A stretch of DNA of 64,000 nt, from assembly GCA_902769525.1 (NCBI GenBank), contig CACXPG010000002.1:62001-126000 (forward strand), in the 5' to 3' direction. This DNA is from an uncultured Bacteroidia bacterium (GTDB lineage: Bacteria; Bacteroidota; Bacteroidia; Bacteroidales; UBA932). Below are positions 1-64,000 of this stretch, piece by piece (position 1 is the first letter of the stretch; the number at the start of each line of letters is the position of its first letter). The notes beneath the pieces were generated by a model that worked only from the letters and a program-made list of their open reading frames with translations, was not told where the DNA came from and did not search any database. A program made the position numbers and the translations under genes.

Positions 1-638
1 TTAAGGATGCGGTGCTGCATCGCAGAGTATTGAGCCTGAGTTACGTGGACGAAAGGGCCAGCATCAGGGAAGTGATATTCTATCCTCTGCACTTGACTAC
101 CTACGCAATGCGCTGGTACTGTTTAGGTTATGTAGACGGGAAAGAAGGTATCCAGACAGTGCAGACAGACTGCGTAACCGGTTATTCCTACGCAATCCTG
201 CCGTTCCCGCCTAACTACAGGTTCAACGCAGACGAGTACTTTGAAGACATAATCGGCATTTCCCATCCTCAGGACAGCAAGGAAGACATACACATAAAAG
301 CCCAGGGCGTGCTGGCAAGGTATCTTATACAGAATCCTATACACCAGTCGCAGAGGCTGACAGGCAAGGCAGATGACGGAAGCTGCACCTTCAGAATCTC
401 GGTAATACCAAACGACGAGCTTTTCAGGTGGCTGTTCGAAAACCATCCGTTTGTCACGATAGAGTCTCCTAAGTATCTGTCAGACAGAGCCAACGAATAT
501 ATCCGCAATATGGTTGCAGACCTTCCTTCCCCTATCGTTCCGGAGGTCAAGACTAAGAAAGAGAAGGAAAAAGAGAACAAGAAAAAGAAGAAACAGCAGG
601 GCCAGATTGAGGAAGACCTCTTCTCGTCCCTGTTCTAG
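1..638 (+). CDS. WYL-domain transcriptional regulator, 5'-truncated by the window edge
   Basis: The reading frame is open to the first base of the window, so only the C-terminal ~210 residues are present and the true start lies upstream. The visible part begins inside a WYL-type ligand-sensing domain: a short beta-rich stretch with FYPLHL, then RWYCLGY and an Ile-rich strand, followed by the usual C-terminal extension. WYL proteins are mostly transcription factors that sense nucleotides or nucleic acid; the helix-turn-helix half would be in the missing part. The last ~30 residues are a very Lys/Glu-rich tail (about 175-200) ending in DLFSSLF, which is not part of the domain. It lies 6 bp upstream of the HisA-like gene and is probably co-transcribed with it. 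Confidence 0.8.
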   Translation, partial: KDAVLHRRVLSLSYVDERASIREVIFYPLHLTTYAMRWYCLGYVDGKEGIQTVQTDCVTGYSYAILPFPPNYRFNADEYFEDIIGISHPQDSKEDIHIKAQGVLARYLIQNPIHQSQRLTGKADDGSCTFRISVIPNDELFRWLFENHPFVTIESPKYLSDRANEYIRNMVADLPSPIVPEVKTKKEKEKENKKKKKQQGQIEEDLFSSLF

Positions 639-644
639 ACAGCT

Positions 645-1391
645 ATGATGCAGATTATACCATCTATACAGCTTCTTGGCCAAAAGGTTGTAACCTTCCC
701 GGAAGGCAACCTCAAGAAGATGAAGTCTTATGACATTGACATCCTGGACTACATACAAGACGCAGAGATTGCCGGAATAAAGCGAATCTGCCTTGTAGAT
801 ATCTCAGGAGCCAGAAGCAACGCCCCCCAGAGCCTGGATGTGCTTAAGAGGATAACTTCTACAACCAGGCTGAAAGTGACCTTCGGCGGCGGAATCAAAA
901 GCAGAGATTCCCTTAGAAACGCTCAGGACAATGGCGCTGACCACCTTATAAGCTCCTCAATCGCAGTGCTTCAGCCGACGGTGTTCAACTACTGGTGCGA
1001 GTGCTACGAGCCTAACAACATCATCTTCTCGGCCGACATCACCCCGGAAGGCCTGGCTGTGAAGGGCTGGAAAGAAAAGTCCGCCCAGGAAGTGAAAGAA
1101 TCGCTGAGGAAAATGGTTTCAGAAGGCCTCAAAAAGGTGATACTCAGAGACGTGAGCAAGGAAGGCACCCTTTCCGGACCTAATCTGGATCTAGTAAGGG
1201 AAATAGCCCAGGCGTTCCCTAAACTGGTAATTGCGGTAAGGGGCGGAATCTCGTCCATAGAGGATATAGACAAGCTCAGCCAAGCCGGAGCACACTGTGC
1301 AATCATAGGCACGGCGATTCTGGAGGACAAGCTGACATTCAGCCAGATAAACGACTATTACAGCAGAGGTAAAGATGAACAGGAAAAATGA
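645..1391 (+). CDS. HisA/HisF-family TIM-barrel protein, probable non-catalytic HisA paralogue
   Basis: The 248-residue protein has the length and half-barrel repeats of HisA, the ProFAR isomerase of histidine synthesis. These include GGGIKS after strand 3, GWKEKS, EGTLSGPN and RGGISS. The catalytic positions have changed. The Asp of the family motif AIDL is Gln9 in SIQL, the neighbouring phosphate-loop Arg of VVRL is Thr, and the Thr of TDISRDGTL is Arg168 in RDVSKEGTL. The Asp in FSADI (131) remains. No other his genes are nearby. It sits between a WYL regulator and a HAD hydrolase, overlapping the latter by 17 bp. The fold is confident; isomerase activity is doubtful, and a different substrate or a binding role is an inference. 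Confidence 0.8.
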   Translation: MMQIIPSIQLLGQKVVTFPEGNLKKMKSYDIDILDYIQDAEIAGIKRICLVDISGARSNAPQSLDVLKRITSTTRLKVTFGGGIKSRDSLRNAQDNGADHLISSSIAVLQPTVFNYWCECYEPNNIIFSADITPEGLAVKGWKEKSAQEVKESLRKMVSEGLKKVILRDVSKEGTLSGPNLDLVREIAQAFPKLVIAVRGGISSIEDIDKLSQAGAHCAIIGTAILEDKLTFSQINDYYSRGKDEQEK

Positions 1392-2211
1392 CAAGCCCAT
1401 AGTGGCTCTGATATACGACTTTGACGGAACTCTGGCCCCGGGCAATATGCAGGAATACTCCTTCATCAATGCCGTGGGCAGGAAGAAAGACGAGTTCTGG
1501 GCAGAAACCCACGAGATGGCAAAAGACCAGGATTCGGACGGAGTGCTCATCTATATGCTGCTGATGCTTGAAGAAGCCAAGAAAAAGGGCATCAAGCTCA
1601 CAAGAAAGAAACTCCGCACCTACGGAAAAGACATAACCTTCTTCAAGGGCGTCGAGACCTGGTTTGAGAGAATCAGGAAAATCGGTGAAAAAGAAGGAGT
1701 TATTATAGAGCATTATATCAATTCGTCAGGCCTTCTGGAGATTATGGAAGGAACCAGGATCGCCAAGGAGTTCAAGGCCATATTCGCGTCTTCTTTCTAT
1801 TACGACAAGGAAGGATGCGCCATCTGGCCGGCCTCAGCCGTGAACTACACCAACAAGACTCAGTTCCTGTTCAAGATAAACAAGGGAATCCTCAACATCC
1901 ACGACAGCGAAAAGATCAATTCCTCTGTGCCTGAGGAAGAAAAGAGAGTCTCATTCTCGAATATGATTTATTTCGGCGACGGGGAGACGGACGTGCCTTG
2001 CATGAAACTCACCCGCCAGCTGGGAGGAACTTCCATTGCCGTATACAACAACTCTGAAGCGTCAAAAGAGGTGGCCCAGAGGCTCTTCGAGCAGCACAGG
2101 GTAAGCTTCACCTGCCCGGCTGACTACACGGAAGGAAGCCTCGTGGAGGAAATCGTGACCAAGCTGATCAGGAAGATTAAAGCAGACAGCGATTTATCGT
2201 CTCTTCGATGA
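1375..2211 (+). CDS. HAD-superfamily hydrolase
   Basis: All four haloacid-dehalogenase motifs are visible in this 278-residue protein. Motif I is DFDGTL near residue 16 with the nucleophilic Asp, motif II is the Ser in INSSG, motif III is a Lys in the NKTQFLFK stretch, and motif IV is GDGETD near residue 200. The ~110 residues between motifs I and II form an alpha-helical cap (C1 type). This fits a small-molecule phosphatase; the substrate cannot be read from sequence. It starts inside the end of the HisA-like gene, so the two are probably translationally coupled. Its 3' end overlaps the convergent cytidylate kinase-like gene by 35 bp. Confidence 0.85.
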   Translation: MNRKNDKPIVALIYDFDGTLAPGNMQEYSFINAVGRKKDEFWAETHEMAKDQDSDGVLIYMLLMLEEAKKKGIKLTRKKLRTYGKDITFFKGVETWFERIRKIGEKEGVIIEHYINSSGLLEIMEGTRIAKEFKAIFASSFYYDKEGCAIWPASAVNYTNKTQFLFKINKGILNIHDSEKINSSVPEEEKRVSFSNMIYFGDGETDVPCMKLTRQLGGTSIAVYNNSEASKEVAQRLFEQHRVSFTCPADYTEGSLVEEIVTKLIRKIKADSDLSSLR

Positions 2212-2818
2212 GATCGGCACAGCCCTCTATTCCCAGAAGGCTGGAATTCAAGCACATATCATAGCTTTCGGCAGCTCCCCAGGTCTTGAAGGAGTAGTCA
2301 CCGTAGTATGAAGCCCTCTTGCGGTCCCCCCTCTGGAGAAGATCCGAGAGTTTCTCGTCCGAAATGCCTACGGAATCACCGTACTTGTTTACGGTGCGCA
2401 CTCTTTTTATGCGGTCTTCCATAGATGCGGTGATAAAGACATTGAAGCATCCGGGAACATCCCTGAGGATATAGTCGGCACATCTTCCGACAAATATCGT
2501 CGAGCCCTCAGAGGCCAGTTTCCTGATGACCTCACTCTGGATGGTGAAAATGGTATTGCTGTTGTATACGCTTGGCTTGAAGGTGTTTGATATGACCTCG
2601 GCGAAAGAGGAAAGGCTGAATCCCGTATTCAGGGAAAGGTTGTCCTTCTCGTCCTCCTTGGCGAAAACCGAATGGTCCAGGCCGCTCTCCTTGGCGGCAA
2701 GCGTCAGAAGCTCCTTGTCATAGACCTTGATGTTGAAGCGTTTCCCCAGTTCACGGGCCACGTCGAGCCCTCCGGCTCCTATCTGTCTTCCGATGTTTAT
2801 GTGAATATGCTTTTCCAT
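2177..2818 (-). CDS. Cytidylate kinase-like family protein
   Basis: The 213-residue protein opens with a P-loop variant, GRQIGAGG, followed by a helix with VARELGKRF. This is the signature of the cytidylate kinase-like family (Cytidylate_kin2), a P-loop kinase group distinct from true Cmk. A mid-protein strand IFVGRCADYIL and an Arg-rich LID-like region (RIKRVRTVNKYG, RGDRKRASYY) are also visible. The substrate of this family is not settled, so NMP kinase activity is an inference. It begins 1 bp after the stop codon of the MATE exporter, so the two are likely one operon. The end overlaps the convergent HAD gene. Confidence 0.75.
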   Translation of the reverse strand: MEKHIHINIGRQIGAGGLDVARELGKRFNIKVYDKELLTLAAKESGLDHSVFAKEDEKDNLSLNTGFSLSSFAEVISNTFKPSVYNSNTIFTIQSEVIRKLASEGSTIFVGRCADYILRDVPGCFNVFITASMEDRIKRVRTVNKYGDSVGISDEKLSDLLQRGDRKRASYYGDYSFKTWGAAESYDMCLNSSLLGIEGCADLIEETINRCLL

Positions 2819-2819
2819 A

Positions 2820-4202
2820 CTATGACTGGATTTGGGATGTCTGTAATTCCTGTTCCTTGAGTTTCATCTTGAATTCCTTCCTCTGTCTGAGAAGCAGCCA
2901 GAGAGTCAGGATGCTGGCAACGACGTCTGAGATCGGGAGGCTCCACCACACTCCGTCCACACCCATAATTGGCGGAAGAACCAGTAGCAGCGGAAGCAGG
3001 CAGATCGCCTGGCGGCTCAGGCTCAGGAAAATGGCCTTCTTGGCCTTGCCGATGCTCTGGAAGAAGTTGGTCGTAACCATCTGGAAACCGATTATCGCAA
3101 AGGCTACGAAGTTGATTCTCATGCCTCTTACGGTGTGCGCCAGCAGTTCCTCGTCGTCGGTGAATATCTCGGCCAGCTGCCTCGGGAAGAGTTCCGTAAC
3201 AATAAAGAAGAGGGTTGTCACGACACTGGCCCAGAATATTGATATGTTCAGAACCTTGGAAACCCTGTCGTGCTTCTGGGCCCCGTAATTGTATCCGGCG
3301 ATAGGCTGCATGCCCTGGTTAATTCCCATCACGATCATCACGGCAATGAATCCCAGCCTGTTCTGGATGCCGTAGGCCCCTATCGCCATATCCCCGCCGT
3401 AGATGTTCAGCTGCTTGTTAATGACTATCACGATGATGCAGGCGCAGGCGTTCATCAGGAAAGGAGCCATTCCGATGGAGAAAGTCTGGGAAATGATCTT
3501 CCTCTTCAAGCGGTAAATGCCCTTTTGGAGATGAATCACACGGCTCTTGTCGGAGACCAGGCTGAACACGTAGATCATCGCCAGGAACTGGGACAGAACC
3601 GTAGCTATGGCCGCTCCCCGGATACCCCACTTGAACACCATAATAAACAGATAGTCAAGCACAAAGTTTATGGCAACGGTGAAAATGGTGGCTCCCATAG
3701 CCTTCTTGGGAAGGCCCATAACCCTCACCACGGCATTAAGGCCGAAATACAGGTGCGTAACCACATTGCCAAGGAGAATGATGAACATATATTCCCTGGC
3801 ATAGGTTATCGTGTTCTCGCTGGCACCGAAGAAATAGAGTATCGGATCAAGAAATGCAATTATAACCGCCATAAAGACCAGGCCGGTTATTAAGTTCAGC
3901 ACCACCGAGTTGCCGAGAACCTTGTTGGCCGTGTCGTAGTTTTTCTGCCCCAGGAGAACGCTGATAAGGGTGGCGGCGCCAACTCCCACAAGAGTTCCCA
4001 CGGCGGCGCTGAGGTTCATTATCGGGAACGTCAGGGCCAGGCCCGCCAGAGCCAGAGAACCAACTCCCTGACCGATGAATATGCTGTCGCACATATTGTA
4101 GAGCGACGATGCCGTCATTGCAATTATCGCCGGCACAGCATATTGTCTTAAGAGCTTGGGTATTTTTTCAGTACCAAGTTCGGTAGGGATTATAACAGCC
4201 AT
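2820..4202 (-). CDS. MATE family Na+(H+)/drug antiporter
   Basis: At 460 residues with about 12 hydrophobic segments in two six-helix halves, this is a typical multidrug-and-toxin-extrusion transporter of the DinF/NorM class. Recognisable pieces include the N-terminal YAVPAIIAMTASSLYNMCDS and GVGAATLISVLLGQ of the first half, and GINQGMQPIAGYNYGAQ in the second half. It would export cationic organic compounds across the inner membrane using a cation gradient. The substrate is unknown. It is followed by the cytidylate kinase-like gene with almost no spacing. Confidence 0.9.
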   Translation of the reverse strand: MAVIIPTELGTEKIPKLLRQYAVPAIIAMTASSLYNMCDSIFIGQGVGSLALAGLALTFPIMNLSAAVGTLVGVGAATLISVLLGQKNYDTANKVLGNSVVLNLITGLVFMAVIIAFLDPILYFFGASENTITYAREYMFIILLGNVVTHLYFGLNAVVRVMGLPKKAMGATIFTVAINFVLDYLFIMVFKWGIRGAAIATVLSQFLAMIYVFSLVSDKSRVIHLQKGIYRLKRKIISQTFSIGMAPFLMNACACIIVIVINKQLNIYGGDMAIGAYGIQNRLGFIAVMIVMGINQGMQPIAGYNYGAQKHDRVSKVLNISIFWASVVTTLFFIVTELFPRQLAEIFTDDEELLAHTVRGMRINFVAFAIIGFQMVTTNFFQSIGKAKKAIFLSLSRQAICLLPLLLVLPPIMGVDGVWWSLPISDVVASILTLWLLLRQRKEFKMKLKEQELQTSQIQS

Positions 4203-4213
4203 AATTTTTTTAT

Positions 4214-4221
4214 TACTTTTG
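4214..4221 (+). promoter_or_regulatory. Probable promoter -7 box for tRNA-Thr
   Basis: The octamer TACTTTTG matches the Bacteroidetes -7 consensus TAnnTTTG. It ends 11 bp before the tRNA, which places transcription start close to the mature 5' end. No clear -33 TTTG is seen. Confidence 0.55.
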
Positions 4222-4232
4222 CACCCGCAAAA

Positions 4233-4305
4233 GCCATCTTAGCTCAGTCGGTAGAGCAACGCATTCGTAACGCGTAGGTCTGGAGTTCGAACCTCCAAGA
4301 TGGCT
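4233..4305 (+). tRNA. tRNA-Thr (anticodon CGU)
   Basis: The acceptor arm GCCATCT pairs with AGATGGC, leaving a U discriminator. The D arm is GCTC-loop-GAGC and the anticodon loop is TTCGTAA, giving anticodon CGT that reads ACG. The T arm is TGGAG-TTCGAAC-CTCCA. The anticodon stem has one A-C mismatch next to the loop. CCA is not encoded. A run of seven T follows within 15 bp and may act as a terminator. Confidence 0.95.
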
Positions 4306-4317
4306 CTTCTTTTTTTG

Positions 4318-5550
4318 CTACCAGTTCAAGATTTTCTTGAAGTCGTAGGTTTCTGGATCCGGCACGTATTTCTTTGCCGCCTCGTAATCCTTAGGAGTGA
4401 TGTAGTGCATGATGTACTCGAAGATCATGTTCACCTTGTCCTGATGGATATTCACGCCTCTTGGAGGAATCTTTCCGGTTGCAGGATCCTGCATATCCTT
4501 CAAATACAGGCTCTTGATATTTCCGTTCAGGTCGAGGTAAACCATACATCCGGTAATGCCCTGCTTGAAGAGCTTGTAAACTCCCATACCCAGCTCCGTG
4601 CAGTAAACCAGGTCGTAAGCGTGAGGGGTGATGCAGCGGATTTCGTATCCGATCTCCACCGGACGGATCTTGACCTTGATTCCGAGCTGCTTTAGCTTGA
4701 CGTCAAGTATATCGTTGAACATCTGTGCCTTGGATATCTTTCCAAGTTCAGGATGACCGTGCTCGTCGTAGGAGAATCTCACACCATATTTCTCGAGTTC
4801 CTCAGGAGAGAAGCCCTCGAAAACGCCTTCGGAAATGATGATTGCACCGTAGTCTATTCCCAGAATCTTTCTCTTGATGATGGCCGAAACCGCCATATTG
4901 AGAATCTTCTCCACTGAAATGTCACTCTTGTTGAACATCTCCGGAATCACGATCATAGGGAAATGGTTGGTGTAGCCGATTGCCAGAGCAAGGTGTCCGG
5001 CGCTTCTTCCCATAGCGGAAATCACGAACCAGTTGTGGCTTGTGCGTGCATCCTCATAGACTGTAGCCGCAATCCTGGAACCCTCTCCCTTTGCGCTCTG
5101 ATATCCGAACGTAGGAATGTTCTGTGGCAGAGGAAGGTCGTTGTCTATGGTCTTTGGAACGTGTATGTTTGATATAGGGAAATTCTTTGCTTTCAGGAAC
5201 TTGGCAATGCGGTTTGCAGTGGACGCGGTATCGTCTCCGCCGATTGTAACCAGAAGCTCAATGTTGTTGTCCTGGAAAAATTTCAGGTTGAAATTCTTGT
5301 CAAAGTCTTCCTGAGTTGGCTTGAAGCGGCTCATCACAAGGAAAGATCCTCCGCGGTTGAAGATGTCGTCAGCCTTGAAGAAATCCAGTTCCACATAATT
5401 CGGGTCCGGGGAGAAAAGCCCCTTGTAACCTCCGTGAAGGCCAAGGACACGGTAACCGTTGCTTAAGAAAGTCTTTGTTATACTGCCTACTACAGTATTC
5501 ATTCCAGGGGCAGGACCGCCGCCGGTAAGGATCACGATAGATTTTTGCAT
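4318..5550 (-). CDS. pfp: Pyrophosphate-dependent 6-phosphofructokinase
   Basis: This 410-residue phosphofructokinase phosphorylates fructose-6-phosphate in the cytoplasm. Two diagnostic positions indicate PPi rather than ATP as donor: GGDDT at 104-108, where ATP enzymes have GGDGS, and PKTIDND at 132-138, where ATP enzymes have Gly instead of Lys133. The start MQKSIVILTGGGPAPGMN places the phosphate-binding glycine loop immediately at the N-terminus. The MGRSAGHLAL substrate segment is also present. A PPi enzyme makes this step reversible, so it can serve glycolysis and gluconeogenesis. It is monocistronic and divergent from ligA. Confidence 0.93.
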   Translation of the reverse strand: MQKSIVILTGGGPAPGMNTVVGSITKTFLSNGYRVLGLHGGYKGLFSPDPNYVELDFFKADDIFNRGGSFLVMSRFKPTQEDFDKNFNLKFFQDNNIELLVTIGGDDTASTANRIAKFLKAKNFPISNIHVPKTIDNDLPLPQNIPTFGYQSAKGEGSRIAATVYEDARTSHNWFVISAMGRSAGHLALAIGYTNHFPMIVIPEMFNKSDISVEKILNMAVSAIIKRKILGIDYGAIIISEGVFEGFSPEELEKYGVRFSYDEHGHPELGKISKAQMFNDILDVKLKQLGIKVKIRPVEIGYEIRCITPHAYDLVYCTELGMGVYKLFKQGITGCMVYLDLNGNIKSLYLKDMQDPATGKIPPRGVNIHQDKVNMIFEYIMHYITPKDYEAAKKYVPDPETYDFKKILNW

Positions 5551-5574
5551 AATACGATAACTCTAAATCGGGTG

Positions 5575-5582
5575 CAAATGTA
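5575..5582 (-). promoter_or_regulatory. Probable -7 box for pfp
   Basis: On the minus strand this reads TACATTTG, matching TAnnTTTG, 24 bp upstream of the pfp start codon. No strong -33 element was found. Confidence 0.55.
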
Positions 5583-5604
5583 AGAAAATTTGCGTATTTT
5601 TGGT

Positions 5605-5612
5605 TAAATTTG
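5605..5612 (+). promoter_or_regulatory. Probable -7 box for ligA
   Basis: TAAATTTG matches TAnnTTTG and ends 18 bp before the ATG at 5631. It also argues against the in-frame TTG at 5610 as the ligA start, because that codon lies inside the promoter. Confidence 0.55.
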
Positions 5613-5630
5613 GCATCTTGTACAAACCGT

Positions 5631-7688
5631 ATGGACGCAAACGAAGCAAGACATAGGATAAACGCCCTCAGGGAGGAAATCAATGCCCACAACAGGCATT
5701 ATTATCTGGAGAACTCGCCGCTGATTTCGGACTACGAGTTCGACCTTCTGCTGAAAGAACTCATTCAGCTGGAAGAGCTGTATCCTCAGTTCAAGAGCCC
5801 GGACTCTCCTACCGCCAAGGTAGGAAGCGACCTTGAAACGGAAAACTCTCCGTTCAGACAATATGCACATCTCCACCCTATGCTCTCTCTTGCAAACACT
5901 TACAGCATAGAGGAGCTCCGCGATTTCGATGCCAGGGTAAAGAAGGGAACCGATTCAGCTTTCACCTACAACTGCGAACTCAAGTTCGACGGCACAGGCA
6001 TCAACCTGCTTTACCGGAACGGGATTCTGGTCAGGGCCCTTACCAGGGGAGACGGAACAACGGGCGACGATGTTACACGCAACATAAAGACAATCAAATC
6101 TATACCGCTGCAGCTAAAAGACGGCTCCGGATATCCGGAAGAATTTGAAATAAGAGGAGAGGTCTATATGCCATTCGACTCTTTCAACAAGCTTAACACG
6201 CAGAGAGAGCTGGATGAGGAACCGCTGTTCGCCAATCCGAGAAACGCGGCCGCCGGGTCGCTGAAGATGCTATCCAGCAAGGCCGTTTCAGGACGCGGTC
6301 TGGACTGCGTGCTTTACCACCTGATCGCTCCGGGATATGAAGACAGCCTTCACAGCAAATCGCTGGAAGACGCTGCATCGTGGGGGCTTCCAATAAGCTC
6401 GCACTCAAGAAAATGCTCAAACATCGACGAGGTTGTCGAATATATAGGCGAATGGGACCAGAGACGGCACGGCCTGCCGTTCCCTACTGACGGAGTGGTT
6501 GTGAAAGTGGACCAATACGCAATCCAGAGGGAGCTGGGCTTCACGGCCAAGACTCCAAGATGGGCCGTGGCGTACAAGTTCAAGCCGGAAGAAGCTCTCA
6601 CAAAGATTGAATCCATTGACTACCAGGTTGGAAGAACCGGAGCGGTAACCCCTGTGGCTAACCTTTCCCCGGTCCTTCTGAGCGGTACAACCGTCAAGAG
6701 AGCCACTCTCCACAACGCAGACCAGATGGACCTTCTGGACATAAGGGTCGGAGACTGTGTATATGTGGAAAAGGGCGGTGAAATCATCCCTAAGATAACC
6801 AGGGTGGAACTTTCAAAAAGACCGGCCGGCAGCTCTCCGGAGGTATTCCCGAAAGTCTGCCCAGCCTGCGGAACCCCGCTTGTAAGAGATCCCGAGCAGG
6901 CTAAGTATTTCTGCCCGAATTCTGACGGATGCACCCCGCAGATTGAGGGCAAGTTCCTCCATTTTGCATCCCGCAAGGCTATGGACATCAACATCGGCGA
7001 AGTTGCGGTTCACCAGCTCTGCGAAAGGGAGTATGTGCGTGAACTCCAGGACCTTTACCATCTGGACGACCTCCAGTTGCTGAGCCTGGACAAGTGGAAA
7101 GGAAAGAGCGTGGAGAACTTCCGCCAGTCTCTGGAAAAATCCACTCAGGTACCTTTCCATCGTGTACTCTTTGCATTGGGTATCAAGAACATAGGAGAAA
7201 CCACCGCAAAGACTCTGGCCACTCACTTCAAGAACATTGACGCCCTCAAAGAAGCTTCAAGAGACGAGCTTCTTTCAGTGGAAGATGTCGGCGGGACACT
7301 CGCTGACTCCATTATCGGATGGTTTAGCGAACCCCGGCACCTGAACACTGTTCAAGAGCTGAAAAAAGCCGGCCTGCAGTTCAGCCTGGAGGAAAAAGCC
7401 CCGGTTTCTGACACCCTGAAGGGAATGACCATAATGATTACCGGCAACTATTCCATCCCTAGGGACACGATGAAATACTACATTGAGGCCCATAGCGGCA
7501 AGGTAGGAAGCAGCGTAACCTCCTCAACCACTTACCTTGTGGCAGGAGCCAAGGCAGGAGCCTCCAAGCTTGAGAAAGCCAGAAAACTCGGGATTCCAGT
7601 AATCTCTGAAGAAGAATTTTACAAGATTGCCGCACCGGGACAGGAAAATGACTCTCCGGAGACAGACACAGAATTGAAATTATTTTAA
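5631..7688 (+). CDS. ligA: NAD+-dependent DNA ligase LigA
   Basis: This is a full-length bacterial replicative ligase of 685 residues that seals nicks using NAD+. The order of domains is an N-terminal Ia domain (HNRHYYLENSPLISDYEFD), an adenylation domain with the KFDG active-site Lys118, an OB fold and a four-cysteine zinc finger (CPACG ... CPNSDGC). A helix-hairpin-helix region follows, and then a C-terminal BRCT domain (KGMTIMITGNYS onward). The ATG at 5631 is preferred over the upstream TTG at 5610, which falls in the promoter box. No missing residues were noted. Confidence 0.96.
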   Translation: MDANEARHRINALREEINAHNRHYYLENSPLISDYEFDLLLKELIQLEELYPQFKSPDSPTAKVGSDLETENSPFRQYAHLHPMLSLANTYSIEELRDFDARVKKGTDSAFTYNCELKFDGTGINLLYRNGILVRALTRGDGTTGDDVTRNIKTIKSIPLQLKDGSGYPEEFEIRGEVYMPFDSFNKLNTQRELDEEPLFANPRNAAAGSLKMLSSKAVSGRGLDCVLYHLIAPGYEDSLHSKSLEDAASWGLPISSHSRKCSNIDEVVEYIGEWDQRRHGLPFPTDGVVVKVDQYAIQRELGFTAKTPRWAVAYKFKPEEALTKIESIDYQVGRTGAVTPVANLSPVLLSGTTVKRATLHNADQMDLLDIRVGDCVYVEKGGEIIPKITRVELSKRPAGSSPEVFPKVCPACGTPLVRDPEQAKYFCPNSDGCTPQIEGKFLHFASRKAMDINIGEVAVHQLCEREYVRELQDLYHLDDLQLLSLDKWKGKSVENFRQSLEKSTQVPFHRVLFALGIKNIGETTAKTLATHFKNIDALKEASRDELLSVEDVGGTLADSIIGWFSEPRHLNTVQELKKAGLQFSLEEKAPVSDTLKGMTIMITGNYSIPRDTMKYYIEAHSGKVGSSVTSSTTYLVAGAKAGASKLEKARKLGIPVISEEEFYKIAAPGQENDSPETDTELKLF

Positions 7689-7735
7689 CCTAGATAGCAA
7701 AAACAAAACGAATAAATAAACAAAACACTGAAACA

Positions 7736-8932
7736 ATGAGAATTGCAAAAGTTACAGACAGAATCAGCTACATCGGCGTAAACGACCGCCGCACCGCTCT
7801 CTTTGAGAACAACTGGCCGATTCCTTACGGAGTATCCTATAATTCCTACATAATCAAAGACGAAAAGAACGTCCTCATAGACACCGTGGAATACGGTTCT
7901 GACGGAGACTTTCTCTGCAAGATAGAGGCGGCCCTGCAGGGTGGCAGTCTGGACTATCTGGTTGTAAACCACATGGAACCGGACCACTCTGGAATGATCC
8001 GCAGCGTGCTGGCAAAGTATCCCGGAATGAAAATCATAGGCAATGCCAAGACCTTCGAGCTGATGCAGAAATACTACGGCATCGCAGAGGAAAACGTTAT
8101 GCTGGTTACCGACGGTCAGGAACTGAACATCGGAAGCGGCGTTCTGAAGTTCGTCTTCGTGCCTTGGGTCCACTGGCCTGAGACAATGGTAACTCTGGAC
8201 GTCAAGGATTCCGTGCTGTTCAGCTGCGACGCTTTCGGAAGCTACGGAAGCCTGGACGGCGGCATTTTTGACTCCGACTACAATATGGAAGAGATGTTCC
8301 TGCCGGAGATGAGACGCTACTATGCCAACATTGTGGCAAAATACAACCAGATGGTTACCAGGGCAATAGCAAAACTTGCAGGAGTCCCTGTGAAGATAAT
8401 CGCCCCTTCCCACGGAGTTGTCTGGAAAGACAATCCTGCAAAGGTTATCGGCCTGTACGCGGACTGGGCGGCGTTCAAGGCGGAAGAAGGCGTGGTAATA
8501 GCCTATGCCTCAATGTACGGCAACACCGCAAACCTGGCAGACCAGATCGGAGCTAAACTCGCCGAGAAAGGCATCCGGAACATACGCACCTGCGATGTTT
8601 CCAGAACCAATGTTTCCTATATCCTCAGCGATATAATGCGCTACAAGGGTTTCGTGCTTGGAACCTGCGCCTACAACACGTTCATGCACCCGATGATGGA
8701 GCATCTGTGCAACGAGCTGAGGATCATGAGCCCTAAGGGCAAGGTTATGGGTATCTTCGGAACCAGCGGATGGAACGGAGCCGGAGCAAAGGCCCTCGCA
8801 AAGTTCGCCGAAGAGGCAAAGCTCACTGTCGTAGGCCCTGCTGTAGAGGCATTTGGAGCCCCTACCGGCGACAAGGTAAATCCGTCTCTGGAAGAATTTG
8901 CAGAGGTATTCACCCAGGCTTTAAAAGCATAA
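7736..8932 (+). CDS. FprA-type A flavoprotein (flavodiiron O2/NO reductase)
   Basis: The 398-residue protein has an N-terminal metallo-beta-lactamase-like domain with the diiron motif HMEPDH at 79-84 and further ligands in the SCDAFGS and PSHGVVW segments. A C-terminal flavodoxin domain begins near 255 with ASMYGNTANLA. No rubredoxin domain is attached, so it is class A. Such proteins reduce O2 to water or NO to N2O in the cytoplasm of anaerobes and protect oxygen-sensitive enzymes. It lies 4 bp upstream of the thioesterase gene and close to hydG, which fits a role in protecting low-potential iron enzymes. Confidence 0.92.
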   Translation: MRIAKVTDRISYIGVNDRRTALFENNWPIPYGVSYNSYIIKDEKNVLIDTVEYGSDGDFLCKIEAALQGGSLDYLVVNHMEPDHSGMIRSVLAKYPGMKIIGNAKTFELMQKYYGIAEENVMLVTDGQELNIGSGVLKFVFVPWVHWPETMVTLDVKDSVLFSCDAFGSYGSLDGGIFDSDYNMEEMFLPEMRRYYANIVAKYNQMVTRAIAKLAGVPVKIIAPSHGVVWKDNPAKVIGLYADWAAFKAEEGVVIAYASMYGNTANLADQIGAKLAEKGIRNIRTCDVSRTNVSYILSDIMRYKGFVLGTCAYNTFMHPMMEHLCNELRIMSPKGKVMGIFGTSGWNGAGAKALAKFAEEAKLTVVGPAVEAFGAPTGDKVNPSLEEFAEVFTQALKA

Positions 8933-8936
8933 GGAT

Positions 8937-9320
8937 ATGGCAGAAGAACTGAAAATCGGGATGAGCAATATCGCCCGCCGTATGGTCACAGACCAGAATA
9001 CAGCCGCCGCTTACGGAACCGGAGCGATGGCGGTTTTCTCCACTCCGGCAATGATATCGATGATGGAGGAAGCTTCCTTCCTGCTGCTTAAGAAACTGGG
9101 ACTTGCAAGTGTAGGCACAGGCGTGAACATCAAGCATTTGAGAGCCTGCCTGCCAGGCACCGAGGTCTGGGCTGAAGCTGTGGTGGAAGACATAGACCGC
9201 AGAGCCGTCGTGTTCAGCGTCACTGCATACGACAGCAAGGGAGAGATCGGCAAGGGCACACATTCCAGATTCATCATCGACCCTGAGAAATTCATGAACA
9301 AACTATTGGAGGCTAAATAG
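8937..9320 (+). CDS. Hotdog-fold thioesterase (FlK-like)
   Basis: This single-domain hotdog protein of 127 residues resembles the fluoroacetyl-CoA thioesterase group. Thr36 and Glu44 are spaced like the FlK catalytic pair, and a His lies at 67 in NIKHLRA. The long hydrophobic helix MISMMEEASFLLLKKLG is typical of the family. It probably hydrolyses a short acyl-CoA; the substrate is not readable from sequence. It sits 4 bp after the flavodiiron gene and 2 bp before hydG, and the tight packing suggests one transcript. Confidence 0.75.
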   Translation: MAEELKIGMSNIARRMVTDQNTAAAYGTGAMAVFSTPAMISMMEEASFLLLKKLGLASVGTGVNIKHLRACLPGTEVWAEAVVEDIDRRAVVFSVTAYDSKGEIGKGTHSRFIIDPEKFMNKLLEAK

Positions 9321-9322
9321 AT

Positions 9323-10747
9323 ATGGCATATAAAATGGACAGGACACTAAGCAATGGAGCATTTGACTTCATAGACGCCCAAAAGATAGAAAGCCTTCTT
9401 TCTTCCACGAAGGAAGACAAGGTCCGCTATCGCGAACTGTTTGCCAAGTCTCTGGAAAAGAACCCTCTGAGTCTGGAAGAAACGGCAGCTCTGCTCTCAA
9501 TCAAGTCAGAAGAAGGCCGCCAGGAGCTTTTCCAGGCGGCAAGAGACCTCAAGAAAATCGTTTACGGTAACAGGATTGTCCTTTTCGCCCCGCTTTACAT
9601 AGGAAACCTCTGCATCAACGACTGCGCCTATTGCGGATTCAAGAAATCCCTCAAGACGACTATCAGGAAAACCCTCAGCCGCGAGGAAATCATACAGGAA
9701 GTGACCGCCCTGGAAGACGAGGGGCAGAAGAGGCTCATACTCGTGTTCGGCGAGTCTCCGCTCTACAGCCCTGAGTTTATCGCAAACTGCGTCAGGACAG
9801 TCTATTCCGTACATTCAAAGAACGGTTCCATCCGCAGGGTGAACATCAACGCCGCCCCGCTGGACGTTGCCGGATACAAGACAATCAAGGCAGAAGGAAT
9901 CGGCACATACCAGATATTCCAGGAGACCTACCACAGGCCTTCATACGCAAAATACCATCCGGCAAATACCGTAAAGGGAGACTTCCTGTGGAGGCTGGAC
10001 GGCCTTGACCGCGCATTCGAAGGCGGCATAGACGACCTGGGCATAGGAGCTCTTATAGGCCTGTATGACTGGAGGTTTGAGGTTATGGGACTGGTCAGCC
10101 ACGCCATCCATCTGAAAGACAGGTTCGGCGTAGGCCCGCATACCATAAGCTTCCCGAGAATCCAGCCGGCAAACGGTCTGGAGGAACTGGACCTTCCTTA
10201 CAGATGCGGCGACGAGGACTTCAAGCAGCTGGTGGCAACCCTCAGGCTCGCGGTACCGTATACCGGAATGATAATGACAGCCAGAGAGAACCCGGCCGTA
10301 AGAAATGAGGTCATTCACTTCGGAGTCAGCCAGATAGATGCCGGAACACATCTGGAAATCGGAGGCTATTCGGAGAAAAACGACGGCCAGAATCTGGAAA
10401 GGGAGCAGTTCCAGGTCGGAGACACCAGAGGCCTGGACGAGGCCGCAAGATGGCTGATGAAGGAAGGCTTCATTCCAAGTTTCTGCACATCTTGCTACCG
10501 CAGCGGCAGAACCGGTGAGCACTTTATGGAATTTGCCATTCCTGGCTTCATCAAGAAGTTCTGTACCCCTAACGCCCTTCTGACATTGGCCGAGTTCCTG
10601 CAGGACTATGCCAGCGAAGAGACCAAGGCACAGGGTAACATACTGATACAAAAAGAGCTGGACGGAATTGAAGAAGGTCCGTGGAAGGAAAAGATAAAAG
10701 AAAGACTAAAGAAAATTTCTGAGGGCGAAAGAGACCTCAGACTTTAA
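9323..10747 (+). CDS. hydG: [FeFe]-hydrogenase H-cluster maturase HydG (radical SAM tyrosine lyase)
   Basis: HydG cleaves tyrosine to supply the CO and CN ligands of the [FeFe]-hydrogenase active site. This 474-residue protein has the radical SAM cluster motif at Cys97, Cys101 and Cys104 (CINDCAYCGF). It also has the C-terminal auxiliary-cluster motif CTSCYRSGRTG, which separates HydG from ThiH. Its length is normal for HydG. The partners HydE and HydF and the hydrogenase itself are not in the window, so they must lie elsewhere. The neighbours are a thioesterase and a flavodiiron protein upstream and rel downstream. Confidence 0.95.
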   Translation: MAYKMDRTLSNGAFDFIDAQKIESLLSSTKEDKVRYRELFAKSLEKNPLSLEETAALLSIKSEEGRQELFQAARDLKKIVYGNRIVLFAPLYIGNLCINDCAYCGFKKSLKTTIRKTLSREEIIQEVTALEDEGQKRLILVFGESPLYSPEFIANCVRTVYSVHSKNGSIRRVNINAAPLDVAGYKTIKAEGIGTYQIFQETYHRPSYAKYHPANTVKGDFLWRLDGLDRAFEGGIDDLGIGALIGLYDWRFEVMGLVSHAIHLKDRFGVGPHTISFPRIQPANGLEELDLPYRCGDEDFKQLVATLRLAVPYTGMIMTARENPAVRNEVIHFGVSQIDAGTHLEIGGYSEKNDGQNLEREQFQVGDTRGLDEAARWLMKEGFIPSFCTSCYRSGRTGEHFMEFAIPGFIKKFCTPNALLTLAEFLQDYASEETKAQGNILIQKELDGIEEGPWKEKIKERLKKISEGERDLRL

Positions 10748-10757
10748 GCTTAAAAGG

Positions 10758-13043
10758 ATGAGTGAATTTACCAGAGAAGACAACGAACTGATCGAACGCG
10801 AATTCGAGTCGCTGAGACTGGCGGCCCTGAGACGATGCGCCTCCCAGGAGGAGTACGAGGGCGTGCTCAAGGCATTCGAGTTTGCCAACGAAGCTCACAA
10901 GGGCGTGCGCAGACGCTCCGGAGAGCCGTATATACTCCACCCTATTGCCGTGGCGAAGATTGTTGTGCAGGAAATCGGGCTTGGCTACAAGTCCATTGCC
11001 GCAGCGCTTCTTCACGACGTTGTGGAGGATACGGACTACAGCACGGAAGACATAGAACGTCTTTTCGGCAGCAAAATAGCTTCTCTGGTCGATGGCCTTA
11101 CCAAGATCAAGTCCGCGATGGACAGCAAGATTGAGGGAGAGATATCTGAAAAATCCATCCAGGCGGAGAATTTCAAGAGAATTCTTCTCACCCTCAACGA
11201 CGACGTGAGGGTAATCCTGATAAAACTGGCCGACAGGCTCCATAACCTGCGCACAATAGACTCGATGCCAGAGAGAAAGCAGGACAAGATCCTCAGCGAG
11301 ACAATGTACATATTCATCCCGCTGGCCCACAGGCTGGGACTGTACAGCATCAAGAGCGAGATGGAGAACATCTGGCTTAAATTCCGTCAGCCGGAGGAAT
11401 ATAACCAGATCAGCCAGAGAATCCAGGAATACTCCCAGGCCAAGGGAGGGTCCATAGACAGTTTCATCGAGCCGATTTCCAAGCTTCTGGAGCAGGCCCG
11501 TTACAAGTTCACCATCACCAAGAGGATCAAGACCCCTTATTCCATCTGGAACAAGATGAGAACCAAGGGTATACCTTTCGAGGAAATCTATGACCTGTTT
11601 GCCGTGAGGATTGTCTTCACGCCAAAGAAAGGCAGTTCCGAAAGGAAGCAGTGCTGGGATATATACTCTCTGATTTCGGAAGACTACCTTTCCAACACTG
11701 ACCGTATCAGGGACTGGGTAAGTACTCCTAAGTCAAATGGTTATGAGGCTCTCCACTGTACCCTGATGAGCCCTCAGGGAGGATGGGTGGAAGTCCAGAT
11801 CAGGACTGTCAGGATGGACGCCATCGCAGAGAAAGGAGTGGCGGCCCACTGGAACTACAAGGGAGAGAAGATTTCTTCCTCCACAGAAAACGATATGGAC
11901 AACTGGCTGAATATGGTCAGGGAGGTCCTGGAAAATCCAGACGTGAACGCCCTGGAGTTTCTGGACAGTTTCCATACAGGGCTTATGTCCAAGGAGATAT
12001 ACGCCTTCACCCCTGCCGGCGAGGCTAAGAGGCTGGAAAAGGGAGCCACCGTTCTGGATTTCGCCTACGCCATCCACTCCGAAATCGGCAACAGGGCCAT
12101 TGCTGCCAAGGTGAACCTGAAACTCGTCCCTATCTCATACGTCCTCAGAAACGGAGACCAGGTAGAAATCATCACCGCCGACAACCAGAAACCGCAGAGG
12201 CAGTGGCTGGAGTTCGTCAAGACGGCAAGGGCCCGCAACATGATTCTCGACAGCATCAAGGGAGACATCAAGGACACCATTAAAAGAGGCCAGGAAATAC
12301 TGGAATCCGAACTTGACAAGCTGGGAGTAAGGCTTCATCTGAGGGTGCTAAAGAAGCTGATCGCCGAGTTCAAGGTAAGCAACAAGGACGAGCTGTACAG
12401 CAAGATCGGTTCCGGGCTGATAGACCTTGCAAACCTGGAGGAGATCCTGAAGAAGAACAAGGAGAACAAGCTGGTTCAGTTCTGGAACCTCCAGTTCTTC
12501 AGCGGAAAGGACAAACTAGAGGAAGAAACCTCGCCTCAAACTCTCCCTGACGGCAAGATAGACAAGCACAAAGACTATCTGCTGAAAGAGAACCCTATAG
12601 ACAAGACTCTCAGCTACAGGGTGGCAGACTGCTGCAACCCTATCCCGGGAGACCCTATCATCGGCTTCATAGACGAGGACGGCCACGTGGTAATCCACAA
12701 GAAAGTCTGCCCTAAGGCAATATCTCTCGCTTCCACCGAAGGCGGAAACATCATCAACGCCAAGTGGACCAAGCACACCGTGCTGTCTTTCCTTGCAAGG
12801 ATAGAACTCAAGGGAATAGACCGCCTGGGAATAGTGAACGACATCACCAAATACATAACTCTGATTCTTTCCGTGAACATCCGCAAGCTTTTCTTCGAGA
12901 CTCACGACGGGGTGTTCCACGGGTACATAGACCTTTATGTCCACAACACCAACGACCTGGAGGAGATGATCAAGAACATCGAGAACATAAAAGGAATAGA
13001 AACTGCAGCCAGAGTAGATATCAAAGAGGAGGATTTAGCATGA
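10758..13043 (+). CDS. Bifunctional (p)ppGpp synthetase/hydrolase Rel
   Basis: This 761-residue stringent-response enzyme has an intact HD hydrolase domain (HDVVED at 86-91). A synthetase domain with RIKTPYSIWNKM follows. Further on are a TGS domain (AFTPAGEAKRLEKGATVLDFAYAIHSE, read in two pieces), a helical/CC region and a C-terminal ACT domain. Both catalytic halves look competent, so it can make and degrade (p)ppGpp in response to starved ribosomes. It is 10 bp downstream of hydG. Its TGA overlaps the ATG of the next gene (ATGA), implying translational coupling to the lipoprotein. Confidence 0.95.
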   Translation: MSEFTREDNELIEREFESLRLAALRRCASQEEYEGVLKAFEFANEAHKGVRRRSGEPYILHPIAVAKIVVQEIGLGYKSIAAALLHDVVEDTDYSTEDIERLFGSKIASLVDGLTKIKSAMDSKIEGEISEKSIQAENFKRILLTLNDDVRVILIKLADRLHNLRTIDSMPERKQDKILSETMYIFIPLAHRLGLYSIKSEMENIWLKFRQPEEYNQISQRIQEYSQAKGGSIDSFIEPISKLLEQARYKFTITKRIKTPYSIWNKMRTKGIPFEEIYDLFAVRIVFTPKKGSSERKQCWDIYSLISEDYLSNTDRIRDWVSTPKSNGYEALHCTLMSPQGGWVEVQIRTVRMDAIAEKGVAAHWNYKGEKISSSTENDMDNWLNMVREVLENPDVNALEFLDSFHTGLMSKEIYAFTPAGEAKRLEKGATVLDFAYAIHSEIGNRAIAAKVNLKLVPISYVLRNGDQVEIITADNQKPQRQWLEFVKTARARNMILDSIKGDIKDTIKRGQEILESELDKLGVRLHLRVLKKLIAEFKVSNKDELYSKIGSGLIDLANLEEILKKNKENKLVQFWNLQFFSGKDKLEEETSPQTLPDGKIDKHKDYLLKENPIDKTLSYRVADCCNPIPGDPIIGFIDEDGHVVIHKKVCPKAISLASTEGGNIINAKWTKHTVLSFLARIELKGIDRLGIVNDITKYITLILSVNIRKLFFETHDGVFHGYIDLYVHNTNDLEEMIKNIENIKGIETAARVDIKEEDLA

Positions 13044-14977
13044 CAAACGGCAGGAACATATTCAGGGCCTGTATCGCAGTTGCAGCGGCAATAACCTATA
13101 TAGCTGCATCTTACAGTTGCGCCAACACTTCAAAAGGGCCTTCCGGGGGACCTAAGGACACAATTCCTCCGGTAGTGGTAGGCATTGCGCCTGAAATGCC
13201 TATGCTGTCTTTCCCGGTCAACAAGGGAAAGGTGGTGATAACCTTTGACGAGTATGTCCAGCTGAAGAACCAGTACCAGGAAGTGCTGCTCTCTCCGCCT
13301 TCAAAGAAGAGACCGGTGGCCAAAATCAAGAAAAAGAGCGTTGTGGTCTCCTTCGAGGACACTCTCAAGAGCAACCAGACCTACACCCTGCTTTTCGGAC
13401 AGGCCATATCGGACGTGAACGAAAGCAATCCTTTCTACAACTACTCCATCACCTTCTCCACCGGAGAAAGCATCGACTCTATGATAATCAGCGGAACCGT
13501 AATGGATTACCAGACCCTTCTCCCGCAGAAAGGAATGGTTGTATGCCTGTATAAGAATCCTACGGACTCCTGCCTGATAACGACTTTGCCGGATGCGGTG
13601 GCCAAGACCGACGACTGGGGCTATTTCTGCGTCAGAGGCCTCAAAAACGTGCCGTATTACCTGTTTGCGCTGGAAGACAAGAACAACAACCAGCTCTACG
13701 ACAGAAGCGGCGAAAAGGCTGGTTTCTGCGATTCCACGATAATCCCTTCTGTTGCGGCCAAAGAGGGAATGCCCCAGATCAAGATGATGGACATGAAGGA
13801 TACCCTGGCCTGCCTTTCAAGGCCGAGCCAGACAGATATCTACGTCTTCAAGGAAACACTGAGCAACCAGTACATCGAGAACACCGGCAGAATCTCGGAA
13901 AGAGAATGCTACATCAAGTTCCGCTCTCCAAACCCGCAGATAGACACCTTCAGGATCAGGGGTGTGTTTGACGACCGCATCATCCGCCAGTTCAATTCCG
14001 AAGGCGACTCCCTGTCTTTCTGGATCAACGACCAGAGGCCGGTGGACGACACCTTGTTCCTCCGAATCAACTATATGAAGACAGACTCCACAGGCAATCT
14101 GGTGCCTCACGGAGAAAGTTTCAAGCTTGTAAAGCCGTTTGACAAGAGCACCATAAAGGATTCCGACAAGAGAGACCCTAACAAGTCCGGCCTCACGAAC
14201 GACTACCTCCAGAATCTGGGCAATACCAGAAACAACCGCAAAGACCCGTTCGGAAACCAGAACAAGCAGGACGACGGCAAAAACGAGCTCACCAAGCCGG
14301 ACAAGAAACAAACCGAGCGCAAGGACCTTCTCAAGATGAAACTCACAGTCGACGGCAAGACCGTGGAGAACAGGGGCATAGAGCTGGATTTCCCTACTCC
14401 TCTGATCCAGGCCAGCAAAGACTCCATCACCTTCACCTCAAAGACTCCGAGAGGCGTGGTTTCAGACGTTAAGTTCCGCCTTGTGAGAGACTCTGTCAAC
14501 ATGCTCAAATACACCATCCAGTCCGAAGAGCCATACAAGGTCGGAAACGAATACAAGATCAGCATCAAGACAGCCACCTTCAAGGACATAAACTCTTTCA
14601 CCAACGACTCGACTTTCCGCACATTCTCCCTGCCTACAGACGACAAGCTAAGCAGCATCACTTTGGATATCAAGGGAGTGGATGGAGTTGAATACATCGT
14701 CGAACTTGTAAACGAAAAAAGAGACAAGGTATTTCTCAGGCACGAGATCTCGTCAGACTGCTCGCTTTTGTTCCCGTACCTGAATGCCGGAGTGTATTCG
14801 TTCAGAATCACCCAGGACGTGAACCACAACGGAAAGCTGGACGTGGGCGATATCGTAAAAAGAATACCGCCGGAAAAGGCCAGGCTTCTGAAACTGCCGG
14901 ACGGAAAGGTGATTATCAACCTCAAGGAACAGACAGACCTCACCCAGGATGTTGACCTGAAAAAACTGTTCAAATGA
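13040..14977 (+). CDS. Ig-like domain (SbsA-type) cell-envelope lipoprotein
   Basis: The frame is open far upstream inside rel, but the ATG at 13040 gives a clean signal peptide followed by a lipobox-like YSC and the common Bacteroidetes segment CANTSKGPSGGPKD. This makes a 645-residue lipoprotein. Residues ~40-130 form an SbsA/Big_5 Ig-like domain (FDEYVQLKNQ, TYTLLFGQAI), then a carboxypeptidase-regulatory-like beta domain. The middle is a charged, low-complexity Asp/Asn/Lys-rich linker (about 390-440), followed by more beta-rich sequence and a DVNHNGKLDVGD loop that looks like a calcium site. Its function is unknown. It overlaps rel by 4 bp and the next gene by 4 bp. Confidence 0.85.
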   Translation: MTNGRNIFRACIAVAAAITYIAASYSCANTSKGPSGGPKDTIPPVVVGIAPEMPMLSFPVNKGKVVITFDEYVQLKNQYQEVLLSPPSKKRPVAKIKKKSVVVSFEDTLKSNQTYTLLFGQAISDVNESNPFYNYSITFSTGESIDSMIISGTVMDYQTLLPQKGMVVCLYKNPTDSCLITTLPDAVAKTDDWGYFCVRGLKNVPYYLFALEDKNNNQLYDRSGEKAGFCDSTIIPSVAAKEGMPQIKMMDMKDTLACLSRPSQTDIYVFKETLSNQYIENTGRISERECYIKFRSPNPQIDTFRIRGVFDDRIIRQFNSEGDSLSFWINDQRPVDDTLFLRINYMKTDSTGNLVPHGESFKLVKPFDKSTIKDSDKRDPNKSGLTNDYLQNLGNTRNNRKDPFGNQNKQDDGKNELTKPDKKQTERKDLLKMKLTVDGKTVENRGIELDFPTPLIQASKDSITFTSKTPRGVVSDVKFRLVRDSVNMLKYTIQSEEPYKVGNEYKISIKTATFKDINSFTNDSTFRTFSLPTDDKLSSITLDIKGVDGVEYIVELVNEKRDKVFLRHEISSDCSLLFPYLNAGVYSFRITQDVNHNGKLDVGDIVKRIPPEKARLLKLPDGKVIINLKEQTDLTQDVDLKKLFK

Positions 14978-15765
14978 TGAAAAGACTCGCGATCATATTA
15001 CTTCTAGGCTGCCTGACGCCTTTTTATGCGCAGGCTCAAATCGTTGACACTGTAGATATTATGAAGGAGTTTGACGAATTCTCCTTCAGAGACGCCAACA
15101 TCACGGGAAAGGTGAAAGACTCCACCAGAATCAGGGAGCACCTGTTCGGAGTCAAGTGGGGAATGTCCATAAACAACCTCACCCTCAGCATAGACTACGA
15201 CAAGAAACCTATTACCTCCCCGAAAAACTTCGGTGTCTACTACACCTACTACCACTCCCTTTGGAACGCCATCTCGCTGTTCGGAATAGAGACCGGCGTA
15301 CAGTTCAACGAGGAAGGCTACAAGACTCAGGTTTTGGACGAGAGCGGCCATCTTGTGGACCAGGGAAATGAAGTATTCCAGAACATTACCATCCCGCTGG
15401 TTTCACAGTTCAGGTTCGACTTCTGGAGAATGAGGATACTGGCAAACCTTGGCTGCTTTGTGGCTTACAGGACCGGAGCCCAGTTCTCGCACATTCTCCC
15501 CGAGACGGTTAAAGATTCCTACAAGAAAAAAGGCTACGGAATAATCGGCGGCGGCGGACTGGCTTACGTCTTCCGCCCGTTTGAAATCCACGTGGAAGCA
15601 AACTACAAGTACAATCTGGCAGACCTTTACGACAAGACGGCCTTCTACGGCGACGAGTACTGGGTATCCACCCATACAAGCCAGATAATCATTTCAGTAG
15701 GTCTTCACTACCGCTTCGGCGGAAGCTCGTATAAGATAAAGTCTAACGCTCCTTCCAGAAGATAA
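14974..15765 (+). CDS. PorT-like outer-membrane beta-barrel protein
   Basis: The 263-residue protein has a signal peptide ending in AQAQ, then alternating hydrophobic beta strands and a C-terminal strand with SVGLHYRFGG. This fits the small outer-membrane barrel / PorT-like family of Bacteroidetes. It overlaps the upstream lipoprotein by 4 bp and precedes ispG by 7 bp, which argues for a rel-lipoprotein-barrel-ispG transcript. A specific role is not readable. Confidence 0.75.
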   Translation: MMKRLAIILLLGCLTPFYAQAQIVDTVDIMKEFDEFSFRDANITGKVKDSTRIREHLFGVKWGMSINNLTLSIDYDKKPITSPKNFGVYYTYYHSLWNAISLFGIETGVQFNEEGYKTQVLDESGHLVDQGNEVFQNITIPLVSQFRFDFWRMRILANLGCFVAYRTGAQFSHILPETVKDSYKKKGYGIIGGGGLAYVFRPFEIHVEANYKYNLADLYDKTAFYGDEYWVSTHTSQIIISVGLHYRFGGSSYKIKSNAPSRR

Positions 15766-15772
15766 TCGCGAT

Positions 15773-17101
15773 ATGAAAAGAATACAGGCGGAAATAGCCG
15801 GTCTAAAACTGGGAGGCGGTGCCCCTATCGCCGTCCAGACAATGTGCAACACCCACACCCAGGATGTTGAAAAAAGTGTGGCCCAGTGCCTGGAAATGGC
15901 CGCTGCCGGAGCAAAACTGATAAGGCTTACCACCCAGGGATTCAAGGAAGTGGAAGCACTTGACAAGATCAAGGCCATCCTGAGAAACCAGGGAATAAAG
16001 ACTCCTCTTGTCGCCGATGTCCACTTCAACTCCGAGGTTGCCATTGCAGCAGCTTCGGTGGCAGACAAGGTCAGGATCAACCCGGGCAATTTCTCCCAGG
16101 TCCACAAGGACGCCCAGTCACAGTTCGCAAGGTTCATAGAAGCTTGCCGCAAACACGGCACAGCCGTGCGCATTGGCCTGAACCACGGCTCTTTGGGAGA
16201 AGATATCGTCAACCGCTGGGGCAACACCCCTGAAGGAATGAAACAGGCTGCCATGCAGTGGCTTGCGATGTGTATAGACGAGAAATTCGACAATGTCGTA
16301 GTATCTCTGAAGGCCAGCAACACCATCGTCATGAGTCAGGCCTACCTGCTTCTCTTCAAGGCGATGGAGGAAAGCGGAACCGTCTTCCCAGTCCATCTGG
16401 GAGTCACCGAAGCCGGCAATGCAGACCAGGGCAGAATCAAGTCCGCCATCGGCATCGGCGCCCTCCTTAGCAAAGGCATCGGCGATACAGTCAGAGTCTC
16501 CCTGACCGAAAACCCGGTAAACGAGATTCCTGCCGGAGAGCAGATTGTCCAGTTCTTCGAGAGCAAAGACGCCCAGAGGCTATACGAGGCAGTCAGAAAC
16601 CAGAACAGCCGCACCCCTATCCTCAGATTCACCGATCTGGGATGCGGAAAAGATGACTGGAACCGCTTCATTATCAGGGCGGCCGCCTTGTTCGGCGTAA
16701 TGCTTCTGGAAAAGGAGATAGACGATTTCACCATCGCTGAGGCGCCTTATTCTGAAAAGAAAATGAAGGCGCTCAAGGAGAACATCCAGCAAGGCGCCAG
16801 AAGAGTTTTCTATCATCCTGAGTACATTGCCTGCCCGGGCTGCGGACGCACCCAGTACAACCTGGAGGAAACTTTCAACAAGGTAAAAGAACGCACTTCA
16901 CATCTCAAGGGCGTGAGAATAGCCGTAATGGGATGCATAGTCAATGGCCCCGGCGAAATGGCTGACGCAGACTACGGCTACGTGGGCCAGGGCGGCGGAA
17001 AAGTCACCATCTACAAAGGAAAACAGCCTGTCCTGAAGGGCGTTCCTGATTCGGAAGCCATAGACAAGCTGCTTCAAATCATTGAAAAAGACCAGAAATA
17101 G
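15773..17101 (+). CDS. ispG: 4-hydroxy-3-methylbut-2-en-1-yl diphosphate synthase IspG, short-insert form
   Basis: IspG carries out the penultimate step of the MEP isoprenoid pathway. The TIM-barrel half is clear (VQTMCNTHT, RINPGNF, GLNHGSLG, VHLGVTEAG). The iron-sulfur half has Cys354, Cys357 and Cys388 as cluster ligands plus Glu395 in NGPGE. The protein is 442 residues. Proteobacterial IspG is about 370, and the usual Bacteroidetes and plant form exceeds 600 because of a large inserted domain. Here only about 70 residues (roughly 275-345, containing ILRFTDLGCGKDDW) remain between the two halves, so this is an intermediate form. The reading frame is intact and the key residues are present. 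Confidence 0.92.
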   Translation: MKRIQAEIAGLKLGGGAPIAVQTMCNTHTQDVEKSVAQCLEMAAAGAKLIRLTTQGFKEVEALDKIKAILRNQGIKTPLVADVHFNSEVAIAAASVADKVRINPGNFSQVHKDAQSQFARFIEACRKHGTAVRIGLNHGSLGEDIVNRWGNTPEGMKQAAMQWLAMCIDEKFDNVVVSLKASNTIVMSQAYLLLFKAMEESGTVFPVHLGVTEAGNADQGRIKSAIGIGALLSKGIGDTVRVSLTENPVNEIPAGEQIVQFFESKDAQRLYEAVRNQNSRTPILRFTDLGCGKDDWNRFIIRAAALFGVMLLEKEIDDFTIAEAPYSEKKMKALKENIQQGARRVFYHPEYIACPGCGRTQYNLEETFNKVKERTSHLKGVRIAVMGCIVNGPGEMADADYGYVGQGGGKVTIYKGKQPVLKGVPDSEAIDKLLQIIEKDQK

Positions 17102-17103
17102 GC

Positions 17104-18987
17104 TTATTTCTTGCGTCTGAACACCATTTTGGCGTCACACATGCTGTTGAACTTGCGTGCTGCCGTCTTGTACTCGGCATAGCTCTCTTTCGGATACAGT
17201 CCAGCCTTGAAATCCGCCCTGACAACAACGGTCACTATACCGTTCTTTTCAGCGAAAGAAGAGGAGAGGCGGGCAAAGGCGCACTCGATGTTCACGCTCT
17301 TTGGCAGGCCCTCCAGCTCGAATGTGGACGGAATCACCAGAGTTATGGTATCGAGATAAGTGTAGCCGCTTCTGATCCATATATCGTTCTTCCTCTCTCC
17401 CCTCTGCCAGTCAAATCCCCTTCTCAATGGCGTAAGAGGAACAAAGAGCCTGTCAGACGAAGACTCGGCGTAGTCCTTGCAGCTGAATGAATATGAGATA
17501 GATATCTTAGGAACATAAGACTTCCCGAATAACGGATAATCGCCGAAATTGTTGGTGATTCCATCTACCTTAAAAGAATTTGCGGCAACAATAATGTCGG
17601 AGGACAGCCTGTCTGACTGTTCCTTGGGACTCTTGGAGGCAAAGCTCAGCATTGGTTCCACATAATCCAGATACCTGTTCTGGACTACCGAAATGTCTGC
17701 ATCTCCGGTAGAACTGAGGAGTATCTTCACATTATTCTCCTTGCGGCTGAGAGAGTCGGGATAAGATGAACACCGCACCACCTCTCCTCCGTCTTTCTTC
17801 ACGAGAACCACCTGGTGGCCTGCAATGTCTTCGTGCCTGTATCCCAACGGAAGAATAGGATTGGTGCATTCCACCCACAGCGTATCGCCCTTGAATGGTC
17901 CCTCATCCGTCATAGGCACGGCCAGCATAGCGTGGTTCATCTGCCCCACAGATGAAAAGCCCTCGATCAGATCAGCACTGTAGGTATTCACTATATAGTA
18001 GTCGCTTTCCACTCCGCAAACCTTCAGCAAAGCCTTCAGATAGTTGGAAAGGGCCTTGCAGTCTCCGAAACCCGTGCGGACCACCGTAGATACCGGGAAA
18101 GGCTTGTATCCGCCAATTCCAAGCTGAATGCTCACATATCTGGTGGTATTTCTCAGATAATCGTAGAGAACCTTCACTTTCTCAAAGGAATTCTTGCAAG
18201 AAGAGGTCATAGACAGCACCTTCTCCCTGTCCTGGCTGGAGAGGTCCCAAGTGTCGGCCTGAAGATCGTACAGCCAGGAACCTATTTCCTTCCAGCTGCC
18301 CTGCTGCCCCTCTACCTTCGAATACATGAATTCTACTGGAGCGGCATAGACGTTCGGCACCACAGTCAAAAGCCTAGGCATCATCTTCTCGGAAGTGAAG
18401 CCCTTGTAATCATTGCATTTCCAGGTATATACATCGCGAGTGCCCTGCTTGTCGAGGTTTAGCTCAAGATTGGAACTGTACTGTACGCCTGTTCCGGAAG
18501 GTACGCTGATGCTGTATTCCCCTTTTGTCAGCACAACGTCCTCATCAGTAACCGGAATGAAAGAAGGAAAAGTGGTAATTCCCCTTTTGTAGTTGATGGT
18601 GTATTCATACTCAAGCATAAACGGAAACGGAGCAACCGCCTTATAGAAATACACATATGAATCATCTGCAAGATTCTCCGCCAAAGCTCTGTATTCCAGG
18701 TCCTGCTTCTTGATTTTGCGTATAGGCTTACCCGAAGAAGAAGATATAGTGCCGGAGAAAGATACGAGGCTCCTGTCGCTGTCTGTGAAAATGACGATGT
18801 TCGACTGGGAGGAGGCAGACTGCTTGAGCACCAGAACCTTCTTGTACACTGTATAGGTGCCGGATGAAATGCTTTTCATGTCAAAACTCTCCCTGGTTTC
18901 CAGGATATTGGCCCCGTAAATACTGACCTCCTGGCAGAAAGCGTCTAAACATAGAAGCAGAAGCGGTATCAGCAAAAATCTTCTCAT
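17104..18987 (-). CDS. Secreted DUF3857/transglutaminase-like protein with an intact catalytic core
   Basis: A 627-residue protein with a signal peptide. An N-terminal DUF3857 beta domain is followed by a transglutaminase-like core. The Cys of GFGDCKALSNYLKALL and the His of QMNHAMLAVPM are in place, and an acidic residue follows in the WVECTNP strand, so the Cys-His pair of the fold is preserved. It probably acts in the periplasm or on the outer membrane as a protease- or transglutaminase-like enzyme of unknown substrate. It overlaps the upstream paralogue by 4 bp and may be the last gene of the hut transcript. Confidence 0.8.
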   Translation of the reverse strand: MRRFLLIPLLLLCLDAFCQEVSIYGANILETRESFDMKSISSGTYTVYKKVLVLKQSASSQSNIVIFTDSDRSLVSFSGTISSSSGKPIRKIKKQDLEYRALAENLADDSYVYFYKAVAPFPFMLEYEYTINYKRGITTFPSFIPVTDEDVVLTKGEYSISVPSGTGVQYSSNLELNLDKQGTRDVYTWKCNDYKGFTSEKMMPRLLTVVPNVYAAPVEFMYSKVEGQQGSWKEIGSWLYDLQADTWDLSSQDREKVLSMTSSCKNSFEKVKVLYDYLRNTTRYVSIQLGIGGYKPFPVSTVVRTGFGDCKALSNYLKALLKVCGVESDYYIVNTYSADLIEGFSSVGQMNHAMLAVPMTDEGPFKGDTLWVECTNPILPLGYRHEDIAGHQVVLVKKDGGEVVRCSSYPDSLSRKENNVKILLSSTGDADISVVQNRYLDYVEPMLSFASKSPKEQSDRLSSDIIVAANSFKVDGITNNFGDYPLFGKSYVPKISISYSFSCKDYAESSSDRLFVPLTPLRRGFDWQRGERKNDIWIRSGYTYLDTITLVIPSTFELEGLPKSVNIECAFARLSSSFAEKNGIVTVVVRADFKAGLYPKESYAEYKTAARKFNSMCDAKMVFRRKK

Positions 18988-20978
18988 TTCTTCTTAAGCA
19001 CTACGGTTTCATTTTCGGCCTTTATGATCTGCAGCCAGTAGCGGCGGAAATCAGAATAGTCGTGAGGATCTACATACATGTCATTCATCACATAAGTGTA
19101 GAACACTTCCAGAGCGCGGCCATCGCCGCTCAGTTTGTACTCTATTACTGTCTTGCTGTCTGACTTGAGAGGACCGCAGGTAACATTGGATGGCATCTGC
19201 TCAACCTCATAACCATCTGGCAACTCAACTTTTATATGATAAGTTGTAGTTTCGCGATAAGGGAAATCAACAGGAACCCTCCTGGTCTCGGACTTGAAGC
19301 GGCTCTCGCTGTGAATAGTCTCAATGATCGGCTTGAGATAAATCCTGTCCTCGGTGGTCTGCATCTGCTTTTCCGCCTCGATAGTCATTGAGCAGTCCGG
19401 CGAATAAGTGTTCATGTTTTCCGTGCTCAGGTCCACTACAGTGTATGAGTTGTTGTTTTCCCACTTGGAGTAGAAGTCTTCTTTCTTGTCAAAGGAATTG
19501 TAGTATTCTTTCAGGTACATAGACTCCTCTCCGGAGGATGAAACCTTGATAGTTGCGGTCAGAAGACCCTCAGAATCAAGCTTTGCAGCAGCATCATAGG
19601 AGGTTTCGTTCTTGGTCAGACCCGTAATGTCCAGCCAAGGTCTAGAGCTCTTGTCCTTGGAAATCTGGCGGGCCTTAGGCACGAGGAACATAACCGGGAA
19701 TATGTTTGCATACCCGTTGGGAGAAGCCGCGTCCAGCATCAGCACATCCCCTTTTTCCGACGCCACTTTCAGGATGAAGGTGTCAAAGGCGTCCGTAGAA
19801 ACATGGTCGTCATAAAGTTCTCCATTGCTTCGCAGCTTGATAACAACCGGAGTAACTGTGAACCCGGCGTACTTCAATGCGTTGCCTACAAGAGCGTTAA
19901 TATCCGCATTGCTGCCAGAAGCCTCTTTCAGCACAGTGGATGCAGACCTAGGAATGAGCCTTACAGACTTGTCCCATTTGACTTTGTCGGCAACCAGATT
20001 GCGTATTGCAATAACCTTGTCAGTGAAAGATTTGTCCGAATCCTTGATCGGGTCCACTTCCTTTTTGAATTTGCAGCCGGATTCAATTTCTGTAAATATA
20101 TTACTGTCAAACAACTGCTTGTCTACATCTGTCCACTTTGATGCAAAGTTCTTTGGAAGCTGACCCGGAATCTGGATGGAACGCAACTCGTAAGAGACGG
20201 TGCTGAAGAACTGGCTGATGCAGTATATGTTGCTCTCAGCCTTTAAAGCAGGTACATTCAACGCCTTGTAATTGGCAACAACTGCATTGTAATCCACAGT
20301 GGCACCGTGACCGGTCACAACAGACTTGGTCTCAAAAGACTGGTTCATGGAGATAAGCTTGGCTCCCCTGCTGAGAGCATTGTATTTCAGCCATTCAGGA
20401 TAAATGACCTTGGCCTCCATGCAATTTGTCGGAATCGTACCCTGGCAAGTTATGTCACCGATATCCCAGAAATGCTTGTTCAGCCTCTCGTAAGTAACTT
20501 CTATAACAGAACCTACCTTAACATTCTGGGCCGAGAAACTGATTCGCTTGGCATGGTCTGAATACTTTTGGTCAAAGATGAACTCCTTGCCCATCTTGGT
20601 CTTCACCACCTTCCCGTTCTCCCAGTTGTAGGTTATCACCTTGATTTCGTGAATTTTCTCGCTCATTTCCCCGTCTGTGCGGTAAAGCAGTTCAAAATCG
20701 CCGATGTCCTTGGCAGACTCCTTCAGTACCTTGAACCTGTAGCGGTTTACCTTCTTCATGTAGAAATCTCCAGACGGAGCCAGGTAGACATTGCGTTCCA
20801 GATACTTGTAGATAACCACGGCATCCGCAGACGTATCCGGAGCATAGGTTGTCATTTTAACCTCCTCTTCCGAAACAGAATCGAATTTAGGGTTGAACTT
20901 GATAATCTGGGAATAGGACAAATTACATCCCAGCACCATCAAAGCAGCCATAAACGGAACAATACAAAATCGTTTCAT
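18984..20978 (-). CDS. Secreted DUF3857 protein with a degenerate transglutaminase core
   Basis: This 664-residue paralogue of the next gene has a signal peptide containing a Cys (MVLGCNLSYS), so it could be a lipoprotein. DUF3857 covers about residues 60-240. A transglutaminase-like region begins near 330. The position of the catalytic Cys reads SGSNADINALVGNALKYAG with no Cys, and the His strand reads FDTFILKV with no His, so the enzyme core looks dead. It starts only 12 bp after hutI and ends in a 4-bp overlap with the intact paralogue. A partner or scaffold role for the active one is an inference. Confidence 0.8.
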   Translation of the reverse strand: MKRFCIVPFMAALMVLGCNLSYSQIIKFNPKFDSVSEEEVKMTTYAPDTSADAVVIYKYLERNVYLAPSGDFYMKKVNRYRFKVLKESAKDIGDFELLYRTDGEMSEKIHEIKVITYNWENGKVVKTKMGKEFIFDQKYSDHAKRISFSAQNVKVGSVIEVTYERLNKHFWDIGDITCQGTIPTNCMEAKVIYPEWLKYNALSRGAKLISMNQSFETKSVVTGHGATVDYNAVVANYKALNVPALKAESNIYCISQFFSTVSYELRSIQIPGQLPKNFASKWTDVDKQLFDSNIFTEIESGCKFKKEVDPIKDSDKSFTDKVIAIRNLVADKVKWDKSVRLIPRSASTVLKEASGSNADINALVGNALKYAGFTVTPVVIKLRSNGELYDDHVSTDAFDTFILKVASEKGDVLMLDAASPNGYANIFPVMFLVPKARQISKDKSSRPWLDITGLTKNETSYDAAAKLDSEGLLTATIKVSSSGEESMYLKEYYNSFDKKEDFYSKWENNNSYTVVDLSTENMNTYSPDCSMTIEAEKQMQTTEDRIYLKPIIETIHSESRFKSETRRVPVDFPYRETTTYHIKVELPDGYEVEQMPSNVTCGPLKSDSKTVIEYKLSGDGRALEVFYTYVMNDMYVDPHDYSDFRRYWLQIIKAENETVVLKKK

Positions 20979-20990
20979 AATGTCAACTAT

Positions 20991-22217
20991 TTAATACAAT
21001 ACTCGGTCTATGAACGGAGTGTGATGGAAGTAAGGGATGAAGCCAAGTTCCATCACTTTATTCGTCACGATGAAGGCCGCTTTCTTGCCTACCGTCACCG
21101 AACCCGCCACCTTCTCGCATCCCATGGCACAGGCGGCGTTGATGGTGCAGGCGTTGAAGCTCTGCTCAGGGGTCAGCCTCATCTTGATGCACCCGAGGGC
21201 CATCACGAATCTCATGTCGCAGGACGGGGAAGAACCTGGATTGCAGTCAGATGCCAAAGCCACAGGAAGGCCTGCCCTGACATAGTCCTTAGCCCTGCCA
21301 TACGGCATTCCAAGGAAGAAGGAGGCTCCAGGAAGCATCAGCGGCATCGTGTCTGAATTGCGGAGAACCTCCATCTCCACGTCAGTTGTCCTTTCCAGAT
21401 GGTCCACGGAAACCGCATTGTACTTCACCCCTACCTGCACTCCGCCACTTACGGCAAGCTCGTTGGCGTGGATCTTAGGCCTCATACCGTATAGCATTCC
21501 AGCCTTCAAAATGCGGTCTGTCTGCTCCACGGTGAAGAAACCCTCGTCGCAGAAGACATCCACGAAATCTGCCAGGTTTTCTGAAGCTACAGCGGGTATC
21601 ATCTCCTTGCAGACAAGGTCTACATACTCATCCTGCCTTCCCCTGTACTCCCTGCCGACGGCATGGGCTCCCAGGAAGGTGGATTTTATGGTTACAGGGT
21701 ATTTCTCCTTCAGGCGCTTGATCACGCGGAGCATCTTCAGTTCATCCTCTGTCCTGAGGCCGTAGCCGCTCTTTATCTCCATAGTCAGAGTGCCTTTGGA
21801 AATCATCTCCTCCAGACGCCGGGATGCCTGCTCAAACAGTTCGTCTTCGCTTGTATTGTGCAGAAGGTCAGCGGAATTGAGGATTCCACCTCCCCTTTTT
21901 GCTATCTCTTCGTAACTCAGGCCATTGATCTTATCCACAAACTCCTGCTGGCGGTCTCCGGCATATACTATATGGGTATGGGCATCGCAGAAAGCCGGCA
22001 TAAGCATCTTTCCGGAAAGGTCCATCATCTCCATCCCGGAAGGAATCTCTCCAAGAGTGGACATCGGTCCAAAGGAGTCTATCTTTCCGTCCTTGACCAG
22101 AAGCCAGGCATTGTCCAGAGTCTGGACGCTGTCCATTTCCTTGCCGCAGAGTCTTCTGACTCCCGCAGGCAGCACTCCAACTATTCTCCCGATGTTTACC
22201 AGCAGCGTATCTTTCAT
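20991..22217 (-). CDS. hutI: Imidazolonepropionase HutI
   Basis: HutI hydrolyses 4-imidazolone-5-propionate to formiminoglutamate, the third step of histidine degradation. This 408-residue amidohydrolase has the metal motif DAHTHIVYAGDR, the substrate-region GLSYEEIAKRGGGI, and the later DEGFFTVEQ, KIHANEL and SDCNPGSSP segments typical of HutI. It is 4 bp downstream of hutH and 12 bp upstream of the DUF3857 gene. Confidence 0.95.
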   Translation of the reverse strand: MKDTLLVNIGRIVGVLPAGVRRLCGKEMDSVQTLDNAWLLVKDGKIDSFGPMSTLGEIPSGMEMMDLSGKMLMPAFCDAHTHIVYAGDRQQEFVDKINGLSYEEIAKRGGGILNSADLLHNTSEDELFEQASRRLEEMISKGTLTMEIKSGYGLRTEDELKMLRVIKRLKEKYPVTIKSTFLGAHAVGREYRGRQDEYVDLVCKEMIPAVASENLADFVDVFCDEGFFTVEQTDRILKAGMLYGMRPKIHANELAVSGGVQVGVKYNAVSVDHLERTTDVEMEVLRNSDTMPLMLPGASFFLGMPYGRAKDYVRAGLPVALASDCNPGSSPSCDMRFVMALGCIKMRLTPEQSFNACTINAACAMGCEKVAGSVTVGKKAAFIVTNKVMELGFIPYFHHTPFIDRVLY

Positions 22218-22221
22218 TATA

Positions 22222-23706
22222 CTAGTTTCTTATGAATTCAACAGACTTCTCTATCAGCGGATGCATATATGTATCTTTCTCAAGGAAAGGCACTTGCTTA
22301 CGGTAATCCGCCAAGATGCCTTCAATGACAGGAGACGAAACTTCGCCTGAAATCTTGTGCCTCAGATCAAGAGCCTGGGCGGCGTTGAAAAGTTCAATGG
22401 CCAGTACCCTCTCGGTATTCTCCACTACCCTGACCAGCTTGGTGGCGGCATTGGCTCCCATGCTCACGTGATCTTCCTGACCCTGTGAAGACGGGATGGA
22501 ATCTGCAGAAGCCGGCCAGCAAAGCCCCTTGTTCTGGCTCACGATGGAAGCGGCGGTGTACTGCGGAATCATGAATCCGCTGTTCAGGCCGCTCTCCGGC
22601 GCCAGGAACTGCGGCAGCCCCCTCTGACCTGAAATAAGCTTGTATGTTCTTCTTTCAGAGATATTTGCAAGTTCGCTCATCGCGATAGCCAGAGTATCCA
22701 TAGGAATTGCGATAGGCTCTCCGTGGAAATTCCCCGCGGAAATTATCATATCTTCGTCAGGAAAAACGTTAGGGTTGTCGGTTGCACTGTTTATCTCGTT
22801 GTCAATCACGCTCTCCACATAACGGATGTTATCCTTGACAGCTCCGTGAACCTGCGGGATGCACCTGAACGAATAAGGGTCCTGAACGTGTTTCTTAGGC
22901 ATCGCGATAAGCTTGCTGCCCTCCAGCAAAGACATAAACCTTTCAGCGGTATCTATTTGTCCCCGATGACGCCTCAGTCTGTGTGTCAGAGGATAGAACG
23001 GCTCGATCCTGCCGTCGTAAGCCTCAAGGCTCATGGCCCCTATCCTGTCTGCCCACAGGCTGAGCCTATGGCACTGGATCAGAGACCATACGGCGTGAGC
23101 GCTCATGAACTGGGTTCCGTTCAGAAGGGCCAGACCCTCCTTGCTCTGCAGTCTGATAGGCTCCCATCCCATAATAGAGAGAACCTCTGCACTCGGCATA
23201 GTCTTTCCCTTGTAAACCACTTCACCAAGACCAAGCAGCGGCAGAGACAGATGCGCCAGCGGAGCCAGGTCTCCAGATGCTCCAAGGGAACCCTGCTGGT
23301 ATACAACCGGCAGGATATCGTTATTGAACATGTCTATAAGCCTCTGGACTGTAACCAGCTGAGCTCCAGAATGTCCGTATGACAGGCACTGCACTTTCAG
23401 AAGCAGCATCAGCTTTACGATTTCGGGCCTTACCTTCTCGCCTATTCCGCAGGCGTGGCTTACAACCAGATTGTACTGCAGCTGACTCAGCTGGTCTTCC
23501 TGGATGGTCACATTGCAAAGAGAACCGAAACCGGTTGTAACTCCATACACCGGACGGCCGATGTCCTCCATCTTGCTGTCCAGATATTTGCGGCATTTGA
23601 CAATTGCCTGTTCAGCTTCCTCAGACAAGGAAAGCGTCATTTTTTTGTCTATTATTTCCTGCACTCTCTCCAGGGAGAGATGGTCGAATGATATCTTGTG
23701 TTCCAT
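22222..23706 (-). CDS. hutH: Histidine ammonia-lyase HutH
   Basis: HutH deaminates L-histidine to urocanate in the cytoplasm. The MIO prosthetic group forms from Ala143-Ser144-Gly145 in QQGSLGASGDLAPLAH. The N-terminal YGVTTGFGSL substrate loop and later SSQGQEDHVSMGANAA stretch are also canonical. The length of 494 residues is normal. It lies 3 bp from hutU and 4 bp from hutI in a compact operon. Confidence 0.96.
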   Translation of the reverse strand: MEHKISFDHLSLERVQEIIDKKMTLSLSEEAEQAIVKCRKYLDSKMEDIGRPVYGVTTGFGSLCNVTIQEDQLSQLQYNLVVSHACGIGEKVRPEIVKLMLLLKVQCLSYGHSGAQLVTVQRLIDMFNNDILPVVYQQGSLGASGDLAPLAHLSLPLLGLGEVVYKGKTMPSAEVLSIMGWEPIRLQSKEGLALLNGTQFMSAHAVWSLIQCHRLSLWADRIGAMSLEAYDGRIEPFYPLTHRLRRHRGQIDTAERFMSLLEGSKLIAMPKKHVQDPYSFRCIPQVHGAVKDNIRYVESVIDNEINSATDNPNVFPDEDMIISAGNFHGEPIAIPMDTLAIAMSELANISERRTYKLISGQRGLPQFLAPESGLNSGFMIPQYTAASIVSQNKGLCWPASADSIPSSQGQEDHVSMGANAATKLVRVVENTERVLAIELFNAAQALDLRHKISGEVSSPVIEGILADYRKQVPFLEKDTYMHPLIEKSVEFIRN

Positions 23707-23709
23707 AAA

Positions 23710-25734
23710 CTAGATGTTTTTCAAAGTCTCGTCCAACAAAGAGTCGTCTGCATGGTTAGGCATTGTAACCTTCAGGGAAGGAGTGCGCTGCATCTCTCTT
23801 CTGATAGCGTCCTCGGCTCCCTTGTTACGTGCCCAGCTGCGGCGGGCAATACCGTTGTTCACATCCCAGTGAAGCATTTCCCTGATGTGACGGGCAGAGT
23901 CCTCGCTTCCGTCTATAACCATTCCGAAGCCGCCATTTATGACTTCACCCCAGCCGACTCCGCCGCCGTTGTGGATTGATACCCAGGTAGCTCCGCGGAA
24001 GCCGTCACCAATTACGTTCTGCACTGCCATATCGGCTGTGAACTGGCTGCCGTCATAGATGTTGGAAGTCTCGCGGAAAGGAGAGTCCGTTCCGGATACA
24101 TCGTGATGGTCTCTTCCCAGAACTATCGGAGCCTTGATTTCTCCCTTTCTGATGGCATCGTTGAACTTGAGGGCTATGGTTGTTCTGCCGATGGCGTCCG
24201 CATATAGGATACGAGCCTGGGAGCCAACGACAAGATGGTTTCTTCCGGCCTCCTCAATCCAGTGGATATTGTCCAGCATCTGCATCTTTATGTCGTCCGT
24301 AGCGGTCCTGGATTCCTCCATAAGAGCCTCAACCGCAAGGGCATCGCTCTTTGCAAGGTCCTCAGGATCCTCGCTCATGCATACCCAGCGGAACGGGCCG
24401 AAACCATAGTCAAAGTAGAGAGGGCCCATAATGTCCTGAACGTATGAAGGATAACGGAAAGTGCCGTCGGCTTTCAAGACATCTGCACCTGCCCTTGAAG
24501 ACTCCAGAAGGAAGGCGTTGCCATAGTCGAAGAAATACATTCCCTTGCCGCTGAGGCGGTTGATTGCTGCTATCTGCCTTCTCAGCGATGCCTGGACGGC
24601 CTCCTTGAACCTCTCAGGCTCCTCAGCCATCATCTTCTGGCTTTCCTCCAGAGAATAACCCACAGGATAGTAGCCGCCGGCCCAAGGGTTGTGGAGCGAA
24701 GTCTGGTCAGAACCTATATCTACCTTTATATTGTCATCGGCGAGCCTTTCCCAAAGGTCAACCACATTGCCGACGTAGGCAAGGGAAACGGTCTCTTTGC
24801 CGGTTGTGGCCTTCTTTATCCTTGTTATAAGTTCATCCAGATTGTCGTGAAGTTCATCCACCCAGCCCTGCTCGTAGCGCTTTCTTGCGGCCTTTGGGTT
24901 GATTTCAGCGGTAACGCTCACTACGCCTGCGATGTTACCGGCCTTAGGCTGGGCGCCGGACATTCCGCCAAGACCGGCGGTAATGAACAGCATACCTGCC
25001 ATATTCTCGCGGGTGCCTTCTATTCCCCTCTTCTTGAGCTGCATGCGGGCGGCGTTCATTACGGTGATTGTGGTTCCGTGAACGATACCCTGAGGGCCGA
25101 TATACATATATGAACCTGCGGTCATCTGCCCGTACTGGCTAACGCCCAGAGCGTTGAACCTCTCCCAGTCATCCGGCTTGGAGTAGTTGGGGATAACCAT
25201 TCCGTTGGTGACAACCACTCTCGGAGCGTCCTTGTGGCTAGGGAAAAGCCCCATAGGATGGCCGGAATACATGCTCAGGGTCTGCTCCTCGGTCATAGTT
25301 GCAAGATACTGCATCGTAAGCCTGTACTGTGCCCAGTTCTGGAAGATGGCACCGTTTCCTCCGTAAATGATGAGCTCGTGCGGATGCTGGGCCACCCTCT
25401 CGTCCAGGTTGTTCTGGATCATTGCCATTATGGCGGCAGCCTGGCGGCATTTGCAAGGATACTCGTCTATAGGCCTTGCATATATCTTGTAGTCAGGACG
25501 GAAGCGGTACATATAGATTCTTCCGTAATCCTTGAGCTCCTTGGCAAACTCGGGCGCCAGGGTTGCGTGGAACTCCTTAGGAAAATATCTGAGGGCATTC
25601 CTCAGAGCCAGCTTCTTCTGGGCGGGAGTCAGGATATCCTTGCGCTTTGGTGCGTGGTTGATATTTGTGTCGTATGGCTTTGGCTCCGGCAGCGTAGCCG
25701 GTATTCCAGCCAATATCTCTTCCTTGAATGTCAT
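23710..25734 (-). CDS. hutU: Urocanate hydratase HutU, long form
   Basis: HutU converts urocanate to imidazolonepropionate using tightly bound NAD+. The 674-residue length is that of the longer type also found in animals, rather than the ~555-residue proteobacterial form. Recognisable stretches are GGNGAIFQNWAQYRL, SGHPMGLFPSH, GLGGMSGAQPKAGNIAG (NAD region) and FRWVCMSEDPED with the conserved Cys. It lies between ftcD (15 bp) and hutH (3 bp). Confidence 0.95.
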   Translation of the reverse strand: MTFKEEILAGIPATLPEPKPYDTNINHAPKRKDILTPAQKKLALRNALRYFPKEFHATLAPEFAKELKDYGRIYMYRFRPDYKIYARPIDEYPCKCRQAAAIMAMIQNNLDERVAQHPHELIIYGGNGAIFQNWAQYRLTMQYLATMTEEQTLSMYSGHPMGLFPSHKDAPRVVVTNGMVIPNYSKPDDWERFNALGVSQYGQMTAGSYMYIGPQGIVHGTTITVMNAARMQLKKRGIEGTRENMAGMLFITAGLGGMSGAQPKAGNIAGVVSVTAEINPKAARKRYEQGWVDELHDNLDELITRIKKATTGKETVSLAYVGNVVDLWERLADDNIKVDIGSDQTSLHNPWAGGYYPVGYSLEESQKMMAEEPERFKEAVQASLRRQIAAINRLSGKGMYFFDYGNAFLLESSRAGADVLKADGTFRYPSYVQDIMGPLYFDYGFGPFRWVCMSEDPEDLAKSDALAVEALMEESRTATDDIKMQMLDNIHWIEEAGRNHLVVGSQARILYADAIGRTTIALKFNDAIRKGEIKAPIVLGRDHHDVSGTDSPFRETSNIYDGSQFTADMAVQNVIGDGFRGATWVSIHNGGGVGWGEVINGGFGMVIDGSEDSARHIREMLHWDVNNGIARRSWARNKGAEDAIRREMQRTPSLKVTMPNHADDSLLDETLKNI

Positions 25735-25749
25735 GTTATTCAGTATTAT

Positions 25750-27459
25750 TTATCCTCTTATCTTGTCTTCAACGATTTCCAGGATTCTCTTTTCCTCGGC
25801 AGTTGCCTGGGCTGCGATCCTGTCGGCCTCGTTCATAAGGCTCTCTGCCATCTGCCTGTCTTTCAAGCCTTCCGCATTGATATGGACATTCAGTCTGGCT
25901 CCGAGCACAGCTCCTCTGGCAGCGATAGCGGCAACGCCGGCGTCAGATACGGAGTTAGGATTTCCCTCCGAAGCCATCGCTGAGGCTACTTCAAATACCT
26001 TGAAAGCGGTCTTGAGAGTCCTCAAAGGCACCTGGGTGGCATACAGAGTGGCCTCTTCCATAGCCTGGGCCCTGGCGGCCTTCTCTTCGTCTGTTCCCTT
26101 AGGCATAGAGAACACGTCCATAATCTTGTTGAAGGCGGCGGTATCCTCGTCCACAAGGGCAATCATCTCGTTCATAAGGGCATTCCCCTTCTCGGCCCAG
26201 TCAGAGAACTCCTTCCAGCGGTCGTCCCATCCCCTCTTGTGGGAAGAAAGGTTGGCAACCATTGTGGAAAGGGCTGCTCCCAGAGCACCCATATAGGCGG
26301 AAATGCTTCCACCGCCCGGAGCCGGAGACTCGGATGCGGTCTCTATTGCAAAATCCTTGCAGGTCATCCTTACAAGACGCTCTTTAACAGCCATTTCCTT
26401 AGGGTCTTCCATCAGGAACTCGATAACTTTCTCGTGTGGGTTGAAAGGCTTCAGATCGTCCAGGCTCATGCTCTTTACGGCAATCTTGAGAATCTCGTCC
26501 TCAGCGATGCCAAGAGACCTCTGTTGCTTTTCCAGATAGAACTTGCCGGCGTCTATGAGCACCTTCTTAGGCACCAGACCCACAATTTCAGTTCCGGTAA
26601 CCTTCAGGCCCCTGGCGGCAGCGGCACGGCAAACTTCCTCGTATGCCTTGTGCAGCGGAGTGGCCTCGATGTCGGTAATGTTCATTGAAACCTGTGCGAT
26701 ACCGTATTCATCTATGTACCAGCCGATAGCCTTGCATCCCTTGAGGGTTCCAGGCTGCCACATCTCCTTTCCGTTCTCGTCGCGGAGGACCTTGCCGGTA
26801 AGGCTTCCACCCTCTCTCATCTTCCTTCCCTTCTCCCTGACGTCAAAAGCCACGGCCATAGCCCTTCTGGTGGAAGTGGTGTTCAGGTTATAGTTAACTG
26901 CTACAAGGAAATTACGCGCGCCTACATTTATGGCACCGGACTTGGCTACCACATCAGTGTACTCGCCTGGGCCGAAATCCGGCTTCCTGTCGGGATCCAC
27001 AACCTTCTCAGGCAGAGCCTCATACTCGCCTGCACGGCAAACGGCCAGGTTCTTCCTCTCCGGCTTGAAAGCGGCAGCCTCGTAGCAGTAGCAAGGGATC
27101 TGCTGCTCGTCAAAGATCCTCTTTGCCAGAGCCCTTGCCAGGTCTGCGCACTCTTCCAGGGTAATGCCTGAAACAGGAATCAGCGGCAGCACGTCAGTTG
27201 CACCAGACCTTGGGTGAGCACCCTTGTGAACCCTCATGTCTATAAGTTCAGCAGCCTTCTTAACACCCTGGAAAGCAGCCTCGACCACATCCTCAGGACT
27301 TCCCACGAAGGTAACCACGGTGCGGTTGGTGGCTTCTCCCGGATCCACGTCCAGAACTTTTACTCCTTTTATCGCTGCAATCGCAGCAACTATCTTGTCA
27401 ATAACCTCACGGTTGCGCCCTTCAGAAAAATTGGGCACACATTCAATTATTCTTTTCAT
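25750..27459 (-). CDS. ftcD: Bifunctional glutamate formiminotransferase / formiminotetrahydrofolate cyclodeaminase
   Basis: The first ~300 residues are the formiminotransferase domain (ECVPNFSEGRN, GAHPRSGATDVLP). The last ~200 are the cyclodeaminase domain (ESPAPGGGSISAYMGALGAAL). Together they move the formimino group of formiminoglutamate to tetrahydrofolate and release ammonia, leaving glutamate. The fused 569-residue form resembles the animal enzyme. The ATG at 27459 is preferred because MKRIIECVPNFSEG is the family N-terminus; a start further upstream would add five unrelated residues. It is first in the hut operon. A weak -7-like TATCTTTA lies upstream at 27490-27497 on the minus strand with TTTG at a short 14-bp spacing. 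Confidence 0.95.
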   Translation of the reverse strand: MKRIIECVPNFSEGRNREVIDKIVAAIAAIKGVKVLDVDPGEATNRTVVTFVGSPEDVVEAAFQGVKKAAELIDMRVHKGAHPRSGATDVLPLIPVSGITLEECADLARALAKRIFDEQQIPCYCYEAAAFKPERKNLAVCRAGEYEALPEKVVDPDRKPDFGPGEYTDVVAKSGAINVGARNFLVAVNYNLNTTSTRRAMAVAFDVREKGRKMREGGSLTGKVLRDENGKEMWQPGTLKGCKAIGWYIDEYGIAQVSMNITDIEATPLHKAYEEVCRAAAARGLKVTGTEIVGLVPKKVLIDAGKFYLEKQQRSLGIAEDEILKIAVKSMSLDDLKPFNPHEKVIEFLMEDPKEMAVKERLVRMTCKDFAIETASESPAPGGGSISAYMGALGAALSTMVANLSSHKRGWDDRWKEFSDWAEKGNALMNEMIALVDEDTAAFNKIMDVFSMPKGTDEEKAARAQAMEEATLYATQVPLRTLKTAFKVFEVASAMASEGNPNSVSDAGVAAIAARGAVLGARLNVHINAEGLKDRQMAESLMNEADRIAAQATAEEKRILEIVEDKIRG

Positions 27460-27526
27460 ATAAATCAAAAGCAAAAATCAATTAATTGTTAAAGATACGA
27501 ATTAATTCTGACAAAATAGTCTTGCC

Positions 27527-28408
27527 TTAATATCTAATTTTAAAATAATCCAGTAATGCTTTATAATTGTCCTGGGCTGTCAGACAAGTATCCATCAGAT
27601 AACCGTTTATATGCCCCCACTCCCTAAGTCCTCTGTAATAGAACATTTTCAGTTCTTCAGTTATGATAAATGGAACTATACCGTTTGACAGGCACTCTTT
27701 GAACAATATGAGCCTGCCTACTCTTCCATTTCCGTCCTGGAAAGGATGGATAATCTCAAACTTCTGATGCAGGTCTAAAATGTCTTCCAGTGTCTTGGAC
27801 GATTTTGCATTGTATGCGGAAAGAAGCTCCTTCATCCGAGAATGAACTTCCTCAGGAGAACAAGTCTGGTAACCTCCAACCTCATTTGGAAGCTTTTTAT
27901 AGTCACCAACATTAAACCAAGATTTCCGGCTGTCTGAAGTTCCGGTTTTAAGGACACGATGTATCTCCTTTATAAATGACTCCGAGAGCCTCTCTTCAGC
28001 CCTGTCGATGATAATGTCAATGCATCTGAAATGGTTTGCGGTCTCCACTATGTCATCCACATTAACACTCTCGCCAGAAAAGCCTATTGTATTAGTTTCG
28101 AATATGTAACGCGTCTGATCGTGAGTCAGTCGGCTTCCCTCTATATGATTTGAACTGTAGGTAAGGTCTATCTGGGTACGATGATAGATTCCCCCGCTGA
28201 CCTTACCCTCTTTTTCAGCCCTGAGTCTTTTAAGAAGCGGACTCTTCTTAACCTTGGTTTTTCTCGGAAGCGGAGTTTCGACAGGAATGCTCCATGTCTT
28301 TCCAACAAGAACGGCGCCGCTGATTTTCCCTGATGCGCACCAATTCCTGACCGTGCGTTCAGGCACACCATGCTGCCGCGAGTACTGGCTAACTGATATA
28401 AAATCCAT
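27527..28408 (-). CDS. Class II Fic protein with N-terminal DNA-binding region
   Basis: The Fic core at residues ~140-270 carries the complete motif HPFQDGNGRVGR (221-232), so AMP transfer to a protein target is chemically possible. An auto-inhibitory motif S86-NHI-E90-G lies before the core, defining a class II Fic that restrains itself. The first ~45 residues (VSQYSRQHGVPERTVRNWC) look like an excisionase/MerR-type helix-turn-helix, followed by a Lys-rich linker. No antitoxin gene is adjacent. Its own promoter contains a perfect palindrome and a matching half-site, so autoregulation by the HTH region is likely. The target is unknown. Confidence 0.92.
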   Translation of the reverse strand: MDFISVSQYSRQHGVPERTVRNWCASGKISGAVLVGKTWSIPVETPLPRKTKVKKSPLLKRLRAEKEGKVSGGIYHRTQIDLTYSSNHIEGSRLTHDQTRYIFETNTIGFSGESVNVDDIVETANHFRCIDIIIDRAEERLSESFIKEIHRVLKTGTSDSRKSWFNVGDYKKLPNEVGGYQTCSPEEVHSRMKELLSAYNAKSSKTLEDILDLHQKFEIIHPFQDGNGRVGRLILFKECLSNGIVPFIITEELKMFYYRGLREWGHINGYLMDTCLTAQDNYKALLDYFKIRY

Positions 28409-28413
28409 ATTCT

Positions 28414-28421
28414 ATCGGCAA
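28414..28421. promoter_or_regulatory. Operator half-site in the fic leader
   Basis: ATCGGCAA is identical to one arm of the palindrome at 28458-28473. The same-orientation arms start 52 bp apart, close to five helical turns, so protein bound at both places would face the same side of the DNA. It lies 5 bp upstream of the fic start codon. Confidence 0.5.
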
Positions 28422-28442
28422 AAAAAATTAATAACACCGACT

Positions 28443-28474
28443 CAAATATAGCATTTCTTGCCGATATCGGCAAA
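28443..28474 (-). promoter_or_regulatory. fic promoter (-33 TTTG, 20-bp spacer, -7 TATATTTG)
   Basis: On the minus strand the -33 element TTTG is at 28474-28471 and the -7 box TATATTTG at 28450-28443. The 20-bp spacing fits the Bacteroidetes primary sigma factor. The -33 element overlaps the end of the operator palindrome, and the lysO stop codon lies only 3 bp further away. Confidence 0.75.
28458..28473. promoter_or_regulatory. 16-bp perfect palindrome, probable Fic operator
   Basis: TTGCCGATATCGGCAA is a perfect palindrome lying across the -33 region of the fic promoter. A dimeric repressor bound here would block RNA polymerase. The Fic protein's own N-terminal HTH is the obvious candidate ligand; that is an inference. 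Confidence 0.7.
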
Positions 28475-28476
28475 TT

Positions 28477-29421
28477 TTACATCGTTAAGAAGGTAAGAAG
28501 GAAAGGAACGGCAATATTTATCACGATGCCGAAATAGAGGACAGCGGGCATTATTTCGTTGCCCTCGGCCTTGAGAATGATTGGAAGACTGGTGTCAGTA
28601 ACCGTAGCCCCGCCGCTGGAAGTGGATGCAAATCTGCCGAATACCTTTCCCATAGGCTTTGCGGCTATAATCGTGAACAGTTCTCTCAGAAGGTTTGTCA
28701 GAAGGCATATCGAGCCTATGGTGGCTCCCCAGGCCTTGGTTGTCAATATAGAAGAAAGGGAATAGTAACCCATTGCAGTATTGATGGTTGCACTTTGCTG
28801 CAAAGACAGGTCATAGCCCAGAGCCCTAATTATCATAAATGCCACTACAGAGCCTATCCAGGTTCCGGCAAGCGCAACCAGCGGAAGCCACAGAACCCTG
28901 CGGGGAAGTTTTTTCACCAGGCCGACAATACTGTCCCCCATCCCGATACTGATTCCCACAGACAGCAGCATCGCATACAGCACCCAGTCAGCATAGGACT
29001 CAAAGTCAAGAGCATAGAAGCCTTCCGGCAATATCCTGGTCAAGGCCAGCACCAGTCCCAGAAGGAAGCATCCGAGTATGATCGCGCTGTCCTTGAAGCC
29101 GCTTCCTCCGCCAGAGGCTTCAACACTGCCCTTATCCCCAGTAACAACAACTTCTTTTTTGCGGTCAATCACATACTTTGTAAAAAGCCAGGTCAGAATG
29201 ATGCAGCATCCCGTTCCAAACACGAAAAGAATCGCCGAGATAACTCCTGTGGACTTTATGGCCCCGATAATCTCCTCGTTCAGTCCTACCCTTACACCCA
29301 TGACAAACAGCAGGATACACACGGTTGCCATCACAACGGCAGAAACCCATTCGCCGCTATGCCCCCTGAGGAACATCCCCACAACAATGCCCAGTATCAG
29401 AAGTCCAAGAGTGATCCACAT
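28477..29421 (-). CDS. lysO: LysO family lysine exporter
   Basis: This 314-residue inner-membrane protein has about eight hydrophobic segments and the LysO (YbjE, DUF340) layout. A short N-terminal half has GVRVGLNEEI, and a larger C-terminal half has LLSVGISIGMGDS, AMGYYSLSSILTTKAWG and SSGGATVTDTSLPI. LysO exports L-lysine and toxic analogues in E. coli. A Gly/Ser-rich loop separates the halves. It is followed on the same strand by the Fic promoter region and fic, and preceded by the small Imm32-like gene with 15 bp spacing. Confidence 0.88.
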   Translation of the reverse strand: MWITLGLLILGIVVGMFLRGHSGEWVSAVVMATVCILLFVMGVRVGLNEEIIGAIKSTGVISAILFVFGTGCCIILTWLFTKYVIDRKKEVVVTGDKGSVEASGGGSGFKDSAIILGCFLLGLVLALTRILPEGFYALDFESYADWVLYAMLLSVGISIGMGDSIVGLVKKLPRRVLWLPLVALAGTWIGSVVAFMIIRALGYDLSLQQSATINTAMGYYSLSSILTTKAWGATIGSICLLTNLLRELFTIIAAKPMGKVFGRFASTSSGGATVTDTSLPIILKAEGNEIMPAVLYFGIVINIAVPFLLTFLTM

Positions 29422-29436
29422 AACTCCACAAAGATA

Positions 29437-29643
29437 CTAAGACTTTTCCACAACTAACTCTATGGATCCTTCTTCCAGGCTGTTGTTCTGATCCAGATGG
29501 AAGTGGCCGCCGGGAGACTCCTCCGCCAAAGCCCTCAGGTGATTTGCCAAAGACAAAAGTCCGGCCTTGTTTGCGCAAATGACAACCTGCCCGCCTTCAC
29601 ACCTGACGGATATACTGAAACCTTCTTCCCATTTAAATTCCAT
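29437..29643 (-). CDS. Small Imm32-like protein
   Basis: A 68-residue protein with beta strands at both ends and the pattern ANKAGLLSLANHLRALAEE ... HFHLDQNNSLEEGSIELVVEK. I recognise this as the pattern annotated as Imm32 immunity-like in Bacteroidetes, where it often occurs as a solitary housekeeping-like gene. No toxin gene is adjacent, so an immunity role is not supported here. It has its own -7 box (29658-29665) and probably leads into lysO. Confidence 0.6.
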   Translation of the reverse strand: MEFKWEEGFSISVRCEGGQVVICANKAGLLSLANHLRALAEESPGGHFHLDQNNSLEEGSIELVVEKS

Positions 29644-29657
29644 AACCTACTTTTTTT

Positions 29658-29665
29658 CAAAGATA
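29658..29665 (-). promoter_or_regulatory. Probable -7 box for the Imm32-like gene and lysO
   Basis: On the minus strand this reads TATCTTTG, an exact TAnnTTTG match, 14 bp before the start codon. A plus-strand near-match TAACTTTA at 29686-29693 could serve the divergent lipoprotein at 29710. Confidence 0.5.
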
Positions 29666-29709
29666 GTTATTTCGGGAAAACTGCTTAACTTTACAAAAAA
29701 TCAATTGTC

Positions 29710-30585
29710 ATGAAACGTCTTCTGTCTTTTTTGTTTTTTGCCGCTGTTTTAATAGTTCTGTCTTCCTGCCGCAAGGAAATCCTTTTCACGGAAGGCTCTT
29801 CAGTTGTGGAATATGCCTGCCACGGCCCGTTTGAAGGCAAGAGCGTAAAGGTTTTCTATCACATCCCAAGCGGGGAAATCTCCTCAATGCCAGTGCTTTT
29901 TGTTATGCACGGAATGGACCGCAACGGAGATGAATACCGCGACCAGTGGATAGAACAGGCAGACAAATACGGATTCATCGTCCTGGTTCCGACTTTTTCT
30001 TCTGAACAGTTTCCTGACGAATTCTACCAGAGGGGCAATGTCACATCTGAAGACGGATCATACAACCCTGAAAACAAGAGGGTCTATGTCCTTATTGAAG
30101 AGGTCTTCAACTACTTTACAGCCCACAGCGCATCCAAAGCAAAGTCTTTCAGCATCTACGGCCATTCCGCCGGTGGCCAGTTCGTGCACCGCTTCCTGCT
30201 TTTCAACCCTACTCCTCATCTGGACAGAGCCGTTGCCGCCAACGCCGGCTGGTACACCTACCCGTCTGACACCGTCTCCTATCCGTACGGCATAAATGGC
30301 AGCGGCGCAGACGTGAAGGCTTATTACGGCAAGAAGATGATTATCCTTCTCGGCGATGCGGACACTCTCAGGACCTCATCGCTGAGGCAGACTCCGGAGA
30401 CTGATGCCCAGGGCCTTACAAGACTTGCCAGGGGCAACGCCTTCTTTACCTTCTGCCAGAAAGACGCAGAAGTCAAAGGCACTCCGTTCAACTGGAGGAA
30501 GGAATATGTCAAAGGCGTCGGCCACTCCAACACCAAGATGGCCCCGTCTGCCGCCACACTCCTTTTCGGGGAACCTGAGAAATAG
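29710..30585 (+). CDS. Alpha/beta-hydrolase fold lipoprotein
   Basis: A 291-residue lipoprotein whose signal peptide ends in LSSC. The mature part has the nucleophile elbow GHSAG in a YGHSAGGQF strand-turn-helix, an oxyanion-side MHGMDRNG strand, an Asp in LLGDADTL and a C-terminal His in GVGHSNTK, giving a plausible Ser-Asp-His triad. It is probably a surface or periplasmic esterase/peptidase-like enzyme; the substrate is unknown. It stands alone, with 144 bp of AT-rich non-coding sequence after it. Confidence 0.8.
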   Translation: MKRLLSFLFFAAVLIVLSSCRKEILFTEGSSVVEYACHGPFEGKSVKVFYHIPSGEISSMPVLFVMHGMDRNGDEYRDQWIEQADKYGFIVLVPTFSSEQFPDEFYQRGNVTSEDGSYNPENKRVYVLIEEVFNYFTAHSASKAKSFSIYGHSAGGQFVHRFLLFNPTPHLDRAVAANAGWYTYPSDTVSYPYGINGSGADVKAYYGKKMIILLGDADTLRTSSLRQTPETDAQGLTRLARGNAFFTFCQKDAEVKGTPFNWRKEYVKGVGHSNTKMAPSAATLLFGEPEK

Positions 30586-30729
30586 ATATTTGAATATGGA
30601 AACAGGCATATTTATAGTCTTTATTTTTCTATATTTTTAAATTCTTCAGCTAAACTTCTGCGGCTGTAGCGACTGTTTGCTATTTATCGCTGATTTTTCA
30701 TATTTTTATACTTTAAAAGCGGGCAGAAG

Positions 30730-31071
30730 ATGCGTGACGACTTGAAAGCAGCAGGCAAGTTTATAACTGACGTTGTGACGGACGGTATGGTTGTATACCC
30801 GTTCTTCACTGTGCTGGCTGTGATAGCGATTCCTATTCTGTTGCTCGGCGGGCTTATTTATCTCATTCTGGATGGGCTTCTTACTACGGTATCGCTGATT
30901 CTCTATCTGTTTGGAGTCGGGAGGAAAACCACAAGAGAAACCAAAACCAAAACCAAAGCCAAAAGCAATAGCAAGCCTGAAGAAATAAGGTGGAAAACGG
31001 TTGAGGCTGGCCAGGTGAGAGACATTAACATTATAGACATATATGACGACAACAGTGATGTCGGCGATTAG
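30730..31071 (+). CDS. Small membrane protein, unknown
   Basis: I do not recognise a family. The 113-residue protein has one long or two closely spaced hydrophobic segments at about residues 20-65 (FFTVLAVIAIPILLLGG, then LIYLILDGLL...LYLFGVG). A Lys/Thr-rich charged stretch (TRETKTKTKAKSNSK) follows, and an acidic tail ends in DDNSDVGD. The start ATG at 30730 follows an AGAAG stretch. It precedes the C69 dipeptidase pair by 21 bp and may share their transcript. Confidence 0.55.
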   Translation: MRDDLKAAGKFITDVVTDGMVVYPFFTVLAVIAIPILLLGGLIYLILDGLLTTVSLILYLFGVGRKTTRETKTKTKAKSNSKPEEIRWKTVEAGQVRDINIIDIYDDNSDVGD

Positions 31072-31092
31072 AAGAACTTATTTATTGTCAAT

Positions 31093-32736
31093 ATGAAAAA
31101 AACTATTCTTTCTTCTGTTTATTCGGCGGTTGTTTCTGCCGTGGTGATGGGATTGAGCCTGACTTCCGCTCAGGCGCAGGTTATCCCTTATTTACCTGAG
31201 GATGAACCCATAAAGGAAAGCTGCACCTCTATTGTGGTGGGCAGGCTGGCTTCCGATGACGGGTCTGTAATGACGGCCCACACCTGTGACGCCAACTACA
31301 GGACCTGGGTTACGATGGAGCCGAGGAAAGTTTTTGCAAACGGCAGGGACGAGATTCGCTGGGGCTTGCTGCACACCGAAGAGCCGTTTGACTTGAGGAA
31401 TACGATTCTCAAAGGAAGCATTCCGGCACCTGAGGGAGAAACGTTCAAGTTCCTCAACGTGGCCTATCCTTGCATGAACGAGAAGCAGCTGGCAATGGGA
31501 GAGACAACCACGGACGGAAAGCGAGAACTGGTAAACAAGGACGGATTGTTCCAGATAGAGGAACTGGAGAGAATAGCCCTTCAGAGGTGCTCCACTGCAC
31601 GTCAGGCAATTGCCCTGATGGGAAGCCTGGCAGAGGAGTACGGCTACGGAGACTGGGGAGAGAGCCTTACCGTTATCGACACGAAAGAAGCCTGGCTGTT
31701 CGAGATTTACGGCAGCGGAAAGAGCGGAAAGAAGCCAGGAGCCCTGTGGGCCGCCCAGAGAATCCCTGACGACCATGTTTGCATAAGCGCCAACATACCT
31801 AGAATAGAGGTGATTGACTTCAAGAATCCGGACAAGTTCATGTACGCATCAGACCTGAAGGAAAGGTGCAAGGAACTGGGACTGTGGGACGGAAAGTCTC
31901 CTTTCAAGTTCTGGCCGATGGTAAGTTCAGAAAAGAAGAACTTCAGTTACAGAGAGTTCTTTGTGCTGAGCACTCTAGCTCCGGATCTGGGTCTCAAGTT
32001 TGAAGACGACGAGATGCCTTTCTCCGTAAAGCCGAAGGAGAAAGTGTCTGCCCAGAAGATGTTCGAGCTGTATCGCCAGACATACGACGGAACTGACCTT
32101 GACCAGGTCAAGGACCTTAAAGTAGCTGTTAAAAGAAGAGTCAGGGGAGAAGACGGAGGAATGAAGACTGTCACCGACACCACCGCCCCTATCAGCACGT
32201 TTATGACCAACGACACAAGGGAACTGCTGAACATGCTAAAACCAGGCTGCGCACCTAGAAGAAGGACGATAGCCGTTATCCAGTGCTCTTATTCAGAGAT
32301 AGTTAAGCTGAGAGGCTGGCTTCCTGACGAAATCGGCGGAGTGGCCTACTTTGCCTTTGACAACCCGGCCCAGACCCCTCGCGTTCCTATTTACGCGGGT
32401 CAGACAAAACTGCCTGCCGGATTTGACGTATGCGGCCAGCACCGCTACCGCAAAGACGCCGCCATCTGGAAGTTCAGGGAGACAAACCGTGTGGCTACCA
32501 TCGGATGGGACAGAACCAAAGACCGCGTCAGAAAAGCCCTCGCCGACTACGACCAGATGCTGTTTGAAGACACCAAGGCACTTGAAGAAAAGGCCGCAAA
32601 ACTTATCAAGGAAGGCAAGAAGGAAGAGGCCGTGGAGCTTCTGAACAGTTACTGCAGCCGCCTTAGCGCATCCCAGCAGAGAACCTGGGAGGAGATGAGA
32701 GAAGAATTCTGGAGCATCTTTGCACGAAGCATGTAA
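31093..32736 (+). CDS. C69 family dipeptidase, copy 1
   Basis: A secreted Ntn-hydrolase dipeptidase of 547 residues. A signal peptide ends near TSAQAQ and is followed by a ~17-residue propeptide-like stretch before the predicted nucleophile Cys44 in KESCTSIVVG. The family block SDDGSVMTAHTCDANYRTW follows. Removal of the propeptide would be needed to expose the Cys. The protein ends with a Lys/Glu-rich helix and IFARSM. Most of the length is alignable with the next gene, so they arose by tandem duplication. Role: breakdown of dipeptides in the periplasm. Confidence 0.88.
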   Translation: MKKTILSSVYSAVVSAVVMGLSLTSAQAQVIPYLPEDEPIKESCTSIVVGRLASDDGSVMTAHTCDANYRTWVTMEPRKVFANGRDEIRWGLLHTEEPFDLRNTILKGSIPAPEGETFKFLNVAYPCMNEKQLAMGETTTDGKRELVNKDGLFQIEELERIALQRCSTARQAIALMGSLAEEYGYGDWGESLTVIDTKEAWLFEIYGSGKSGKKPGALWAAQRIPDDHVCISANIPRIEVIDFKNPDKFMYASDLKERCKELGLWDGKSPFKFWPMVSSEKKNFSYREFFVLSTLAPDLGLKFEDDEMPFSVKPKEKVSAQKMFELYRQTYDGTDLDQVKDLKVAVKRRVRGEDGGMKTVTDTTAPISTFMTNDTRELLNMLKPGCAPRRRTIAVIQCSYSEIVKLRGWLPDEIGGVAYFAFDNPAQTPRVPIYAGQTKLPAGFDVCGQHRYRKDAAIWKFRETNRVATIGWDRTKDRVRKALADYDQMLFEDTKALEEKAAKLIKEGKKEEAVELLNSYCSRLSASQQRTWEEMREEFWSIFARSM

Positions 32737-32742
32737 TTGGAA

Positions 32743-34341
32743 ATGAGGAAGTTTGTCATATCATTCGCGATGCTGGCCCTACTTGGCCTTATGCCAAGTC
32801 TGGCTTCAGCCCAATGCACGTCAATAGTTGTCGGGAAGAAAGCCTCGGACGACGGATCGGTAATGACAGCCCATACCTGCGACTCCAACTTCAGGACCTG
32901 GCTCACGATGGAGCCGAGAAAGGTATTTGCTCCGGGGAGCGTTGATGAAATCCGCTGGGGCCTGATGCACACGGAAGAGCCGTACGATACAAGGGACGTG
33001 GAAGTCAAAGGCTCAATTCCAGCCCCGGAAAAGGAGACTTTCCGATATATGAACGTGGCCTACCCTTGCATGAACGAAAAGCAGCTGGCCATAGGAGAAA
33101 CCACCACCGAAGGCCGTCAGGACCTGCGTCGCGGAGATGCCCTGTTCCTTATAGAAGAGCTTGAAAGAGTGGCTCTTCAGCGATGCTCTACGGCCAGAGA
33201 CGCCATCCGCCTGATGGGAAGCCTGGCAGAAGAATACGGCTTTGCCGACAACGGCGAATGCCTCACGGTCATAGACAAGAAAGAGGCCTGGTTCTTTGAG
33301 ATATACGGCACCGGAAAAAGCGGCAAGAAGCCTGGAGCTCTGTGGGTTGCACAGAGGATTCCGGATGACCACGTAGGCATCAGCGCCAACGTGCCGAGGA
33401 TAGGGACAGTGAACTTCTCCGATCCGGATAATTTCATGTACGGCTCTGACCTTAGGGAAAGATGCAAGGAACTGGGTCTTTGGGACGGAAAGTCCCCTTT
33501 CAAGTTCTACAAGATGGTTTCAGAGGACGGGCAGAAAGGCAAGAACTTCTCCCACAGGGAGGTCTTTGTGTTCAACACCCTGGCTCCAAGCCTTGGCCTG
33601 ACTATGAAAGACGAGGAGATTCCGTTCACCATCAAGCCTGAGAATAAAGTCAGCGCAAGGCAGATGTTCGAGCTATACCGCTCCACATACGAGGGGACTG
33701 AGTTTGATATGCTCAAGAACCTGAACACGGAAGTCAAGAGATGGACCAGGAACGAAAACGGAGAACTGGTAGCCGTTTCCGACACAACCTGCCCTGTAAG
33801 CCCATATATGACCAATGCAACCCGCTCTCTTCTGAACTTCCTGAAGCCAGGGACAGTATCGTGGGCTTACACTATTTCTGTCATACAATGCTCATACTCA
33901 GAGATAATCAAACTCCGCGACTGGCTGCCTGACGAGGTCGGCGGAGTGGCTTACTTTGCATTTGACATTCCGGCCCTTACCCCGAGAGTGCCGATCTATG
34001 CCGGCCAGACAAGACTTCCTGCAGGATTTGAGGTATGCGGCCAGAAACGCTACCGCAAAGACGCGGCGATCTGGAGATTCAGGGAAGCCAACCGCCTCGC
34101 TGCTTTCGGCTGGAACAGAACCGCCGCCAGCGTCAAAAAGGCGCTCAAGGAGTACGACGACATGATCTTCGACGATGCTCCCGCCCTGGAAAAGAAGGCC
34201 GTACAGCTGATCAAAGAAGGCCGCAAGGAAGAAGCCGTGGAGCTGTTGAACGGCTACTGCAGCCGCCTGAGCGCATCAGAGCAGAAAACTTGGGAAGAAC
34301 TTAAAGAAGAATTCTGGAATATTTTCGCAAGAAGTTTGTAA
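32743..34341 (+). CDS. C69 family dipeptidase, copy 2
   Basis: The second tandem C69 enzyme, 532 residues from the ATG at 32743; a TTG two codons upstream is less likely. Here the nucleophile Cys25 comes directly after the signal peptide (SLASAQCTSIVVG). Signal peptidase alone could therefore expose it, unlike copy 1, which carries an extra segment. Shared blocks include GSIPAPE, NVAYPCMNEKQLA, ALQRCSTAR and EVGGVAYFAFD, and both proteins end in IFARS. It starts 6 bp after copy 1. Confidence 0.88.
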   Translation: MRKFVISFAMLALLGLMPSLASAQCTSIVVGKKASDDGSVMTAHTCDSNFRTWLTMEPRKVFAPGSVDEIRWGLMHTEEPYDTRDVEVKGSIPAPEKETFRYMNVAYPCMNEKQLAIGETTTEGRQDLRRGDALFLIEELERVALQRCSTARDAIRLMGSLAEEYGFADNGECLTVIDKKEAWFFEIYGTGKSGKKPGALWVAQRIPDDHVGISANVPRIGTVNFSDPDNFMYGSDLRERCKELGLWDGKSPFKFYKMVSEDGQKGKNFSHREVFVFNTLAPSLGLTMKDEEIPFTIKPENKVSARQMFELYRSTYEGTEFDMLKNLNTEVKRWTRNENGELVAVSDTTCPVSPYMTNATRSLLNFLKPGTVSWAYTISVIQCSYSEIIKLRDWLPDEVGGVAYFAFDIPALTPRVPIYAGQTRLPAGFEVCGQKRYRKDAAIWRFREANRLAAFGWNRTAASVKKALKEYDDMIFDDAPALEKKAVQLIKEGRKEEAVELLNGYCSRLSASEQKTWEELKEEFWNIFARSL

Positions 34342-34368
34342 ATTGCACCTTGATTTGAACCTTTGACG

Positions 34369-35445
34369 ATGCAATCACCAAAAAACATAAAACTAGTTTT
34401 AGAGAATGGCCTTGAATTTCAGGGCTATTCTTTTGGGTACCAGAAGAGTGCAGACGGAGAGGTAGTGTTCAACACCGCAATGGTCGGCTACCCGGAAAGC
34501 CTGACGGACCCGTCTTATTCTGGACAGATACTCTGCATAACCTACCCTATTATAGGAAACTACGGGGTTCCTGAAGACAGCAGGGACGAAAACGGAATTT
34601 CCAGGGTGTTCGAATCTGACAAGATCCACGTCAGGGCTCTGGTCATTTCCTGCTATTCTGAAAACTACAGTCACTGGGATTCTGCCAGAAGCCTGGACCA
34701 GTGGCTGAAAAGCCAGAAGATTCCGGGAATATATGGAGTTGACACTAGGGAGCTTACAAAGGTTCTCCGCGACAACGGGGCAATGCTGGGAAGGATAGTT
34801 CCGGCAGACAGCAGAAAGCATTCCCCTATCGCTGACCCTAACCTTGACAACCAGGTGGACATTGTCTCCTGCAAGAAAACAGTCACATACGGCAAAGGAG
34901 CCAAAAGAGTGGTGCTGGTAGACTGCGGCGTAAAGAACAACATACTCAGGTGCCTTATAAACAGGAACGTGGAAGTTATCCGCGTGCCTTGGGACTACGA
35001 TTTCAATACTCTGGAATGGGACGGGCTTTTCATCTCCAACGGGCCCGGTAACCCTGAACTCTGCACAAAGGCTGTTGAGAATCTGCGTGTGGCCATGAAA
35101 GGCGACAAGCCGATTTTCGGCATCTGTATGGGAAACCAGCTGCTGGCAAGAGCCGCCGGAGCAAAAACCTACAAGCTTAAGTACGGCCACCGCAGCCATA
35201 ACCAGCCAGTAAGGATGGTTGGAACAGACAAATGCTTTATAACCAGCCAGAACCACGGATTTGCCGTGGATACCTCAACCCTGGACAAAGACTGGGAGCC
35301 GCTGTTTGTGAACATGAACGACGGCACAAATGAAGGCATCCGCCACAAGAAGAAGCCGTTCTTCTCCGCCCAGTTCCACCCAGAGGCCACAAGCGGCCCT
35401 ACCGATACGGAATTCCTGTTTGACCAGTTCATAAAACTCCTGTAG
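34369..35445 (+). CDS. carA: Carbamoyl-phosphate synthase, glutaminase subunit
   Basis: CarA supplies ammonia from glutamine for carbamoyl phosphate, feeding pyrimidine and arginine synthesis. The 358-residue protein has the N-terminal CPSase small domain (FNTAMVGYPESLTDPSYSGQ). A class I glutamine amidotransferase domain follows with the nucleophile Cys in GICMGNQLL and the His-Glu pair in FHPEA. The ATG at 34369 is preferred to the TTG at 34363. The stop codon directly abuts the carB start. Confidence 0.96.
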   Translation: MQSPKNIKLVLENGLEFQGYSFGYQKSADGEVVFNTAMVGYPESLTDPSYSGQILCITYPIIGNYGVPEDSRDENGISRVFESDKIHVRALVISCYSENYSHWDSARSLDQWLKSQKIPGIYGVDTRELTKVLRDNGAMLGRIVPADSRKHSPIADPNLDNQVDIVSCKKTVTYGKGAKRVVLVDCGVKNNILRCLINRNVEVIRVPWDYDFNTLEWDGLFISNGPGNPELCTKAVENLRVAMKGDKPIFGICMGNQLLARAAGAKTYKLKYGHRSHNQPVRMVGTDKCFITSQNHGFAVDTSTLDKDWEPLFVNMNDGTNEGIRHKKKPFFSAQFHPEATSGPTDTEFLFDQFIKLL

Positions 35446-38400
35446 ATGAAGAGAGCAAAATCCATAAAGAAAGTCCTGATACTGGGTTCCGGCGCACTGA
35501 AGATCGGTGAAGCCGGAGAATTCGACTATTCTGGTTCCCAGGCCCTCAAGGCGATGAAAGAAGAGCACATAAAGACCGTGCTCATAAACCCTAACATCGC
35601 CACGGTGCAGACATCGGAAGGAATTGCGGACAAGATCTACTTCCTGCCGGTAACCCCCTATTTTGTGGAGAAAGTCATCCAGAAAGAAAAGCCGCAGGGG
35701 ATACTGCTTTCGTTCGGAGGCCAGACTGCCCTTAACTGCGGCGTGGAACTCCACCGCAAGGGTATACTGGAAAAGTATGGCGTACAGGTTCTTGGAACTC
35801 CTGTTCAAGCCATTATGGACACAGAAGACAGAGAACTGTTTGTCAAAAAGCTCGACGAGATATCCGTAAAGACCATAAAGAGCCACGCGGTTGAGAACAT
35901 AGAAGATGCCCTCAAGGCGGCAAACGAGCTGGGCTATCCGGTAATCGTTCGCGCAGCCTACGCCCTGGGCGGCCTGGGCAGCGGATTCTGCAACAATGAC
36001 TCTGAACTGAAGAAACTTACTGCAAAGGCATTTACCTTCTCCCCACAGGTTCTGGTTGAAAAATCGCTGAAGGGATGGAAGGAAATAGAATATGAAGTAG
36101 TCCGCGACAGGTTTGACAACTGTATCACGGTCTGCAATATGGAGAACTTCGACCCTCTGGGAATCCACACCGGAGAAAGCATTGTAGTGGCTCCGTCGCA
36201 GACCCTTACCAACCACGAGTACCATCTTCTCAGAGAGCTGGCAATCAAGATAGTAAGGCATATAGGCATAGTTGGTGAATGCAACGTTCAGTATGCCTTT
36301 GACCCTCAGAGCGAGGACTACAGGGTGATTGAAGTGAACGCCCGCCTTAGCCGTTCTTCAGCCCTGGCCTCCAAGGCCACCGGATATCCGCTGGCTTTCG
36401 TGGCCGCCAAGCTCGGTCTGGGATATGGGCTGTTCGAGCTGAAAAACTCCGTGACCAAGACCACTCCGGCCTTCTTTGAGCCGGCCCTGGACTATATAGT
36501 GTGCAAGATTCCTCGCTGGGACCTTTCAAAATTCCACGGAGTGAGCCGCCATATCGGCAGCAGCATGAAAAGCGTGGGAGAAGTGATGGCCATCGGCCGC
36601 AGCTTTGAGGAGGTAATCCAAAAAGGCCTTCGAATGATTGGCCGCGGAGCCCACGGCTTCATTGCCAACAAGGAAATGCACGTGGAGGACATCGAGAAAG
36701 AGCTCAAGGAACCTACAGACAGCCGTATCTTTGTGATTGCCAAGGCATACGAGGCAGGATACACCGTAGACCAGGTTCACGATGCCACCAAGATAGACAA
36801 GTGGTTCCTCCAGAAACTGTACAACATTTACCTGATCGGCAAGGATCTTTCCAAGTTCAACGACCTAAGGCAAATGGATGCGGAAACGATGCGCCTGGCA
36901 AAATCCAGCGGCTTTTCCGACTTCCAGATAGGAAGGCTAGTCCTCAAGCGCAAGACCGATCCGGACAACTATGCTGTAAAAGTTAGAGAATACCGCAAAG
37001 CCCTGGGAATCACTCCGGTTGTCAAACAGATAGACACCCTGGCGGCAGAATTCCCGGCCAAGACCAACTACCTGTACCTGACTTATAACGGAGACCGCCA
37101 CGACATAGACTACGAGAAAGACCACAAGTCCATCATAGTCCTGGGCAGCGGAGCCTACCGCATCGGAAGCAGCGTGGAGTTCGACTGGTGCAGCGTAAAC
37201 TGCCTTTCCACCATACGCAAATGCGGATGGAGGGGCGTAATGATCAACTACAACCCGGAAACCGTGTCCACGGACTACGATATGTGCGACCGCCTGTATT
37301 TTGACGAGCTCACATACGAGAGAGTGATGGACATCTATGAGCTGGAGGCTCCACACGGGGTAGTTGTAAGTATGGGCGGCCAGATTCCTAATAACCTGGC
37401 AATGAGGCTCAACGATGCAAACGTGAGGATTCTTGGCACATCCGCCAAGAGCATAGACAACGCAGAAGACCGCCACAAGTTCTCGGCGATGCTGGACCGT
37501 CTGGGCATCAACCAGCCAAGATGGAGTGAGCTTACCACCCTGGACGACATCCACAAGTTTGTCGACAAGGTGGGCTACCCGGTACTTGTAAGGCCATCCT
37601 ACGTGCTCAGCGGCGCGGCTATGAATGTATGCTCCAACAATCACGAGCTCAAGCAGTTCCTGCAGATGGCGGCAGAAGTTTCCAAGAAGCATCCTGTAGT
37701 TGTGAGCGAGTTTATCCAGCACGCCAAGGAAATCGAGTTCGACGCCGTTGCCAAGGACGGAGAGATTGTGGCCTACGCCATCGGCGAGCATATAGAGTTT
37801 GCCGGAGTCCACTCTGGAGACGCCACCATCCAGTTCCCGCCTCAGAAACTTTATGTGGAAACTGTAAGAAGGCTCAAGAAGATATCCAGAACCATCGCCA
37901 AGGAACTCAGAATAAGCGGCCCGTTCAACATCCAGTATATGGCAAAGGAAAACGACATACTGGTGATTGAATGTAACCTGAGAGCTTCAAGAAGTTTCCC
38001 GTTCGTATCCAAGGTTCTTAAGATCAACCTTATAGACCTGGCTACAAGAATAATGACCGGAGAGAGGTTCAAGGCCCCTGACAAGAGCGCTTTCGATTTG
38101 GACTATGTCGGAATCAAGGCCTCCCAGTTCTCGTTCTCCAGACTGCTCAAGGCCGATCCTGTGCTCGGAGTAGACATGGCCTCCACCGGAGAAGTCGGCT
38201 GCATCGGTGACGACACTCACGAGGCCATCCTCAAGTCTATGCTGAGTGTGGGCTACAGCGTTCCTTCAAAGGGAATCCTGCTCTCCACAGGAGACGGAAA
38301 GCAGAAGGCTGAAATGCTCGACGCCTGCCTTCAGCTCAGCCGCAAGGGATACAGGCTCTACGCTACGGGCGGAACATACAGATATCTCAAAGACAACAAT

Positions 38401-38670
38401 ATACAGACTACTCAGGTATTCTGGCCTAACGAGAAGAACAAGACTCCTCAGGCTCTGGACCTGATAATGAAAAAGAGCATAGACATGGTGGTCAACATAC
38501 CTAAAAACCTCTCCAAGACAGAGCTGGACAACAGCTACAAGGTCAGGAGAGCCGCCGTTGACTTCAACATACAGCTGCTTACAAACACCCGTCTGGCAAG
38601 CGCGTTCATAAACGCGTTCTGCAACCTCGACCTGGAGCAGATCCAGATTAAGAGCTGGGACGAATACTAA
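35446..38670 (+). CDS. carB: Carbamoyl-phosphate synthase, large subunit
   Basis: This full-length 1074-residue protein has two homologous ATP-grasp halves (LGSGALKIGEAGEFDYSG at the start of the first and LGSGAYRIGSSVEFDW at the start of the second), an oligomerisation domain between them, and a C-terminal MGS-like allosteric domain from about residue 935 (GILLSTGDGKQ, LYATGGTYRYL). It makes carbamoyl phosphate from bicarbonate, ATP and CarA-derived ammonia. It begins on the base after the carA stop. Confidence 0.97.
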   Translation: MKRAKSIKKVLILGSGALKIGEAGEFDYSGSQALKAMKEEHIKTVLINPNIATVQTSEGIADKIYFLPVTPYFVEKVIQKEKPQGILLSFGGQTALNCGVELHRKGILEKYGVQVLGTPVQAIMDTEDRELFVKKLDEISVKTIKSHAVENIEDALKAANELGYPVIVRAAYALGGLGSGFCNNDSELKKLTAKAFTFSPQVLVEKSLKGWKEIEYEVVRDRFDNCITVCNMENFDPLGIHTGESIVVAPSQTLTNHEYHLLRELAIKIVRHIGIVGECNVQYAFDPQSEDYRVIEVNARLSRSSALASKATGYPLAFVAAKLGLGYGLFELKNSVTKTTPAFFEPALDYIVCKIPRWDLSKFHGVSRHIGSSMKSVGEVMAIGRSFEEVIQKGLRMIGRGAHGFIANKEMHVEDIEKELKEPTDSRIFVIAKAYEAGYTVDQVHDATKIDKWFLQKLYNIYLIGKDLSKFNDLRQMDAETMRLAKSSGFSDFQIGRLVLKRKTDPDNYAVKVREYRKALGITPVVKQIDTLAAEFPAKTNYLYLTYNGDRHDIDYEKDHKSIIVLGSGAYRIGSSVEFDWCSVNCLSTIRKCGWRGVMINYNPETVSTDYDMCDRLYFDELTYERVMDIYELEAPHGVVVSMGGQIPNNLAMRLNDANVRILGTSAKSIDNAEDRHKFSAMLDRLGINQPRWSELTTLDDIHKFVDKVGYPVLVRPSYVLSGAAMNVCSNNHELKQFLQMAAEVSKKHPVVVSEFIQHAKEIEFDAVAKDGEIVAYAIGEHIEFAGVHSGDATIQFPPQKLYVETVRRLKKISRTIAKELRISGPFNIQYMAKENDILVIECNLRASRSFPFVSKVLKINLIDLATRIMTGERFKAPDKSAFDLDYVGIKASQFSFSRLLKADPVLGVDMASTGEVGCIGDDTHEAILKSMLSVGYSVPSKGILLSTGDGKQKAEMLDACLQLSRKGYRLYATGGTYRYLKDNNIQTTQVFWPNEKNKTPQALDLIMKKSIDMVVNIPKNLSKTELDNSYKVRRAAVDFNIQLLTNTRLASAFINAFCNLDLEQIQIKSWDEY

Positions 38671-38694
38671 TAACAGGAATTAAAGATTTTGATT

Positions 38695-39684
38695 ATGACA
38701 ATACCTATTTTGCTTCTGATACTTGGACTCGCTGTTATCGCTGCAGGCGCTCATTTTATGGTTGAAGGCTCATCCAGGATAGCTTCAAAGTTTGGCATCT
38801 CCGAACTTGTTATCGGAATGACGGTTGTGGCTATAGGCACTTCCGCTCCTGAACTTGTGGTCAGCCTTCTTGGCGCAATCAAGGGAAGCGTGGGAATCGC
38901 CGTCGGTAACGTGGTTGGTTCCAACATCTGCAACCTGCTGCTTATCATAGGATTGAGCACGCTTATCTATCCTATGGCCGTGTCCAGGGAAATCGTGAAC
39001 AGAGATATGCAGTTTATGCTCCTGTCCACTTTGGCGCTTCTTGTGATCGCCTTTGACAGGCAGATAGACACCCTCACCATAGACGATGACATGACATCCA
39101 ACTTTGTGTCCAGAAGCGAAGGAATCCTGCTTGTATTCTTCTTCCTTATATTCATAGTATACTCCGTGGCAAGCGCCAAGAGAGGAGAAAGAAATGTGGA
39201 GAAAATAACCGATCCGGACGAGAAACCCAAGAAACAATACAGTCTGGGACTTGCCCTGGTGATGGTGGCAGGCGGTATTGCCGGCCTTATCTGGGGAGGT
39301 AACCTGCTGGTAGACAACGCCACCCTGATTGCAAAGGCAAAAGGAGTGTCCGATGTTGTAATTGGTTCAACGATTGTCGCGATAGGAACCAGTCTTCCTG
39401 AACTTGCAACCAGCGTTGTAGCCGCAATCAGAAAGAAAGTGGGGCTCGCTCTCGGCAATGTTGTGGGCAGCAACATCTTCAACATTTTCCTGATTCTTGG
39501 AGGCTGCGCATCCATAACCCCTCTTCCGCTGGCGAGCATCAACCACATTCACTTTGTGTTCCTGCTTCTGGCCACTTTGCTGCTTCTGCTTTCCGCCAGG
39601 ACAAGCTTCAAGATCCGCAGGGCCGAAGGTGCCCTTCTGCTGGCGTTCTACGTCCTTTACATTGTAGTTAACATTTCTGTATAG
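38695..39684 (+). CDS. Calcium/sodium antiporter (CaCA family)
   Basis: The 329-residue inner-membrane protein has about ten hydrophobic helices. It carries the two inverted alpha-repeats of the Na+/Ca2+ exchanger family: GTSAPELVVS with GNVVGSNICNLLLI, and GTSLPELATS with GNVVGSNIFNIFLI. It resembles E. coli YrbG. The ATG at 38695 is preferred over a TTG two codons upstream. It probably exports Ca2+ in exchange for Na+ or H+. Confidence 0.9.
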   Translation: MTIPILLLILGLAVIAAGAHFMVEGSSRIASKFGISELVIGMTVVAIGTSAPELVVSLLGAIKGSVGIAVGNVVGSNICNLLLIIGLSTLIYPMAVSREIVNRDMQFMLLSTLALLVIAFDRQIDTLTIDDDMTSNFVSRSEGILLVFFFLIFIVYSVASAKRGERNVEKITDPDEKPKKQYSLGLALVMVAGGIAGLIWGGNLLVDNATLIAKAKGVSDVVIGSTIVAIGTSLPELATSVVAAIRKKVGLALGNVVGSNIFNIFLILGGCASITPLPLASINHIHFVFLLLATLLLLLSARTSFKIRRAEGALLLAFYVLYIVVNISV

Positions 39685-39712
39685 CATCAGGACAACGGCA
39701 CAGATTATTTGC

Positions 39713-39720
39713 TAAATTTG
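39713..39720 (+). promoter_or_regulatory. Probable -7 box for the MarR-Hdr operon
   Basis: TAAATTTG matches TAnnTTTG, 37 bp upstream of the marR-like start codon. No clear -33 element is visible. The ~30-bp leader between box and ATG is AT-rich and could hold a MarR operator, but no clear palindrome was seen. Confidence 0.45.
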
Positions 39721-39757
39721 TGCTGTTCAATTACAGTAAAACGTTATACTATAATAT

Positions 39758-40234
39758 ATGATACTGAACAAGCAAGTCGGATTGTTCCTTAATCTGGTCC
39801 ACAACAGGTTCAAGCAGTATGTTACTGTCATCTTTGAAGAACACGGTTTCAACATCACTCCTGAGCAGTTTCTGGTTATGGACACTCTTTGGGACGAGGG
39901 TGTGCTCACCCAGCAGCAGATTGCCGACTATCTGCTCAAAGACAAGAACTCTGTCGTGAAGCTCGTTGACGGACTGGAAGACAGGAAACTGGTGCGCAGG
40001 GTCAGCAACCCTAAGGACCGCCGCCAGAACCTCATCGAGGTAACAGAATACGCAATCGAAATAAAGGACAAGGTAACTACGGCCGCGATGGAAGCCGTAG
40101 ACAAGATAATCAACGGCATCACCAAGGAAGACATGCTCACCTTCATCAAGGTTCTAAGCAAGATGGCCGAGAACATGAACAACGACATTGACCTTTTGGA
40201 ACTTGCCGCCAAATACCCAACCAACAAGAAATAG
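39758..40234 (+). CDS. MarR family transcriptional regulator
   Basis: A 158-residue winged-helix regulator. The recognition region LTQQQIADYLLKDKNSVVKLVDGLEDRKLVRRVSNPKDRR is read in several pieces and has the MarR wing motif NPKDRRQN. The flanking helices supply the dimer interface. It is 2 bp upstream of the first Hdr-like gene and is the likely regulator of that operon. Whether it senses an oxidant, a sulfur compound or a phenolic ligand cannot be told from sequence. Confidence 0.9.
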   Translation: MILNKQVGLFLNLVHNRFKQYVTVIFEEHGFNITPEQFLVMDTLWDEGVLTQQQIADYLLKDKNSVVKLVDGLEDRKLVRRVSNPKDRRQNLIEVTEYAIEIKDKVTTAAMEAVDKIINGITKEDMLTFIKVLSKMAENMNNDIDLLELAAKYPTNKK

Positions 40235-40236
40235 CA

Positions 40237-40932
40237 ATGGGAAAACTATGTGATAAGCTAATGCAGGACTACAGGATCCGCGATGGTCTGAACGCCTGCA
40301 TCAACTGCGGTACCTGCACCGCCATCTGCCCGGCTGCGGAGTTCTACCGCTACGACCCGAGAAGAATTGTGGATATAGTTCAGCACCAAGACGATGAGCA
40401 GATAGAAGAACTGCTCAAAAGCGATACTATCTGGTATTGCGGAGAATGCCTGAGCTGCGTGACGAGATGCCCGAGAAAGAACAAGGCAGGACTGATAATA
40501 ATGGCCCTGAGAAGCCTTTCTATACAGACAGGTCTCTTTATGGAATCTGAAAAGGGACGGCAGATGTACCTCCTCTGCAAAGACCTCAACAGCAACGTGC
40601 TCAACTACGGTTATTGCGTATATCCAAGAACTTTCAAGTACCAGGAGCACCCAGAAGCCGGGCTTGTCTGGGAATGGGTGGAGAAAAATATGGACGATGT
40701 CTACGACAGGCTCGGAGCCAACCTTGACAAGGACGGTCCTGGAGCCGTGCGCAAGATCCCGCAGAAAGACCTGGACGAACTGAAGAAGATATATGACATT
40801 ACCGGAGCTACGGAAATGCTTGAGAATGTCCGAAAAGCCGGAGAGAAAAAGGCTGCGGAACTCGGTCTGACCGAAGAAGAATACTGCCAGAAACTATACA
40901 CGGAATGCAGTCCTAAACATTTCAACCACTAG
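40237..40932 (+). CDS. HdrC-like 4Fe-4S electron-transfer subunit
   Basis: The 231-residue protein has two complete [4Fe-4S] motifs, CINCGTCTAICP near residue 21 and CGECLSCVTRCP near residue 68. The spacing and the helical region after them are those of heterodisulfide reductase subunit C. The C-terminal ~100 residues are a charged helical extension not needed for clusters. It would pass electrons between the HdrA- and HdrB-like partners encoded next to it. The gene starts 2 bp after marR and ends 3 bp before the HdrB-like gene. Confidence 0.85.
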   Translation: MGKLCDKLMQDYRIRDGLNACINCGTCTAICPAAEFYRYDPRRIVDIVQHQDDEQIEELLKSDTIWYCGECLSCVTRCPRKNKAGLIIMALRSLSIQTGLFMESEKGRQMYLLCKDLNSNVLNYGYCVYPRTFKYQEHPEAGLVWEWVEKNMDDVYDRLGANLDKDGPGAVRKIPQKDLDELKKIYDITGATEMLENVRKAGEKKAAELGLTEEEYCQKLYTECSPKHFNH

Positions 40933-40935
40933 AAG

Positions 40936-42000
40936 ATGATTTACGAAGGAAAGAAAAAGATCTGGGCGGATTACCAGAAAGAGATACCGGAAGACCACTA
41001 TTTTTATGTAAGAAGCTGCATCAGGCAGTCTTTCTTCCCCGCTTCAGAAGCCACGTTTCTGGACATTACCAGAAACAAGCTGGGCAAAGACATATTCGAG
41101 ACCAAGCACCACACAACCTGCGGCGGAATAGCCTATCACTCCGACGCCATCCCGCAGGAAACATCCATGACCATCATAGCCAGGCAGTTTGCCCTGATGA
41201 AAAAATACGGCTATGAGAATTACGTGTGCTCCTGCATCACCTCGTTCGGACTGTACTGCGAGACACTTGAAACCTGGAGGGAATATCCTGAACTTCAGCA
41301 GAAAATCGCCGATAACCTCTGGAAATCCTGCCGCCTGGAATTTGCCAAGCCAAAGTTCCTGGTACACGCCAGCGACCTGATATTCAAGTACAGGATGCAG
41401 ATTGCGGCCAAGAGCAAGTTCAAGCTGGTCAACCAGAAAACCGGAGAACCGCTCAGGGTCGTTGAGCACATCGGATGCCACTATTCCAAGATGTTCCCTT
41501 CCAAGGGCGTGGGCGGCGCCGAATATCCTTATGTCCTGGTCGGAATGATTGAAGCCTGGGGAGGACAAATAATCGACTATCCCGAGAGAAGACACTGCTG
41601 CGGATTCGGGTTCCGCCAGTATCTGATAAAGGGCAACAGAGGCTATTCTGTCTCCAACACCCACAAGAAATTCGAGAGCATGGAGCCTTACAAGCCGGAT
41701 ATGATAATCACCAACTGCCCAGGATGCCCTTATTTCCTCGACAGATGGCAGTATGTCATCGCCGAGACACAGGGCAAGACCTACGGGGAGAACGGACACG
41801 GAATTCCTGTATTCACATACGAGGAGGTAGCCGGTCTGGTAATGGGCTATGACCCTTGGGATCTGGGACTTCAGACCCACCAGGTAAGCGTCGAGCCGCT
41901 TCTTGACAAGATGGGCATACCATACGACCCGGCAAAGAAATACCTTGGCAGAAACGGAAAGGATCTGGGACAGCCAGGAAAACCTCATTGTCTAAAGTAG
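40936..42000 (+). CDS. HdrB-like CCG-domain subunit
   Basis: A 354-residue protein with two cysteine-rich CCG-type domains as in HdrB, the disulfide-reducing subunit. The second domain is intact: a Cys in HIGCHYS, CC in RRHCCGFGF and CxxC in NCPGCPYF. The first is altered: SCIRQ is present, but the CC pair reads TCGG and the last pair is CSC, so one non-cubane cluster is probably lost or changed. It has no signal peptide and is cytoplasmic. In methanogens HdrB reduces CoM-S-S-CoB; the substrate here is unknown. Confidence 0.82.
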   Translation: MIYEGKKKIWADYQKEIPEDHYFYVRSCIRQSFFPASEATFLDITRNKLGKDIFETKHHTTCGGIAYHSDAIPQETSMTIIARQFALMKKYGYENYVCSCITSFGLYCETLETWREYPELQQKIADNLWKSCRLEFAKPKFLVHASDLIFKYRMQIAAKSKFKLVNQKTGEPLRVVEHIGCHYSKMFPSKGVGGAEYPYVLVGMIEAWGGQIIDYPERRHCCGFGFRQYLIKGNRGYSVSNTHKKFESMEPYKPDMIITNCPGCPYFLDRWQYVIAETQGKTYGENGHGIPVFTYEEVAGLVMGYDPWDLGLQTHQVSVEPLLDKMGIPYDPAKKYLGRNGKDLGQPGKPHCLK

Positions 42001-42004
42001 AAAT

Positions 42005-43024
42005 ATGAAGAACAATATACTTGTAATCGGAGGAGGCCCGGCCGGACTTGAAGCGTCGGCCAACCTCAAAAGGCTGGGATACAATGTTATCCTTATAGAA
42101 AAAGACAAGCAGCTCGGAGGGCATCTTGCAAAATGGGACCGACTGTTCCCCGATGGAGTCTCCGCAAGGCAGACTCTGAACGCCCTGCTGGAAGAAGTAT
42201 CCGGAGTCAACTGCTTCACCGAGACTCAGCTCCAGTCTATCAATGTCCTGGACAAGTCCTACAACGCAATTCTGTCAAACGGAATCACTGTTCTGGCTGA
42301 TGCTGTGCTGCTTGCAAGCGGATTTGACCTTTTCAAGGCAGAGAAGAAAGAGGAATACGGCTACGGAATCTATGAAGGAGTAATCACCAACGCGGATCTT
42401 GAAGAAGCCTTCAGGGAGAAGAAACTGCCTTCAAAGCAGCCTCAGGCGATAGGATTTGTGCACTGTGTAGGTTCCAGAGACGAGAAGGCCGGCAATCCCG
42501 CCTGCTCCAAAGTCTGCTGCGCAACTGCCGTAAAGCAGGCCTGCGAAGTCAAGGAAGTTTATCCGGATGCCGATGTCTATTGCTTCTATATGGATCTGAG
42601 AATGTTCGGACGCCATTACGAAGACCTGTATCTTAAAGCCCAGAAAGAGTTCGGAATCAGGTTCATACGCGGAAGAGTATCAGAGGTTGCGGAAACCGCT
42701 GACGGTAGGCTCCAGGTAAAGGCTGAAGACACTCTGTCCAGCAAGCCGCTTCGCGTAAGTCTGGATATGCTGGTGCTGATGGCTGGAATGAGACCTTCCG
42801 AATCAGGCAAGACCGTCGGCCGCCAGCTGAACCTGACCACAGAAGAAGACGGCTTCTTCTCCTCTGCCGACAACCTGCTTGAAATCCAGAGAAGCAAGCT
42901 TCCGGGATTCTTCTACGCTGGAGCCTGTACGGGAGCAAAGACACTCCCCGACACTCTCCACGAGGCCCGAAGCGCAGCCATCGAGATAGACAGATACATT
43001 AAAGAAAAATTCAGCGAGAAATGA
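42005..43024 (+). CDS. HdrA-like FAD subunit lacking ferredoxin domains
   Basis: This 339-residue flavoprotein starts with an FAD-binding GGGPAGLEAS loop and keeps the HdrA core. The cluster cysteines in HCVGSRD and in ACSKVCC are present, and the YMDLRMFGRHYE and IRGRVSEV stretches match HdrA. It lacks the N-terminal and C-terminal ferredoxin-like extensions of methanogen HdrA, and is about half that length. It overlaps the next gene by 4 bp (ATGA). It is the likely flavin centre of the complex; electron bifurcation is possible but unproven. Confidence 0.82.
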   Translation: MKNNILVIGGGPAGLEASANLKRLGYNVILIEKDKQLGGHLAKWDRLFPDGVSARQTLNALLEEVSGVNCFTETQLQSINVLDKSYNAILSNGITVLADAVLLASGFDLFKAEKKEEYGYGIYEGVITNADLEEAFREKKLPSKQPQAIGFVHCVGSRDEKAGNPACSKVCCATAVKQACEVKEVYPDADVYCFYMDLRMFGRHYEDLYLKAQKEFGIRFIRGRVSEVAETADGRLQVKAEDTLSSKPLRVSLDMLVLMAGMRPSESGKTVGRQLNLTTEEDGFFSSADNLLEIQRSKLPGFFYAGACTGAKTLPDTLHEARSAAIEIDRYIKEKFSEK

Positions 43025-43347
43025 TAGATTTCGGTTTTTCCGTCAGCCCGAGTTCCAGAATCAACCTGGACAGTGTGGACAGGGAGTCATTCGCTGCCCT
43101 GGCCAAGCTTGAGCCGGATGTTCTCAAATGCATGGCATGCGGCAGCTGTTCAGCCAGTTGCACTGCCTCGCAGTTTGAGCCGACAAGTGTCAGAAGAGCC
43201 ATTCTCTCTCTTCAGAACGGACAGGTGGAACAGGCTCTGGACCTTCTCAAAGGCTGCATGATGTGCGGAAAATGCACTATGGTCTGCCCAAGGGGCATAA
43301 ACACCCGCCACCTTATCATTTCAATCCAAAAAATCTACGGAAAATGA
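43021..43347 (+). CDS. Second HdrC-like 4Fe-4S protein (short)
   Basis: A 108-residue protein with two cluster motifs, CMACGSCSASC near residue 38 and CMMCGKCTMVCP near residue 78. The first motif ends without the usual Pro. It is HdrC-like but has none of the C-terminal extension of the first copy. It overlaps both neighbours by 4 bp, so it is likely made in fixed ratio with the HdrA-like and HdrDE-like proteins and links them electrically. Confidence 0.82.
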   Translation: MIDFGFSVSPSSRINLDSVDRESFAALAKLEPDVLKCMACGSCSASCTASQFEPTSVRRAILSLQNGQVEQALDLLKGCMMCGKCTMVCPRGINTRHLIISIQKIYGK

Positions 43348-45254
43348 TCAGCATTCTGATATCGGCGGTGCAACCGGTTACTCCTGAAGGTATTATCGAC
43401 AGATACCCCAACAGCTACAACCATTTTGTGCTGCCATTTGTCATAGGCATTTCGTTCATTTTGGTCTATCTTCTGATAGGCCTGATCAGAGTCCTGTACC
43501 ATCTTACGGGAGAGGACAGGATAAAGCTTCTCAAATCGCTGTTCATTCCAAAGACAGCGCTGAAGAATCTCAAGGACTTGTTCTGCGACTGCCTGCTGCA
43601 CACCAAGATATGGAAAAGAAAGCCTCTTCTGGGATATATGCACTCGGCCATCGCCCTTGGATGGTTCCTGCTGATTATAGTCGGCCACCTGGAAGTCTAT
43701 ATCTTCGCCCCAAGACATCTGGAAGGAATCACGGAAGGCTCTCTGTACTATCCTATTTTCTACCGTTTCTTCATCTGGATCAATCCGGCGCACGAAACGC
43801 TCCGGGGTACAGTGTTCTTCTTCATCATGGACCTTCTGCTGCTCTATGTGCTGAGCGGAATCGGCCTGGCGATGTTCAAGAGAGTGAGGTCTATCGCGCT
43901 GGGAATGAGGCATACCACAAAGCCTTCCCTGGCAGACCGCGTGGCTCTCTACTGCCTGTGGGCTATATTCCCGTTAAGACTTCTGGCAGAGAGCTTTACA
44001 GCCGACCTTAGCGGCGGAAGCTTCCTCACCAAGCCGATGAACTGGATGTTCAAGGCCTTCTTTGGAAACGAGTTGAACTTTATGCCTACCTGGTGGGCCT
44101 ATTCTATCTGCCTTGGGCTGTTCTTCCTCGCGATGCCGTTCTCAAGGTATATGCACATACTGACAGAGCCGCTGCTGATTCTGATGAGAAACGCCGGGCT
44201 GAAAGTCCGCAAGCCGAGAAAAGGATTCGCCGAGGCGGAAATCTACGCCTGCTCAAGCTGCGGATTGTGCATAGACGCCTGCCCAATGAACTCCCAGAAG
44301 AAGAACCTCAAATACTCTTCGGTTTACTTCATCAGGTTCCTTCGCAGGCACAACAACCGCAGAATCAACGAGATAGCAGACAAGTGCCTGATGTGCGGCA
44401 AATGCGCCGCCATCTGTCCTGTGGGCGTCAACTCTCCTGAAATCAGAAGGGTGCAGAGAGAAACCCTGAACAATTCCATCAATTACGACTATTCTTATCT
44501 GGACAGCATCGCCCAGACCGCAAAACCGGAAAACGCCGAAGCGTCAGCCGAGGGCAAAGTGCTGTATTTTGCAGGCTGCATGAGCCATCTTACACCTAAG
44601 ATTATAAAGTCTGTGGAAAGCCTGATGAAAGCATCGGGAACCGAATGGGAATTCCTGGACAAAGACAAGGGCATCTGCTGCGGAAGACCGCAGATGCTCG
44701 CCGGAAAGACTCAGGCAGCCAGAAAGGCCATCCAGGCAAACAAGGCCCTCATAGAAGCCTCCGGGTGCAAGACGCTTTTGCTGTCCTGCCCTATCTGCCT
44801 GAAAGTGTTCAAGGAAGAATACGGCCTTAAAGGCATCGAGATACTGCATTACACCCAGTTTATAGACCGTCTGGCCAAGGAAGGCAAGATAACCCTTGAG
44901 AAAGGCACGGAAGCCATAGTTTATCACGATCCTTGCGAACTGGGCAGAGGCTGCGGCATTTACAACGAGCCGAGGAACGTGCTTTCTGCTGTCGGAGACC
45001 TGAAAAAAGCCCCTAAGGAAAGAGACGAGAGCGTATGCTGCGGCTACAGTCTTGGCAGTATGACTCTGGACGAGAAAGACCGCGCAAAGATTGCGGAACA
45101 CTCCGTGGACAACCTTATGGCAGCCAATCCGGACTGCATAGTTACTGCCTGCCCGATGTGCTACAGGGCCATAAGGAGCAAGTCCCCGGTTCCTGTCAAG
45201 GACTTCGCGGAGGCTGTCGTTGAAAACATAAAGCCTTCTAAAACAAAGAAATAA
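43344..45254 (+). CDS. HdrDE-like fusion: membrane cytochrome-b-type domain plus Fe-S/CCG domain
   Basis: The frame is open upstream, but the ATG at 43344 overlaps the previous stop and gives a sensible 636-residue protein. Residues ~25-300 hold five or six membrane helices with His residues placed as possible haem b ligands (YMHSAIALG, IIVGHLE, RYMHILTEP), as in HdrE/NarI. Two [4Fe-4S] motifs follow (CSSCGLCIDACP, CLMCGKCAAICP). Then comes an HdrD-like domain with CCG motifs (FAGCMSH, ICCGRPQ, SCPICL, HDPCELG, VCCGYSLG, CPMCY). It would connect a membrane quinone pool to the cytoplasmic Hdr-like proteins. Confidence 0.85.
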   Translation: MISILISAVQPVTPEGIIDRYPNSYNHFVLPFVIGISFILVYLLIGLIRVLYHLTGEDRIKLLKSLFIPKTALKNLKDLFCDCLLHTKIWKRKPLLGYMHSAIALGWFLLIIVGHLEVYIFAPRHLEGITEGSLYYPIFYRFFIWINPAHETLRGTVFFFIMDLLLLYVLSGIGLAMFKRVRSIALGMRHTTKPSLADRVALYCLWAIFPLRLLAESFTADLSGGSFLTKPMNWMFKAFFGNELNFMPTWWAYSICLGLFFLAMPFSRYMHILTEPLLILMRNAGLKVRKPRKGFAEAEIYACSSCGLCIDACPMNSQKKNLKYSSVYFIRFLRRHNNRRINEIADKCLMCGKCAAICPVGVNSPEIRRVQRETLNNSINYDYSYLDSIAQTAKPENAEASAEGKVLYFAGCMSHLTPKIIKSVESLMKASGTEWEFLDKDKGICCGRPQMLAGKTQAARKAIQANKALIEASGCKTLLLSCPICLKVFKEEYGLKGIEILHYTQFIDRLAKEGKITLEKGTEAIVYHDPCELGRGCGIYNEPRNVLSAVGDLKKAPKERDESVCCGYSLGSMTLDEKDRAKIAEHSVDNLMAANPDCIVTACPMCYRAIRSKSPVPVKDFAEAVVENIKPSKTKK

Positions 45255-45273
45255 TTATAATACTTTCACATAT

Positions 45274-46560
45274 ATGGAAATAAAACCTACTAGCTACCGC
45301 CTGGAAAGCTGCCTGACACACAGGGTATTCGACGATACCGGATGGATGATGGCAGATCCCGAGGACAACAGCCCTTCACTTGTCAGGGCTGTCTACGACA
45401 AAAAACAGATAGAATTCAAAGGCCCGGAGTACGGCATTTACAGATTTGCCGACTGGCTTCCGGTAAGCAGAATGCTCAAAGGCAGCTGTGCTCCTGTTAC
45501 TTACAAGAGCGAAGGCCTTGCAAAAAAACTGGGTCTGAAGAACCTCTACATAACCTATAGCGGGTGGTGGCCGGAAAAGGGAGCCAGGATGAGCACCTGC
45601 TCGTTCAAGGAAACCGAGGCGTATTCGGTCTGCGGAAGACTCGCCAAGGAGAACAATAAAGTGCTGGTTGTCGCATCCGCCGGCAACACGGCAAGAGCCT
45701 TCTCCCAGGTTTGTTCGGACAACAACATTCCGCTTGTCATCGCGATACCTGAAGACAACCTTAACGCCCTATGGTTCAAGGAGCACCTGAACAGCTGCGT
45801 AAAGGTGATCTGCTCTCCTAAGGGCAGCGACTACTTTGACGCCATAGCCCTTGCGGCTAAACTCAACGCCTCCCCTATGTTCCTGGAGGAAGGCGGAGCC
45901 AAGAACGTTGCCAGAAGAGACGGAATGGGAACCACAGTGCTCTCTGCCGCTCAGTCAATTGGCAAGATTCCTGATGTCTATTTCCAGGCAGTGGGAAGCG
46001 GAACCGGAACAATCGCCGCCTACGAGGCCAATCTCAGGCTCAAGGAAGACGGAAGGTTCGGAAGCCACATAATGAAGCTCATTCCTTCACAGAACGTGCC
46101 GTTTACGCCTATGTACGACGCCTTCAAGGCAGACAGCCGCGCCCTTCTCCCGATGGACGAGAACGAAGGCAGAATCAAGGCGCTGCAGATCAAGGCACCG
46201 GTTCTCAGTAACCGAAAACCGCCTTACTCCATCGCCGGAGGCCTATACGATGTGCTTAAGGCCAGTGGCGGTGATTTCCAGAAGGTTACCAACGGAGAAC
46301 TCACAGAAGCCTGCGAACTGTTCGAAGAACTGGAAGGTTCAGACATATATTCAGCGGCAGGAGTTGCAGTGATGAGTCTGATCAAGGCCCTCAAGGACGG
46401 CCAGGTGACACCGGACCAGACGATAATGCTCAACATCACCGGCGGCGGAGAAAAGCGCTTCAAGAAAGAGTTCAACTATGTAAACGCAAAGGCGGACCTG
46501 GTTCTCTCTCCGGAATGCAGCCCTGCCGAAATCATCGAGAAAGTTACAGCGCTTTTCTAG
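45274..46560 (+). CDS. Cysteate synthase (PLP, threonine synthase-related)
   Basis: Cysteate synthase makes L-cysteate from O-phosphoserine and sulfite. In methanogens it feeds coenzyme M; in Bacteroidetes cysteate feeds sulfonolipids. The 428-residue protein matches my memory of the cysteate synthase family along its length: YRFADWLPVS, PVTYKSEGLAKKLGLKN, SGWWPEKGA, VVASAGNTARAF, NVARRDGMGT, YFQAVGSGTGTIAAYEA. The PLP Lys is Lys112 in TCSFKETEA. It could be read as ThrC, which shares the fold, but these blocks are not ThrC-like. It lies 19 bp after the HdrDE-like gene, with a strong terminator after it. Confidence 0.85.
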   Translation: MEIKPTSYRLESCLTHRVFDDTGWMMADPEDNSPSLVRAVYDKKQIEFKGPEYGIYRFADWLPVSRMLKGSCAPVTYKSEGLAKKLGLKNLYITYSGWWPEKGARMSTCSFKETEAYSVCGRLAKENNKVLVVASAGNTARAFSQVCSDNNIPLVIAIPEDNLNALWFKEHLNSCVKVICSPKGSDYFDAIALAAKLNASPMFLEEGGAKNVARRDGMGTTVLSAAQSIGKIPDVYFQAVGSGTGTIAAYEANLRLKEDGRFGSHIMKLIPSQNVPFTPMYDAFKADSRALLPMDENEGRIKALQIKAPVLSNRKPPYSIAGGLYDVLKASGGDFQKVTNGELTEACELFEELEGSDIYSAAGVAVMSLIKALKDGQVTPDQTIMLNITGGGEKRFKKEFNYVNAKADLVLSPECSPAEIIEKVTALF

Positions 46561-46579
46561 CGTAAACACCTGTAAAACA

Positions 46580-46612
46580 AAAAACTCCTGCCGAAAATGG
46601 CAGGAGTTTTTA
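46580..46612. terminator. Bidirectional rho-independent terminator after the cysteate synthase gene
   Basis: A perfect 12-13 bp stem (AAAACTCCTGCC with GGCAGGAGTTTT) and a GAAAAT loop, with T-rich tails on both strands. It closes the MarR-Hdr-cysteate synthase operon and also serves the convergent small gene at 46634. Confidence 0.9.
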
Positions 46613-46633
46613 TTTATTGCCTACAAAAAAGAA

Positions 46634-46879
46634 CTATTTCTTGCTGGTAGTTGACTTTCCAGAATCCTTCTTGTTTGGCTCTTTTGTGTTCTTGTCCTTG
46701 CTGCTGTCTTTCTTTGTGTTGTCAGTTTTCTTGTTAGAAGTGGAAACCTTCTCGCCTGACTTATCTTTCTTCTTTGATTTCTCAAAAGTCTGAGGCTCTG
46801 AGAATGAGGTAGAAGCAAGTGCGTAAGTTCCGCCGAACAGGAACATTGCTGCGCACATCATAGCGATGATCTTTTTCAT
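46634..46879 (-). CDS. Small secreted Lys/Ser/Thr-rich protein
   Basis: No family is recognised. The 81-residue product has a signal peptide ending around YALAS and a mature part of low complexity that is rich in Lys, Ser, Thr and Asp, with no hydrophobic core, so it is probably disordered. It has a good promoter of its own. A periplasmic polycationic role is only an inference. Confidence 0.65.
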   Translation of the reverse strand: MKKIIAMMCAAMFLFGGTYALASTSFSEPQTFEKSKKKDKSGEKVSTSNKKTDNTKKDSSKDKNTKEPNKKDSGKSTTSKK

Positions 46880-46920
46880 GACTGTGAGTTTTTAAGGGTT
46901 TATAAATAATGTTTACAGTT

Positions 46921-46951
46921 CAAAGATAGCACAATTATTTTATGTAGCAAA
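46921..46951 (-). promoter_or_regulatory. Promoter of the Lys/Ser/Thr-rich small protein
   Basis: On the minus strand TTTG (46951-46948) is followed by a 19-bp spacer and TATCTTTG (46928-46921). This is a near-ideal Bacteroidetes promoter and leaves a ~35-nt leader before the ATG. Confidence 0.75.
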
Positions 46952-46971
46952 TTATGTTACAATTTGAAACA

Positions 46972-47003
46972 TAAAAAAAACGGATGGCTAGTGGCCATCC
47001 GTT
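46972..47003 (-). terminator. Rho-independent terminator of the Ala-rich lipoprotein gene
   Basis: The stem AACGGATGGC pairs with GCCATCCGTT around a 5-nt loop and is followed on the minus strand by eight T residues. Confidence 0.88.
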
Positions 47004-47024
47004 CTTTTTCAGAGCAAGAAGCAA

Positions 47025-47357
47025 TTACTTCTTAACGGTCTGAGCGGCATCCTTAACTGCGTCAGCAGCGTTCTTTACAGCCTCAACGGTCTTCTTTGCG
47101 TCGTTAGCGGCGTTCTCAACCTTCTCAGCAGCCTTCTCAACATCGTTCTTAGCAGCCTCAGTTGCCTCAGCGGCAGCCTCAGTAGCCTCAACAGCAGCCT
47201 CGCCAGTTGCCTCAACAGCAGCCTCAGCGTCAGCCTTAACTTCTTCTACAACCTCAGTAGCGGCCTCAGTAGCCTCAGCGGCTGCCTCATTGGTCTTGTT
47301 GTTGTTGCAAGCTACAAATGCAAGAGCTGCAACTGCGATGAAAAATACTTTCTTCAT
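47025..47357 (-). CDS. Ala/Glu-rich amphipathic-helix lipoprotein
   Basis: From the ATG at 47357 the product is a 110-residue lipoprotein with MKKVFFIAVAALAFVAC as signal and lipobox. The mature part is almost entirely Ala, Glu, Lys, Val and Asp in loose 11-residue repeats (EAAAEATEA, AAVEATGEA, KVENAANDAKK). This predicts a long amphipathic or coiled helix like LEA or apolipoprotein-type proteins. The first half is acidic, the second half basic. It has its own promoter and terminator. The function is unknown; stress or envelope spacing is an inference. Confidence 0.8.
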   Translation of the reverse strand: MKKVFFIAVAALAFVACNNNKTNEAAAEATEAATEVVEEVKADAEAAVEATGEAAVEATEAAAEATEAAKNDVEKAAEKVENAANDAKKTVEAVKNAADAVKDAAQTVKK

Positions 47358-47405
47358 GATCTTGATATTTAAATTAATAATTATGTGTCTTGTTCTTTGG
47401 CAGTG

Positions 47406-47413
47406 CAAAAGTA
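47406..47413 (-). promoter_or_regulatory. -7 box of the Ala-rich lipoprotein gene
   Basis: On the minus strand TACTTTTG matches TAnnTTTG, 48 bp before the ATG. A TTG lies 22 bp further upstream, inside the hairpin of the preceding gene's terminator. Confidence 0.6.
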
Positions 47414-47420
47414 TAACGAT

Positions 47421-47453
47421 AAAAGGACCTGCATTCAACTGCAAGTCCTTTTT
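47421..47453 (-). terminator. Rho-independent terminator of the 47487-47930 gene
   Basis: The 13-bp stem AAAAGGACTTGCA/TGCAGGTCCTTTT has one mismatch and a 6-nt loop, and ends in T residues on the minus strand. Confidence 0.8.
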
Positions 47454-47486
47454 CAACTGTTTGTAACAAAAATTTAGCAACCGCGG

Positions 47487-47930
47487 CTACTGGCCTTCAA
47501 CCATAGTGAAGACTCTCTCTTCTCCTGACAGGCTTCTCTTTATATCTGTCAGTTTGCCATCGCGATAGACCATAACCATCCTGCTGCCGTCTTCAAAAGT
47601 CAGCGAAAGGATATTCCTGTGCCACTTGTATGTGCATTTTTTCTCGTCTTCAGACCCCCATCCCGGATTTGTGGAAACAGTGCCGTCCGGGTTCATGTAC
47701 ATATTCGGATGAGGTGGCATATAAGACTTTCTCTTGTAAACCGCGTCTTTTGACGTAACGAACTCGATAGTGCAGGTAGTGGTCTCGTATCCGGCATCGG
47801 CCACAAACATTTTCTCTTCAAACTGCCATGCAGTGCCTTTCAGCTTGGGTCTTTTGGTGTTCATGCTCATAAAGACTAGTCCTGCCGCAACAAGAATCAG
47901 CACGCTTAGAATCATCAATCCGTGTTTCAT
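47487..47930 (-). CDS. Small membrane-anchored protein, unknown
   Basis: The 147-residue product from the ATG at 47930 has an N-terminal hydrophobic anchor (LMILSVLILVAAGLVFMSM) without a lipobox. A beta-rich domain follows: LKGTAWQFEE, TTCTIEFVTSKDAVY, CTYKWHRNILSLTFEDGSRM, ERVFTMV. The pattern recalls lipocalin-like Bacteroidetes proteins that open with a G-T-x-W motif. The frame continues upstream, but no good start or signal exists there and the -7 box at 47955-47962 supports this start. Confidence 0.65.
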   Translation of the reverse strand: MKHGLMILSVLILVAAGLVFMSMNTKRPKLKGTAWQFEEKMFVADAGYETTTCTIEFVTSKDAVYKRKSYMPPHPNMYMNPDGTVSTNPGWGSEDEKKCTYKWHRNILSLTFEDGSRMVMVYRDGKLTDIKRSLSGEERVFTMVEGQ

Positions 47931-47954
47931 AATATGTTTTTTACGATTTATATT

Positions 47955-47962
47955 CAAATATA
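47955..47962 (-). promoter_or_regulatory. -7 box for the 47487-47930 gene
   Basis: On the minus strand TATATTTG matches TAnnTTTG, 24 bp before the ATG. No well-spaced -33 element was seen. Confidence 0.5.
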
Positions 47963-47989
47963 GCACAAAAAACAAACCAATCCCCATCT

Positions 47990-49018
47990 CTAGCTGAAAA
48001 CCCGCATAACATATCTTAGGAGATATCTGTTGCCAAGAGCAAGCCTGATATAGAACCTCTGACTTCCGGAATACAGCATTCTGTTGACCAGCAATCTTTT
48101 GCTCAGCGATTTGCAAAGCCGCCTTGTATAGCCCAGGTATGTGGATTCAACATCCGCACCTTCTTTTATGGCCTTAGCGACAGCCTTTCCCGCATAGTAT
48201 CCCGATGCCAGGGCATAGTAAATCCCCTCCCCGCTGCAGGCGTCTGTCAACCCGGCGGCATCGCCAGTGAGGACAATCTTTCCGTCTATGACTGATTTCC
48301 TGTATATCTTCTTGCTGAACAGCGGAATATGGTAGCCCCTGATCTTGGATTCGTCTATCTCGAATCCGTGTTTTAATGCAAAATCGCAGAGTTTCTTCTT
48401 GTACTCTCTGGTCTTTCCCTTCCTTCCTCCCAGGCCGATGTTTGTGTGGCTTGCCTTGGGGAACAACCAGCCATAGCCACCCTCGACGGCAGAAAAATCA
48501 ACCACAAGTTTTTCGGAAATCCTGTCTGAATTGAATTCCACGCAGAAAAATCGCTCACGGCCAGGGTTGTACTTTCTGCTGAATCCGTTCACACCATCAG
48601 CGAATATCAGATATCTGAATTCATAGTTTCCCTTGTCCGTGGCAAGGATATTTCCGTCCACGCCAGTCACGCTCTCGCATCTGAAGTGATCCGCATCTAT
48701 TACCTGGGAAAAGTTACTGGAGTCAAAATCCACTCTCTCCACCATAACAACCGGATTCTCGAGAGTTACGTCTTTCTTCACCCCCCTGGCAAACACGACG
48801 GCTTCGCGGCAGCTTCTGGTCTGGATGCCGGAGAGGCTCAGCCCCAGCTTATTGAGCATACTTACGCTCCTGTGAGTGAGGCCCCCGCCGCAAAGTTTCT
48901 CCCTCGGGAAAGAACTCCTGTCTATCGCACAGAAACTTATGCCGCTGTCTTTTAGTACCTTGCAAGCGGCAACCCCTGCCGGTCCGCATCCAACCACTAT
49001 GACGTCAAATTTTTCCAT
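47990..49018 (-). CDS. Geranylgeranyl reductase-family FAD oxidoreductase
   Basis: This 342-residue flavoprotein has the N-terminal dinucleotide loop VVGCGPAGVAAC. The REKLCGGGLT stretch is typical of the geranylgeranyl reductase/digeranylgeranyl-glycerophospholipid reductase group. Later motifs are YGWLFPKASHTNIGLGG and the second FAD motif LTGDAAGLTDACSGEGIYYAL. Members reduce isoprenoid chains or related unsaturated substrates; in Bacteroidetes the substrate is not known. The start at 49018 lies 13 bp after the AsmA-like gene, so the two probably share a transcript. Confidence 0.82.
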   Translation of the reverse strand: MEKFDVIVVGCGPAGVAACKVLKDSGISFCAIDRSSFPREKLCGGGLTHRSVSMLNKLGLSLSGIQTRSCREAVVFARGVKKDVTLENPVVMVERVDFDSSNFSQVIDADHFRCESVTGVDGNILATDKGNYEFRYLIFADGVNGFSRKYNPGRERFFCVEFNSDRISEKLVVDFSAVEGGYGWLFPKASHTNIGLGGRKGKTREYKKKLCDFALKHGFEIDESKIRGYHIPLFSKKIYRKSVIDGKIVLTGDAAGLTDACSGEGIYYALASGYYAGKAVAKAIKEGADVESTYLGYTRRLCKSLSKRLLVNRMLYSGSQRFYIRLALGNRYLLRYVMRVFS

Positions 49019-49031
49019 GCGAACAAAGCCA

Positions 49032-50714
49032 CTATTCTTTTTTCCGCTTGATCTTGTCCAGAAGGTCCTGTTTCTTCTTCTTCGCTCCAGACATAATCTT
49101 GCCTACCTCTTTGTAAGGCAGATCCCTCAGCACTGTCTTCTTGGCGCCGTCCAGAAAAACCGCCGCCATATATGCGCCAAAGTTCTTCATCGGGTCTCTT
49201 TTTGCGTAAACAGTGCAGGAATAAGGCTCTGTCTGGTTCTTCCGCGGGTTCTGCTTGTGGATGGCGGCGCCGGCAAAACGGTTTATCAGCTTTGCCTTGT
49301 CAGCCACTTTCTGGTACGGCATCTTTTCGTTGTCAACCTTTACCTGGAGATCGCTGTACTGCATGCAAAAACTGCCGCTGGCGGAATTCCTGTTGCCAGT
49401 TACCGACGCGTTAAGTTTCTTTATGTCAGCATCAACCAGCACTCCAAACATCGGATACAGCAATGGTTTCAGGTCTGAGCCTTTGACATTGCTTATGGTG
49501 GTGCTTACGCTGAAGGTCCTGTTTTTGTCCAGGTTAAGTTTCAGATGAAGTTCTCCCCTGCCCTTTCCCAGATGAGGCTTAACTCGGACTGATACCGTGC
49601 TGCCAGGTTCATTTGTGAAGTTGCTCAGGACCGCATTCACGTCGTTAAGCGTCAAAGACCCGGTGCCGCCCTTTGCTGGCTGGTTCTCCATAGTCAGGTA
49701 AGGAATCTGCAACTCCAGCCGGCCTATATGAAGCGGTATCGGAATCGCCTCAAGAGCATCCTGAGGCATCTTCAGGGCCGATTTAGGCTGATGCCGGACA
49801 TCGCGGAAAAGAGTTATCTGCTTTCCTGAGGCAAAAACGCTGTCAAGCTCTATCTTCTTTGCCTTTACTGTACGCACCAGGTTTATTCTGGATGTATGAA
49901 GTTTCTTGATCTGAAGGTCAGACCAGGTTACAGGAACTTTTCCCTTGAGGCCGGAAAGCTGCCTCTTGCCAACCGTGTTACGGGCGTGAAGACCGGCTAT
50001 TGACACCCCTCCAGAATTGCAGGTAGAAAGAGTGTCGGCAGACAAGGCGAACAGCCCGTTGGCGGAATTGAAGGCAAGGCCTGTCATATTCAAGTCATAA
50101 AGCGAGTCACAATATGTAAAACGCCCGGAAGAAACCCCGTAACCCAGATCATAAAACTTGACACGGATCTGGCCTATCTCCGCTTTCATTTTGCCGCCTA
50201 TGCGGTGACAAGACAACTCCTGGCCATTAACGATAACCCTGCGCACCCCTATCGTGTCCAGATACTTTCTGATTCCTGCAAGCTTGTTCCCCGAACTTGC
50301 CGCTGAAACCGAGTCCGCAGCGAGAGTGTCTGCCTTGGCCTTGCGTTCAAGCCCTGCCTTAATTCTCAGTCCTTCAACGGATATGTAGTCCAGCAGAAGC
50401 TGACGGGTCTTCCATACTTGCTTGGGATGAATGCTGCCGGTCTCCACTTTGCTGGCGCTCGCCTTGATGCTGTCTTTGGAGAATTCAATATCGCTGAGAC
50501 TTACCTTGCCGGTGGCAAGATTCAAATCGAGTTTGGAATAGGTCAGGGAAAAAGAGCCGGACTTGGCCAGAAGGCTTTTCAGATGGGCGTCGGCATAGCC
50601 GGTCAAAAGCCTGTCTGCATTGGACCACAGCCACAGAACGGAAAGCGCCAGGCACCCTAAAAAAACGGCCAGGATTATCAGGAACTTGTATTTACGCCTC
50701 GGTTTAGTTTTCAT
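49032..50714 (-). CDS. AsmA-like envelope protein
   Basis: The 560-residue protein has one N-terminal membrane anchor (FLIILAVFLGCLALSVLWLW). Long beta-rich repeats follow with the pattern LDLNLATGKVSLSDIEF, and the C-terminal half resembles the AsmA/TamB-type superfamily of elongated lipid-channel proteins. It ends in a strongly basic tail (DLLDKIKRKKE). The assignment is by pattern only. It is upstream of the geranylgeranyl-reductase-family gene. Confidence 0.6.
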   Translation of the reverse strand: MKTKPRRKYKFLIILAVFLGCLALSVLWLWSNADRLLTGYADAHLKSLLAKSGSFSLTYSKLDLNLATGKVSLSDIEFSKDSIKASASKVETGSIHPKQVWKTRQLLLDYISVEGLRIKAGLERKAKADTLAADSVSAASSGNKLAGIRKYLDTIGVRRVIVNGQELSCHRIGGKMKAEIGQIRVKFYDLGYGVSSGRFTYCDSLYDLNMTGLAFNSANGLFALSADTLSTCNSGGVSIAGLHARNTVGKRQLSGLKGKVPVTWSDLQIKKLHTSRINLVRTVKAKKIELDSVFASGKQITLFRDVRHQPKSALKMPQDALEAIPIPLHIGRLELQIPYLTMENQPAKGGTGSLTLNDVNAVLSNFTNEPGSTVSVRVKPHLGKGRGELHLKLNLDKNRTFSVSTTISNVKGSDLKPLLYPMFGVLVDADIKKLNASVTGNRNSASGSFCMQYSDLQVKVDNEKMPYQKVADKAKLINRFAGAAIHKQNPRKNQTEPYSCTVYAKRDPMKNFGAYMAAVFLDGAKKTVLRDLPYKEVGKIMSGAKKKKQDLLDKIKRKKE

Positions 50715-50746
50715 AACACAGCAATCTCAGGAACTTTGCCATATCA

Positions 50747-50780
50747 CAAAGATACAACTTTACTTGCTGGTTAAAACAAA
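50747..50780 (-). promoter_or_regulatory. Promoter of the AsmA-like gene
   Basis: On the minus strand the -7 box TATCTTTG is at 50754-50747 and TTTG at 50780-50777, spaced 22 bp. It lies back to back with the plus-strand box for the methyltransferase. Confidence 0.55.
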
Positions 50781-50790
50781 CAGTTTTTCC

Positions 50791-50798
50791 TATTTTTG
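50791..50798 (+). promoter_or_regulatory. -7 box very close to the methyltransferase start
   Basis: TATTTTTG matches TAnnTTTG and ends 4 bp before the ATG at 50803, which would give an mRNA with almost no leader. Confidence 0.45.
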
Positions 50799-50802
50799 CT
50801 GT

Positions 50803-51465
50803 ATGGCAAGTTTCATTTACAACCCCAAAGTTTACAAGAACTGGTTTTTCAGCAGAATAGTCTGCCTTTCAAGGTGGGCGGTGAATTTCAGGGATTCATT
50901 CGTCGACAAGAGAATTTGCGGCGTTTCCCTCAACAAGTACACAGAATCGGTGAGAAAAGGTTCCACGGGCTCTCAATCAACTCCTTATATAGTTCTTCAG
51001 GAGATATTCAAAGACGTTAAATTCCAGCCTTCTGACTCATTTATAGATGTAGGCTGCGGAAGAGGAAGGGTGCTTGCCTATATGGTCAGGAAGAACTTCC
51101 CTGGAAAGATCAGCGGCATCGAACTTAATGAAGAAGTAGCCTGCTTTGCAAGGGACTGGGCCAAAAAATATGATAACGTGAACGTGATTTCGGGAGACGC
51201 CTTCAACCTCGACTACAACTCTTTCAGTATCATCTATATGGGCAGGCCTTTCGAGCCGGAGCTGTTCCACAGGTTCATCGGTCATCTGGAAACCACGCTC
51301 TCCCACCCGGTCAGTCTCTACTATTGGGTGGAACAGGAAAGCGGAAACTACCTGGACGGCCGCAAGGGCTGGAAACGGCTTGTTAGAAAACGCCTTTTCT
51401 GGCGCAAGGGTTATTTCATCGCCAATTCTCCTCAGCGATATTCTGTCTGGATATTCACGCCATAG
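50803..51465 (+). CDS. Class I SAM-dependent methyltransferase
   Basis: The frame is open upstream, but MASFIYNPKVYKNWFF at 50803 is the credible start, giving 220 residues. The SAM-binding glycine loop is FIDVGCGRGRVLAY near residue 83, followed by GIELNEE (acidic residue binding the ribose) and SGDAFNLDY. The substrate is unknown. The C-terminal third is basic (RKGWKRLVRKRLFWRKGY), which might suit a membrane or nucleic acid target. It converges with the barrel gene, 1 bp apart. Confidence 0.82.
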   Translation: MASFIYNPKVYKNWFFSRIVCLSRWAVNFRDSFVDKRICGVSLNKYTESVRKGSTGSQSTPYIVLQEIFKDVKFQPSDSFIDVGCGRGRVLAYMVRKNFPGKISGIELNEEVACFARDWAKKYDNVNVISGDAFNLDYNSFSIIYMGRPFEPELFHRFIGHLETTLSHPVSLYYWVEQESGNYLDGRKGWKRLVRKRLFWRKGYFIANSPQRYSVWIFTP

Positions 51466-51466
51466 C

Positions 51467-52369
51467 CTAGAAGCGGTAGCCTATTCCGAACGAGAGGTCC
51501 GTGTACTTGAATGCGATAGTCCCTGCCTTTACGCTCAGGCAGAAGGATTCTCTCAGCCCAAGGGTGAACAGCAGGCCGGCTTCTGCCGCAATGCCTGAAT
51601 ATGAGCAGTCCTTAACCCTCATCCAATCTCCGTTTGTATTCTCCCACAGTAGTTTACGGCTACCATAGCCGGCTCCGGCAAGAAGGCTCACGTGGTCTGC
51701 AAGGCGGAGTATGCCACCGGCTGTAACGGAGAGTTTGGTCTTTTCCTGGCGGCCTGACAGCCAGACCGGATTACCGGCGGAAGTGGCGTCGCTGAGAATA
51801 TCCATTACTGTACTCTGAGACTTGGAATTGCTCATAAAGGACACGTATGCGCCGGTTTTGCGCTTGAGATACCCTACACTAAGCCCGAATGACAAATCTG
51901 GAACCGGAGATACCTGTGCAAGAGCCAGAACCCCTGTCTTTCCTTCATACAGATGCCATTTGTCCCAGGAGTGGCTGCGGCCTTTGTCTATGCGTTCAAG
52001 CGCAGTCTGAGGGTTCCTGCCATTGTATGTGACCGGAGCGGCCTTTGTCAGTGAGAGCTGTGGGATATCATAGCCGTAGTTGTAACGGCGGCGGATGCGC
52101 AGAAACCGCATCATCTGCTCCGAGGTCAGTCCTTCCGGACTTCTCTGAAGGTTGGAGCGTATAGTCTTGACTTCTGTCTGAAGGGCAGTCACTTCCTGAG
52201 ACGATATCTTCTCTCCCCGCCTCAAGGCATCTCTGAGCTCAATGAGCCTGTTGCAGACGGCCTCGTAGCGGTCCAGCGCCTTGTCTCTCGAGTCGCGATG
52301 CTGGCCATAGGCTGAGCAGCAAAGCATTGCAAGGATTATCGCCAGAAGATATTTAGCATTACGCATCAC
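51467..52369 (-). CDS. Outer-membrane beta-barrel protein with helical N-terminus
   Basis: A 300-residue protein with a signal peptide ending SAYGQ. Residues ~25-95 form a charged helical region (ALDRYEAVCNRLIELRDALRRG, read in two halves). The rest alternates beta strands and ends in a terminal GIGYRF, a typical outer-membrane barrel C-terminus. No family is recognised. Its start overlaps the kinase stop by 4 bp, so it is the last gene of the kinase operon. Confidence 0.7.
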   Translation of the reverse strand: MMRNAKYLLAIILAMLCCSAYGQHRDSRDKALDRYEAVCNRLIELRDALRRGEKISSQEVTALQTEVKTIRSNLQRSPEGLTSEQMMRFLRIRRRYNYGYDIPQLSLTKAAPVTYNGRNPQTALERIDKGRSHSWDKWHLYEGKTGVLALAQVSPVPDLSFGLSVGYLKRKTGAYVSFMSNSKSQSTVMDILSDATSAGNPVWLSGRQEKTKLSVTAGGILRLADHVSLLAGAGYGSRKLLWENTNGDWMRVKDCSYSGIAAEAGLLFTLGLRESFCLSVKAGTIAFKYTDLSFGIGYRF

Positions 52370-53454
52370 TTTCCGCCCTCCTTTTCTTCAAAAAGTTCAG
52401 TTACAGAATCAAACAGATCGTCCAGGTCTGTCTCATCCTCGATCTTCTCTATCTTCCCGGCCGGGGCCGATGCCTTTGCCGGCTGGGCGGCCTTGGACTT
52501 TGCTTCCGATGGCATTTCGGCCTTTTTCCCGGCAGGAACAGAAACCTGTTCGTATGGTTCGGCTTGTGGCTGACTTCCAGCGGTTTTATCGGCTTCCGTG
52601 GCCAGTTTTACATTGTCTGCCGCAGGTGTGGACGGCACATCCGTACTCTTGCGGTTCAGAAGCAGCAGAACCGCCACAACCGCCGCCGCGGCAACCGCCA
52701 CCGGCAGTACCCAGGACAGCGTCCTGTCCTTTTTCAGTACAGCATCCCTCACGTCAGATACAGACATATACCTGTCGGCAGGGTTCAGCTTGCAGCATCG
52801 CCTTGCAATCTTTGTGTATCGCGGAGAAATCTGCTCTATTACCTTCCCAAGAGAGTAAATATCGCTGAGAACATCTGCCTTCTTGCCTTCCAGCAGTTCC
52901 GGAGCGGCATAGGACTTTGTCCCTCCAGATATCTTGAGTTCAGACTGGGAGTCCAGCAAGGAAAGGCCAAAGTCTATGATTTTCACGTTGTTGCCATTGT
53001 GAGTCACCAGGATGTTGGACGGCTTGAGGTCCTGATGGACCACCTGCCTGGAATGAATGCAGATAAGGGCGTCGCAGATCTCCAGTATTATTTTGCGGGC
53101 AAGACGCGGGTCTTTTCTGCATTCTTCCTTCATGGCGTCCAGGCTCCTGCCGTCCACCCACTCCATCTCTATGCAGTTTCCAAGGTCCGGATGTTCAATG
53201 AAAGCGTATGTCTGGCATATATTGCTGTGGGTGAGAGAATAACCCAGGTCAAACTCCTTTTTCAGCAGCCCCTCGTACAGTGGCAGTTTCCTGTAGTTTG
53301 GCTTCAGCGACTTGAGCACGCGGAACTTCCCGTCTCTTTCCACCAGCCACACCTCGGACCATCCGGTAAGTGAACCCCCGATTCTTTCAGGCGTTCCCAT
53401 ACCCCAGGTCTCTTTCACCGATGAGACAAAGAAAAATCCGGACTCGTCCACCAT
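52366..53454 (-). CDS. Eukaryotic-like Ser/Thr protein kinase with one membrane helix
   Basis: The kinase domain (about residues 15-245) has Lys48 in FRVLKSL, Glu67, the catalytic loop HQDLKPSN (140-147, with Gln in place of the usual Arg), DFG at 161 and an APE-like AAPELLEGK. The invariant Lys, Asp and DFG are therefore present. A membrane helix at ~248-266 follows, then an Ala/Pro/Lys-rich segment and a very acidic C-terminus (DETDLDDLFDSVTELFEE) that would lie in the periplasm. The operon order is LRR lipoprotein, kinase (4-bp gap), then barrel (4-bp overlap). Confidence 0.88.
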   Translation of the reverse strand: MVDESGFFFVSSVKETWGMGTPERIGGSLTGWSEVWLVERDGKFRVLKSLKPNYRKLPLYEGLLKKEFDLGYSLTHSNICQTYAFIEHPDLGNCIEMEWVDGRSLDAMKEECRKDPRLARKIILEICDALICIHSRQVVHQDLKPSNILVTHNGNNVKIIDFGLSLLDSQSELKISGGTKSYAAPELLEGKKADVLSDIYSLGKVIEQISPRYTKIARRCCKLNPADRYMSVSDVRDAVLKKDRTLSWVLPVAVAAAAVVAVLLLLNRKSTDVPSTPAADNVKLATEADKTAGSQPQAEPYEQVSVPAGKKAEMPSEAKSKAAQPAKASAPAGKIEKIEDETDLDDLFDSVTELFEEKEGGK

Positions 53455-53458
53455 AGCT

Positions 53459-55453
53459 CTACTCTTTTGTTACTACCTCCGTTCCGTAATCTGCGGGGTT
53501 CACTTCCGTTCCCGATGAATTATAGTAATGGTACTCTCCGCTTCCAATCCAAAGCTTGTCAAAATTGACCGACTGCGGCCAAGCCTTGAGGTTCAACTTC
53601 TTGCAAGAACTCACATCCAGCTCGTGCAAGAAGTTTTCATAGCATTCAATATCGGTCAATGCCGTACATCCTCCCACATAAAGTTCATCAACAACACATC
53701 CGTTGCACTTGAAAGTCTTCAGGTTTATGCAGTCTCTTAAATCAATATTGTTCATAGCCCCACCCTTGTTGCTGAAGTCAAAAGATGTCAGCTTTTTGCA
53801 ACCTCTTACATTAAAAGAGACAAAATACAGACCGGCAAAGCTGTCCAATAAGCGTTGGTCAAACACCAGGTTTTCGCAACCGGATGCATCAAAGTATTGG
53901 ATACTCCCGTTACCTTCACACTTGAGGGTGGTCAATTTTTTCAAACCGGCTATGTTCAAACTCACAACGACCTGACAGTAACTGCAGTCGATGTATTCGA
54001 GAGAAGTACATCTTCCAAAATACTCTTGCCCCATCGTATGGCTGCAGTCTATGTATTTAAGTGCCGCATTATCCTGCACATAAACAGTAAAATATTCATT
54101 CGAATGGCAGTCCAGATATTCCAGGGCAGTGTTATCGCTGAAAAAGTACATATTAGCTATATTATCCAGCATATTTGAACTGCAGTTCAAGTACTTAAGA
54201 CGGGTGCAGTTCTGCAGGTCTAATGATTCCAGCCTGTTAAACGGGCATATCAGTGTTTCAAGCTTAACATTCTTGCTAAGGTCTAAAGAAGAAACCTCTC
54301 CCCTCCGGCTATCATCGTATCCTACAGCTTTAAGGTATTCCAGGTTGGTAAAGTATTCAATGCCTTCAAGCGTTTTTATCTGCAGGTCATAAGTATTGAT
54401 GTCCAGTCTTGTAATCTTCTCCGCCTCTCCCATGCTGAGCTTGCCGTTGCGGTCCAGGTCATAAAGGTTCAAGATATAAGCCTTGAAAACAGCGTCCGGA
54501 ATAGGAACGGAAGACAATTTGCCTGTCCTGGCTGTTTTGACATCTGAAGTCACTTCCACCTGCCCGCTGGTTATATATGCCTGATAATCATAATCTGTGT
54601 CATATTCAAGATCCGATACTGTCAAAGAGAACTTTCCGTCTTCATGGCTGTCTGAACCATACTTAGTGCCGTTGAAATAGAATCCCCAGCCATCTACCTC
54701 ATCTCCGGTATAAGTGCAATGAAGTGTCAGAACATTTTCATCCGCTTCTGATGATATACTCACTATCTCCGGTGGCACAACTTGCTTCTGCTCCGTACGT
54801 GCCGTCCCTGTTTTTGAACGGATTTCATCTGTACCAACAGTTATCCATGCATAGAATGTATATTCAGTATCATACTCAAGCTCATCCAATGCCAAAGTAA
54901 AGAAACCATCACCGATGCTGGCATTCTTCCGTATTACGACCTCTCCGTTTTTTAAAAGCACAAAACCGCATTTGCTTACCCCAGTGCCTTTGTATGTACA
55001 TGTCAAAGAGACAGAGTTCTTGACGACAACAGCAGAAACACTCGTAATTTCAGGTTCTATGACTGGCAATGATTCTGTATGTACAATGCCTGTATTTGAA
55101 TGAATCTCAGCCGACCCGTTGGATATCCAGGCATAGAAAATATACTCTTTGTCATATTCCAACTCACTTACAGTCAATGAAAACGAGCCATCCGCCCTTT
55201 CGCTCGCCTCCTGCCTTTTCACCACGTCTCCATCCTCCATAACCACAAATCCGCACGTTCCCGCCCTGCCTTTGTAAGTGCAGGTCAGGACTATGGAATT
55301 CTTGTTTGCCTGAGCGTTCAGACTCAAAAACTCCGGCATTCCAAGCCCGTCCATACTGGGATCGCCCGCGCAGCCGCCAGCAAAAAGCGCCACGGCCAGC
55401 AAAGCGACTCCAGCCCCCAAAACAGCTATGAAAACCCTCAGTGTCCTAATCAT
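53459..55453 (-). CDS. Surface lipoprotein with three Ig-like repeats, an EF-hand loop and leucine-rich repeats
   Basis: From the ATG at 55453 the protein has 664 residues and a lipobox AGGC. Three tandem ~95-residue beta domains follow (about 30-330), each with the pattern NSIVLTCTYKG ... LEYDKEYIFYAWI. Then comes an EF-hand-like loop DLDRNGKLSMGE near 345, and about 280 residues of irregular leucine-rich repeats (SLDLSKNVKLETLIC, LEYLDCHSN, LKYIDCSH). It probably faces the outside and binds protein or glycan. It is first in an operon with a transmembrane kinase and a barrel. Confidence 0.85.
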   Translation of the reverse strand: MIRTLRVFIAVLGAGVALLAVALFAGGCAGDPSMDGLGMPEFLSLNAQANKNSIVLTCTYKGRAGTCGFVVMEDGDVVKRQEASERADGSFSLTVSELEYDKEYIFYAWISNGSAEIHSNTGIVHTESLPVIEPEITSVSAVVVKNSVSLTCTYKGTGVSKCGFVLLKNGEVVIRKNASIGDGFFTLALDELEYDTEYTFYAWITVGTDEIRSKTGTARTEQKQVVPPEIVSISSEADENVLTLHCTYTGDEVDGWGFYFNGTKYGSDSHEDGKFSLTVSDLEYDTDYDYQAYITSGQVEVTSDVKTARTGKLSSVPIPDAVFKAYILNLYDLDRNGKLSMGEAEKITRLDINTYDLQIKTLEGIEYFTNLEYLKAVGYDDSRRGEVSSLDLSKNVKLETLICPFNRLESLDLQNCTRLKYLNCSSNMLDNIANMYFFSDNTALEYLDCHSNEYFTVYVQDNAALKYIDCSHTMGQEYFGRCTSLEYIDCSYCQVVVSLNIAGLKKLTTLKCEGNGSIQYFDASGCENLVFDQRLLDSFAGLYFVSFNVRGCKKLTSFDFSNKGGAMNNIDLRDCINLKTFKCNGCVVDELYVGGCTALTDIECYENFLHELDVSSCKKLNLKAWPQSVNFDKLWIGSGEYHYYNSSGTEVNPADYGTEVVTKE

Positions 55454-55472
55454 TTCAACTATAAAAATACAA

Positions 55473-55524
55473 AACACTTTTAGAATACTGAAATCATTGA
55501 ATAAATCCCGATTCTAAAAGTGTT
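55473..55524. repeat. 14-bp perfect inverted repeat with 24-nt spacer
   Basis: AACACTTTTAGAAT at 55473-55486 is the exact reverse complement of 55511-55524. It lies in the gap between the regulator-like gene and the LRR lipoprotein. On the minus strand the second arm is followed by TTGTATTTTT, so it may be a terminator, or it may be a binding site controlling the kinase operon. Confidence 0.7.
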
Positions 55525-55544
55525 AATTGTAATTTGCCCTATTA

Positions 55545-56168
55545 TTAAGACTTTTCCAGCACAGAAAGCCCGTGCACCCTTCCTGCCACGTAAGCCGGCA
55601 GCACCTGTCCATCGCGATAAATGGCTGCTATATACAGCGGAAATCCCAGCATAAACGCATCTACCTCAAATTCATCCCCATCCTTCAGCTTTGACTTGCC
55701 GCTGGAGATCACTCTAAACCGCTCTCCTCCAAGATACGCAACACGCACTAGCCTGTCCGGAGCCCATCCCAGCGCAAGATTATCTCCAGCTGCAAGATCG
55801 CAGGACCGGATAAACCTCGATGATATAAACTCCGAGTCCACTCCGCTCTCTTCTGCCAGCCAGGCGCAGAACTCCCTGAAATCCTTCTTCCCGCAATACC
55901 TTGACAGTATATCCAGCGTATCTGCCCGTGGCACCCTCCTGTCCCCGACATAACCCCACAGCCTCTTCAGCGTAGATGCCGAAAGCAGTTCCCCTATCTC
56001 ATGCTCTATCACTACAGAAAGCGACTCAAAGTCCGTCGTCGTGGCCACTCTTCTGCCATAGACTTTCTCCACCTCCTTAAGAAGAGAGCTTAACTCAGGT
56101 ATTACCTTGCCTTCATTAATAATTGTCTTCGCTAAATACTCTGCTTTTGATTCAGATTTATTGTCCAT
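55545..56168 (-). CDS. Putative regulatory protein, Bacteroidetes-specific
   Basis: No named family is recognised with certainty. The first ~115 of 207 residues are helical with SASTLKRLWGYV and RADTLDILSRYCGKKDFREF. I associate this pattern with DNA-binding-like proteins common in Bacteroidetes. The C-terminal ~90 residues are a beta-rich domain (LVRVAYLGGERFRVIS, DEFEVDAFMLGFPLY) that could be a small-molecule sensor. It lies upstream of the LRR-kinase-barrel operon on the same strand and may regulate it. Confidence 0.55.
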   Translation of the reverse strand: MDNKSESKAEYLAKTIINEGKVIPELSSLLKEVEKVYGRRVATTTDFESLSVVIEHEIGELLSASTLKRLWGYVGDRRVPRADTLDILSRYCGKKDFREFCAWLAEESGVDSEFISSRFIRSCDLAAGDNLALGWAPDRLVRVAYLGGERFRVISSGKSKLKDGDEFEVDAFMLGFPLYIAAIYRDGQVLPAYVAGRVHGLSVLEKS

Positions 56169-56270
56169 AGCTTACAAAGTACATAGTTACAACCTTTTTC
56201 GCAGTTTTCAAAATCTTTAAGACTTTTCTAGCACCTCGGGAATTTCCGAATCAATGAAATCTCTTTATGA

Positions 56271-56860
56271 TTATTTACAATACTTTTTCCAATAAGAAAC
56301 TCTATCCTTAACATAATCATTGATTGATTCTTGTGATTTTTCAAATGTTCTAGAAAACAGGCCAAAATTTGCTGGGAACATATTAGGGTCACCACCACCA
56401 TTAAGAATAAGATGTTGCCCACTTACAGTATATGATAAAGTAATTGGAGTAGTGGATTCTGATAACCCATCCCCATATCCATCAGGACCTGTATCCTCAG
56501 TCTCCTTAGCGCAATCTATGGTTAATATATTCCCAGATGTCTTATATTTAGTTTTAAAATAAGGGGATTCAAGAGGACGTCCTACTATATCATAGCCATC
56601 AAAATAACCGCTCCCTGTCCAAAATATTTCCCAATCTCCAACTGCATAACACGATCCATCTTTGTTGAATTGAATAATTAGGCATGAGCCGTCAAAATGA
56701 TTGTTATAATTCCACTCTCCGGATATGAAATGCCATGTGCCTACCAGCCCCCTCCTTTTTCTTTTTTTTCAGTATCTGATTTGCTACACGAAGATAGAGA
56801 CCAAAGCACTCCCAAAATAATCAATGGTTCTAGTATAGTATAGCTAAACAGTTTCTTCAT
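56271..56860 (-). pseudogene. Lipocalin-like lipoprotein split by a frameshift in a homopolymer tract
   Basis: An ATG at 56860 starts a signal peptide with lipobox (LWSLSSCSKSDTEKK) that stops after 39 residues. A second frame continues from LVGTWHFISGEW to a stop at 56271, with a coherent ~160-residue beta-rich product. Its opening G-T-W motif is the usual start of lipocalin-like domains directly after a lipoprotein linker. The break lies in or beside a run of eight A, five A and five G (about 56745-56768). One extra base restores a single frame. It is either decay, a phase-variable gene in the off state, or a sequencing error. Confidence 0.72.
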
Positions 56861-56884
56861 TGTAGTCATCTCTTGCGATTGTTA

Positions 56885-57361
56885 TTAAAAGAAAACGGCT
56901 AATCCAAAAATTGTTTGGCTGTAATGCCCTCCAGATACAAATGTCCAGTCTTCTCCAACATGAATTCTAAATCTTTTCGAAATATCAACTCCCAATTTGA
57001 GGCCAAATCCCCCATTAAATCGGTTATCGAAATCTTCCAATTCAAATCCGAGATGAGGACCTATTTCTCCAATAATACTGACTTTATTTGCTACTGGATA
57101 TTTATAACCAGCATGAATAGGCAATTTCAAAAAACCGCTGTATCCGCCACTATCAAAAAGATTCAAATAAAGAATAGTAGCATTTGCATAAACGTTATTG
57201 TTAAAAGTCAACTCACCTATGAAACCTGCATTGTATCCTGTAGTTCCCCATGCATTTTCATATAGATCGACACCTGCTGTTACACCAAATTTAAATTTGC
57301 TTTGTCCAAAAGCTGCTGCTGAAACGATTAAAAACACAGCGATAATAGTTAGTTTTTTCAT
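56885..57361 (-). CDS. Small outer-membrane beta-barrel (porin-family) protein
   Basis: From the ATG at 57361 the product has 158 residues, a signal peptide ending AAAFGQ and about eight amphipathic beta strands (KFGVTAGVDLYENAWG, YANATILYLNL, GFGLKLGVDISKRFRIH). It ends in a terminal Phe (GLAVFF). It fits the OmpA-like/PorT-like eight-stranded barrels. The codons are AT-rich compared with the first 50 kb. It lies between the broken lipocalin gene and a fimbrillin-like gene. Confidence 0.75.
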   Translation of the reverse strand: MKKLTIIAVFLIVSAAAFGQSKFKFGVTAGVDLYENAWGTTGYNAGFIGELTFNNNVYANATILYLNLFDSGGYSGFLKLPIHAGYKYPVANKVSIIGEIGPHLGFELEDFDNRFNGGFGLKLGVDISKRFRIHVGEDWTFVSGGHYSQTIFGLAVFF

Positions 57362-57393
57362 ATGTGTATAATTTAAAAGATTGATCATCAATA

Positions 57394-58818
57394 TTATTTG
57401 TGAACTAAACGGGTAGTTATTTTTATCCCTAAAGGATAAGTGCTATTAAGTACATCTGCCCAAAGTTGGTCAAACTCCATATAATAATAATCCGTATCAT
57501 AAATAGAAGCAGGCTCTTCTGTTCTTGTCCAATATAATCCGCTTTCCCCCAATAACATTTCACCTTCATTGTCTTCAACCATTCCTGCTGCTGGGAGAAA
57601 TACATAGCCTTTCACAGAAAAGAGGGTCAAATCTACATTGTTTAGACCCGCTCCTGAAAGGCTTGAAACATCTTCAGATTTAGCGTCATCTGGTGGGAGA
57701 AGCATACCCAAGGTTCCTCCGCTATTGCTGTCAGTTGTTATTATATAATAAGGAGAAACTGAACCTCCATCTATAGTTCTCTCAAATAAGAGATATTCCC
57801 ATTCAGGTTTAGATAATACTAACCATCCTGATATACAGTTCACTAATGTAGTATTATCGGGATTATTAAAATTAGGAATAACGTAATCTCCATCTAAGTA
57901 TGTATTACAGTCATCTGTATTGGAATACAAATATTGAGGAATAGCAAATGAATAATTAATCCAGTCAAAATTTCCTGGAGAGAAGTATACTGATTCTGAG
58001 CTTGATATCGAGAAAAGATGGCTTGTTACCGAAATAGTTGAACTATAGAACTTGCCAAGAGTAAAACCAGAAGCAGGAGCTGTCTTTGTTCCTGTGTAAA
58101 CCTTTCCGTTTTCATCTATAACATTAAAGATGATTATATCAGAAGGATTAGGAGTAAATCGTAAAGCTACAAACACTTCGGTCATGGCAGTATTGTTAGA
58201 GACAGTAATGCTTCCATAAGAAACATTGTCATTAACAATATCATAAGATTGCTGAAGCTTATTATCTACTGAAGTTATTGATACTGATTTAACCTTGAGG
58301 GTTGTGGAGCCATCTACAAATTTTAGTTTGAAAATACTCTGAAGGTTTGTAAACAATGCATCAGTTGTTTTAATAGTGGCGCCATCTACTTCTTTTATAC
58401 TTACAAAAGCAACACCAGCATCTGTAACACCATGAATCATCCCATTCTGGTAAGTGTAATTAACAATACTTGACTGCCTTCCTGAATTATACAATAACTT
58501 GAGTTGGTCATTGACAGCATAAGTACCATACAATTCACCTTGAAGGGTAGTAGTAGCAGCATTTTCTGCCGGACTTAAACTATTCTTGTCAATCTTACCA
58601 GTACTTTCATTATAAACCCAAACCTTCTCTGAAGTGGAGAAAGATGCCTTCCCTCCATCGGCAACTACCTTTGTAGATACTTTTTGGGCAGGAATGGACA
58701 CGTTGTACTCTTTCTCTTGATCGATCTCATCTGATCTATCCAGACTCTTGCTGCAGGAAACTGCTGCAAATCCAATGATTAGGATGCAAGAAATTATTGA
58801 TAATCTGTACTTTTTCAT
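57394..58818 (-). CDS. Fimbrillin-like surface lipoprotein
   Basis: The 474-residue lipoprotein has signal MKKYRLSIISCILIIGFAAVSC. The first ~270 residues follow the fimbrillin/Mfa-like pattern (KVSTKVVADGGKASFSTSEKVWVYNES and the GTYAVNDQLKLLY strand). The C-terminal ~200 residues (VYFSPGNFDW, WLVLSKPEWEYLLFERT, AAGMVED, YYYMEFD) form a module common in Bacteroides surface proteins. It may be an adhesin or pilus component. It is preceded by a tiny conserved peptide gene 23 bp upstream. Confidence 0.75.
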   Translation of the reverse strand: MKKYRLSIISCILIIGFAAVSCSKSLDRSDEIDQEKEYNVSIPAQKVSTKVVADGGKASFSTSEKVWVYNESTGKIDKNSLSPAENAATTTLQGELYGTYAVNDQLKLLYNSGRQSSIVNYTYQNGMIHGVTDAGVAFVSIKEVDGATIKTTDALFTNLQSIFKLKFVDGSTTLKVKSVSITSVDNKLQQSYDIVNDNVSYGSITVSNNTAMTEVFVALRFTPNPSDIIIFNVIDENGKVYTGTKTAPASGFTLGKFYSSTISVTSHLFSISSSESVYFSPGNFDWINYSFAIPQYLYSNTDDCNTYLDGDYVIPNFNNPDNTTLVNCISGWLVLSKPEWEYLLFERTIDGGSVSPYYIITTDSNSGGTLGMLLPPDDAKSEDVSSLSGAGLNNVDLTLFSVKGYVFLPAAGMVEDNEGEMLLGESGLYWTRTEEPASIYDTDYYYMEFDQLWADVLNSTYPLGIKITTRLVHK

Positions 58819-58841
58819 AATTGATATTGTTTATATCAAAA

Positions 58842-58973
58842 TTAATCCCAATTCTCTGGAACATAATCTTCTCGTTCAGAGTCTCCTTCTCCGCTTGTAC
58901 AGATGAAACCCTCAACTTTAACTTCATATACCCTGGTCTGGGGCATTGTGTATTTTAATCTCTCTGAAACCAT
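58842..58973 (-). CDS. Tiny conserved peptide upstream of the fimbrillin-like gene
   Basis: A 43-residue open frame (starts MVSERLKYTMPQTRV, ends YVPENWD) lies between two surface lipoproteins with 18- and 23-bp gaps. It has no signal peptide. The centre VEGFICTSGEG and the acidic Trp-containing C-terminus match the 61066-61194 peptide (DFQGIVCESPG ... EHEW). This type of short acidic peptide is often found near fimbrillin-like genes in Bacteroidales. The shared pattern supports it being real. Confidence 0.6.
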   Translation of the reverse strand: MVSERLKYTMPQTRVYEVKVEGFICTSGEGDSEREDYVPENWD

Positions 58974-58991
58974 GATTTGTTTTACTATGAA

Positions 58992-61007
58992 TTAATAATC
59001 TTCATTTATTACAGTCCATCCTTCTGGAATTCCATTATCACCCACTGGCCAACTATTCATACTGCTGCTCTTTACAAATGTTCCATTAGAAGCAGGACCT
59101 GTACCATATGCATGTCCAAGCCAAGCCATTGTGCAATCCTCAGCAGAGACATCTTCTGCTAAACACTTAATATAATTAATCGGAGTGCCAATAAACATTG
59201 TACTATAGCATCCCTTTACCAATACTTTAGCTGGGAGGACCGGGGCTTTTTTAAGATTTGGACAGAACGAAAACATACTACCATAGCATTTTTCAGCTAA
59301 AGTTGTAGCGGGAAGTTCTGGTGCTTCATATATACTGGTCCCTCTGAACATTAATTCATAGCAACCATAAGCTAGAGTTGTAGCAGGCAAAGCAGGTGCT
59401 TCAGTCAGAGAAGTACAATAGTGGAACATATATCGATATGCTTGTGTTCCTATGTTCTTTGCGGGGAGAGCAGGAGCTTTTGTCAAAGCTGAGCAATCAT
59501 AGAACATAGAGTTATATGCCGATTGAGGTACTGTTGTTGCTGGAAGCTCAGGGGCTTCTACCAATGATTTACAGTTCTTAAACATTGTCACATAACAAAA
59601 TGACGAAAGATTTGTAGCTGGAAGTTTAGGAGCAACTACAAGAGATAAACAGTCTTCAAACATACTACGGCACGAATTAACTTCAGGTTTAGGAACAGTA
59701 ATATCTGGGCCAGTTGTCATTTGGCTGCAATTCTTAAAGAATTCATAATAGCATCCTCTTGTATCTGCTGCAAGAAGAATAAGGTTTTTAGCACTAATTA
59801 GTTTATCATTGTCCTTAAATAAACCTTTGAATATGTTCTCTTTTGGAGAAGATGATAGCTTTAGTGAATTCTTTTCGGTAAAGCTATTACCATATAGGAG
59901 ACTCAATATATTACCTTCAACACTTATAGTTCCGGTTGATCCAATCGACTTATCTTCATAAGTCGTATTTTTTCCTCTAAATCTTATTGCATCATCTTTC
60001 CGGTAAACATAAGAACCTGTCCATTCAGTCCAAGTTTTCAAATCTAAACTGTATTCGACATTTTCTGCAGACCATGTTAATGTTCCGGCTTCTTGGCACC
60101 TGATTGTAAAATAATCTCCGGCATAACCATAGACAACTTTTTTTACTGCCATAGATTCCATTTTATTGCGGACTATCGTGAAGCTATTTGTCACGCTTCG
60201 CTCGAATAGTTGCCCATTGATATCTGTAATAATTATCTTGAAGCCCCTAGTGAAGGTGACGGGAGGTATCACAAAAATAAATTCGGTAAAATCGGTGGCA
60301 CTGCTTCCCAGCAACACTGGTTCTTCACAGTTTATTGTAATGCTGGTTGTAGCTGCAGCATCCATAGTTACAGTAGGAGTGTCTTCCAAAGAAGAAGTTA
60401 TATAGGCCCTGCCAGATAGTTTCTCTCCATTGTTGCCTTCAAGGGTTATGCTTTTAACAGTTACATCGTCACCATAGAAACGGAACTTCAAATAACCGCA
60501 CACGTTCTTGAAACCGAGGAAATTGTTGTCTGAAACAGCAATCATTGTGTTTGCCCCCAGCCCAAACGAATGCTCTCTATAAAGCTGAACTGCAGGAAGG
60601 TCAACAGTAACCGTAACCTGGTTCTCATCGGCAGAAGCCTGTGTGCTGGCGGAATAAGGATACACCGCATAAATATGATCCAGGTCAACTGGAAAAGAAG
60701 GCTCCGCGCCCTCTTCCACAAAAGTGAAGCCGCCACTGTTGTCTCCGTCTTCTCCGTCAAACATATACTTGTCATTGACATTGGTATTGTTGAAAATGGA
60801 AATGCAGTCATTCTCGTTCCAAAGAACTCTCAGGTCCTCGTCTGCATAGATTTTGGTTGAAGGGCGGACTGTGCTTTCTGTTGTTGCATGGAAAACGGTC
60901 GTGTTATCATTTGATAATTTGAACTCCTTTGATGGAGTAGCATCTTCTTTATTGCAGGCAAACAGCATCAGAGCCGTTGTTACAAAAAACAGTAACTTTT
61001 TCATCAC
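58992..61007 (-). CDS. BspA-like repeat surface lipoprotein with fimbrillin-like N-terminus
   Basis: A 671-residue lipoprotein (lipobox LFAC). Residues ~25-300 are fimbrillin-like (STKIYADEDLRVLWNENDC, HIYAVYPYSAS). Residues ~300-400 form a domain shared with the 61354 gene (GTLTWSAENVEYSLD, WTGSYVYRKDDAIRFRG, VEGNILSLLYG). From ~400 there are seven or eight ~23-residue BspA-like repeats of the form APELPATTLAxxCYxxMFxxCxSL. It ends with GIPEGWTV. It is probably an exposed binding protein; the ligand is unknown. Confidence 0.82.
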   Translation of the reverse strand: MMKKLLFFVTTALMLFACNKEDATPSKEFKLSNDNTTVFHATTESTVRPSTKIYADEDLRVLWNENDCISIFNNTNVNDKYMFDGEDGDNSGGFTFVEEGAEPSFPVDLDHIYAVYPYSASTQASADENQVTVTVDLPAVQLYREHSFGLGANTMIAVSDNNFLGFKNVCGYLKFRFYGDDVTVKSITLEGNNGEKLSGRAYITSSLEDTPTVTMDAAATTSITINCEEPVLLGSSATDFTEFIFVIPPVTFTRGFKIIITDINGQLFERSVTNSFTIVRNKMESMAVKKVVYGYAGDYFTIRCQEAGTLTWSAENVEYSLDLKTWTEWTGSYVYRKDDAIRFRGKNTTYEDKSIGSTGTISVEGNILSLLYGNSFTEKNSLKLSSSPKENIFKGLFKDNDKLISAKNLILLAADTRGCYYEFFKNCSQMTTGPDITVPKPEVNSCRSMFEDCLSLVVAPKLPATNLSSFCYVTMFKNCKSLVEAPELPATTVPQSAYNSMFYDCSALTKAPALPAKNIGTQAYRYMFHYCTSLTEAPALPATTLAYGCYELMFRGTSIYEAPELPATTLAEKCYGSMFSFCPNLKKAPVLPAKVLVKGCYSTMFIGTPINYIKCLAEDVSAEDCTMAWLGHAYGTGPASNGTFVKSSSMNSWPVGDNGIPEGWTVINEDY

Positions 61008-61065
61008 TTATAATAAATATTAATACTAGACATCATAATTACAACTAATAGCTTGTTGCCATATT

Positions 61066-61194
61066 CTACCATTCATGCTCTTCACCTGGCTCAATAGGTT
61101 CGAGATTACCAGGACTTTCACAAACAATACCCTGAAAATCAATAAGGATAGCCTTTGAATATGGCCTTTCATAGATATCTCTAATTGTCATCAT
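61066..61194 (-). CDS. Tiny conserved peptide upstream of the BspA-like gene
   Basis: A 42-residue frame (MMTIRDIYERPYSKA to EEHEW) in the 346-bp gap between the two large lipoproteins. Its FQGIVCESPG core and Trp-ended acidic tail resemble the 58842-58973 peptide, and it occupies the same position ahead of a surface lipoprotein. No signal peptide is present. Confidence 0.55.
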   Translation of the reverse strand: MMTIRDIYERPYSKAILIDFQGIVCESPGNLEPIEPGEEHEW

Positions 61195-61245
61195 GTTTAT
61201 CAATAATGCATTTTGTTCGTTTTGGCAAATATTAGGAAGTCACTA

Positions 61246-61280
61246 TAGAATACTAAGTTCACCTTGGTTCATTTTTTTAT
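61246..61280. repeat. Leader repeat, copy A
   Basis: This ~33-bp stretch matches 62799-62830 with few differences (both read AAGTTCAC then TTGGTTCATTTT). In the minus sense it encodes the start MNQGEL and then hits a stop after nine codons. The other copy stays open. The rest of the 61195-61353 gap shows nothing else I can support. Confidence 0.6.
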
Positions 61281-61353
61281 TTACATATATGCTTCAGCCA
61301 TTAATTTGTAGTGACCCCAGAAAATAGGACCAGGACTATTTGACTATGAATAA

Positions 61354-62745
61354 TTAATCTGCATTTTTTACTGTCCACCCTTCAGGGATTCCATCAACAC
61401 CAGTTTCCCAACCCTCGAAATTCTTAGACTTAATAAAAGTGCCAGTTGCTGGTATGTCTTCTACCCACCACTGGAAACGAGCATAAGTTGTGATTTCGTT
61501 AAGACATGTAATCTCCTTTAACTTGCTGCATCCCTTAAACATGAAGTTGCAAGCATAGTATCCATAGGTCTTTCCTAAAATGGTAGCTGAGGTTATTGAT
61601 GCGCAGCCAGCATACATTCCATTATATGCCGCATATGGAACATCCTCAACTGGTAAGTATGGATTGGTAGCCAGTTTCTCACAACCATTGAACATACTAG
61701 TATAACAGTACTGTTCCAGTTTTATTACTGGGAATTTTGGGGCCTTTGTTAGATTCTGACAGTTTGCAAAGGCACCGCTGTAACAGCCTTCGGTATCTGC
61801 TGCCAAGAGAATAAGGTTTTCTGCACTTATAAGATTATTATTATACCTGAATAATTCTCTAAATTGGTTTTTTAGTTCAGAAGATGTTGTTTTTAATGAG
61901 GTCTTACCAATAAACTCTGATCCGTATAAAAGACTAAGAATATTACCTTCTACATTGATTTTTCCGGTTGATTCAATAGTCTTCATATCATAAGAGTCAT
62001 TGTTTCCTCTGAACATAATTGCATCATCTTTCTGGAAAACATAAGAACCAGTCCAGGTTTTCCAGTTTTTCCTATCCAGACTAAACTCAACATTTTCTAC
62101 ATTCCACTTTAATGTGCCACTCTCTAAACCCTTGATTGTAAAGTAAGACTCCTCATATGTAAGTATCTTTACTGTAACCTTACAACTAGCTGTTTTCCCT
62201 CCACAAGATGCTGTTATTGTGGCAATTCCATCTGCAATTGCCTTTATTTTACCATCGTTGTCCACTATAGCAATGGCTGGTTTTGAAGAGGCCCAGATAA
62301 CTGTCTTATCTGAAGCATCATCAGGTTTTACAGTAGCAGTCAAGGTTTCATCATCGCCGACATACATCTTGATGTCTGTCTTATCCAGCTCAATAGAAGA
62401 AACAGGGATTACTGGCTTTTTAACAGTGATCATACACATTGCTGTCTTACCATTGCAGGTAACTGTTATTGAGCAACTGCCTTCAGCAACAGCATTAACT
62501 AATCCTGTCGGAGATACTGTAGCAATAGAAGCATTTGATGTATTCCATCCAATGGTTTTGTCAGTAGCTGTGGACGGGCTTATTGTAGCTGTGAGCTGTA
62601 ATGTTTCTCCAATTGTTAGTTCTGCTGACGATGCTGAAATGGTTATTGTTTCAACTGGTACTATTTTCTCTTTTTTATGACATGCCGATATAATTATTGA
62701 TAAAGTAACAAGAATAAGAGCTGTTTTAATTAGAATACATTTCAT
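61354..62745 (-). CDS. Big_2-domain surface lipoprotein with BspA-like C-terminus
   Basis: A 463-residue lipoprotein (lipobox ISAC). Two bacterial Ig-like (Big_2) domains span ~30-195 (SAELTIGETLQLTATISPS, then TDIKMYVGDDETLTATVKPD). The next ~100 residues (GTLKWNVENVEFSLD, WTGSYVFQKDDAIMFRG, VEGNILSLLYG) are nearly the same as in the 58992 gene. Degenerate BspA-like repeats follow, and the C-terminus GIPEGWTV is also shared. So two paralogues carry different N-terminal modules on one conserved body. Its start overlaps a short upstream ORF by 3 bp. Confidence 0.82.
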   Translation of the reverse strand: MKCILIKTALILVTLSIIISACHKKEKIVPVETITISASSAELTIGETLQLTATISPSTATDKTIGWNTSNASIATVSPTGLVNAVAEGSCSITVTCNGKTAMCMITVKKPVIPVSSIELDKTDIKMYVGDDETLTATVKPDDASDKTVIWASSKPAIAIVDNDGKIKAIADGIATITASCGGKTASCKVTVKILTYEESYFTIKGLESGTLKWNVENVEFSLDRKNWKTWTGSYVFQKDDAIMFRGNNDSYDMKTIESTGKINVEGNILSLLYGSEFIGKTSLKTTSSELKNQFRELFRYNNNLISAENLILLAADTEGCYSGAFANCQNLTKAPKFPVIKLEQYCYTSMFNGCEKLATNPYLPVEDVPYAAYNGMYAGCASITSATILGKTYGYYACNFMFKGCSKLKEITCLNEITTYARFQWWVEDIPATGTFIKSKNFEGWETGVDGIPEGWTVKNAD

Positions 62746-62846
62746 AGATACTTATTTTTTGAATTTGTTAATTTTTTACAAAAGTCCAAAAGTCGTATTA
62801 GAGCATCAAGTTCACTTTGGTTCATTTTATTGTGATCTGTTTCCAT
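62742..62846 (-). CDS. Possible short leader ORF coupled to the Big_2 lipoprotein
   Basis: A 34-residue frame (METDHNKMNQSELDAL onward) whose TGA overlaps the ATG of the lipoprotein, giving ATGA-type coupling. Part of it is repeated as a truncated frame at 61243-61272. It could be a translated leader or chance. Confidence 0.4.
   Translation of the reverse strand: METDHNKMNQSELDALIRLLDFCKKLTNSKNKYL
62799..62830. repeat. Leader repeat, copy B
   Basis: This is the partner of the 61246-61280 repeat. It lies upstream of the Big_2 lipoprotein within the short ORF. The two copies suggest that leader plus lipoprotein was duplicated as a unit. Confidence 0.6.
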
Positions 62847-62947
62847 AATTCAGCATATTTAATGAGTATTGGAAATAAAATAAAGTCAATTAGGGTATTT
62901 GGGGTACAGATAATCAAGTAAAACATGTTTACTGTTCCAATATTTGC

Positions 62948-62955
62948 TAACTTTG
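62948..62955 (+). promoter_or_regulatory. -7 box directly at the L,D-transpeptidase start
   Basis: TAACTTTG matches TAnnTTTG and ends 4 bp before the ATG at 62960. Transcription would begin at or just after this ATG, so either the mRNA is leaderless or translation begins at one of the in-frame ATGs at residues 11-14. Confidence 0.5.
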
Positions 62956-62959
62956 AAAT

Positions 62960-63604
62960 ATGAAACTAATTATTGCTGCTATTTGTTTTATGTCGATGAT
63001 GATTGGTCGAGACAACAAGACTGTGGAAGAGCTGTCTTCCCTGCCGAAAGAGGTTAAACAGGTGATACTGGTACAGGACCACAAGCTGAGCCTGTGGAAC
63101 AGGACTGATGGTGAAGAGTGTGGCTGTGATGATGTTTCAGGCTGGGAGATGGCATTTGAAGTGCCGTGCCATTATGGGAAGAACGGGCTGAGTGCAGACC
63201 GGCATGATGGAGACGGGACAACCCCTATCGGGCTGTTCAAGGTGCTGTACTGCTTTGGAAATGCCCCAGATCCGGGGGCTGGAATGACCTACAGGGAGAT
63301 ACAAAGAACTTCCTACTGGTCAGGAGAAAAGGAAGATTACAATACCTGGGTGGATCTGGAGCCAGGGTCAAGGGAGATGAAAAGAAGCGAATATCTGTAT
63401 AAGTTCAAGATATCCTATAAATATGCGATGGCGATAGACTTCAACACCAATCCGGTGGTGTGGGGCAAGGGCTTCGCGATATTTATCCACTGCGATTATC
63501 TTGATGACCAGACGACTGCAGGCTGCGTGGCAATAGAGGAAAAGTATATGCTCCGCCTGGTAAAGGAATGCAAGGAAGGCACCTACCTGTGGGTTAGACA
63601 GTAG
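62960..63604 (+). CDS. L,D-transpeptidase (YkuD) family protein
   Basis: A 214-residue protein with a short hydrophobic N-terminus (KLIIAAICFMSMMIG) as possible signal or anchor. The catalytic domain has the YkuD pattern: early DGTTPIGLFKV, then His177 in IFIHCDY and the nucleophile Cys189 in TTAGCVAI. These enzymes make 3-3 cross-links or attach proteins to peptidoglycan in the periplasm. If translation starts at the later ATGs, the N-terminal hydrophobic segment would be shortened. Confidence 0.85.
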   Translation: MKLIIAAICFMSMMIGRDNKTVEELSSLPKEVKQVILVQDHKLSLWNRTDGEECGCDDVSGWEMAFEVPCHYGKNGLSADRHDGDGTTPIGLFKVLYCFGNAPDPGAGMTYREIQRTSYWSGEKEDYNTWVDLEPGSREMKRSEYLYKFKISYKYAMAIDFNTNPVVWGKGFAIFIHCDYLDDQTTAGCVAIEEKYMLRLVKECKEGTYLWVRQ

Positions 63605-63654
63605 TTCCTGCATTTCAGGTGGCAGATATACATCTGATTGCCAAACAATTAAAG

Positions 63655-63690
63655 AATTACCCTCCAGTCTTTCGGCCGGAGGGTAATTTT
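63655..63690. terminator. Hairpin terminator between the L,D-transpeptidase and etfA
   Basis: AATTACCCTCC pairs perfectly with GGAGGGTAATT over 11 bp and is followed by T residues on the plus strand. It lies between convergent genes and likely serves both. Confidence 0.85.
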
Positions 63691-63723
63691 ACAAGTAGTT
63701 AGCTATTAGGTATTTATGCGTCA

Positions 63724-64000
63724 CTACTTCTTAGTAACCATCTTGGAGAGCTTTTCGGTGAGCATAGGGATGATCTTGTGAACGTCCCCTACTATACCTA
63801 CATCAGCGACACCGAAGATAGGAGCGAACTTGTCCTTGTTGATGGCGATGATGAAATCACTCTCTTCCATACCTGCAAGGTGCTGGATGGCGCCGGAGAT
63901 ACCGCAAGCCATGTAAAGGGCAGGACGGACAGTCTTACCGGTCTGGCCAACCTGAACCTCGTGAGGCATGACGCCAGCGTCAACCATAGCACGTGATGAA
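63724..64000 (-). CDS. etfA: Electron transfer flavoprotein alpha subunit, C-terminal part (cut by window edge)
   Basis: Only the last ~91 residues are inside the window; the frame is open to base 64000. It is recognisable as the FAD-binding C-terminal domain of Etf[32 protein letters not shown] (in pieces), [19 protein letters not shown] and [16 protein letters not shown]. EtfA with EtfB passes electrons from acyl-CoA dehydrogenases or bifurcating partners. The partner genes would be beyond the edge. Confidence 0.93.

Follow-up and report, generated by a model that had tools for sequence, protein, structure and literature searches.

The window considered here, the whole stretch of 64,000 nucleotides that was analysed, carries seven tightly packed ORFs on the + strand, in the order MarR-HdrC1-HdrB-HdrA-HdrC2-HdrDE-CS (Table 1), separated from 5' to 3' by 2, 3, 4, -4, -4 and 19 bp. 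The seven-gene operon with this spacing and one terminal hairpin, as described in the initial annotation, was recovered in full by the ORFs, the gaps and the length of the stem. The start of HdrDE is a by-eye reading, placed at the ATGA that the gene shares with the end of HdrC2; the ORF tool proposes a longer frame that begins at a GTG. The terminal hairpin is the longest stem in a terminator scan that returned 9 sites where 8.7 were expected, so that only its stem length is notable. The gap before CS (45255-45273) contains no sigma-70-like site; three such sites were located elsewhere, in a scan that does not cover Bacteroidota promoters. A CaX-like gene is also found 5' of the cluster in L076, L110, L111, L134 and L222, and the part of the antiporter in the module is uncertain.

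Table 1. Genes and features of the Hdr-CS operon and its upstream neighbour (positions in the window)
Feature	Position	Strand	Basis
Calcium/sodium antiporter (CaCA family), upstream neighbour	38689..39684	+	TIGR00367, 251 bits (cut-off 179.65)
MarR-family regulator, first gene of the operon	39758..40234	+	PF01047, 46.7 bits (cut-off 24.6)
HdrC1-like dicluster ferredoxin subunit, 231 aa	40237..40932	+	NF041779, 86.2 bits (below cut-off 350)
HdrB-like subunit	40936..42000	+	CCG-motif Cys conservation; model fold
HdrA-like FAD subunit, 339 aa, one [4Fe-4S]-type site	42005..43024	+	Alignment to PDB 6tjr
HdrC2-like dicluster ferredoxin, 108 aa	43021..43347	+	TIGR03290, 33.6 bits (below cut-off 160)
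HdrE-HdrD fusion (HdrDE)	43344..45254	+	PF02754 in two stretches, plus Fer4 domains
Cysteate synthase (CS), archaeal type, PLP-dependent	45274..46560	+	TIGR03844
Intrinsic terminator-like hairpin 3' of the operon	46580..46611	+	14 pairs, then T-rich tail

The ligand residues of the Hdr-like subunits are conserved among relatives. All eight cluster cysteines of HdrC1 are kept in 83/83 rows and the eight of HdrC2 in 72/72 (these rows, those of the other subunits and the loci used below for the HdrDE-CS gap include at least four regions entered twice). HdrB has an intact C-terminal five-Cys CCG motif (C181, C221, C222, C261 and C264) and a degenerate N-terminal one, reduced to C28, C62 and C100, all eight being present in 87/87 rows; its model (pLDDT 80.4, with two loops flanking the C-terminal motif below 50) finds its best fold matches in 7bkb_B and 5odc_B. 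HdrA matches PDB 6tjr along its full length (E 1.3e-57), and its cysteine site (C154, C167, C171 and C172) falls on the four cysteines of that structure and is conserved in 89/89 rows. HdrDE joins a cytochrome-b-like membrane domain, a dicluster domain and two complete five-Cys CCG domains, with conserved cysteines and histidines; the ten cysteines of both CCG domains are kept in 90/90 rows, and the best fold for its model (pLDDT 83.6) is EtfD (9ojn, E 2.6e-20, TMq 0.70).

The last gene scores 454.5 bits against TIGR03844, above the curated cut-off of 324.9, and 61.9 bits against the best threonine synthase model, which rejects a threonine synthase by score and supports the initial assignment as cysteate synthase; its predicted activity is the conversion of O-phosphoserine and sulfite into cysteate. 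A SulA gene is encoded elsewhere in the same genome (contig C4, 203109-204326; 64% to the SulA of L079) and is directly followed 3' by an SDR gene, a candidate 3-ketocapnine reductase (35% to the L079 SDR, in a class whose members match many families). The AOS enzyme encoded in L079 resembles SulA, with 542 bits to PDB 7u7h and 540 to the solved cysteate-C-fatty acyltransferase 28eh, versus only 232 to serine palmitoyltransferase. Lys281 distinguishes SulA from Spt, according to excerpts of PMC9304779, and the Lys-bearing motif (RSQIYAKSLPM in the SulA of L220) is found in 25 of the 26 SulA-like ORFs inspected, a set in which overlapping loci contribute some genes more than once. No CysD/CysH-type gene (PF01507, E 1e-12) was found in the genome of the window, and the sulfite-reductase domain PF01077 in none of 16 hand-picked genomes (ten Hdr-linked, three with FNT and three with MarR-CS). 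A PF01507 match is present in 6/53 genomes of the family that have both HdrB and CS, G432 carrying two neighbouring ones.

In a sample of 149 genomes from the family of the window, HdrB and CS occur together in 53, and in 45 of these, across 8 genera, they are adjacent, which is more than chance. HdrDE and CS lie no more than 60 bp apart in 45 of the 46 loci measured (median gap 18.5 bp). Two genomes, G305 and G498, have HdrC1-HdrB separate from HdrA-C2-DE-CS. CS is present in 53 of the 62 HdrB-positive genomes, and SulA in 60 of these 62 versus 22 of the other 87 (p 2e-20, in a test that, like those below, takes related genomes as independent and scores Hdr presence by HdrB alone). The persistence of the Hdr-like genes beside CS and their tracking of the cysteate acyltransferase, both put forward for checking in the initial annotation, are thus seen in this family. 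Its tie to Rikenellaceae is not, since HdrDE adjoins CS in 0/17 loci labelled Alistipes, Rikenella, Millionella, Tidjanibacter or Rikenellaceae (one of them, L177, with only 0.4 kb 5' of CS), and this group was discarded as the host. Twenty genomes of the family have CS and lack HdrB, and 19 of them are SulA-positive.

The picture is looser across the order, where 127/393 genomes have strong HdrB matches. SulA is present in 118 of these 127 versus 157 of the 266 others (p 2e-13); the proposal that sulfonolipid is the sink for cysteate is therefore well supported at the genomic level, because HdrB tracks SulA and SulA is found in the genome of the window. Canonical CS is absent from 84 of the 127, so that the objection raised beforehand, Hdr without CS in most relatives, is withstood by the family but applies to the order. 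HdrB and canonical CS are weakly associated across the order (p 0.02) and show no association among its SulA-positive genomes (OR 0.88, p 0.61), which speaks against strict pairing beyond the family. From coordinates, only four of the 43 order genomes with both genes have them adjacent, all in the family of the window. Moreover, 58 order genomes with SulA and CS lack HdrB, which, together with the 19 SulA-positive CS-only genomes of the family, indicates that Hdr is dispensable for cysteate.

Other gene orders were found by mapping relatives with the longest ORFs, chosen greedily, and labelling them by BLAST to the proteins of the window and eight proteins of relatives, so that gene starts in these maps are approximate. 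In five other families Hdr lies beside SulA in different arrangements, with a second PLP synthase in four. The loci that unite Hdr and SulA are L079 and L223-L225 (family f1), L062-L064 (f81), L066 (f41), L065 (f24), L221 (f27) and L222 (f108), all with CS or a divergent PLP synthase except L221; L221-L225 were chosen for a nearby SulA. A VOC gene lies inside L062-L064, L066, L079 and L223-L225, and in L061 (f79), which has neither CS nor SulA, such a gene adjoins Hdr as the sole lipid-type neighbour. Among 40 order-level Hdr loci mapped outside the family (20 top-scoring and 20 from lower ranks, with four, G081, G341, G185 and G376, chosen for a nearby CS-like hit), a lipid gene stands beside 6, L061 with its lone VOC gene among them, and none beside 34. 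Clustering of all neighbours of the unlinked operons gave no clear metabolic partner beyond SDR, AOS and VOC; a response regulator recurs in 7 loci, 6 of which also have a sensor kinase, and ABC ATPases recur in 7. Outside the order, 2/169 class genomes matched, that of the window itself and G672, in which no lipid gene adjoins Hdr (L235).

The HdrB tree, obtained by a quick method that leaves many weak forks and before L221-L225 were mapped, gathers the 35 CS-linked rows, without exception, in a single clade of 40 (support 100) together with five unlinked rows, and places the six SulA/VOC-linked rows outside it. Independent origins of the linkage were considered on this tree, with its one CS-linked clade and a minimum of 7 changes of linkage state, and were not retained.

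Other genes stand near CS where Hdr is missing. An FNT anion-channel gene, scoring closer to FocA than to NirC, occupies the position of Hdr in 6/6 CS-only genomes of genus g4, preceded by MarR in 5 of the 6 loci. MarR thus remains beside CS in some Hdr-less relatives, and it also adjoins CS in 9/11 loci of genus g225; neither MarR nor FNT lies 5' of CS in the two CS-only loci mapped, of three, in g221. A SulP-type anion transporter gene is located 3' of CS in five Hdr-bearing loci (L139, L141, L142, L144 and L129), and also with FNT and without Hdr in L089 and L124-L128.

We propose that the operon serves to make cysteate for sulfonolipid (capnine), with an Hdr-like complex that would deliver sulfite to CS, and we give this reading a probability of about 55%. 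In its favour we count the adjacency to CS, the tracking of SulA, the varied gene orders that join Hdr to SulA, the FNT gene at the position of Hdr, the likeness of HdrA to 6tjr and the complete CCG cysteines of HdrD. Against it we count the many Hdr loci with no adjoining lipid gene, the CS genomes that lack HdrB, the g221 loci, the poor conservation of LbpA and TusA, the PF01507 matches in six genomes of the family, the FocA-like score of FNT and the degenerate N-terminal site of HdrB. That the complex serves cysteate or sulfonolipid synthesis in some way is very likely; that it does so through sulfite supply is somewhat favoured, and that it supplies this sulfite by oxidation is a tentative suggestion, to which we give rather less than an even chance. 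HdrC1, HdrB, HdrA, HdrC2 and HdrDE would form a membrane-anchored complex, whose HdrE cytochrome-b domain may exchange electrons with menaquinone and whose sulfur chemistry would take place at noncubane clusters of HdrD and HdrB. The sulfite produced would be coupled to O-phosphoserine by CS, and SulA and a ketocapnine reductase, encoded at other genomic sites, would complete the lipid. In the direction that we favour, a reduced form of sulfur (sulfide or sulfane sulfur) would be oxidised to sulfite and menaquinone would take up the electrons, since the search of the genome of the window gave neither a CysD/CysH-type nor a sulfite-reductase gene. In some Bacteroidales, many of them associated with the animal gut, the Hdr genes are part of the clusters for sulfonolipid synthesis, where they probably serve sulfite supply.

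The complex could also work in the opposite sense, releasing sulfite from thiosulfate or an S-sulfonate by cleavage driven by menaquinol through the HdrE cytochrome domain, with a thiol or sulfide as the other product and CS as the user of the sulfite. This shares the linkage evidence with the oxidative reading, agrees with the retention of both five-Cys CCG sites in HdrD and could give the SulP gene 3' of CS a role in importing a sulfur oxyanion. Reduction of thiosulfate by menaquinol is, however, steeply uphill, SulP also occurs without Hdr and is thus no marker of its function, and no thiosulfate-specific gene was noticed in the locus maps, so that we consider reductive release unlikely.

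A similarly low probability is given to a redox housekeeping role, in which a general thiol/disulfide or flavoprotein:menaquinone oxidoreductase would be tied to the lipid genes by common regulation or descent without supplying sulfite. The broad distribution of HdrB in the order, the 34 mapped loci with no adjoining lipid gene, the EtfD fold of HdrDE and the split operons of G305 and G498 are all compatible with it; against it stand the tracking of SulA by HdrB, the several gene orders that put Hdr within or next to a lipid cluster, and the fully conserved CCG cysteines of HdrD, where EtfD has Thr and His. Of the two functions offered in the initial annotation, sulfite supply fits better than a generic thiol/quinone couple, neither being proven. 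A role in a later lipid step, such as redox modification of the acyl chain with the VOC-family protein, would account for the VOC genes of L061 and of the SulA clusters, but the window and most linked loci mapped pair Hdr with CS and not with later enzymes, and replacement by FNT seems better suited to substrate supply, which makes this role very improbable.

A section heading of PMC10191378 presents the sulfonolipids of Bacteroidota as bioactive. Cysteate synthase, SulA and ketocapnine reductases have already been described. The source of sulfite for cysteate in bacteria without sulfate assimilation is not addressed in the parts of the sulfonolipid literature examined. Among the matches listed in open-licence PMC, titles, abstract openings and term counts gave no visible report of Hdr linked to cysteate, sulfonolipid, capnine or sulfobacin, nor of an Hdr link in a search for cysteate synthase, sulfite and sulfonolipid. 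The Hdr complex is thus a candidate sulfite supplier that makes the question of the source testable and, if this proves true, Hdr chemistry would be used for lipid biosynthesis, as against methanogenesis or sulfur respiration.

Among known systems, the operon resembles the sHdr-LbpA system of Hyphomicrobium and others in the predicted short HdrA, with its end-to-end match to 6tjr and the CX12CX3CC site kept (cofactors being deduced from sequence), and in the HdrC1-HdrB-HdrA order, which matches that of sHdr. sHdr systems have two HdrB subunits, B1 and B2, whereas the operon has one and, in place of the second, a membrane HdrDE that includes a cytochrome-b-like domain. The product of sHdr, according to excerpts of PMC10332631 and PMC12423496, is sulfite, the substrate that CS needs, although the setting here is lipid biosynthesis and not an energy pathway. 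Canonical sHdr membership is ruled out, as LbpA and TusA are not conserved: most of the 16 hand-picked genomes have one ordinary GCV_H, the Hdr-linked G368 has none, a second match in G000 (the genome of the window), G395 and G484 only reaches the cut-off (22-23 bits versus 22.2), and TusA is absent from 8 of the 10 Hdr-linked genomes, that of the window among them. More speculatively, and at slightly longer odds than oxidation as such, an LbpA-free, menaquinone-linked Hdr complex might perform an "assimilatory sulfide oxidation" of sulfide or sulfane sulfur in presumably anaerobic Bacteroidales, for the C-S bond in the headgroup of a membrane lipid and not for energy, handing sulfite to CS and being replaced by an anion channel where sulfite can be imported.

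Methanosarcina HdrDE combines a cytochrome-b part with an HdrD that has two five-Cys CCG domains, as found here, but in our case both are fused in a single chain and accompanied by HdrA/B/C-like subunits. CoM-CoB is not expected in bacteria of this order. The subunits score below the models of methanogen HdrABC (HdrA, 250 versus 1100 bits for HdrA2 and 189 versus 1400; HdrB, 133 versus 450; HdrC, 86 versus 350), and HdrA is short where that of methanogens is long. QmoABC is another quinone-linked, Hdr-related complex, although its QmoC model gives only 45.7 bits with HdrC1 and 27.5 with HdrC2, against a cut-off of 300. With EtfD, the ETF:menaquinone oxidoreductase, HdrDE shares domain order and whole-chain fold; EtfD, however, has Thr539 in place of a Cys and His583 as a ligand and is described as non-catalytic in section 9 of PMC13083937, whereas the cysteine sets of HdrDE are complete, and on these ligands an EtfD-type electron wire was rejected. 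Finally, no redox complex is mentioned for the capnine/sulfonolipid pathway (CapA-CapB-CapC; SulA of Alistipes finegoldii) in excerpts of PMC9304779, PMC11211663 and PMC10191378, and the genome of the window has in common with that pathway CS, SulA and the SDR adjoining SulA.

The operon described in the initial annotation, composed of MarR, HdrC1, HdrB, HdrA, HdrC2, the HdrDE fusion and cysteate synthase (CS), was recovered at the same positions on a single strand. In the window these seven genes are co-directional and tightly packed, at successive spacings of 2, 3, 4, -4, -4 and 19 bp (negative values being overlaps), the last one ahead of CS; the start of HdrDE was read as 43344, within an ATGA overlap, while the family scans took 43347 (one residue short). 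The last gene reaches 454.5 bits with the curated cysteate synthase model (cut-off 324.9), in agreement with its annotated identity, and the best threonine synthase model gave 61.9 bits. HdrC1, HdrB, HdrA, HdrC2 and HdrDE match Hdr or related models under the curated cut-offs in all cases, and are therefore considered Hdr-like and not Hdr proper. A calcium/sodium antiporter-like gene precedes the cluster in the window and in several relatives (L076, L110, L111 and L134), and in family f108 (L222) it precedes SulA, the cysteate acyltransferase of sulfonolipid synthesis.

Coordinates of features at the operon and at related loci
Feature	Locus	Coordinates	Strand	Context
Calcium/sodium antiporter-like gene	window	38689-39684		immediately ahead of the cysteate/Hdr cluster
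Terminator-like hairpin, 14 pairs	window	46580-46611		3' of CS
Divergent PLP synthase	L062	15142-16359	-	near SulA
Divergent PLP synthase	L065	11636-12946	+	near SulA
VOC/glyoxalase-like protein, ~355 aa	L079	14843-15919	-	with SulA and Hdr

The sample from the window's family comprises 149 genomes: 73 contain CS above the cut-off, 62 match HdrB at E 1e-60 and 53 have both. CS lies downstream of HdrB on the same strand in 45 of these 53, from eight genera, at 3.1-3.5 kb in 44 and 6.7 kb in one, and the HdrDE-CS gap is 60 bp or less in 45 of the 46 linked loci measured. Among the remaining eight, G305, G498 and G489 retain HdrA-HdrC2-HdrDE beside CS, with HdrB distant or on a separate contig. 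HdrC1-HdrB is separate from MarR-HdrA-C2-DE-CS in G305 and G498, and G224 and G451 carry an additional lone pair (relevant loci: L087, L088, L091, L129, L073 and L075); the pair behaves as if it were a detachable module. Across 393 Bacteroidales genomes, CS above the cut-off (103) and a strong HdrB match (127) coincide in 43, and by coordinates they are adjacent in only four, all from the window's family. The exact pairing is thus a one-family trait. It was not seen in Rikenellaceae-type records: in the best 80 of at least 561 named CS relatives, judged by a distance rule, HdrDE adjoins CS in 36 loci, including 33/50 unclassified Bacteroidales, Bacteroidia or Bacteroidetes records, both Cryptobacteroides and the single Muribaculum record, and 0/17 Rikenellaceae-type records. 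L161 has the same gene order on the map, although the rule failed it. All four of the nearest records among these 80 (CS identity 84-89%) are MAGs assigned to Bacteroidia or Bacteroidales; the titles of two name omasum and rumen. An MscS-type channel gene follows CS at L158, L163, L169, L171, L174, L175, L178, L186, L194, L198, L202, L206, L080 and L076, a group that takes in both Cryptobacteroides records; in other relatives a SulP gene follows CS.

Twenty family genomes contain CS without HdrB. In genus g4, all six such genomes have a formate/nitrite-type channel gene upstream of CS, in the MarR-CS interval, and a SulP gene after CS, the contig of one locus (L128) stopping short of the expected MarR position. 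At L089 the channel scores above the cut-off of the FNT subfamily model (243 vs 232.3 bits) and below that of FocA (237 vs 290). In genus g225, MarR adjoins CS in 9/11 loci, and SulA and an SDR (candidate ketocapnine reductase) gene are convergent beside CS in 10/11; in the two mapped loci of three from g221, a SulP gene is near CS, with neither MarR nor FNT. A small-anion channel in Hdr's place would be expected if channel and redox complex provide the same anion. Formate, nitrite and hydrosulfide members of this channel family are described in the part of PMC5525234 consulted, and no report of a sulfite-conducting member was found.

Sulfonolipid genes also lie beside Hdr. In L079, from a family member, one strand encodes a VOC protein, an AOS-superfamily enzyme, an SDR, HdrC1-B-A-C2-DE and CS, an order identical in a second member (L225). 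The best solved relatives of this AOS enzyme are 7u7h (542 bits), which we take to be Alistipes finegoldii SulA, and 28eh, a cysteate-C-fatty acyltransferase (540), vs 232 for serine palmitoyltransferase; by sequence, the enzyme is SulA-like. The residues around the key Lys of 7u7h match a primer printed in the available part of PMC9304779. Two g208 loci of the window's family carry SulA, a divergent PLP synthase, an SDR, VOC and five Hdr genes (L224), or VOC, differently ordered Hdr genes, SulA and the PLP synthase (L223). Outside the family, SulA and Hdr are accompanied by PLP synthase, SDR and VOC in f81 (L062-L064; order SulA, PLP synthase, SDR, VOC, Hdr) and f41 (L066; SulA, PLP synthase, Hdr, SDR, VOC), by the PLP synthase in f24 (L065; Hdr, SulA, PLP synthase) and f108 (L222; SulA, PLP synthase, Hdr), and occur together in f27 (L221; Hdr, SulA). 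In the window's genome, SulA is on a different contig with an SDR gene immediately downstream. The VOC/glyoxalase-like protein is found again in the company of SulA and Hdr at L061, L062-L064, L066, L203 and L223-L226; it scored under every curated NCBIfam cut-off.

The PLP synthase of L062-L065 shares 24-26% identity with CS and falls under both cysteate and threonine synthase cut-offs, scoring somewhat higher on one threonine synthase model. Its N-terminus is zinc-ribbon-like by eye, and several families have relatives of it close to SulA (L063, L064, L066, L222-L224 and L226-L229). Its neighbours would make it, as a guess, a second cysteate synthase; alternatively, it may be related to CapA. 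The accessible part of a review assigns CapA to Capnocytophaga and a homologue of the archaeal enzyme to Alistipes and Odoribacter (PMC10191378).

Hdr and CS track SulA. In the family sample (SulA at E 1e-90), it is present in 60/62 HdrB genomes vs 22/87 others and in 71/73 CS genomes vs 11/76 others, and in the order sample (E 1e-120) in 118/127 HdrB genomes vs 157/266 others, all in tests that ignore shared descent. Hdr is not necessary for CS, since 58 SulA- and CS-positive order genomes lack HdrB, nor is it confined to lipid clusters, since 34/40 mapped order-level Hdr loci have no lipid gene beside them. SulA-like acyltransferase genes (E 1e-120 or better) in 275/393 Bacteroidales genomes suggest that sulfonolipids are possibly commoner than the few usually cited genera.

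Cluster-ligand Cys residues are all conserved in HdrC1 (83/83 rows), HdrA (89/89) and HdrC2 (72/72), as are those of both CCG domains of HdrD (90/90) and, in HdrB, all five Cys of the C-terminal motif plus three from the N-terminal one (87/87). Four His of the HdrDE membrane domain are invariant among 30 close relatives; in the wider 90 rows three are invariant and the fourth is found in 60. HdrA aligns end to end with 6tjr, presumably the HdrA-like protein of Hyphomicrobium sHdr (the sulfur-oxidising Hdr-like system), matching four Cys; methanogen-type HdrA scores marginally above it over part of the length, and the best fold matches of the HdrB model are methanogen HdrB. HdrDE resembles EtfD, the ETF:menaquinone oxidoreductase, in predicted fold, but lacks in HdrD the Thr and His that, according to the part of PMC13083937 consulted, render the EtfD clusters non-catalytic.

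PF01507 (CysD/CysH type) has no match at E 1e-12 in the window's genome, where single gene absences are weak because completeness is rated 92%, and it matches in 6/53 family genomes with HdrB and CS, two of these matches lying in reading frames of about 800 aa, which may not encode sulfate enzymes; PF01077 (sulfite reductase) matches in 0/16 genomes tested. CS requires sulfite, and with potentials of about -116 mV for bisulfite/sulfide and -74 mV for menaquinone, oxidation of sulfide to sulfite with menaquinone would be slightly downhill. The complex would operate in sHdr fashion, its electrons going to menaquinone. Gene presence, absence and adjacency are silent on substrate and direction; a reductive role, the complex cleaving thiosulfate or an S-sulfonate, is a less likely alternative. 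sHdr itself makes sulfite and depends on LbpA, as described in the part of PMC10332631 available. We favour an sHdr-like complex with menaquinone as acceptor because, unlike in sHdr, the partners LbpA and TusA are not conserved with it and the place of the second HdrB is taken by the membrane protein HdrDE.
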